A DNA stretch of 29,859 nucleotides from a virus, in the IMG/VR virus record IMGVR_UViG_3300002231_001862, positions 1 through 29,859 of that record; one strand, written 5' to 3'. Below the pieces are notes generated by a model. That model did no database searches. It saw only the letters and a list, made by a program, of their open reading frames with translations, and had not been told where the DNA came from. The translations under genes and the position numbers were made by a program. Shown one piece after another: positions 1-29,859 of the stretch (position 1 is its first letter; the number at the start of each line of letters is the position of its first letter).

Positions 1-234
1 TGCGGCTCCCCCTTTGACGTTCAGGCTCACCACCTGCGCCACGCAGAGAAGAGCGGGATGGGGCGAAAAGTCGATGACCGCTGGGTTGTTCCTCTCTGTG
101 TGAGTTGTCACATGGATTGTCACACCGAGGGTGACGAAGCCGGGTGGTGGGAAAATGAAATCCTCTACTTGTGCGACGGCCCTATCCAGTGGGCCACTGA
201 ATTTTACGAAATATTTATGAGGGGAAAGAAATGA
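1..234 (+). CDS. HNH nuclease, C-terminal fragment (5' end outside window)
   Basis: The frame is open from the first base and encodes 77 residues ending in TGA. The visible part has an HNH (beta-beta-alpha-metal) layout. A CG pair stands at the edge, then HHLR at residues 10-13, then G-x-G-x-K-x-D-D (19-26), then PLCVSCHxxCH (31-41) with candidate metal ligands C33, C36, H37 and H41, then GDExxWW. This pattern is typical of the phage DUF968/Ref-type HNH nucleases often found in recombination and replication modules. A CxxC half-knuckle is probably cut off upstream. The stop overlaps the next start (ATGA), which suggests coupled translation. The family assignment is by pattern only; that it is an HNH-fold nuclease is fairly safe. 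Confidence 0.75.
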   Translation, partial: CGSPFDVQAHHLRHAEKSGMGRKVDDRWVVPLCVSCHMDCHTEGDEAGWWENEILYLCDGPIQWATEFYEIFMRGKK

Positions 235-593
235 AAGATAAAGACATCAAGATATGGGTAGAAAATCTGAGAAGCGGCGAGTACGCACAAGGCACAAGGT
301 ACTTGTGTACCACCAAGGTTGGAGTTGATCGGTTCTGCTGTCTCGGTGTTGCTTGCGATGTGCTCCTTGATGACACCTGGACAGAAGGCAACCACCCATA
401 TAACTGGTCAATAGGGCCTTTACTTTGCAACGATCGCATCAACTCAAGTTCGAGTATGCCGGGCCTTAAGCATCTAAACAAGATCGGCCTCGATTATGAG
501 ACTGCATCTCATTTGGCAACGATGAACGATACGGGCTCTGACTTCAAAGAGATCGCTGATTGGATTGAAAAGAATTTGGAGGGTGGGATTTGA
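231..593 (+). CDS. conserved phage protein with a CCLGVxCD motif, function unknown
   Basis: This 120-residue protein starts on an ATG that overlaps the preceding stop. The upstream sequence GAGGGGAAAGAA supplies a ribosome binding site. The N-terminal half has the recurring phage pattern W-x-x-x-L-R-S-G-x-Y-x-Q-G, then FCCLGVACD near residues 35-43. The C-terminal half has an acidic DFKEIADWIE stretch. Proteins with this W/LRSGxYxQG/CCLGV signature are scattered through tailed phages without a known role. I see no transmembrane segment or signal peptide. The tight spacing places it in the same operon as the neighbouring nucleases. I infer only that it is a small soluble cytoplasmic phage protein. 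Confidence 0.75.
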   Translation: MKDKDIKIWVENLRSGEYAQGTRYLCTTKVGVDRFCCLGVACDVLLDDTWTEGNHPYNWSIGPLLCNDRINSSSSMPGLKHLNKIGLDYETASHLATMNDTGSDFKEIADWIEKNLEGGI

Positions 594-820
594 TGGATCG
601 TCTCAAGTCCTACGGAGAGATCATGTTGGATTCGACGAAAGCGAAACTGGAGTACGCGCAACAGGAAGTCTGTCGCCTTCGCGCCGCGCTCGATGCGGCA
701 GATCGGTTGGCCGCAATGGTTAAGCAATACGGTGTGGACAGCGACGTGACTATGGGAGACATCGCCCAAGAATATGAGTTCTACCAATCAGCCCGCGCAG
801 CAGTCGATCATGATGGATGA
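593..820 (+). CDS. small coiled-coil protein, unknown function
   Basis: About 75 residues. The ATG at 593 overlaps the previous TGA (TGATG) and has GGAGGG nine bases upstream, so I prefer it to the in-frame TTG at 590. Residues 10-40 are rich in Ala, Leu, Glu and Lys with heptad-like spacing (TKAKLEYAQQEVCRLRAALD), suggesting one helix that may pair as a coiled coil. The C-terminal part is acidic and short. Nothing links it to a named family. Position suggests it is co-transcribed with the nuclease genes around it. Confidence 0.6.
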   Translation: MDRLKSYGEIMLDSTKAKLEYAQQEVCRLRAALDAADRLAAMVKQYGVDSDVTMGDIAQEYEFYQSARAAVDHDG

Positions 821-835
821 ACGGGAAAACTAGCG

Positions 836-1411
836 ATGAAGACATCAGAAAGTCGTCTCTGGAAAACAATCGAAAAGAACCTCAAGAGATACGGGATTTT
901 TACCCGCATTGAGAACTCAGCGGGTGTAGGGACACCCGATGTATATGCCTGTGTCCGCGGTGTCTCGGCTTGGATTGAGCTGAAGCAGGTTGATGGGCTG
1001 AAGGTAGGTATGCGCCCAGAACAGATCGATTTCTTGGAACGGCTTTCTTTTCACGGAGGATACGGGTACGTACTGGCAAGAAAGAACCAGTCAATTCGTA
1101 TTTGGGAGGGAGGCCAGGCCGGGCATATTGCAAAGCGTGGAGGGTGGCACGGGGCAGTTCCTATTGGTGAGTGGGTGCCACCGTACGACTACAAATCCAT
1201 GATCGCTTGCATGTTCCAGAAAGGAGAGTCTTTCACTACTGCAGAGTATCTTCGGTATATGTTCCACTCTGTCACCGTTAGGAGGAACTATCTCGAGAAG
1301 ATTGGTGTCCCCAGGAACGAGTGCCCCGGCTGCTTTGAGAAGATTTACGGCGACGAGTCTAAGATGGGTTGGTGTGAAAAATGTCGGACAGGGGACACGA
1401 TGATTCCTTAA
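836..1411 (+). CDS. PD-(D/E)XK (VRR-NUC-like) nuclease with C-terminal zinc ribbon
   Basis: 191 residues. The N-terminal ~95 residues read like a phage VRR-NUC or Holliday-junction-resolvase-type nuclease. A helix containing a Trp and a basic patch is followed by RIENSAGVGTPDV with the active-site Asp at residue 35. A strand with ElK follows (E48 and K50), then an R-x-x-Q-xx-F-L helix (59-68) and a GYVLARK strand. The C-terminus carries CPGC (C163, C166) and CEKC (C180, C183), a CX2C-X13-CX2C zinc ribbon that is not part of the minimal VRR-NUC fold. The middle (115-155) looks helical, possibly winged-helix. It sits between small unknown genes and a SNF2 helicase, so a joint role in DNA processing is likely. 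No strong ribosome binding site is visible before the ATG. Confidence 0.75.
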   Translation: MKTSESRLWKTIEKNLKRYGIFTRIENSAGVGTPDVYACVRGVSAWIELKQVDGLKVGMRPEQIDFLERLSFHGGYGYVLARKNQSIRIWEGGQAGHIAKRGGWHGAVPIGEWVPPYDYKSMIACMFQKGESFTTAEYLRYMFHSVTVRRNYLEKIGVPRNECPGCFEKIYGDESKMGWCEKCRTGDTMIP

Positions 1412-1698
1412 CAGGGAACATTAGAAATGAGATCAGTCTAGGGGACGAAAGAGTCGAGTGGTCGATGGCTTCGCCGCCTCATACATTTCCTATCTCTGTA
1501 AGAGAGGCTGACCGGGATTTATGGATTCGGCCCGACTGCAGTGAAGATTCTTACTTGGTAGATGCTGTCGAAGACGCACTAAGCCTAGGCATGGATCTAC
1601 CTGATGCCATTGCACAGGCGACGATCGAAATGTCCTCTACGGCAGACTTCCAAAACGTATGGAACATACTTGGAGATGACGGACTTCTTCTGTGGTAG
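1381..1698 (+). CDS. hypothetical acidic protein
   Basis: Up to 105 residues, overlapping the end of the nuclease gene by 31 bases in another frame. The protein is acidic and shows no recognisable motif. The C-terminal half (SYLVDAVEDALSLGMDLPDAIAQA) is predicted helical. The start is uncertain: the ATG at 1381 lacks a clear ribosome binding site, and an in-frame ATG at 1465 would remove the overlap and leave 77 residues. The operon position supports a real gene because it fills the space up to the helicase start with normal spacing. Confidence 0.55.
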   Translation: MSDRGHDDSLTGNIRNEISLGDERVEWSMASPPHTFPISVREADRDLWIRPDCSEDSYLVDAVEDALSLGMDLPDAIAQATIEMSSTADFQNVWNILGDDGLLLW

Positions 1699-1716
1699 CC
1701 AAGAAAGGTGGATTGA

Positions 1717-3246
1717 TTGTCTTACGAATACAAGACAAAGCCTCACGATCACCAAGTAAAAATACTGAAAGATTCTTGGGGTCAAGAAAACTGGGGCATA
1801 TTTGCAGAGATGGGGACTGGTAAGTCCAAGATTGTAATTGATAGCGCAGCAGCCATGTATGAGAGAGAGGGTTTGGATGGTGTCTTAATAGTTGCTCCGA
1901 AAGGCAACTACAGGAACTGGGAAGACGAGATAGACATCCATCTTCCAGAGCGGATAGATCGAACAGTCGTCACCTGGAAGCCGTCGAAGTCCAAGACGTT
2001 TACAAAGGAACTGAATCGTCTCTGGGCCACTGACGACTCCCTGCATTTCTTTCTAGTCAATGTCGAAGCTCTCTCATCAAAGACCTTCGACAACCCAGCG
2101 TGCCAAGCAGCAGAGAAATTTGTTCTGAACCACGACTCTATGCTCGTGGTTGACGAGTCCACTTGCATCAAGACAGAGAGCGCAAGTCGGACAAAGAGCT
2201 GTGTGCGCTTAGCTAAATCTTGCAGGTGGCGGCGAGTTCTGACCGGCACGCCCGTCACAGAGACACCACTGGATCTCTGGGGTCAGGCATGCGTTTTGAG
2301 TGGAGGCAATCCCGAGACACTGATCGGGCACAGTTCTTTCTTTTCGTTTAGGAATCATTTCTGCCACCTCAAGAAGATGGATTTTTCCGGGCGGCGAGCG
2401 TTTCAGGTTGTCACGGGGTACCGGAACATCGAAGAGCTAGCGGACACGATCTCAGGCTGGTCGAGCCGGGTCACTAAAGCTGAGTGCCTCGATCTTCCCC
2501 CCAAGAGCTACACAAAATACGATGTGGAGCTGACAACCGAGCAGAAATCTCTCTACAAGAAAGTGAGGGAAGAAGCCCGCATAGACTTGGAAGAGTCCAA
2601 GAGCCTGTCGATCATGGTAGCTGTCTCACGCTTGATGAGGCTCCGGCAGGTTCTATCTGGATTTTTGCCAGTAGACCCAGAGCCTATCAGTGTATTTGGC
2701 GGTTTAGAAGGCCCGGAAGGCTCTGAGAGGGACGATCTATTCGATCACGGTCGCGAGGTAGTGGAGATACCAGAAAACAGAACCAAGGCCCTTTTGGAAG
2801 TAGCCGAGAACTTGAGGGGTAAAGCCCTCGTGTGGGCTTGTTTCCGAAGAACTGTATCGAAGCTCGTAGACGTACTGGAGCAGGAGTACGGGAAAGGGTC
2901 CGCTGCAGGGTACTCTGGCGAGACCAAAACCGACGATCGCAAGGAAGCGATCCGGCGATTTCAGGATCCAGAAGACCCACTGCGGTTTCTCGTTTTGAAC
3001 CGTGCAGGGGCTTACGGAATCACGCTCACAGAGGCCCACACTGCTATCTATTACGAGAATGATTGGTCTCTTGAAGTGAGGATGCAGAGCGAAGACCGCT
3101 GCCACCGGATCGGTACTAGGTCAGCAGTGACTTATGTGGATCTTTGCGCGCAAGGTACGATTGACGCAAAGCTCATCCGGGCGCTGCGAGAGAAGAAAGA
3201 GATCTCAAAGGCGATCTTGCAAGAAGGAGTAGAGGAATGGATCTAG
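1717..3246 (+). CDS. SNF2-family DEAD-like helicase / ATPase
   Basis: 509 residues starting on TTG, with AAAGGTGG just upstream. All helicase landmarks of a compact phage SNF2 protein are present. PHDHQ lies near residue 9, and Walker A AEMGTGKS is at 30-37. The DExx box is VVDEST at 144-149, and motif III is LTGTP at 175-179. The second RecA domain has VWACFRRT, the motif V stretch GAYGITL and motif VI QSEDRCHRIG. The tail (GTIDAKLIRALREKK) is typical of phage SNF2 enzymes. Such proteins translocate on duplex DNA using ATP and are usually encoded in replication or recombination modules. The DEST box in place of DEGH/DEAH is common in this group. The nuclease two genes upstream is a plausible partner. 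Confidence 0.92.
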   Translation: MSYEYKTKPHDHQVKILKDSWGQENWGIFAEMGTGKSKIVIDSAAAMYEREGLDGVLIVAPKGNYRNWEDEIDIHLPERIDRTVVTWKPSKSKTFTKELNRLWATDDSLHFFLVNVEALSSKTFDNPACQAAEKFVLNHDSMLVVDESTCIKTESASRTKSCVRLAKSCRWRRVLTGTPVTETPLDLWGQACVLSGGNPETLIGHSSFFSFRNHFCHLKKMDFSGRRAFQVVTGYRNIEELADTISGWSSRVTKAECLDLPPKSYTKYDVELTTEQKSLYKKVREEARIDLEESKSLSIMVAVSRLMRLRQVLSGFLPVDPEPISVFGGLEGPEGSERDDLFDHGREVVEIPENRTKALLEVAENLRGKALVWACFRRTVSKLVDVLEQEYGKGSAAGYSGETKTDDRKEAIRRFQDPEDPLRFLVLNRAGAYGITLTEAHTAIYYENDWSLEVRMQSEDRCHRIGTRSAVTYVDLCAQGTIDAKLIRALREKKEISKAILQEGVEEWI

Positions 3247-3548
3247 GATCAAAGAAGCTTACCGACATCACTATCGAGGACGTACAGCATCTAACGCCGG
3301 GCCAAAAAGAAGGCTTTATGAAGCAAGCTCTTAATGCGGTGACTGTGTGGCATTCTTTTGGGATGTCGATTCCATTCGGTGCAATGCAGCAGATTATTGA
3401 CATTGAGCTCACTTCTACTGAGATGAGTCAAGAAGACACAGAGTTTTTTAACAAAATGTCGGACATGCTGGCGCTCTTTCAAAAGAACGTAAAAGAAGCC
3501 GGGAAGCACGCGCGATCCCAGGGAATTGCTTTTACTCCTCAGAACTAA
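3237..3548 (+). CDS. hypothetical protein, last gene of the rightward operon
   Basis: 103 residues. The ATG overlaps the helicase stop by ten bases and has AAGGAG about nine bases upstream. The sequence looks mostly helical and amphipathic, with a Met-rich middle (FGMSIPFGAMQQIIDIELTS) and a basic C-terminal helix. I recognise no family. It is the final + strand gene before the convergence with the late operon. Tight coupling to the helicase suggests an accessory role in the same process, but this is inference only. Confidence 0.65.
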   Translation: MDLGSKKLTDITIEDVQHLTPGQKEGFMKQALNAVTVWHSFGMSIPFGAMQQIIDIELTSTEMSQEDTEFFNKMSDMLALFQKNVKEAGKHARSQGIAFTPQN

Positions 3549-3630
3549 CAGGCAATGGTGCCCCCCGGCCCCGAAAAGCATGAGACGGCGGCACAAAACC
3601 TTCTCACACTAGCGGAGTCGGGGGGCACGT
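3549..3630. terminator. convergent intergenic region with long-range inverted repeat
   Basis: This 82-bp gap separates the last + strand stop from the last - strand stop. It is bounded by inverted arms GTGCCCCCC (3558-3566) and GGGGGGCAC (3620-3628), a perfect 9-bp complement separated by 53 nt. The flanks add partial pairing. The arms sit almost exactly between the two stops, as expected for an element that halts or insulates convergent transcripts. No T-run follows either arm, so this is not a canonical intrinsic terminator. Rho-dependent or structure-only termination are alternatives. Confidence 0.4.
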
Positions 3631-3867
3631 CTAGAACACGCAGAGTTTCTCGCCTCTTAGGTAGCGAAGCTCGCAAAAGTACGGGACAACACGCTCGCGC
3701 AGGTACTCTCTGGTGTTCTCACACTCTTGAGTACCCTCCAGGCTTCGCAACTCAAGCTTCACCCCATGCTTAGCTCGAGGCACAGGCGGTATGGGGGAAG
3801 GCCAGATAGAACTACAACTCGTCGTACCAACGAGTACTATTGAGAGCGCCAACAGTAGCTTTCTCAC
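3631..3867 (-). CDS. outer-membrane lipoprotein spanin (Rz1-like)
   Basis: 78 residues from a GTG start preceded by a strong GGGAGGGAGG. The N-terminus is a lipoprotein signal: MRKLL, a hydrophobic core, then GTTSC with the lipidated Cys at residue 18. A short Pro-rich stretch follows (WPSPIPPVP), as in Rz1 proteins. The start lies 56 bases inside the end of the preceding inner-membrane protein gene in a different frame, which is the overlapped Rz/Rz1 architecture. Spanin pairs fuse inner and outer membranes at the last step of lysis in Gram-negative hosts. The sequence after the Pro-rich part is basic and contains two Cys. The architecture makes the call fairly strong despite the absence of sequence family evidence. 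Confidence 0.75.
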   Translation of the reverse strand: MRKLLLALSIVLVGTTSCSSIWPSPIPPVPRAKHGVKLELRSLEGTQECENTREYLRERVVPYFCELRYLRGEKLCVF

Positions 3868-4042
3868 GTTCCTCCCTCCCCTTCGCTTGACCTTCCAAAG
3901 CCCGCTGGGACTCCTTTGCTTTCATGCGATCCTTCGCGCCTCGCCGCAAATAACGGACGGACTGCCTCCATACGAACCCAGCCGTCGCCAGGAAACCCAA
4001 AAGGAAAGCAGTCCATTTTGCGATCGAATCGATCTCGAACAT
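3812..4042 (-). CDS. inner-membrane spanin (Rz-like)
   Basis: 76 residues from the ATG at 4042, which overlaps the preceding TGA (TGATG). A longer in-frame extension upstream lies inside the holin gene and is rejected. The N-terminus has one membrane segment (WTAFLLGFLATAGFVW, about residues 10-25). It is followed by a strongly basic and acidic helix with coiled-coil character (residues 30-62). This is the topology of an i-spanin: N-terminus inside, helix in the periplasm. It is short for an Rz protein. Its 3' end contains the start of the lipoprotein gene, which is the main argument for a spanin pair. Confidence 0.68.
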   Translation of the reverse strand: MFEIDSIAKWTAFLLGFLATAGFVWRQSVRYLRRGAKDRMKAKESQRALEGQAKGREEREKATVGALNSTRWYDEL

Positions 4043-4257
4043 CAGGCTGTGGGAGCAGAGACAGCACGCCGAAGACCCAAGCCTACGAGAACGCCGGAGA
4101 TCTTGACAATCCAGCCTTCGATCGTTGTACACATCTCAGGGCCGATGATCCCGAGGTTGCACATCTCGCCAGCGATGGCGTCCCCTGCAGTGAAGAGCAC
4201 CAAACCCCACGCCGTCAGACTCTGGTACCAGTTCTTGCCGCTGAAAAGCTCACCCAT
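4042..4257 (-). CDS. holin-like small membrane protein
   Basis: 71 residues from the ATG at 4257. This start gives an ATGGGTGA overlap with the endolysin stop and has AAGGAG six bases upstream. An ATG at 4275 adds six residues but has no ribosome binding site. Two hydrophobic segments (about residues 12-30, LTAWGLVLFTAGDAIAG, and 46-62, IEGWIVKISGVLVGLGL) are joined by a short loop with two Cys. The protein ends in a basic, polar tail (LRRAVSAPTA). Size, two membrane spans and placement directly after the endolysin and before the spanins indicate a holin, which would open the inner membrane to release the endolysin. Direct family recognition is weak. Confidence 0.7.
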   Translation of the reverse strand: MGELFSGKNWYQSLTAWGLVLFTAGDAIAGEMCNLGIIGPEMCTTIEGWIVKISGVLVGLGLRRAVSAPTA

Positions 4258-4678
4258 CTTCTTCTCCTTTGTCATTTAGATACTTGAGCTCCCAGTGAGC
4301 CAAGTCCCTGAACGTCTCATTCAGATCCAAATCCTGATCCCAGTCCCCGCCCCATACTAACTGATCAGTCAATCCAATTTTCCTTGAAGCACTTAAAACA
4401 ACACCAGCTAATGCGTAGTAAAGCAGTGGGTTCTGGTAGTTTATTGGGTAGGGGTCGATATGCACCGCTTCTGCAGGGGTCCGGTTGTGCTTACTCATGG
4501 GGTACTTCACCTTCGTAGACCCCCAAGCGTAGTACTGGTCTTGTAGTTCTTTTCCACGTACTGAGTCAGTAAGAGTGATGTCAAATGGTGTCAACTTTAG
4601 AACTTCATCCACAAGCTCGCGGAGGAGGGGGTGAACTCTAGACCTGTGGTACAGAGACCTCTTGCCCCAAGAAAACAT
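4250..4678 (-). CDS. endolysin, M15-family peptidase
   Basis: 142 residues from the ATG at 4678, which overlaps the preceding TGA (TGATG). A longer in-frame extension runs into the upstream gene and is not needed. The layout is that of a single-domain phage L-alanyl-D-glutamate or D-Ala-D-Ala-type peptidase. HPLLREL at 16-22 is followed by TPFDITLTDSVR (30-41), the metal motif SKHN with H64, and AVHIDPYP (71-78). VWGGDWD (108-114) and DLAHWEL with D126 and H128 complete it. T5-type M15 endolysins have about the same length. It cleaves peptide crosslinks of peptidoglycan after holin triggering. His73 stands where most relatives I know have Asp, although D75 lies two residues later; see the findings. 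No signal peptide is present, so release depends on the holin. Confidence 0.85.
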   Translation of the reverse strand: MFSWGKRSLYHRSRVHPLLRELVDEVLKLTPFDITLTDSVRGKELQDQYYAWGSTKVKYPMSKHNRTPAEAVHIDPYPINYQNPLLYYALAGVVLSASRKIGLTDQLVWGGDWDQDLDLNETFRDLAHWELKYLNDKGEEDG

Positions 4679-4953
4679 CACTCGCACTCTCCAGCTTCTC
4701 GGCATACTTCCAGAGCTCTTTGGATGTACCTCTTCCTTTTCTCCACGGCTTCCGCCCAAATCACTTGGTACTCAGCGTTGTCTTCTTCTAGTGCTTCGAG
4801 ACGTGGCTCATGTTCTACGGTCATTTCGTGCGTTTGGTTTGCCTGGAAGACCCAGAAGAACACCCCTGCCAACCCCGCAAGCAAACCTAGAAGAACCGTG
4901 AGATGCGACAACGACTTGAAAGCGTTTCTGAGGAGTTCTGCGAAATGTCCCAT
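4678..4953 (-). CDS. membrane-anchored coiled-coil protein of the lysis cassette
   Basis: 91 residues. A short N-terminal amphipathic stretch precedes one membrane span (about 18-38, LTVLLGLLAGLAGVFFWVF). An acidic helical domain follows (45-85) and ends with two Cys (VCREAGEC). It begins two bases after the stop of the 946-residue protein and overlaps the endolysin start. Topology resembles an i-spanin or a lysis regulator, but a better spanin pair lies downstream. It could be an antiholin, a second holin-type protein or an additional envelope factor. No family is recognised. Confidence 0.6.
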   Translation of the reverse strand: MGHFAELLRNAFKSLSHLTVLLGLLAGLAGVFFWVFQANQTHEMTVEHEPRLEALEEDNAEYQVIWAEAVEKRKRYIQRALEVCREAGECE

Positions 4954-4955
4954 GA

Positions 4956-7796
4956 CTACCTAGTCGAGAGGTTGATGTTCTCTGTCCACTGGAAGCAGCC
5001 GGAGCAGGGTTCATTCGATTCGTTGGTACCGGCATCAAATCCCACGTCTGTCGCAAATGCCCCAGCACCACTGGCAGCGAGCGGAGAGAAAGCGGTACCG
5101 AATACCGTGTCTGCGCCTACGTCATGACGAAGAAGAACCATCCAGCCGTCCCCGTAAGAGCCAGTGATGTAATCATCGGATCCTTGCCAGTTTGCTCCAG
5201 TCCAAAGATAGGAATCTCCGTCATTGTTCGTACTAAGGTTTCTGCAAAACCACCCTTCAAACGGGGAAACGTGCCCACTCGCACTAGAATAGAATTGCTG
5301 GTAAGCAGAGTTCATGACATTGACATTCGAGCCATCTTGACCCTGACCCAGAATAAACTGCTGGGTGCCTGTAAATCCGAAATTGTCACATACTCCGTTG
5401 CGGGGGCTGGTGTCGCCGACAAGAGAGTGCTCGATGTAAAAGACAAAATCGTCAGGATAGTTGTCGATTTTGTCGTACACCCAGTTCCGCCAAGGAGAAG
5501 AATACGAAGACACATTGAACGGCAAAAATGCAGTCAACCACCACCTGTCGAGTACCTTGAACCTCATAGACTGAGCCAAGTCATCTGCATTGGGGTAATT
5601 GAACTGAGCGATGTCGGTATCGTTGAGGCTCGTCAGCTCAACAAAAGGCGTAAAAGACTGGTAGACGCTTCTATCAAAGTACGTCTGATAGACGGAACAG
5701 GACTCGCCTGGGACACAATCGTGATTCCCCGGAGGAGCCAGCCAAGGCACTGGTACGTTGCTCAGTGTCCCAAGCCTTTGGTACAAAAGACTCGTGTTTG
5801 CAGTGGCTTGACCAGCGGGGGATCCTTGTGATGCTGTACTCGAAATGTCGCCTACTCCAGCAAAGTACTTCACATTAAAGCACTCATTGCTTGCCGGGTT
5901 AGCTCCGCCCTTTACTTTCCCTGTGTGGAAGCATTCTCTTGTGTCAATCACCCACTGGATTAGCTCATCGAAGTACCCAGAATCAATGTCCGCCAAAGTA
6001 GGGTTAGCCTGGGGCCACTGATTCTGTGTGTCTGGCGCGTAAGCGATAGTAAACGTGTCATAGCAAGCGGCGGGCGCAGTTCCTGCGTCAACCTCAAGCT
6101 CACAGTCATCGTAGTGAGTACCTTCGGTCAACCCCGCAGCGGTGATTTTTGTTGCAGCGCCAGCCCCCGTGTACCCACTAGAAGAGTCTGTTTGATCGCT
6201 AAACGCATCGGCTTGGATCGTTCCTCCTGTAACAGACACTAAATCGATCGCGGAGGTTGCGATGTCCGTATCCCAGTCCAGCACGTTGTAACGCAAATCA
6301 AACCCGGCAGCGGAGTCTACTCGCACAGCGTGAGTGAGCTGAGAACCTGACCCCCCTTTGATTCTATTCAGAGCCAGCATTGCGCTGGACCCAGGGCCGC
6401 TCAAAGAGATCCCAATCTTTTCTTTGCCTGTCTTTACGTCAATCAGATTTTCAACGAAGTCCACGTCACTCGAGCTAGTGGACAAAGTGTCAATCGATAC
6501 GGAAGAACAAGAAGAGGTATTGTACGTAGTGGTTTGACAAGAATCTGTAATCTTGTTTCCGTATATCCTTACATCCTGCGAGTCGCCTTGAAAACGAATA
6601 CCTGTACTCATGGTATTCGTAATCGTGTTCCCTTCTACGACGACCGGCCCAGAAAGATCGCCCGTAGCGCCGACCAGGCTGATACCGAATCCCGTATTGA
6701 GCCCCTCTTCTCCTTTGACTAAGTGGTTTTTTACTACGTTGTTTTTTATGGTGGGTCTCGAAGAAGAATTTGCAACAATCGAAGAACCATCTAATACATT
6801 GCTTTCGATCGTACCATCTGTGTTGGTGCTCCCCAAAAGCTCCAAGCCCATCTTGGTGGCAAAGCCAACTGTGTTGTTTTTCAGAGCGACGTTTGAGTTG
6901 TACGCAGACGCAAGCACCCCGTATCCGTTTGTCGTTCTTCCAGTAGACCACCCAGATACAGAAACTGAGTAGATCGAAGGGACTTGCTTCCAGTTGTCTC
7001 CGCAGTCGCCGTCAACCGAAGTGCCAGTAGGGTCTGTCACGCAACCTATTTTTGAAATGACGTTGTTCTGTACTACCACACCACTCGTATTTTCTAAGGC
7101 CAGCCCACGTCCACTTGAGTTTGTGAACTCATTCCCTTCGATAATGTGATTGTCGCCATCTTGCACTCGGACCAAAGACTGATACGGGTAACCACCGCTG
7201 GTAGCGTTACACACACCCGTCCCCGCGTTCTCTAACGCCAGACAATCCTCTGGACGCGGTGCGGGTTGCAGTGCCTTTTGCCCGTCGAACTTAATGTTCT
7301 TGATCTGTATTCCATTTGCCACGCCATCCGCGTCACCCAAGCACTCTTCGTTTCGGGGATCAGGAGAATGCTGGGCTGTGACATAGGTAATACAGAGCAG
7401 GGGACGGTACCCCTCTGACTGGCACTGAAAAGATGTAACTCCGTCGTCTTTGCACTCATTGGTGTCAGCGGTAGTAGATGTGACACTAGCTAACACTGCT
7501 TGCTTCCATGTCGGCTTAGATCCACGTACTGGACCGACAACCCCCACCATATTGGGCTGGTCTCCGTCAATTGTAATAGAGCCAGTGACTACAGCAGACT
7601 TGTCCAAAAAGAAGTTGCATCCTGTTCCGCAAGAAGTCATTGCGGCGTCAAGAGCGGTCTGATCCACTTCTCCCGCCAAGACTACAGTGGGAACGTCGGG
7701 GTCTCGGTACGCCATTCTCTTCACGACAACGGCAGAGTAGGCTTGCTCTGTCAAAAGAAAGAGCAAGAAAGAGAAGTAGACCAGAGTCTTACTCAT
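4956..7796 (-). CDS. signal-peptide-bearing beta-helix protein with metallophosphoesterase domain (tailspike-like)
   Basis: 946 residues. Residues 1-21 form a Sec-type signal (hydrophobic FSFLLFLLTEQAYS, likely cut after AYS). Residues about 160-530 read as right-handed parallel beta-helix rungs (repeats such as IEGNEFTN, VVQNNVISKIG, IKNNVVKNH, VVEGNTITNT, IYGNKITD), typical of phage tailspikes and depolymerases. Residues about 583-905 match a calcineurin-like phosphoesterase. The landmarks are APDTQ (D589), GVGD (D650), PPGNHD (N691, H692, D693), IEHS (H790), SGH (H842) and a late GANWQ strand. The first motif is D-x-Q instead of D-x-H, as in one branch of the superfamily. There are 22 Cys, many closely paired, which fits an oxidising compartment. 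It lies between a second signal-bearing fibre gene and the lysis cassette; its ATG overlaps the previous TAA by eight bases. Virion tailspike and exported enzyme are both possible. Confidence 0.8.
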   Translation of the reverse strand: MSKTLVYFSFLLFLLTEQAYSAVVVKRMAYRDPDVPTVVLAGEVDQTALDAAMTSCGTGCNFFLDKSAVVTGSITIDGDQPNMVGVVGPVRGSKPTWKQAVLASVTSTTADTNECKDDGVTSFQCQSEGYRPLLCITYVTAQHSPDPRNEECLGDADGVANGIQIKNIKFDGQKALQPAPRPEDCLALENAGTGVCNATSGGYPYQSLVRVQDGDNHIIEGNEFTNSSGRGLALENTSGVVVQNNVISKIGCVTDPTGTSVDGDCGDNWKQVPSIYSVSVSGWSTGRTTNGYGVLASAYNSNVALKNNTVGFATKMGLELLGSTNTDGTIESNVLDGSSIVANSSSRPTIKNNVVKNHLVKGEEGLNTGFGISLVGATGDLSGPVVVEGNTITNTMSTGIRFQGDSQDVRIYGNKITDSCQTTTYNTSSCSSVSIDTLSTSSSDVDFVENLIDVKTGKEKIGISLSGPGSSAMLALNRIKGGSGSQLTHAVRVDSAAGFDLRYNVLDWDTDIATSAIDLVSVTGGTIQADAFSDQTDSSSGYTGAGAATKITAAGLTEGTHYDDCELEVDAGTAPAACYDTFTIAYAPDTQNQWPQANPTLADIDSGYFDELIQWVIDTRECFHTGKVKGGANPASNECFNVKYFAGVGDISSTASQGSPAGQATANTSLLYQRLGTLSNVPVPWLAPPGNHDCVPGESCSVYQTYFDRSVYQSFTPFVELTSLNDTDIAQFNYPNADDLAQSMRFKVLDRWWLTAFLPFNVSSYSSPWRNWVYDKIDNYPDDFVFYIEHSLVGDTSPRNGVCDNFGFTGTQQFILGQGQDGSNVNVMNSAYQQFYSSASGHVSPFEGWFCRNLSTNNDGDSYLWTGANWQGSDDYITGSYGDGWMVLLRHDVGADTVFGTAFSPLAASGAGAFATDVGFDAGTNESNEPCSGCFQWTENINLSTR

Positions 7797-9678
7797 CGAG
7801 AATTACCACCACTTGACCAGGGCTACCAGTAGTGGCCCCGAAGACAATATCGACCCATTCACCAGCCCCTAGAGCAGCGCCGCTGGATCCTCCAAAAGTA
7901 CTGGTAGATGCTCCAGCGTGGGAGCTCGTGCAAGTGAGAGAAGTGGAAAGCATGTTCCCTGCAGAGACACCGTCGTCTATTTGGATATTGACAGCAATTG
8001 TCCCTTGGTCCGTCTTGCAGTACAGGTTCCCCGCAGTAAACCCTACCCGCACTCGATCAATGTCTTTAATGGTGGAGTCCGCTGCAGGGCCTTCGATGAA
8101 GTATGTCAGGTGGCTAGGAACCGCCGGTATTGCTGAAGCGCCTAGATATACATCGTCGCCATTCTTTACGCCGTCGCGGTTTTCATCAAGAAACGGGTGA
8201 CCTTGGGAAAACGTAGTAGTCTCAGACGGGTCGATCGATATGCAGATCGAGTCGTCGATCATATTGCCTAGGTTTGCGTAGCCCGTGGTAGAAGACGCCA
8301 GGCAGTAGCCTCCACCATTTCCGGCAGTCGAGGGCTCTGAAGAAACTACAAATTTCCCTGCGGCCAAGTCTTGATTGTAATCACTTTGAAGACCCATTAC
8401 AGGAGAGTAATCCTCCCCAACGTAACCAAGAGCCTCAAGGAAGGCTCCAGTATTGTTTGTGCCTATATGGAGCATTGCTTGCGGAAGTGATCCTGATGAC
8501 GGGCCATCTTTGTTAATGCGGATCAAATTGTTCTGACCAGCGCGTCCTCTGTCGTACAAGCTAAGAGCTTCTCCAGTTGAAGTCTTTGCGTTTACTTCTA
8601 CGGTAGCGAGATGGATTCCTGCCAAAGGTCCATGACCAACTTCTTGTTCATGAACACCAAAGATATAAGAAACCAATCCCGGCCCGCTACTTGCGCCACT
8701 ATGGCTTGCAGTTCCTGCAGGGAAGTAGACGCCTTTTCCTTCTCGAGCGACTCCAATAGGGAAGTATCTTCCATCTCCAGCCACAGCAAAAACTGAACCG
8801 ATGTCTGCGTATCCCGTACCCGCTGCTTGAGTAAACGCATCATCTAGCCAAATAAGAAACGTCAAATCCGCCAATTGGAAAGTAGGCTCTGCGGTGGTAG
8901 AGACTTTGGCTAAAAGACCAACGCATTGGTTTTGCGTAAGAGTGATTTCTCTTTCGAGATAAAATGGGACTCGGCTAAAGCCACCCGTAAATGTCCCAAA
9001 AACATCCGTAGAAGTTCCGGTTGCATCAGAATTTGCAACTGGAGTGGCCCCTACACCTAAGTCCAGTAAGACGCTCTGCCCACCTACAGTAGTATCATAA
9101 GACCCAATTAATTGAACAAGAGCACCCGTCGAGGCAGAGCCGCTGTAACAGACTTCGATTTTACCTGTTGTCGCGCTTAGATTTGCGCCCATGTCGTAGT
9201 TTTCTGTCAGATTTGCCGTTGCGGCGTTAACGAGGGTGTACGTCGATGTATTAAGAGATGTCGCTGTCAAATCGGAGTTCGAGGAGGAACTCGCTGCAGC
9301 TTGCCCGTAAGAACCTCCATTCTTTGACTCCCCTGCACCGCCACCTCCGCCAGAAGACGTTGCTGTCAGAACGCCGCCAGTAAGATCCCACGTCACACTT
9401 GAGCTGTCTTGAATGTCAATCGCAGCCTCCGCTGATCCCGCGTTCTTGATCTCTACTTGCGTTCCAGAACCAGAAGTAGGGCCAGTAGTGACTTGGACTA
9501 CACCGGACCCCACGTTGGTGAGAGATCCGTTGGAGACCTCAATCGTGGACACCCCCGACAGACTGGGAGACCCGTCCTGCTCTTGTACCACTAGGCGATT
9601 GAACGCTTGACCAGACACATGATTGCTAACCAGAAAAGCAATACTCAAAAGCCCCACGAGAGAAAGAATCTTTTTCAT
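7789..9678 (-). CDS. fibre-like protein with Sec signal peptide and one dockerin-type calcium loop
   Basis: 629 residues. MKKILSLVGLLSIAFLVSNHVSG is a clear signal peptide without a lipobox, likely cut before QAFNRL. The following FNRLVVQEQDGSPSLSGV and SNGSLTNVGSGVVQVT segments resemble tip proteins of environmental tailed phages. A Gly/Ser linker (108-135) leads to a beta-rich domain (about 140-290) of possible TNF/C1q-like or lectin-like shape, though this is only an impression. A calcium loop DENRDGVKNGDD at 498-509 fits the DxNxDGxxNxxD rule. The C-terminal ~100 residues form a beta-sandwich-like domain ending in QVVVILDE. It contains six Cys. The location among tail fibre genes suggests host-surface binding; the signal peptide is atypical for a structural phage protein. 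Confidence 0.75.
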   Translation of the reverse strand: MKKILSLVGLLSIAFLVSNHVSGQAFNRLVVQEQDGSPSLSGVSTIEVSNGSLTNVGSGVVQVTTGPTSGSGTQVEIKNAGSAEAAIDIQDSSSVTWDLTGGVLTATSSGGGGGAGESKNGGSYGQAAASSSSNSDLTATSLNTSTYTLVNAATANLTENYDMGANLSATTGKIEVCYSGSASTGALVQLIGSYDTTVGGQSVLLDLGVGATPVANSDATGTSTDVFGTFTGGFSRVPFYLEREITLTQNQCVGLLAKVSTTAEPTFQLADLTFLIWLDDAFTQAAGTGYADIGSVFAVAGDGRYFPIGVAREGKGVYFPAGTASHSGASSGPGLVSYIFGVHEQEVGHGPLAGIHLATVEVNAKTSTGEALSLYDRGRAGQNNLIRINKDGPSSGSLPQAMLHIGTNNTGAFLEALGYVGEDYSPVMGLQSDYNQDLAAGKFVVSSEPSTAGNGGGYCLASSTTGYANLGNMIDDSICISIDPSETTTFSQGHPFLDENRDGVKNGDDVYLGASAIPAVPSHLTYFIEGPAADSTIKDIDRVRVGFTAGNLYCKTDQGTIAVNIQIDDGVSAGNMLSTSLTCTSSHAGASTSTFGGSSGAALGAGEWVDIVFGATTGSPGQVVVILDE

Positions 9679-9680
9679 GC

Positions 9681-10034
9681 CTATGAATCCTTGTAGATGG
9701 TTTCGTCTTCAACAGCAGCGATTGTCACGTCTGTAACACTGCTAAAGATGACGGTGATGTAACCATCCGCCGAGTTAAATCGCCTGGTGTCAAATGGGGG
9801 TAGGGGGTAGAAAGTGTTGGCTGGAATCGTCAACGTCTTGTCAGGGTAGGGGCCAAAGTTAGAGTCTCGGTGAGACTTGATCGTGCAAGTCACGGAGGCT
9901 CCATCATTGACCACCCAAACCCGCGTCCGTCCTCGAGGGTTGTATGCGCGGTCTCCGGTTGTAACTGTCGCCGCAACGTAGGTTGGAGCAGTTGCACCGA
10001 TCGTCAAAAGATTATTTAGACCCAGATCTGCCAT
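9681..10034 (-). CDS. small beta-rich structural protein
   Basis: 117 residues starting 15 bases after the fibre paralogue, with AGGAAGGG upstream. The composition is beta-strand-rich with turns (VWVVNDGASVTCTIKS, DKTLTIPANTFYPLPP, NSADGYITVIFSSVTDVTI). It lacks a signal peptide, unlike the gene that follows. Similar 100-130 residue beta-sandwich proteins occur among tail fibre, decoration and fibre-attachment genes of siphoviruses. I cannot place it in a named family. Context supports a virion component or an adaptor between the hub and peripheral fibres. Confidence 0.65.
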   Translation of the reverse strand: MADLGLNNLLTIGATAPTYVAATVTTGDRAYNPRGRTRVWVVNDGASVTCTIKSHRDSNFGPYPDKTLTIPANTFYPLPPFDTRRFNSADGYITVIFSSVTDVTIAAVEDETIYKDS

Positions 10035-10049
10035 GTTCAGTTTCCCTTC

Positions 10050-10988
10050 CTAAGTGGCTACAAACGCTACTTGGGAGAAGTGGATTTCGTCACTTACTCC
10101 GCCGTCTTTAATGATCTTCACTTCTCCGCTAGTGTTGATCTGTATGTCGTTACCGTCGTTCACTCTGAACTTTACGGTGTAGTCTGGTCGATACCCATAA
10201 GGCAGAACCATCACAACATCGTTCACAGCCATTGCAGAAGTTGCTTTAGAAGCGCATCCACTCATAAGCACGCGCCCATGATGGTGAGCGATCTCTACAT
10301 AGCTAGAAATTTCTGTGGCGGAACTGTTTCTTTTATGGGACCAGAGACCGCCGAAGGCAACCCCTGCGTTTTCCGCAACCATGTTGTCTGAAAAAGGGTC
10401 AAAAGACTCTGCAATCAAAAGACCTTCTTTGTACAGCTCACCCACAACCCTGTCTCCCGTCTGGGGGAGCGGTAACTTTTCCAGAGTTGAGTAATCCCTG
10501 GCGGCGTACATATCTACATCGGTGAATCCAGGCGGGAATCCGGGCAAGACTTGGAAAAGAGAATCTCCATTTACTACGGAGATTGCTCTATTGACAAACG
10601 AACCTTCTTTTGTTTGTAGAAATACAATGTCGCCATTAGAAAGAAAGCCCTGTTTAGTAAAGAACCCAATCTTCCAATACGGCGGGTTTATGCTGTACCC
10701 CTCGTCAGAAAGAGTAGGAACCGAAGAAACCACTGCTGAAGCCCCATTGGCTCCAGTGATGACATCGCCTTTACTAATTCCCGAACCGGCAATTAAGACA
10801 AAGCGAAGCAAATCACCATCGATCTGATTCACCACAGTACCGCTACGTAGACCACTATCCCAAGTGATGGCGTCGGATGTAGAGAATGTCCCGGTTATGC
10901 TTTCAACAGAAACTTCCCACACAGCATGGATTCTTTCTCCGTTGCCAGCGGGGTCTACCCATACTTTGGTTCCAAAATAAACTGACAT
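10050..10988 (-). CDS. tail fibre-like protein, downstream member of a tandem paralogue pair
   Basis: 312 residues, starting with a TGATG overlap on the preceding stop. It is a paralogue of the 311-residue protein just upstream. Shared features are VWxVxxxxxTGTFxxSxxITWDS near residues 23-45, a GDxITGxxxGA motif near 73-84, a KLPLPQTGD/LLLPLPSAGD segment, and a C-terminal domain with HGRV, PxGYRPxY, INTxGxxxI and DEVHF-type strands. That C-terminal domain resembles fibre head domains used for receptor contact in many siphoviruses. The pair follows the J-like hub, where side or tip fibres are commonly encoded. Divergence between the copies suggests different ligands or asymmetric placement, which is inference. 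Confidence 0.75.
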   Translation of the reverse strand: MSVYFGTKVWVDPAGNGERIHAVWEVSVESITGTFSTSDAITWDSGLRSGTVVNQIDGDLLRFVLIAGSGISKGDVITGANGASAVVSSVPTLSDEGYSINPPYWKIGFFTKQGFLSNGDIVFLQTKEGSFVNRAISVVNGDSLFQVLPGFPPGFTDVDMYAARDYSTLEKLPLPQTGDRVVGELYKEGLLIAESFDPFSDNMVAENAGVAFGGLWSHKRNSSATEISSYVEIAHHHGRVLMSGCASKATSAMAVNDVVMVLPYGYRPDYTVKFRVNDGNDIQINTSGEVKIIKDGGVSDEIHFSQVAFVAT

Positions 10989-11923
10989 CAGGTAACCGCG
11001 ACGGGGTAAGAAAGTCCTTCAAAATGGACTTCGTCTGTGGTTACGCTGGCAGAACCGAGAATACGCGCCCAGCCCGCAGTGTTGATTTCAACAACAACAC
11101 CATCGTATACAGTAAACAACTGCTGATAAGTCGGACGGTATCCAACCGGCATAGTGAAAATAGGAACAGATTCGCTGCCGTGAACAACAGTTATCGCCCC
11201 AGCAATTAGTTCTATGCCCCCATCTAGAATGACCCTTCCATGCTCTTTTCTAAAACGGTAAGAAGGTCTGTTGGGCGAAGTCACAGCATCTAACTGCCTC
11301 CACCCAGAAACTAAAGTAGGCCCAGCTTGCCAATCTTCTACAGGATTCTGATTGTCGAGTACCAGAAACGCTTCTCGGATCTGGTTTGCAACCAGTGCAT
11401 CGCCCGCGCTAGGCAAAGGTAGGAGCAAATTAGGAGTGAAATCTCTGTAAATTACCGTGGGTACGTCTACACACGTAGCCCCAAAACCAGAGTCGATTGT
11501 GAGCTCGTCTTCCCCTGGGATAGCCAGAACCTTTTTTCTTAGAAAAGCCCCCGCAGCGGTTTTAATGACCACAAGATCATTAACTTTGACTGCACCTTGA
11601 GAAGGGGAGGTCTTGAACAAAGGAGGATTCTGATGAATGCCAGTCTCATCCTGAGTAGAGATAGAAGTTATTGTCGCGGTGGCCCCACTCGAGCTTCCGG
11701 TAATCAGGTCTCCCTCTTCTGGGAAGTCACCAGAAGTGCGTGAAAATCTGGCTATTGCGTTCGATATAGGTACGCTAAGAAGAGTTCCCGTTCCTGCAGA
11801 GGAGTCCCAAGTAATACTCTCAGAAAGAGTAAACGTGCCAGTAACAGTCCCTATAGTGACAGACCATACTGATTTGACACTAGTGCCTGTGCCGTTGATG
11901 TGAAAATTCCTGAATTGCGTCAT
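10988..11923 (-). CDS. tail fibre-like protein, upstream member of a tandem paralogue pair
   Basis: 311 residues. The ATG overlaps the stop of the hub gene (ATGA), pointing to translational coupling with it. The N-terminal ~90 residues hold a VWSVTIGTVTGTFTLSESIT unit and a GDLITGSSSGATATIT unit, motifs that recur in fibre proteins of environmental phages. The C-terminal ~110 residues form the HGRVILDGG...PVGYRPTY...INTAG...DEVHF domain shared with the next gene. No signal peptide is present. Coupled production with the hub is consistent with a fibre bound to the tail tip. Confidence 0.75.
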   Translation of the reverse strand: MTQFRNFHINGTGTSVKSVWSVTIGTVTGTFTLSESITWDSSAGTGTLLSVPISNAIARFSRTSGDFPEEGDLITGSSSGATATITSISTQDETGIHQNPPLFKTSPSQGAVKVNDLVVIKTAAGAFLRKKVLAIPGEDELTIDSGFGATCVDVPTVIYRDFTPNLLLPLPSAGDALVANQIREAFLVLDNQNPVEDWQAGPTLVSGWRQLDAVTSPNRPSYRFRKEHGRVILDGGIELIAGAITVVHGSESVPIFTMPVGYRPTYQQLFTVYDGVVVEINTAGWARILGSASVTTDEVHFEGLSYPVAVT

Positions 11924-14900
11924 AACTTAAATACCTGCGCCTGCCCTTCGATCTCGGTAGTAGATCGATTACCTGTATGACGGACCAATGTATAGTGGTA
12001 ATTCTTTCTGGCGTTCATAATATCTGAGTCACCCCCAGCAATGCTGTTTCTTTGCCCTCCGAATCCCGTAATTTCACCCGAAACAACTTTGACTAGGTCG
12101 TAAGAGTCCCCCACAGCAGGGGCTGAAGTCCAAGTAGTATTTTCTCCAGTCACGATGTTTCCGTTGGAAGAGACAATCTTTTTGGTCTCTTCGTCTGTCT
12201 CGCCTGGTCTAAGTACAAGGTAAGATTTCTTTACAAGGGTGTGCTCTCCGTCTACCCAACTGACATTGGCGTCTTCTAGCCGTCCATCGCTTCTTGCAGC
12301 GGTTACAACGCCAGATTCTTTTCTCATGATGAAGTAGGTATTATCAGATCCGCTTTGAACTGCAGCGTCAAAACGGATATGGATTTCCCTGCCCGAAGTA
12401 GTCAATGAAATTGAATCCAGTGGCATCACTTCGACAGGTGAAGAGCCGCTGTAGGCAGTCGATGCCTTGGTAAAAGAAGAACTCGCAGTGCCAGTGGCTG
12501 AAGACAAGAAGGCTCTTCTTGTCGTAGTGACAGATTCGTTTCTTACGTTTACGCCTGTAGTAGTACGTATCGCATGGAGGTTATCAAAAGACCAAGTAGA
12601 TCCCGAAGACACGGGCTGTGCCTGTCCTTGGATCTCAGGGATAGCAATGCCAAGCACTGCATAAGAAGAGTTGGATGGAGCTGGCCCCACTTGGCTTACG
12701 TCAACTGTCCACCATTCATTGTTGTTGGCGGTATAGCCAGGGATGTACCAAGTAGTGTAATTATTTCCGCCGCCGGATGGTGGATAAGTGGTAAATCCAG
12801 CTTGCACCGGGTCACTGACAGCAGTTGCAATGTATGTCCCGTCAGCCTGATAAAAAGCAGCGGCAACTTTGTACCCGACCGTAATCAGACCTGGAGACCA
12901 AGCAGGCCAGACAAACTCAAAATCTACAGAGTGGTACACATCAAAACGAAAATCGAAAGTGTCTCCTTCAACGCAAGTAATCTGACCGGCAGAACTGGGA
13001 GTTCCCGCGTCTCCATTAGACACAAGCCAAATGCACGGAGCTGACCCTGCTAACTCAGTACCAGTAGATGTGTACTTAATTGAGTTGCCGGGTGTCTTAA
13101 ACACGTCAGTATCAAATGACCAAACTCCGTTGTTAGCGGAGTTTGTAAAAGGATTCCCTGATTGACCGTATGAGACATCATAGAGACTTGAAGCGTCTCC
13201 AATGGCTGGGGTAGTCACTTCAATGTACGGATCAGACAAGAGTTCGCCGACGTACGAAACTGAATCTACGTTGGGGTCTAGCCCGCTAATGTTTCCTGTA
13301 TACGTCGGAGAGATGTATAGATTTTCTGGTGCGTCCGAGAAAACATCCATCGCTGCGTACCTATAAGAAAAAACAAGAGAGCTTCCTTTTGGCCGAAGCC
13401 GAAGACGGTCGGTCTTCTGACCCCAGTAAAGACGGTTGCTTAACGTAAGGTCTGCGTCAGAAAGAGATCCTTCTCCTTCTTTTGCCCAGACGATCAGACC
13501 AGTAATTCTTGGATCGTTAATGCCGTCCCAGTTTAAGTCAATGTCCCATGAATCAATACTGGGCGAAGCGGACACAAACTCAGGGTACTGAGGCGCTGTG
13601 TTTTGAGGGGCTATGCTCGCGTAATCAGAAGATCGTTTGTTTGCGCCTTTGGTGTACACGCGAAAATGAAGGTACCTGGACGGGTACGCTTTACCCTGCA
13701 AACTGGAATCTTCTTTGTTCATCGCCACTGTGTAGTTATACGAAGTCCCCGTAGTTGATTGACTTCTAAGAAGTTCGCCAGTTTTTCTGTCAAATACTTC
13801 TACGTCGTACCCGTCTACGTTTACTGGAATTGTATCAACATCATTTTGGTTTTCGTCGTTGACAAGAATGTTGCCTGTCAGAGAAACGGCATCCCATGCG
13901 ATCCTGAAAGTACTATCACTGACTTCCAGTGGAGTAGATCCAGTTATTGTAGGAACACCTTGAAGCCGAATACCTGTGGGGGCAGGGACTACGACATCTA
14001 TAGTGGCAGGGACGTAAACTAAGTCGCTAACAAACCCAGGGAAAGACCCAATGCCATCTTGCGTTACAGCTTGAACAGAGACAGTAAGTACACCGTACGG
14101 GACATTAGTGATAGTAAGACTCGCTGTATTGACGTACTGATCGGCAATTATTTGGTCTTCACTTTGAACCACTACTCTCCATTTGTAGTAGGACAATCCC
14201 GCATCGCTAACGCCTCCTCCCAGGACTATCCCGCTAGTCCCTGAATAAGTCTGATCTGGTCCGACAGGGGTCTGAGCCCAAGTAATGATTGCGTCAGCCC
14301 TAACGGCGGGACCATCTTCCACCAAAACCTGCTTGATTTTCACTGCATGCGGAGGCTTCAATCTGCTGTCAAAAGGCATCAACCCTGTAGAAGAACTTTG
14401 GACCCAATCAGAAGTAATACCATTCGAGGAGACACTTTGGACTCTTACATCGACTCTGTCGTAGTAATCTGACTCAATGGTCTCGAGGGTTGCGTCAGGA
14501 GGTACGCTTGTATAAGGGAAAGCAAAGTCTTCAAGATACCCACTCATCTCAGTATCAGTTGATCCAGAAGCAAAAGTATTCCAAGAAGAAGAAATCTGAA
14601 CTAATTCGCCAAGAGGAGTAAGCCTGGGCTGCGTGTACTGACTGATAGAGCGAATCCTAAACTGAGCGTTATACGCCACCGTAGGAGATTCCCCGGCAGA
14701 TCGAGGGTTAGGCTTCACTTGGAGGTAAACTTCGTAGTCTTTGTCGAACCTTCCCGTGTTGGGTCCGTTTGGCAGGGAGACATCAAAAGACTCTTGACCA
14801 CGGACACCTTGAGTACGGATCCCTGCGTGAATGAGCTGTGGCGTTCCGGGGGGCCTCAAGTCATTGTTTTCATCAACAATGAAAGAAGGTCTCTGTGTAG

Positions 14901-17748
14901 CTGTAGAACCAGGTATCGCCTCAGTCAGCCATTTGTCGGTTACAGATCCTCCGTGCGGCTGAACCGAAACACGAGCTCTGTACCCTTCCAGAGGGCTGAT
15001 GGCAATCACATTGACTTCTTCCGCAACTTCGACGGCTTTTCCGATAACGACAAGGTCTCCAATCGAAGCATTAACGCCAGATGGAGATTCAAACGTAGAA
15101 GACTCCGCTCCGTCCATTCCAAAATAGACGTTTGTTGAAGAAGACGCCGGGCGAGGAGAAGACAAAGTAAAGTACTGATCTACAGAAGTAGAAGACCGAA
15201 CCCACATCCCGTAATCTTGAGTAGACGGCTGCTCGTATTGGATTTCTTCGTCAAGGCTAAATCCTAGAATGCTTCCATCTTCCTTCGTAATAAAAGAATC
15301 GATTCTCCCAGCCTGCTGGTGACCCTCAAATATAAAATTCGAGTACAAGACCATGTCGCCTCTTTCAGAAACGAGATGCTCCCAGTCTGTCTCGAAATTC
15401 ATCATGTCAGATCGAACAGGCGCAAACAAAAACGCTCGCCGCCCGTGCTGCCACGCAAGCGGAAGGTATGTGCAGCCGTAAACCTCTAGCGTCTCGAATT
15501 TCGTCGCTTCTTTTGTCTCTAAAGTAGACCCAACTCCCGCTGTAAACGAAGTCTGTATGGGAGAACCCCAAAGCGTAAGCTTGTCTTCACTGACAGATCT
15601 AATAAGAACTGTGTCGTCTTGGGTGTTCACTGCAAACTTAGGGTCTGTCGAGGACGAAGGATTTAACTTGACCCAAGTGAGTGGGTCAAAATAATCGCGA
15701 AGATCAAAACTAGCGGAGAAGGATGGTCGAATAACATTACCACCGGCTTCAAAAGAAAGCACCCAGTCTGCGGGAGTAATCGCGGGTCTCAGCCCATACC
15801 CACGGTCGTATACAACGAGTTCATCTTGACCCCAATTCGCTTCTTCAGATATGTACTTGACGCGAATCGCATGAGGTATGTCTGTAATTATCTTTTCGTA
15901 TCGATTCGAGGAAGTATTTCTAGCACTGTAAACTTGAGCGTGTGCCGTCTTTTTTTCCTCAAGCAGGATCGTCCAAATACCATCAGATAGATGAGGCGCT
16001 GCGAAAGCTATTGAAAGCGTGTCTGACAGAACTTGGAAACAATCTGAATCGAAGTCGAATATTTTATCGTGCGGCCTAGAGTATTCCCCCTGCGTGGGCT
16101 CGCAGACAGCGGCAACCTCTGCAAAACGATCGAGGTCAATACGGCTATCAGGTACATCGGAGTACTGCCGGAGTATGTCTGCAGCGTGCCAGACAGGGTT
16201 TCTTGTCTTTGTCGGAGCAGACCAAGTCTGCTCAGATGCGTCATAGACGGGAATCAAACCTTCTACAGTACCGCGGAGTTGGTCTATAGTGCCGTTCAAC
16301 TGCTCGGAGGCTTGTATTCTCAGCTCAATGAAAGCTTGTTTTTTGTGGTTTACAGGTCTTTTGAATTTCGTAGTAGAAACTTCCGTCCATCTGAAATCTT
16401 CTATAACGACTGTCGGAAGTTTACCCCCCTGGCCTCCTCTTTCTTTTGAAAAGAATATACGGCTAGGAGCAATGTCGGGAAGACTGACGGTAGTAGATCT
16501 TTTTCCTACAGGGTATCCCGTTACTCGGATCTCGTATTGTTGCCGAGAAGCTGTTTTCCAAGACAAGCTCAAGAACATTCCTTCTCGCACACTCCCCGCA
16601 ATGTAGATACGCTTTGATAAAGTAAGTGGGCTAGGAGAGGCTACTTGTATTCTGGCAGAGCCATGCGTTTCCCAAGTAAATTTGTCTTGGTCAGCGGCGC
16701 TTTCCCAAGGCCCAAAAGGAGCAGAGCCATTGGTGGTAGACCTGACTTCTACGTGTATTGAAGTAGCTCTGTCTCTTTCTTTTCCTTTGGGGCTTACGTG
16801 GCGTAAACCAGAAGGGAACTGAAAACCTACTGTTATCTCGTCTGCCAAGGCAGACGTGACATGCGTATACTGAGCGTACGCAACCTTGGTATCGGATCCT
16901 GGCAATATCTCCGGCTTAAAGTCGAATGAAACAGGCTCTGTTACGACTGTGTCGGGGTATATCTGAAAGTCAGGGTAGTCCGAGGATCCATCATGTATGA
17001 TGTAATCGACACCTTCGTAGCTAGTCAGTGGAGTAGCACCGATTTTTAGATTGGTGATCTCAACTGGGCCGTACCCCGCGCTAAAAAGCATCCTCAAGTA
17101 CTGCTTGTTACCAAGAATTTCCGCATACGGAAGCGCAGCAAGAGGAAAGGTCATACGGTGCCTACCGTAGACTTTGGGGACAGGAGAATTCCGATATGCT
17201 TGGTTACGAGTCCCGCGAATCGTAGGACTTCTTTCTGGGTTGGAAGAATCTACATTCGGCTGAGACGGAGTTCCAATAATTGCGTTAGTGGCTGCGCTGA
17301 GAGCTACTCCAAGAGCAGCGTATAGCCCCGCAGTAAGGACACCGTAAGCGAGAACAGCACCAAGAGAAGTAGCTGTGATAGCCGCACCAATACCAGTCGC
17401 CGCTGCAATGGCAGTGCCTGCTCCGCCCCCTGCAGCGGCTGCGGGTAACGCCGCATTGATGATGGCAATGACAATCGCTTCGATCTCAGGAGAACTCGTA
17501 CCAACAACAAAAGACCCAGGTCGCGGTATCGTCGATTGCCACCGAGAAGGCGGGACGACTTCTCCGTCCATAACAACATGCACGGGAAGGCCGCGCTTGG
17601 GGAGCCTTCCCGACTCGACAAGCATTTCGTCGATGCTGGTCCCCTGCGAGAAAAGTCGCGCTTTTCCCTGGGCGAAGGGGTGGTCCCTAGACTCAAATCG
17701 TATTGAGCAAGGAACTATATCAGAGCATTGATTTGTGCCGGTAAACAC
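11920..17748 (-). CDS. tail tip hub / central fibre, J-like host specificity protein with fused N-terminal I-like region
   Basis: 1942 residues from a GTG start with AAAGGA about ten bases upstream, overlapping the NlpC/P60 gene by 29 bases. Residues 30-85 resemble the small beta-grasp-like domain found at the front of such proteins (GTSIDEML, VVMDGEVVPPSRW). A glycine/alanine-rich hydrophobic stretch follows (88-160), as in gpI-type tail assembly proteins. The gpJ signature begins at about 175: IRGTRNQ, SPVPKVYGRHR, FPLAALPY, FSAGYGPVEITNLKIG. Residues about 1130-1490 read as fibronectin type III-like repeats. Residues about 1506-1732 look like a jelly-roll carbohydrate-binding module. The last 210 residues form a beta-rich tip. 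The protein closes the tail tube and determines host contact. Confidence 0.9.
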   Translation of the reverse strand: MFTGTNQCSDIVPCSIRFESRDHPFAQGKARLFSQGTSIDEMLVESGRLPKRGLPVHVVMDGEVVPPSRWQSTIPRPGSFVVGTSSPEIEAIVIAIINAALPAAAAGGGAGTAIAAATGIGAAITATSLGAVLAYGVLTAGLYAALGVALSAATNAIIGTPSQPNVDSSNPERSPTIRGTRNQAYRNSPVPKVYGRHRMTFPLAALPYAEILGNKQYLRMLFSAGYGPVEITNLKIGATPLTSYEGVDYIIHDGSSDYPDFQIYPDTVVTEPVSFDFKPEILPGSDTKVAYAQYTHVTSALADEITVGFQFPSGLRHVSPKGKERDRATSIHVEVRSTTNGSAPFGPWESAADQDKFTWETHGSARIQVASPSPLTLSKRIYIAGSVREGMFLSLSWKTASRQQYEIRVTGYPVGKRSTTVSLPDIAPSRIFFSKERGGQGGKLPTVVIEDFRWTEVSTTKFKRPVNHKKQAFIELRIQASEQLNGTIDQLRGTVEGLIPVYDASEQTWSAPTKTRNPVWHAADILRQYSDVPDSRIDLDRFAEVAAVCEPTQGEYSRPHDKIFDFDSDCFQVLSDTLSIAFAAPHLSDGIWTILLEEKKTAHAQVYSARNTSSNRYEKIITDIPHAIRVKYISEEANWGQDELVVYDRGYGLRPAITPADWVLSFEAGGNVIRPSFSASFDLRDYFDPLTWVKLNPSSSTDPKFAVNTQDDTVLIRSVSEDKLTLWGSPIQTSFTAGVGSTLETKEATKFETLEVYGCTYLPLAWQHGRRAFLFAPVRSDMMNFETDWEHLVSERGDMVLYSNFIFEGHQQAGRIDSFITKEDGSILGFSLDEEIQYEQPSTQDYGMWVRSSTSVDQYFTLSSPRPASSSTNVYFGMDGAESSTFESPSGVNASIGDLVVIGKAVEVAEEVNVIAISPLEGYRARVSVQPHGGSVTDKWLTEAIPGSTATQRPSFIVDENNDLRPPGTPQLIHAGIRTQGVRGQESFDVSLPNGPNTGRFDKDYEVYLQVKPNPRSAGESPTVAYNAQFRIRSISQYTQPRLTPLGELVQISSSWNTFASGSTDTEMSGYLEDFAFPYTSVPPDATLETIESDYYDRVDVRVQSVSSNGITSDWVQSSSTGLMPFDSRLKPPHAVKIKQVLVEDGPAVRADAIITWAQTPVGPDQTYSGTSGIVLGGGVSDAGLSYYKWRVVVQSEDQIIADQYVNTASLTITNVPYGVLTVSVQAVTQDGIGSFPGFVSDLVYVPATIDVVVPAPTGIRLQGVPTITGSTPLEVSDSTFRIAWDAVSLTGNILVNDENQNDVDTIPVNVDGYDVEVFDRKTGELLRSQSTTGTSYNYTVAMNKEDSSLQGKAYPSRYLHFRVYTKGANKRSSDYASIAPQNTAPQYPEFVSASPSIDSWDIDLNWDGINDPRITGLIVWAKEGEGSLSDADLTLSNRLYWGQKTDRLRLRPKGSSLVFSYRYAAMDVFSDAPENLYISPTYTGNISGLDPNVDSVSYVGELLSDPYIEVTTPAIGDASSLYDVSYGQSGNPFTNSANNGVWSFDTDVFKTPGNSIKYTSTGTELAGSAPCIWLVSNGDAGTPSSAGQITCVEGDTFDFRFDVYHSVDFEFVWPAWSPGLITVGYKVAAAFYQADGTYIATAVSDPVQAGFTTYPPSGGGNNYTTWYIPGYTANNNEWWTVDVSQVGPAPSNSSYAVLGIAIPEIQGQAQPVSSGSTWSFDNLHAIRTTTGVNVRNESVTTTRRAFLSSATGTASSSFTKASTAYSGSSPVEVMPLDSISLTTSGREIHIRFDAAVQSGSDNTYFIMRKESGVVTAARSDGRLEDANVSWVDGEHTLVKKSYLVLRPGETDEETKKIVSSNGNIVTGENTTWTSAPAVGDSYDLVKVVSGEITGFGGQRNSIAGGDSDIMNARKNYHYTLVRHTGNRSTTEIEGQAQVFKL

Positions 17749-18103
17749 CTGCTAACATCCTTTTCCATGCAGGGCGTAGTCTCATATTTACTAGGTGACT
17801 ACCGTTGGCTTTATCTGTATTTAGCATATACGTATCAGTAGCCATAGGAGCCGAATGCAGGCGTTCTCCCATGGTAAAGATGAGAATGTCGTTTCGCCTA
17901 AGCGGTCTGTTCTTGGGTATTTTTGACCATTCAGGGAACTTAGAATGAGTCTGCTCTACTTGGCTCGAATGGGGATAGGGGCCAGTCAAATCCATATCCA
18001 CATTAATCGAATGCTTGAGCCAAAGGCGTGTGACACCCCAGCAATCTGCACCCGAAAACTCCGCCCCTCCTTTTTGGTAAGGGATGCCGACAAAATCGGT
18101 CAT
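17720..18103 (-). CDS. NlpC/P60-family tail tip peptidase (lambda gpK-like)
   Basis: 127 residues. The ATG overlaps the preceding stop (ATGA). The N-terminal FVGIPYQKGGxxxxGADCWG places the catalytic Cys at residue 21. DILIFTMGERLH provides a candidate catalytic His83, and GSHL (H103) a second His typical of this fold. Lambda gpK has a JAMM domain in front of NlpC/P60; this protein has only the NlpC/P60 part, as in many siphoviruses. It is placed between the DUF1833 (L-like) gene and the J-like hub, the standard order. Likely roles are tail tip assembly and local peptidoglycan cleavage during DNA entry. Confidence 0.85.
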   Translation of the reverse strand: MTDFVGIPYQKGGAEFSGADCWGVTRLWLKHSINVDMDLTGPYPHSSQVEQTHSKFPEWSKIPKNRPLRRNDILIFTMGERLHSAPMATDTYMLNTDKANGSHLVNMRLRPAWKRMLAGVYRHKSML

Positions 18104-19113
18104 GAGTAAAGCCCCGGATAAAGTGCATAAGAAAATCGATCGGGCGGAAAGGGTTTAAGGGAGAGCTCGTCAAACTCAAACTCAAAAGAAACACCAAGCC
18201 GATCCGCCTGAATGTTCTTCAATCTCAAACCACTCCAGACACGGAGAATAGTCGAAGGAGAAGAAGCAAGAACGAGTTCCACATCGACTTCAGGGGAAGA
18301 GACGACCTTTCTTAAAGGCTGTAAAATTTCATCTGATGGACCCACAATAGCCAAACGGACTTGAGAGGTTTGACCACCAGCCGTCTGATCAGGGTAGATA
18401 ATGTCAAATCGGCTAGCTTGGTAGACATCCCCAGTATTGTCATCGATCTGCATCCAGTCCACCTCCCACTCAACTCCCGTAGCGTTTTGAAATAAATCAA
18501 ACCGAATCTGGTATGGAGGTGAAGTAGAAGGAGGGCTTATCCAATCAGAAACAGAACTCAAGTCCCATACCAACGTGACCCATTCCCCAGAACCAGAATA
18601 CGTCATCTCGGTAGGCTGTGTGATGCTGTTAGGGCCAAGCCAAGTAGTAGAGCCGTCGTCGGAGTCCCAGTAAATAGACCCAGACCAGTCACTCGAGTAC
18701 TCGACCGAAGACTTGACCCTTCTGCAACGTAGTCTTACGTGAGTGTACTTAGCGGGATCAAAAACATTGAATGTACCGCTAAGTAACTGAGAGTCAGAAC
18801 CAGTAATATTGACCCTTAGCCAAGCACCCATGGCAGTCAACGTGGCATCATTACTACTGAAGGGATTACCGCTTGGTGGTGTTGCGTAACCTTCGCCGGA
18901 GGCCACTGTAGGATCCAATGAATCCTTGAAATCTATATTCGTTGCAATCGATCCAGTACCAAATTTCGTTATATCATCAGACTGATCACAAATCCTGAAA
19001 GGCCACGGAGAAGCATCTACTTTGTCAGGATCGTGGATCGTCAGCAGCGTTACAGGCTGCTCGTCTGTTTCCTGACTGTACATCGCGCTTAAAGCCGCTG
19101 CAGAGATCGGCAT
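18100..19113 (-). CDS. DUF1833-type minor tail protein with inserted jelly-roll-like domain (lambda gpL position)
   Basis: 337 residues. The first ~50 residues (LSAMYSQETDEQPVTLLTI, then WPFRICDQSDD) and the last ~110 (YQASRFDIIYPD, IQPLRKVVSSPEVDVELVL-like strand, LSLKPFPPDRFSYALYPGL) together fit the DUF1833 family of tail proteins, usually about 150-180 residues. Between them, about residues 55-228, lies an extra module with beta-sandwich features (TLVWDLSSVSDW, YQIRFDLFQN, WEVDWMQIDD), resembling carbohydrate-binding jelly rolls. Its gene order, after an M-like protein and before NlpC/P60, corresponds to lambda L, which lies at the tail tip. The insertion would sit on the outside of the tip and could bind host glycans; that is inference. 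Confidence 0.75.
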   Translation of the reverse strand: MPISAAALSAMYSQETDEQPVTLLTIHDPDKVDASPWPFRICDQSDDITKFGTGSIATNIDFKDSLDPTVASGEGYATPPSGNPFSSNDATLTAMGAWLRVNITGSDSQLLSGTFNVFDPAKYTHVRLRCRRVKSSVEYSSDWSGSIYWDSDDGSTTWLGPNSITQPTEMTYSGSGEWVTLVWDLSSVSDWISPPSTSPPYQIRFDLFQNATGVEWEVDWMQIDDNTGDVYQASRFDIIYPDQTAGGQTSQVRLAIVGPSDEILQPLRKVVSSPEVDVELVLASSPSTILRVWSGLRLKNIQADRLGVSFEFEFDELSLKPFPPDRFSYALYPGLYS

Positions 19114-19115
19114 GG

Positions 19116-19478
19116 CTACGGCACCCGCACCTTGATTTCAAAAGAAACGTCCCAAGTATCGTCACCTTTCGGCTGTCCAATAGTGGGAGAGCCCATCCAC
19201 ATCACCCCCGCCCAGATACCTGTCCTTGGATGCAGCCCGGCAAAGCTCTCTGACCCACCCTTAGTGGTTGTGTAATAGAAACTTTCCAATGAAGTAACTT
19301 GCTCACCAGACAGTTCCCATACAGTCTGAATTGTGGCTACCCCAGAAGAAGTCCTACGCTTTCTTTTACTAGGCCCAATGTCAGTCTCGAATTCGTCAAA
19401 CAACTTCGGAGAGGTCATTGTAAAATTACGTGTAGGACGATCAGGTAGATCTCCAGGCCAAAGGTGCTGCGAAGGCAT
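19116..19478 (-). CDS. minor tail protein (lambda gpM position)
   Basis: 120 residues, beginning two bases after the tape measure stop. It opens with WPGDLPDRP, followed by a basic PSKRKRRTSSG segment and WELSGEQVTSLESFYYTTTKGG. The latter matches the common form of phage minor tail proteins that follow the tape measure (a beta-barrel with a 'lt..q...f..fy' helix). The C-terminus is a strand (DTWDVSFEIKVRV). It probably forms part of the distal tail ring between the tube and the hub. Family naming is by pattern and position. Confidence 0.7.
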   Translation of the reverse strand: MPSQHLWPGDLPDRPTRNFTMTSPKLFDEFETDIGPSKRKRRTSSGVATIQTVWELSGEQVTSLESFYYTTTKGGSESFAGLHPRTGIWAGVMWMGSPTIGQPKGDDTWDVSFEIKVRVP

Positions 19479-19480
19479 AT

Positions 19481-22400
19481 CTACCGTGTCCTACCTTTTG
19501 AGCGAGAAGAAATTGACTGGAAGACATCTCCACCTTGCTGGATGTTTCTGGATACAGCTTGGACAATCTTGAGATCAATGTCCCGAACAGAACCAGCCTG
19601 CCTACTGCCGGTCTGCTGCGCCGACATACCCGGAGGTGTCTCGATGTTGATGTTCACAATGGGCTCGCTGCCAGAAGAGCCGGGAGGTAGAACCCTGACA
19701 TTTTCACCCCCCATAGCAGCGAAGGATACGATTCGATTGTCCCTTCCCCCTCCCCCACTACCGGGTACAGTAAATTGCCCCCCATGAGGGACTCCAACCA
19801 GACCCCCACCCAAGTCGCCTACCGAACCGGCGGGAGCCACTTTGATGGCAGAAGAAGCACTACCCAGCACACTGTTGAAACCTGCGGAAAGGAAACTGAA
19901 CGCGCCAGACAAAGCCGGGCCTATCAGCCCGCCTGTCCCAGCGGGGCCTTTTCCGAAAAGACCATCTAAAATTGGGCGCAAGATCAACGATTGGGCGGTG
20001 ATCTCGATGATCGCCAAGCCCAGTCTCTCAAGAGCATCCCCGAAATTATCCGCGTCCATCAGGGCAGTCCTGAAGAGGTTGTCGAACTCGTTCCGCATTC
20101 TCGTGAGATCGAACTTCTCAACCAGATCAAGGTTTTCTTCGTCTTTCCTTTGGCGCTCTCTCATTTTTTCTTCAAGGATCGCCCACTGTTCTTCGTTGAT
20201 CCCGATGATGTCTACCCATTTCCTTCTTTCTTGATCAAGCTCCATGCTGTGGCGCAGTTTCTGGAGGTCGATTACCTCGCCGTTCTGCTGGAGGATCTTT
20301 TCTTGCTCCGCAACCATGGCTTGGTCGAACATCAATGACTTGTCGCGCCAGAATCGGTTTTCTTCCGCAATAATTCTTTGGTTCAGCGCACCTTCTAGCT
20401 CAGATCTTTCCAGGCGGCTCAGCCTTCTGCCCTCGACAGTGCTGAAGTATTCTTGCTGAGCTTGCTCCATTTGGTCGAACTTGTTCTCCATGATCTGGAT
20501 TTCTGTACCAGAAGCTTGAAGAGCCGCATCCTGATCCTGCGCCAATCTCTGCCGCAAGCTAGCTTGCCTCTTCTGATCCGCTTGTCGCTGGCGCTCCTCC
20601 ATAAGATTGGAGAACGCTGAGTCTTTCTTAAGAAGAGCCTCCTGCCTTTCCGCTAAAGCCGTTAGTACGCTTTGAGTTTCTTCGTTGACGATACCAGTAA
20701 GGAAAGTTTTAGCCCCTTCCGCGTCCGTGAACGGAAACGGACCCATACCTGCTGATTGCTGCCTTGCGGCCTCCATGAGAGCGTTCTGCCCTTCCGGGCT
20801 TTGCATAGCTCTGTTAATGGAAGCTACTCGAGAACTTCCCTCCTGCAGAGCCCTCCCAGACAAAGCCGAAAAGAACTCACCTAACTCAGAAGTAGCTTCG
20901 CCCAGCTCTATCCTGTTCAAGTCTTCAATAGAGCCAGTCAACCTCGCCAGATCATTCTCATACCCGGTCACAAAATCTTTTATGTCTTCGCTCATCATAG
21001 ACTGACCAAAGCGGTTCATAATATTGAGCATGTTGTTTAGCTCAATCTCAGCTCGCCTCTGAGATACTTCCGCCTGCCTAGCTTCCCCCGCTGTAACAGC
21101 GGCGGAATAGTCGTTGTAGTTCTTGATCGCTTCCTGAATGCGCGCGTTCAGGTCTTCCATGTCCCGTTTTTCTTGCTTAAAGGCACTCCCGCCACCCATA
21201 CCTCCAAACAACGCAGCGCTGGATCGAAGAGAAATTCGGTCAGCTTCTTTCTGAAGAGAACCCAACTGCTTGATCATATCTTGCAGGCCCTTTTTCGCCT
21301 GCTCCGTGTCATGCGGGTTCATCGGGATCGCCATCTGTCTTCCACTAGGTGCAATGAAAGAAGATGCCTGGAACTTCGCAATACGGTTGAAGATGTCCTC
21401 CATACTTTCCAGTTCTTCGTTCACAGAAGAGACTGAATCTCCAACACTCAGGAAAGTCAATGCAAGAGCGCCGATAGCAACCGGCCAGCTAAACAAAAAC
21501 CTACCAACAGCAGCAACCCCTGCCAGAGCCCCGCCAAGCCCGGTAGTCGCAGCCATCCACCCCATAGTTGCGGTAGTAGCGGCGTGAGTAGCTGCAGCGA
21601 GCCTGTACTGTGCCGCTACCATCCCAGCTAGCGCTGCTGTGCCACTAACAAGCCAAGAGGCTAGCTTAATGGCTACGAGCGTAGCGACAACCTTAAGAAC
21701 GACGCTAATCGCTTCCTCCATCGCACGCCATTTTTCAATCTGAGACTGCATCGCCCCGCTACTTTTCAGAGTCTCATCAGAAAAACCAGCCATTACTCGA
21801 GTGACACCAGCCACGTTTTTGAGAAAAGACTTCATAACGCCGGTAGCGCCAGCATCACCAGTCGCCAACGAAAACGCTTCGATAGCCGAAGAGACTTCCC
21901 TAAACGCGCCATCCAAAGTGTCTTGCATCACCGCAGCCATTCGCTTTGCGGTGCCTTCAGCCTCTTTGTTGAGCTCCTCCAGCTCTTCAAGAACGTCTAC
22001 GTTCTGAGTTAGGATAAGGATGCCAGCAGCAGCGCGTCTCTGGAAGATCGCGGAAGCCTGCTCAGCGCCGATATTGGCATCCCTCAAGGATTTCAGAACG
22101 TCCACCAAACCTCTTTGCTGGATGTTCAAGTCCTGTGTAGACAGCTCCATCCCAGCCAAAGCATCCGCTGCTTTGTCAGAAACAGCCACAGTCGAAAGGA
22201 AACCCTGCCGCAGAGCTGTACCAGCAAGAGTCGCTTGGATGCCCGCGTTACCCAGAACACCAACAGCCGCTGCCGTCTGCTCCAGGGTAATCCCAAGGGA
22301 ATTCGCGATCGGGCCTACTAGCTTGAAAGCTTCGCCTAGCTGACGGACATTGGTGTTGGAGTTCCGTGCTGTCTGGGCAAGTACATCAGCGACACGGTTC

Positions 22401-23092
22401 GTCTCTTCTGCACTCAAAGCAAACTGCTTCAGTACATTAGAAGCCAGGTCCGCTGCATCTGCGAGATCCAACTGACCAGCCACTGCCAAGTTCAATGTGC
22501 CGCTGATACCAGCGATGATCTCGTTGGCTTTGAAACCGGCCTGCCCCAGGAAAGCCATACCTTCCGCAACTTCCGACGCGGTAAACACCGTCGTCGCTCC
22601 CAGAGTTTTGGCCGTCTCCTCGGCCTCTTTCATCTGCCCGGCAAATCCATTCGTGACTGCGGCTCCACGAGCAATCGCTGTCTCATACGAACGGATCGAA
22701 GTAACAGTCCCGCTTATCAACTCTTTCAGCGCAAAAGCAGAAGCGAACACCGCACCGGACAAGGCAATAGTCTTAGCTCGAGCAGCAAAAGTAGACGCAA
22801 AACCGCCAGTAGCTTTCTCTAGATTGCGTACTGAAGCGGCGCTAGCTACAGCGCCTGCTGTAATTGCGGTACTTGCGCGGTGAAAGCTCGCCCCAGCAAC
22901 CGCTGCACTGGAAGCAACAGCCCCTGAGTACGCTTGCATACCTGCCGTTCCCGTGGCGAAAGAACGGTTCATCCTGCGAACTGATCGATTGACCAGATTC
23001 GCATTCCGCATGACTCTTTTGGCTGCTGCCTCGAACTTACGGGCACCGATTGTCGCGCCGTGGGCGTTGATAGATACTGATAGCTCAGGCAT
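19481..23092 (-). CDS. tape measure protein
   Basis: 1203 residues. The ATG overlaps the chaperone stop by eight bases. Residues about 140-360 match the phage tail tape measure core (KTLGATTVFTASEVAEGMAFL, FGQAG-type turns, LAQTARNSNTNVRQLGEAFK, LEQTAAAVGVLGNAGIQ). Hydrophobic segments around 455-545 (VVLKVVATLVAIKLASWLVSG, PVAIGALALTFLSVG) are typical membrane-active stretches. Long charged helices rich in Gln, Glu and Arg fill 700-980. A Gly-rich segment (1100-1150) precedes the C-terminus. Using the established scaling of about 0.15 nm per residue, the tail would be roughly 180 nm long. It is followed by M-, L-, K- and J-type genes as in lambda. Confidence 0.93.
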   Translation of the reverse strand: MPELSVSINAHGATIGARKFEAAAKRVMRNANLVNRSVRRMNRSFATGTAGMQAYSGAVASSAAVAGASFHRASTAITAGAVASAASVRNLEKATGGFASTFAARAKTIALSGAVFASAFALKELISGTVTSIRSYETAIARGAAVTNGFAGQMKEAEETAKTLGATTVFTASEVAEGMAFLGQAGFKANEIIAGISGTLNLAVAGQLDLADAADLASNVLKQFALSAEETNRVADVLAQTARNSNTNVRQLGEAFKLVGPIANSLGITLEQTAAAVGVLGNAGIQATLAGTALRQGFLSTVAVSDKAADALAGMELSTQDLNIQQRGLVDVLKSLRDANIGAEQASAIFQRRAAAGILILTQNVDVLEELEELNKEAEGTAKRMAAVMQDTLDGAFREVSSAIEAFSLATGDAGATGVMKSFLKNVAGVTRVMAGFSDETLKSSGAMQSQIEKWRAMEEAISVVLKVVATLVAIKLASWLVSGTAALAGMVAAQYRLAAATHAATTATMGWMAATTGLGGALAGVAAVGRFLFSWPVAIGALALTFLSVGDSVSSVNEELESMEDIFNRIAKFQASSFIAPSGRQMAIPMNPHDTEQAKKGLQDMIKQLGSLQKEADRISLRSSAALFGGMGGGSAFKQEKRDMEDLNARIQEAIKNYNDYSAAVTAGEARQAEVSQRRAEIELNNMLNIMNRFGQSMMSEDIKDFVTGYENDLARLTGSIEDLNRIELGEATSELGEFFSALSGRALQEGSSRVASINRAMQSPEGQNALMEAARQQSAGMGPFPFTDAEGAKTFLTGIVNEETQSVLTALAERQEALLKKDSAFSNLMEERQRQADQKRQASLRQRLAQDQDAALQASGTEIQIMENKFDQMEQAQQEYFSTVEGRRLSRLERSELEGALNQRIIAEENRFWRDKSLMFDQAMVAEQEKILQQNGEVIDLQKLRHSMELDQERRKWVDIIGINEEQWAILEEKMRERQRKDEENLDLVEKFDLTRMRNEFDNLFRTALMDADNFGDALERLGLAIIEITAQSLILRPILDGLFGKGPAGTGGLIGPALSGAFSFLSAGFNSVLGSASSAIKVAPAGSVGDLGGGLVGVPHGGQFTVPGSGGGGRDNRIVSFAAMGGENVRVLPPGSSGSEPIVNINIETPPGMSAQQTGSRQAGSVRDIDLKIVQAVSRNIQQGGDVFQSISSRSKGRTR

Positions 23093-23402
23093 TGCTGTCG
23101 TTATCCTCTTTGCTGAAGTTCAGCAACACCCTGTCCAGGTGCTCAATCAAATCAGCAAATCGCCTCGCTTCCGGTTTGGTCAGACCTAAGTGCTCTGCTC
23201 TTCGGTCTATCTCTATCCCCGCAAGTGGAGCCGGTCCCGAAAATCCAGTCCCTCTTCTACTACTCAACTTACGAAACTCTTCGTAGTAGAAATGCAAGTG
23301 CGGACTGAGAAGAGGCCAGTTATCTATCGTAGGCGTTGGCTTTCCTTGCGCTGCCCTCTTTTCTAGAAATTCGAGTTGCTCTTCTCGCCCTGACCATCTC
23401 AA
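23085..23402 (-). CDS. tail assembly chaperone, C-terminal (T) part made by -1 frameshift
   Basis: This frame holds 105 codons from a TTG at 23402, but it has no good ribosome binding site. It lies exactly in the -1 phase relative to the preceding chaperone gene. Its normal product is therefore most likely a fusion of about 246 residues: 133 from the upstream gene, eight linking residues and these 105. The part contains LEFLEKRAAQGKP, FYYEEFRKLSSRR and LIEHLDRVLLNF, mostly helical, like the T domain that recruits the tail tube protein in lambda gpGT. Its stop overlaps the tape measure start, the standard arrangement. Confidence 0.8.
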   Translation of the reverse strand: MRWSGREEQLEFLEKRAAQGKPTPTIDNWPLLSPHLHFYYEEFRKLSSRRGTGFSGPAPLAGIEIDRRAEHLGLTKPEARRFADLIEHLDRVLLNFSKEDNDSNA

Positions 23403-23432
23403 CTCTGCCGTCAGGACGCTTTCGAGTTTCCC
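23387..23432 (-). promoter_or_regulatory. programmed -1 ribosomal frameshift signal (slippery site plus hairpin)
   Basis: On the - strand the heptamer GGGAAAC (23432-23426) lies in the phase G GGA AAC of the chaperone frame, the form required for tandem -1 slippage. Eight bases later a stem GTCCTGAC (23417-23410) pairs with GTCAGGGC (23394-23387), giving eight pairs with one wobble and a 15-nt loop. The zero-frame stop TGA (23413-23411) is inside the stem. Lambda uses GGGAAAG at the equivalent place. All parts were read directly in the sequence. Confidence 0.88.
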
Positions 23433-23824
23433 AAGTCTTCTTCCTCACCCTCTTCAACAAAAAGAGAGATCTCTTGCGAAGCAAGAACGATGTCAGAAGC
23501 CATCTGCCGGAACTTGGGGTGACCCAAGATCTCGTACCCACCCTCGACACTCCACTTCAGCGGCTTCTTGTTCTTCTCAATCCCACGCCAATCAAGAACA
23601 ACCGCTTCACACAAGAGCTCAGTCTGATTCTTCTCGCGAATCTCAAGAGGAACCATCTTCCCTTTCCGATAGAACCTCTTGTCTCTCTCCAATTGCCGCT
23701 GCTCCATCTTCCTTACAGCGTCTGAAGAAGAAGAACGGATCTTGACTTCGTATCCCTCATCCATGAGAACCCATACACCGTTCTCGATTAGATTGACATC
23801 TTGCGCTAGGTCTTCAATTTCCAT
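23411..23824 (-). CDS. tail assembly chaperone (lambda gpG-like)
   Basis: 137 residues. The ATG has GAGG about eight bases upstream. The N-terminal part is beta-rich (ENGVWVLMDEGYEVKIRS), followed by a basic helix (RKMEQRQLERDKRFYRKGK) and a helical C-terminus with an acidic end (EEGEEEDLGNSKAS). Position between the tail tube and tape measure genes and the frameshift signal four codons before its stop identify it as the G-like chaperone. It coats the tape measure protein during tail assembly and is not part of the mature virion. The beta-start with V-W-V-x-x-D-E-G is also seen in similar chaperones. Confidence 0.85.
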   Translation of the reverse strand: MEIEDLAQDVNLIENGVWVLMDEGYEVKIRSSSSDAVRKMEQRQLERDKRFYRKGKMVPLEIREKNQTELLCEAVVLDWRGIEKNKKPLKWSVEGGYEILGHPKFRQMASDIVLASQEISLFVEEGEEEDLGNSKAS

Positions 23825-23886
23825 GCCGTGTGCCTCACTGACCGGAGGAGAACCAGACCACCTCTTCCAAAGGAGTCATAAGTAGC

Positions 23887-23906
23887 CTGGCCTCCTCGGA
23901 GGTCAG
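23887..23906 (-). terminator. hairpin between tail tube and chaperone genes
   Basis: Arms CTGGCCTCC and GGAGGTCAG form a nine-pair stem with one wobble and a two-base spacer (the actual loop must open one or two pairs). It starts two bases after the tail tube stop. No U-run follows, so full termination is unlikely. A partial attenuator or a 3' stabiliser of the abundant tail tube transcript is more plausible. Confidence 0.4.
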
Positions 23907-23907
23907 T

Positions 23908-25122
23908 TTATGCGGCAATCCTACTGATAAACAGAGAGTTGCCAGTTGTGGAATCGAGGGTCGCACTGAACTCAGCGGTCACCATCACATCCTGATCAAT
24001 CGAAGTAATCTCCACCGGAGCTGCCGAATACTTCACTCGAGGCATGTCAATCACATACGTGTTGCCCGCAGTGTCGGTCAGCCGGAACGAAAAGCTTGAG
24101 GTAGTGAAGTCCAGAAACTTCTCCAAGAACGTCCGACTCGTGAAGTAGACCGTCATCGACCCGTTAATCGAAGCGCGACCAGCCCCAATGTCAAAAGCCG
24201 AAGTGCTGCCCACAGCCTGCTTCGCCCTGGTGTTGTTGTTCAGAGTCAACGAAAGAGACTGAACCTCCAAAGCATTGGCAGTGGGTGCTCCGCCTTCCAT
24301 AACAGCTTGGACGGTGTCAATCGCGTTCATGACAGTGTTGGTGGGAGCAGCCGTTTCGGTTCCGTTTCCGAAAGTCGTTGCCGCTGCGTCGGCACTAAGC
24401 CCGGTCGTCCCAAAGCGAGCTGTCAACACAGACCCTGTAGCTACGTTCAACTCAAACTCGCTGATCACGCTACCGCTGAACTGGATAAAATCAGAGGGTG
24501 AGCCGTCGCTGCCAGAGTCCAACTGCTTCTCGAACATGAAGCTCTTGCGATCACTTCCGATCCCCATGAACCCTTCAGAGTCGATCGTCCCCGCGCCCCC
24601 AGTATCCGTGTCATTAGAGAACGCGGACTCTCCCGTGACTGATACGATGGCACTGGAAGTCTTCGACGTAATCCGGCAATACTGATCGTTAGCCGCTAGA
24701 TCAGATCCCCCTACCTTAATCCACTGACCAACCGAAAGGTCAGCGAACGGGCTGTTCGTCGAATCAGTCAAAGTTGCTGTGAAAGGTGCAGAAGCGCTGG
24801 CAGAGGAGACATCGATCTCCAAACTTGTCAGATTCACCGCAGTAGACCAGCTATTGAAAAACGCTCCGGCAATCAAATCATCGTGAGCTCCGTAGCTCAT
24901 CTCGACGTTGACATCCCCACTCGTGGATGTAGCCGTGCGGATCAAATCTGGGACAAGGCGATCAGAACGGATCTCCTGGCTATCCGTCGTATCCGAGTTA
25001 AAAGTCAGGGACTCGCCGGTAAACCTGACTTTGGTGAGGGCACTACTCGGATTTGTTCCGATCGTAGTCTCCTCACAGTAGAGGAGTTCAGAAAAACTAG
25101 TATCCGCTGTAGAAACGGGCAT
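23908..25122 (-). CDS. major tail (tail tube) protein
   Basis: 404 residues; GTAGGAGA lies upstream of the ATG. The start (MPVSTADTSFSELLYCEETTIGT) and the RFTGESLTFNSDTTDSQEIRSDR segment match the phage tube family in which a short loop precedes 'e.~s.ei..dR.~~dli'. A module at about 110-150 (FADLSVGQWIKVGG, NDQYCRITS) is typical of the longer tail tube proteins. The C-terminal third repeats the tube fold (SLSLTLNNNTRAKQAVG, GSMTVYFTSR, FRLTDTAGNTYVIDMPRVKY). It is located between the tail terminator and the chaperone genes, as expected for lambda V-type proteins. It forms hexameric rings stacked along the tail. Confidence 0.88.
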   Translation of the reverse strand: MPVSTADTSFSELLYCEETTIGTNPSSALTKVRFTGESLTFNSDTTDSQEIRSDRLVPDLIRTATSTSGDVNVEMSYGAHDDLIAGAFFNSWSTAVNLTSLEIDVSSASASAPFTATLTDSTNSPFADLSVGQWIKVGGSDLAANDQYCRITSKTSSAIVSVTGESAFSNDTDTGGAGTIDSEGFMGIGSDRKSFMFEKQLDSGSDGSPSDFIQFSGSVISEFELNVATGSVLTARFGTTGLSADAAATTFGNGTETAAPTNTVMNAIDTVQAVMEGGAPTANALEVQSLSLTLNNNTRAKQAVGSTSAFDIGAGRASINGSMTVYFTSRTFLEKFLDFTTSSFSFRLTDTAGNTYVIDMPRVKYSAAPVEITSIDQDVMVTAEFSATLDSTTGNSLFISRIAA

Positions 25123-25131
25123 AGGGGTCTC

Positions 25132-25584
25132 CTACGTTGGTGACACGTCGAGGTACATCGGCGCGTTCACATTGACCTGATACCAACCATCTAATCCCGA
25201 TCCGACTCGAACCGGAGATGGGGCTCGGAAGGTCATCCCGTCCAACCGAACTCGCCTAAGAAGCGAAACCACCGTATCAGCGATGGTCATCGCATCAGAA
25301 CTCCCACGTCCCGCGGGAGAGAAAATCTGCACAATCACTGTACCAGCGGTACGGTAGCGCGGATCACTTACAATTTCCGCCTGCACTGAATCGCCCCACA
25401 AAACAGACAACCTACCCCAGCAATGCTTCAAAGAATCAGACGAAACAGAAATAGCCTCTAAAGCAGGGGGCTCTACCTTCTGGTTATCGTGGTAAAGCTC
25501 GACATCAGGAAGCTCAGCCGTGAACTCCGCTTGCACGGTCTTACGAATTAGACTTTCCGCTGCATCGTAAGTAGCCACCGGCAC
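25132..25584 (-). CDS. tail terminator protein (DUF4128-like)
   Basis: 150 residues. The N-terminus is an amphipathic helix (YDAAESLIRKTVQAEF) followed by a short strand and a Pro-containing loop (DNQKVEPP). The central pattern GTVIVQIFSPAGRGSSDAMTIAD and the FRAPSPVRVGSGLDGWYQVNVNAPM end fit the DUF4128 phage tail terminator family (ring that stops tail polymerisation and joins the head). Its first base overlaps the stop of the neck protein gene by one. Its position before the tail tube gene agrees. Confidence 0.85.
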   Translation of the reverse strand: MPVATYDAAESLIRKTVQAEFTAELPDVELYHDNQKVEPPALEAISVSSDSLKHCWGRLSVLWGDSVQAEIVSDPRYRTAGTVIVQIFSPAGRGSSDAMTIADTVVSLLRRVRLDGMTFRAPSPVRVGSGLDGWYQVNVNAPMYLDVSPT

Positions 25585-26009
25585 TAGAAGTAGCCCTCGC
25601 GCTTCATCTCACTGATCGACAAAGCAAGCATGCCTTTAGGAGCCTGAGCCCTCGAGTGCCCATGCTCGAGGGCTTTGATGTAGGGGACATTATTAAAGAT
25701 CGTGACCTTAGCCCCCGTCAGTTTTTCTCCCTCAAGCTCTTGAACGCCCTTACTAATCGTCGCACCGCCCCCTCTATCTTTCCTTTCTTCGCTGTACGTC
25801 TCGAATTTACCCAGATCAGTAAAATCGTCCGCAACACCCAGAGTCAAAGTCCAATTGCCGCGAGCTCGTCCCGTATCCACGGGAGTCTTCATCACAACAC
25901 GTCGAAGCAACTCTAGTGAGATAGTAGCGACAGCGCGTTCAATGTTCTCTCGCGCCCATACCTGACTTTGAGCCATCTCTGCTTGGAAACTATCGATGTC
26001 TGAAGGCAT
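25584..26009 (-). CDS. neck / tail completion protein, HK97 gp10-like
   Basis: 141 residues from the ATG at 26009, which overlaps the preceding TGA (TGATG) and has GAGGT five bases upstream; a TTG three bases earlier is the alternative. Key motifs of the HK97 gp10-like family are present: VVMKTPVDTGRARGNW (about residues 40-54), FNNVPYIKALEHGHSRAQAPKGM and a C-terminal helix. These proteins sit at the head-tail interface. Neighbours on both sides are connector and tail terminator proteins, which matches the call. Confidence 0.87.
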   Translation of the reverse strand: MPSDIDSFQAEMAQSQVWARENIERAVATISLELLRRVVMKTPVDTGRARGNWTLTLGVADDFTDLGKFETYSEERKDRGGGATISKGVQELEGEKLTGAKVTIFNNVPYIKALEHGHSRAQAPKGMLALSISEMKREGYF

Positions 26010-26392
26010 CAATACCTCAACGCAACTTGGTAAGCCGCTATCTGCTCACCACTCCAAAGTTCAGTGACAGCGATAATGGGTCGGCGCTCTCCATCATGTT
26101 CAACGGATCCTTCCACCGAAGGGGATACAGAAAGTCCATCCAAAGTCTTCGCATCGAAGAACATGATCTTGTCAGTCATCACCACGCCGGGCCGCTCTTC
26201 TGCAAATTCGCGCTTCATCGGAATCGGAGGAGATGCTTTTACAGAGACGCCCGTAGAGTCAGTGACATCCAACTTCCCCGACGACACATTGAAAGTAGTC
26301 GTTACGGGAGGGTAGACCTTGACCGTAGCCCCAACTTCAGAAATGAGTTCCGTCGCAGCGGATCTCATCTCCTTGTCTAGAGTGGTCGGCAT
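26009..26392 (-). CDS. head closure / head-tail joining protein
   Basis: 127 residues. An N-terminal helix (DKEMRSAATELISEVGA) is followed by a beta-barrel-like set of strands (TVKVYPPVT, GVVMTDKIMFFDAKTL, RRPIIAVTELWSGEQIAAYQVALRY). The ending with a 'g..i..w.v.lr' strand is common in stopper proteins (SPP1 gp16/HK97 gp7-type). Location between the adaptor and gp10-like genes supports it. Family level evidence is moderate. Confidence 0.75.
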   Translation of the reverse strand: MPTTLDKEMRSAATELISEVGATVKVYPPVTTTFNVSSGKLDVTDSTGVSVKASPPIPMKREFAEERPGVVMTDKIMFFDAKTLDGLSVSPSVEGSVEHDGERRPIIAVTELWSGEQIAAYQVALRY

Positions 26393-26926
26393 CTAACCGC
26401 GCTCGATTAGAACATTCCCGTAGCCGCCAATCAGAAACGGCTCGAGAAGTTCATCTACATACCGATACTGCACTTGGTTGCTACTAGAAGACTCGTAACG
26501 GTCTTCGGTCTCCAGGTCGCCGACTTTTCTCTTCTTCATAGTCAACGAGGCAGTGGATTCCGGCGAGACATCTACCAGAAGTAGCGTTCCACCAGCGGTG
26601 CGAAGAGCCAGCTCTGCCTGAGCCCACTTCACACGATCGGGGACCGTATCCGAAGCAACAAGATGCCCATCAAGACCAGGGACATTGTGCCTGGGCCAGG
26701 ACATCGGCTGGTTCTTCTGCTTGCGGTAGCCGTAATACTCTTGTCCATACCGCGCCTCATGATGACGAGCGGCACGGACAATCGCAGCCTCCCGCTGCTC
26801 GGTCGTAATCGAATCCCAAGTCGATCGATCCGAACCAACTAGATCGCAGTAGGAGTCCACATACGCGACATCAATGAAGGTATTGGCACCCGAAACAACC
26901 GCCCCTGTTTCGACAACTAAAGCCAT
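26393..26926 (-). CDS. head-tail adaptor protein (type often annotated DnaT-like)
   Basis: 177 residues. The sequence begins LVVETGAVVSGANTFIDVAYVDSYC, then WDSITTEQREAAIVRAARHHEARYGQEYYGYR and QPMSWPRHNVP. VPDRVKWAQAELALRT follows. This is the well-known pattern of phage connector adaptors that databases label 'putative DnaT-like ssDNA binding protein', a misleading name. It is helical and binds the portal from below. The position just after the capsid genes and before the stopper agrees. GGAGAG lies upstream of the ATG. Confidence 0.85.
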   Translation of the reverse strand: MALVVETGAVVSGANTFIDVAYVDSYCDLVGSDRSTWDSITTEQREAAIVRAARHHEARYGQEYYGYRKQKNQPMSWPRHNVPGLDGHLVASDTVPDRVKWAQAELALRTAGGTLLLVDVSPESTASLTMKKRKVGDLETEDRYESSSSNQVQYRYVDELLEPFLIGGYGNVLIERG

Positions 26927-26939
26927 GGGCGGTTCTCTC

Positions 26940-27383
26940 CTAGACCTTCAAGACGCGACCAGCGCGACGTGCTCGCTCAATATCATCAGGGTCGCGTGAT
27001 TCTGCGGGAATGTGGCTTTCTGCAAAGACCATCATTCCTGTGTCCACGTAAGCCTCGGCAATACTGGTAGGCATGTCCCCAACCAGATCCCCGTTCATCT
27101 CCTTGAAGAACTTAGACCCGTAGAGAATCGCGCTAGCCCCCGGCCTGCCTTTTACATGTAGAGGATCAAAGCCTGGAATCACAACACGACGGCAACCATC
27201 CTTAACGGCACCCATCGCTTCTGAAGCAGTCTTCGGGTTATCGGTTGCAGGGGATGCGGGAGCCCTCGCCGATTTTGATGTCGGAGGCGCAGACGGCAAG
27301 CTTTCCAACTTCGCGAGCTGGTCGTCTGGAGTCAGAGAAACTCCAACGTCACCGCCATCTTGTCCTTGAGACCGTTTTGCCAC
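26940..27383 (-). CDS. hypothetical protein of the head gene cluster
   Basis: 147 residues from a GTG start with CGGAGG nine bases upstream. The first ~60 residues are low-complexity, rich in Ala, Pro, Ser and Lys, and probably disordered. Residues 63-147 look folded (CRRVVIPGFDPLHVKGRPGA, a GMMVFAESHIP strand and a basic C-terminal helix). It lies between the major capsid and adaptor genes and is separated from capsid by a strong hairpin. Candidates are a minor head or decoration-associated protein. No family recognised. Confidence 0.65.
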   Translation of the reverse strand: MAKRSQGQDGGDVGVSLTPDDQLAKLESLPSAPPTSKSARAPASPATDNPKTASEAMGAVKDGCRRVVIPGFDPLHVKGRPGASAILYGSKFFKEMNGDLVGDMPTSIAEAYVDTGMMVFAESHIPAESRDPDDIERARRAGRVLKV

Positions 27384-27400
27384 TAGTCAAACCTCCGAAA

Positions 27401-27440
27401 GGAGCCGCTTGGAACTTTTTCAAGAATCCCAAGCGGCCCC
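27401..27440 (-). terminator. strong hairpin downstream of the major capsid gene
   Basis: On the - strand GGGGCCGCTTGG (27440-27429) pairs with CCAAGCGGCTCC (27412-27401): 12 pairs including one wobble, and a 16-nt loop. It lies about 28 bases after the capsid stop and just before the ribosome binding site of the next gene. Only three T residues follow. It most likely acts as an attenuator or mRNA stabiliser that keeps capsid message high and downstream genes lower. Confidence 0.55.
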
Positions 27441-27467
27441 GTCAGTTAGAGTCATCTAAGACCCGAA

Positions 27468-28436
27468 TCAGTCCGTGATGTCCGTCCCACGAGCGAGACC
27501 CCTGCGGTTGTAGTTCGCGACGTTCGCGTACCACTTGATCCGCCAGATGTTCTCGTCATGGGTCTCACGAGCCCCGACGTTCTGCACAACAATTCCAGCC
27601 GGTACCGAAGACGGATAGATACCAGCAAGGCCCATGCGGCGGGAACCATCGTCCCAGCAGCCAGCCCACAGCGAAGTCAGAGCACCGCCAGTCACCGCTG
27701 CACCGCCCGCCGTTTCCTCGATAGAAAGGTAGTCGTTTCGGAAGATCGGAGTCCCCTCGTAGGAGATAACCGTCCGCGTACGACCATCAGCAAAGGGCAC
27801 ATCAAGAACCCAGTCTGCCGGAGTACCGCCCATAGCGCGAAGCAGAACCTTGTAGGCTCGAATCGTACGCGGCGGAAGCATGGCCCAATCAACCTGACCC
27901 TGCTTTGCGGTGACCTTCTCAAAAGTCTCATCGATCTTAGCCATGGTCAACGTAGTCCCGCCCGTGGCATAACCAACACCGTTACCATAGCTAGCGTTGC
28001 CAGCCAGGTAGTGGAGCGAGTTCATGTTGGGACTGGACCCGTCATCCGTCGCCATACCAGACTGGAATCGGCGACCGACACCCTTCGACTTACTTGAGAT
28101 CTCGACAGCGACCTGATCCACACCAGAGCTTGCGCTCGTAGCAGCAACCAAATCGTCAATCTCGGCATCACCAATAATCTTGGTGGGCGAGAAACTGTAC
28201 TGCACGAACTCCATCGGATCCTTGGCGTTGATCGTCGCACCCACTGCGAAGACATTGCTGAATCCGGTATCAAAGACCGTGTCGAGCTCCCGATTGACTA
28301 CGACAGACTGTCCGTCAAAGCCGTCAAAAGGAAGAAGAGAGAACATCGGGTTGAGGTCGATAACGTCTTCGACAACACCCTTTACGATTTCGTTATTAAT
28401 GAGTTTTCCGGCTTCCGCCAGAGTCTGTGTAGACAT
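27468..28436 (-). CDS. major capsid protein (HK97 fold)
   Basis: 322 residues, ATG preceded by GGGAGGAAC. The layout is typical of a non-cleaved or lightly processed HK97-fold capsid protein. An N-terminal helix (TLAEAGKLINNEIVKGVVEDVID) leads to the PMFSLLPF E-loop region and a spine-helix region with KSKGVGRRFQSGM. An A-domain follows with LTMAKIDETFEKV and MLPPRTIRAYKVLLRAMGG. ISYEGTPIFRNDYLS and the Gly-rich FGGA-type end complete the pattern. No protease gene is visible next to it. The scaffold gene lies immediately upstream, with a 122-bp leader between them. Confidence 0.9.
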   Translation of the reverse strand: MSTQTLAEAGKLINNEIVKGVVEDVIDLNPMFSLLPFDGFDGQSVVVNRELDTVFDTGFSNVFAVGATINAKDPMEFVQYSFSPTKIIGDAEIDDLVAATSASSGVDQVAVEISSKSKGVGRRFQSGMATDDGSSPNMNSLHYLAGNASYGNGVGYATGGTTLTMAKIDETFEKVTAKQGQVDWAMLPPRTIRAYKVLLRAMGGTPADWVLDVPFADGRTRTVISYEGTPIFRNDYLSIEETAGGAAVTGGALTSLWAGCWDDGSRRMGLAGIYPSSVPAGIVVQNVGARETHDENIWRIKWYANVANYNRRGLARGTDITD

Positions 28437-28558
28437 GAGTTCCTCCCGCGGCTTCCGCGAGTCAGGGGGTTATTCCTGTGTCTCGCGGCGTCCCACCGCG
28501 CTCGGATCACAAACGCATATCCCATGCGCTCAGTCCTACTATGTTGCGAGGCTAGCGA
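28437..28558 (-). promoter_or_regulatory. structured leader of the major capsid gene
   Basis: This 122-base spacer contains three small hairpins on the - strand: CGCAT/ATGCG (28514-28528), and two with the same arm sequences CGCGG/CCGCG (28484-28500 and 28447-28459). The last ends a few bases before the GGAGG of the capsid gene. The identical arms permit alternative pairing. No convincing -35/-10 promoter is seen. Control of capsid translation or RNA processing is possible. Confidence 0.35.
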
Positions 28559-29371
28559 TTAACCGAAATTATCGCCAGCCGCACCACGAACTTGACTCGG
28601 ATCGCGAAGCGCAGCCGCAATCCGAGACACACCAGTAGCGTTCTTATCCGCACCCCTATTAGGGCCAGGATGATGAGGAGGTGTCGGACCAGATCCACGT
28701 TGCTTTGGCGCTTTGAACAATCCTGCGAGATCCTCGTCAGACTTCAATTCCAGAGTGCGCTCTTTGATGGTCATCTCGTCGCCGCTTCCATTCAGCTTTG
28801 CGCGAGACGGATCCTCTGGGTTTCTGACAAAAATCGTAATCTGACCCTCTTGCTCCCGCCAACCAATCTCAGGCATCAAGATAGGCTTAAGTCCCTTCGG
28901 GATCCCGCCGACTTCAGGGTCAGCCAAAGCAAGATCGATCGCGGTGTTGATGCGGGCATCTGCTGCTCCGCGCAACAACACTGCTTCACGGTCTCGCCAA
29001 GAAGTCTCTTTCGCATCAAAACCGGCCTGCATCACAGTCTTTGCATCAGCGATTTTTTGCTGGGCAAGTTTCTCGGCGTCCTTGTCAGGATCGAGCTTGC
29101 TGAACTCTGATACTTTTCTAAACGCATCTCTGGCTTCATCCGCAGAGATCGTAGAACCGTCTTCGTTTTTGAACGGCTTCAACGATTTTTCAGCAGACTC
29201 GCGGCTTGACCTCTCCTTTTGTAGGGAACTTTTCAGCCCACCTACATCTTCAAGAGCCCAGCCACTGACAGGCTCGACATCGAGGACAAACCCATCACCT
29301 TCTTGTCGATACAAAGAACGAACCGAATCATCCAGTTCATCCACAGCGCTAACGCGCGCTTTCAAAGCCAT
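28559..29371 (-). CDS. capsid scaffolding protein
   Basis: 270 residues, ATG preceded by AAAGGAGAG. The protein is highly charged and mainly helical. A coiled-coil segment of about 65-145 (LQKERSSRESAEKSLKPF, then LDPDKDAEKLAQQKIADAKT) is followed by a helical segment (RINTAIDLALADPEVGG). A Pro/Gly-rich, probably disordered stretch ends the protein (GPTPPHHPGPNRG, SQVRGAAGDNFG). This composition together with its location directly before the major capsid gene fits a scaffold that guides procapsid assembly. No protease motif is visible within it. Confidence 0.78.
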   Translation of the reverse strand: MALKARVSAVDELDDSVRSLYRQEGDGFVLDVEPVSGWALEDVGGLKSSLQKERSSRESAEKSLKPFKNEDGSTISADEARDAFRKVSEFSKLDPDKDAEKLAQQKIADAKTVMQAGFDAKETSWRDREAVLLRGAADARINTAIDLALADPEVGGIPKGLKPILMPEIGWREQEGQITIFVRNPEDPSRAKLNGSGDEMTIKERTLELKSDEDLAGLFKAPKQRGSGPTPPHHPGPNRGADKNATGVSRIAAALRDPSQVRGAAGDNFG

Positions 29372-29387
29372 CCCGGCTCTCCTTTAC

Positions 29388-29402
29388 CCCAAGTCCCTTG
29401 GG
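29388..29402 (-). other. small hairpin before scaffold ribosome binding site
   Basis: CCCAAG (29402-29397 on the - strand) pairs with CTTGGG (29393-29388) around a three-base loop. It lies between the MuF-like stop and the GGAGAG of the scaffold gene. A six-pair stem of this kind is a weak signal; it may slow or mark the transcript. I include it because two of the other late-operon spacers also hold stems. Confidence 0.3.
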
Positions 29403-29430
29403 CATTATCCGCTACTTAGCGTTGAAAATC

Positions 29431-29859
29431 CTAATCCGCAAGAGATTCCAACTGCTGTATTGTTAAAATCTGGCTACCGCTTCCAGTGAAATCTCGGAAT
29501 TCCACATCGCCCCTTCGCCACATCGCAGCTTTCTTTGGACCCAGGACTTCGTTCTGGATCGCTGCAGTCTGGTTTCGCAGCCACTCCGGGTAACTGAGAG
29601 ACTCAGGAACCTGTCCCGTCATGCTGGCTCTGGTGCTCTGGGAGAGACCTTTCTGCTCAATACCCAGTTCCTTCAAGGACTTGAGAATTGGGGTCGTTGT
29701 ACAGCGACACTGATGGTGGGCGGGAGGCCGCTGACCTTCCCCCGGATCGTACACTTGGGTGTCTAAAAGACCACACTCCGGGCATGTCCTAGTATCGAGG
29801 GTAGAAACCCACATGACGCTCTTGATCAATTCTTCATTCTCTTTGTAGAGAAGGTCTCG
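29431..29859 (-). CDS. MuF-like minor head protein, C-terminal fragment (5' end beyond window)
   Basis: The frame is open to the last base of the window, so the gene starts outside. A TTG at 29829 is an internal codon and probably not the start. The visible 142 residues begin RDLLYKENEEL and carry WVSTLDTRTCPECG, then a Gly-rich turn and HHQCRC. This is the C-terminal zinc-like signature of MuF/SPP1 gp7 head morphogenesis proteins (tRTCpxC ... hpnCRC). Such proteins attach to the portal and enter with DNA or help assemble the head. The following residues are helical and end in QILTIQQLESLAD. Portal and terminase should lie just beyond this edge. Confidence 0.85.
   Translation of the reverse strand, partial: RDLLYKENEELIKSVMWVSTLDTRTCPECGLLDTQVYDPGEGQRPPAHHQCRCTTTPILKSLKELGIEQKGLSQSTRASMTGQVPESLSYPEWLRNQTAAIQNEVLGPKKAAMWRRGDVEFRDFTGSGSQILTIQQLESLAD

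Follow-up and report, generated by a model that had tools for sequence, protein, structure and literature searches.

A beta-helix protein with a divergent PDTQ-type metallophosphoesterase domain and a predicted Sec signal peptide, encoded in the tail-lysis operon of a siphovirus-like record

The standard view has phage tail fibres assembling inside the host cell, in its reducing cytoplasm. The phi29 protein gp12 is a beta-helix, and we know of no signal peptide either on this protein or on the glycerophosphodiesterase of phage Ld17. Domains of the calcineurin-like metallophosphoesterase (MPE) family PF00149 have been annotated in virion or tail proteins of Enterococcus phage Idefix (IDF_19) and its relatives and of Lactobacillus/Latilactobacillus phages. 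The MPE proteins of Idefix (L139:9790-11355) and of 58 phage records carry various labels, including minor capsid, tail, phosphodiesterase and hypothetical protein. By fold, the best match to the domain described below is found in SMPDL3A and acid sphingomyelinase (PDB 5fc7, 5jg8), extracytoplasmic phosphodiesterases that align with its model over 290 residues (Z 15.5) at 8-9% identity. phi29 gp12 and the Ld17 baseplate glycerophosphodiesterase (cited in PMC6116005) are structural components of phages that break down wall polymers with phosphodiester bonds, and thereby examples of adsorption proteins that cut such bonds.

Here we describe a phage protein that joins a beta-helix to an MPE domain behind a predicted Sec signal peptide. 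Like the Idefix and Lactobacillus proteins, it places a calcineurin-like phosphoesterase on a product of the tail module; those proteins, however, come from Gram-positive phages, have no beta-helix in Pfam and carry an MPE of another subfamily (profile comparison, 5.8% probability). The gp12 and Ld17 enzymes differ from it in their catalytic folds and in their Gram-positive teichoic acid substrates, and SMPDL3A and acid sphingomyelinase in having a complete GHxH motif and no beta-helix. An earlier note on this DNA knew of no such phosphoesterase on a beta-helix stalk. That holds for the scaffold, since the collections searched yielded no second beta-helix-MPE fusion; the enzyme class itself is not new on tail-type proteins because MPE virion and tail proteins are annotated elsewhere. 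New here are the fusion to a beta-helix, the membership in the PDTQ subfamily and the predicted export. If active as predicted, the protein would extend the range of phage depolymerases by a phosphodiesterase from an exported MPE subfamily that has so far gone unstudied.

Operon setting and architecture of the protein

The window, by which we mean the whole stretch of DNA analysed, is a complete IMG/VR virus record of 29,859 bases. The open reading frame list bears out the position that had been given for the fusion gene and puts it on the minus strand, running from an ATG at 7796 to a stop at 4956 (Table 1). Its start is overlapped by 8 nt by the end of the upstream gene; no homolog of that gene's fibre-like product was found in phages, Pfam or PHROGs or by patterns in IMG/VR. 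A holin-like gene begins within 3 nt downstream, followed by the endolysin gene, and the late genes overlap from J through the endolysin. Relatives of the J-type hub protein occur in 89 phage records. With further genes for a tail terminator, tail tube, tape measure, NlpC/P60 and minor tail proteins, and a weak match to a GP7-like major capsid protein, the window reads as a siphovirus, judged by its gene set. The two candidate spanin genes overlap each other (3631-4042), and neither product has a match in a Pfam search; this candidate overlapping pair, together with J relatives in proteobacterial phages, points to a diderm host. No integrase was seen within the 29.9 kb record. An SNF2-type helicase (PF00176, 3.8e-20) is encoded on the plus strand at 1717-3246 of the window, and the early genes beside it run opposite in strand to the late operon.

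Table 1. Positions in the window of the MPE protein, its parts and its neighbours
Feature	Position	Strand	Basis
Beta-helix + PDTQ-type MPE protein, 946 aa	4956..7796	-	ORF list, motifs, domain evidence
Predicted Sec-type signal peptide, residues 1-22 (MSKTLVYFSFLLFLLTEQAYSA)	7731..7796	-	Sequence, hydropathy, heuristic
Parallel beta-helix, residues ~37-530	6207..7688	-	PF13229, PF05048, TIGR03804; model strands; tailspike/lyase matches
MPE domain, residues 580-907	5076..6059	-	Homolog alignment, profile, predicted fold
MPE motif I, APDTQ (587; D589, Q591)	6024..6038	-	Invariant, 16-17 homologs
MPE motif II, GVGD (647; D650)	5847..5858	-	G649, D650 invariant
MPE motif III, PPGNHD (688; N691, H692)	5718..5735	-	G690-D693 invariant
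MPE motif IV, IEHS (788; H790)	5424..5435	-	H790 invariant
MPE motif V, SGH (840; H842)	5271..5279	-	S840-H842 invariant
Fibre-like upstream protein, 629 aa, predicted signal peptide, 6 Cys	7789..9678	-	Sequence
Small tail protein	9681..10034	-	phrog_16194 1e-7
J-type central tail hub protein	11920..17748	-	phrog_469 6.6e-24
Holin-like membrane protein	4678..4953	-	Phage_holin_2_4 0.0012, below cut-off; N-terminal hydropathy 2.48
Endolysin	4250..4759	-	phrog_465 9.4e-24
Candidate inner-membrane spanin, one TM, charged tail	3812..4042	-	Sequence only
Candidate outer-membrane spanin lipoprotein, lipobox GTTSC, Pro-rich	3631..3867	-	Sequence only

The beta-helix, which had been placed at about residues 160-530, is supported by matches to PF13229 (1.9e-11, best stretch residues 207-358), NosD (PF05048; 2.9e-10, residues 291-429) and TIGR03804 (1.8e-5), and extends over residues ~37-530. 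Foldseek matches of the full-length model, a low-confidence model (pLDDT 47) that served only for sorting matches, fell into two groups: MPEs, among them Lmo2642 and purple acid phosphatases, and beta-helices, among them the HK620 and P22 tailspikes, DFA-IIIase and polygalacturonase. A match to PHB depolymerase (0.017) was under the cut-off and was set aside.

The predicted signal peptide reaches a hydropathy maximum of 2.68 and passes a signal-peptide heuristic; the only other nearby start, M28, was rejected, being without a spaced ribosome-binding site. About 12-15 residues separate it from the beta-helix, and no N-terminal virion-binding domain was found in the protein, in which the beta-helix directly follows the signal peptide. 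Cysteines, 22 in number, make up 2.33% of the residues as against 0.60% in the remaining phage proteins (Fisher p 1.5e-6), and they form 11 close pairs, a spacing equalled by 41 of 200,000 random placements. Signal peptide and paired cysteines together fit an exported, oxidised protein, and it is from them that we infer both export and disulfides.

The metallophosphoesterase domain and the PDTQ-type subfamily

All five blocks of the MPE pattern (D-x-H/Q, GD, GNHD/E, H, GH(xH)) are present and in order, as had been read earlier from the sequence (Table 1). Residues D589, T590, Q591, G649, D650, G690-D693, H790 and S840-H842 are invariant across 16-17 homologs. The second His of GHxH, a metal ligand, is missing (GHVSP); the nearest relatives lack it as well (GHI-F, GHV-L), and of these PF00149 matches the ones from Ensifer and Thermoplasmatota. 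The earlier note had offered a PF00149 search as a check on the domain, and taken literally that check fails, with no direct match to the MPE protein even at E 10. We overrule the missing match because of an alignment to Haladaptatus proteins, a profile built without the query and the predicted fold; it is a detection limit and not a defining biological feature.

In a tblastn search of plasmids the best matches were Haladaptatus metallophosphoesterases, weak (E 0.05) but full-length, which themselves match PF00149 at 2e-7 and align with 90% of residues ~580-907 at a pairwise E of 4e-9. A genome scan with the Haladaptatus alignment gave 16 loci in alphaproteobacteria and archaea, and the profile of these 16 homologs, the query left out, gives the MPE protein a score of 43.6 bits (E 1.3e-15); among 1,000 shuffled sequences the highest score was 8.8 bits. 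The predicted domain model is of modest confidence (pTM 0.61, mean pLDDT 51), and its 50 best VIA matches are all MPE enzymes (Z <=15.5), with SMPDL3A and acid sphingomyelinase, extracellular or lysosomal phosphodiesterases, at the top and GpdQ and PhoD also among the matches. Alignment and model thus confirm residues 580-907 as a divergent calcineurin-like metallophosphoesterase with a predicted four-layer MPE fold, and the proposed fusion with a beta-helix is borne out by Pfam, homolog profile and structure matches alike.

By its motifs, the domain belongs to an exported PDTQ-type MPE subfamily of bacteria and archaea. The PDTQ / SGH / GDGW signature of this subfamily is found in the aligned MPE protein; its motif I, which has Gln in place of His, resembles that of B. 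subtilis YvnB. Members are largely extracytoplasmic, as giant RTX, PKD, LamG or DUF4214 proteins or as lipoproteins, with Tat and Sec signals. Those compared (alphaproteobacterial RTX/DUF4214 giants, Haladaptatus, Thermoplasmatota) have the motifs and a C-terminal GDGW...LL segment in common with the MPE protein and are likewise of extracytoplasmic type, at 18-25% identity. Differences lie in a lack of the conserved PRD and R887-type residues, in that none of them has an N-terminal beta-helix, and in that none is located in a phage tail operon; the relatives inspected leave no N-terminal space for an equally placed beta-helix of such size.

Homologs from Haladaptatus adjoin PhoU, PhoX, a glycerophosphodiesterase and ppk1, and one in a Bacteroides-type contig lies among SusC/SusD-like proteins and glycan-hydrolase-like neighbours, as read from sequence; such neighbourhoods suggest phosphate or glycan catabolism. 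In 398 Pseudomonadota genomes a profile search matched the subfamily in 16, a few of these being short general MPE matches; a single-sequence search of the same genomes was empty but uninformative. Some of the Pseudomonadota proteins have GERD, GDRD or GDHD replacing GNHD, suggesting inactive relatives inside the subfamily.

Searches of IMG/VR, phages and plasmids by tblastn, or by pattern and tblastn, gave no close relative of the entire protein, and the MPE domain was found in 0 of 80 J-relative loci. No PDTQ-type MPE was confirmed in IMG/VR by a pattern-limited search. In the 'phages' collection, PDTQ-type MPEs occur in five fecal contigs, and the two that were read (MT835827, MT836095) were rejected as phage on account of their transporters and SusC/SusD-like genes; across the IMG/VR patterns and these two contigs, no genuine phage record was found. 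Both are 'Bacteriophage sp.' records from bacterial chromosome, a trap for phage annotation. We also set aside as chance a match in MT837625, to a Bacteroides-like lipoprotein, and a similarity of residues 827-895 to the E217 collar protein gp28 (E 0.0016) in segments conserved in all MPE homologs.

Proposed function and competing readings

We propose that the MPE protein is a Sec-exported, disulfide-bonded, surface-directed phosphodiesterase from the tail-lysis operon of a siphophage that infects a diderm bacterium, a reading to which we give about an even chance (roughly 0.5). The signal peptide would be cut near residue 21-22 after Sec export, and the beta-helix and C-terminal MPE domain would fold outside the cytoplasm, with as many as 11 disulfides holding the protein together. 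The MPE domain would hold two metal ions (D589, Q591, D650, N691, H790, H842) and hydrolyse phosphodiester bonds, while the beta-helix would bind, and perhaps also process, the polymer that carries these bonds, most probably a host envelope or extracellular polysaccharide that contains phosphate. Co-produced with tail fibres and lysis proteins, the enzyme would act on the envelope at release; alternatively, it may ride on the particle and be active at adsorption. A Sec-only route ends in the diderm periplasm, and surface polymers would therefore be reachable only with lysis or another step.

Catalysis is expected from the retained motifs: every metal-site motif of the subfamily is kept. Against this count the Gln for His in motif I and the absent last His of GHxH, both common to the relatives, and the fold support comes from models of modest confidence (pLDDT 47-51). 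The substrate is the weakest step, suggested by fold class and homolog context; the surface-polymer phosphodiester that had been put forward earlier is a sensible class.

The earlier note called the protein tailspike-like. Its beta-helix body stands, but tailspikes are assembled in the cytoplasm without a signal peptide, and this protein carries one, so that a standard tailspike identity is doubtful. In the form in which we consider it, the protein would be a virion tailspike or tail-tip depolymerase with a beta-helix stalk, perhaps trimeric, whose MPE tip cuts a phosphodiester in a receptor polysaccharide at adsorption; the signal peptide would then belong to an unusual way of assembly, with fibres that mature beyond the cytoplasm and are added to particles when the cell lyses. 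The gene's place after J, the small tail protein and the fibre makes a virion role possible, and in relatives the same slot holds a 'tail spike' or SASA esterase, or collar-domain tail proteins that likewise have signal peptides. MPE-bearing tail and virion proteins are known in Gram-positive phages, and the HK620 and P22 tailspikes are among the Foldseek matches; the beta-helix, however, matches secreted enzymes equally well. The 22 paired cysteines and the short stretch between signal peptide and beta-helix, with no domain for binding the virion, also tell against this reading, which we regard as a serious possibility short of likely. That the MPE protein ends on particles has a chance of about one in three.

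An unlikely reading is a secreted enzyme for nutrient scavenging or lysogenic conversion, which would supply the host or viral DNA synthesis with phosphate released from extracellular nucleotides, phospholipids or phosphopolymers. The phosphate-gene neighbours of the Haladaptatus homologs and the predicted SMPDL3A-like fold would suit such an enzyme; however, a gene inside the late tail-lysis operon would come too late to feed replication, small substrates need no beta-helix, and the record shows no integrase. Very improbable is a catalytically dead MPE domain serving as a binding module, a lectin-like tip on the beta-helix: the two departures from the canonical metal site and the GERD and GDRD members of the subfamily would allow it, but the remaining motif residues, GNHD included, are invariant with the relatives.

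Post-J proteins of related phages

Returning to the exported phosphodiesterase, the closest parallels to its position are post-J proteins of Bradyrhizobium phage ppBdUSDA122-1 (L140:5417-9498) and its relatives, which occupy the same slot and share a predicted Sec signal peptide and paired, even cysteines but have collar or fibre domains and neither beta-helix nor MPE. Two such proteins follow J in this phage, each with a predicted signal peptide: one is of collar type and has 6 Cys, the other is a fibre whose 18 Cys form 9 pairs. The signal peptide of the collar protein is kept in eight IMG/VR relatives, with homologs 51-58% identical; that of L147 was read by eye, the heuristic having missed it, and L148 is truncated. 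Among wider relatives the heuristic gave a borderline excess of signal peptides in post-J proteins (8/112 vs 2/122, p 0.051). Since tail proteins of relatives carry them in this slot, a signal peptide alone is no bar to a tail role.

Either post-J fibres are exported in such phages, or the slot holds secreted proteins misread as fibres. We tentatively suggest, while holding it to be rather doubtful, that a siphophage lineage Sec-exports its post-J fibres and spikes, which would fold with disulfides outside the cytoplasm, and that the beta-helix phosphodiesterase is one cargo of this route, joined to the particle at lysis or set free as an enzyme. Conserved Sec signals with paired cysteines on post-J fibre-type proteins of several alphaproteobacterial siphophages conflict with the standard view of fibre assembly, and Sec-exported post-J tail fibres are the broader point and the one most worth following up. 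The literature covered, which lay mostly outside subscription journals, held nothing relevant on exported tail fibres or MPE tailspikes. Post-J fibre or collar proteins with signal peptides and paired, even cysteines were noted in L140-L148, L061, L062, L074 and L112 and at 7789-9678 of the window.
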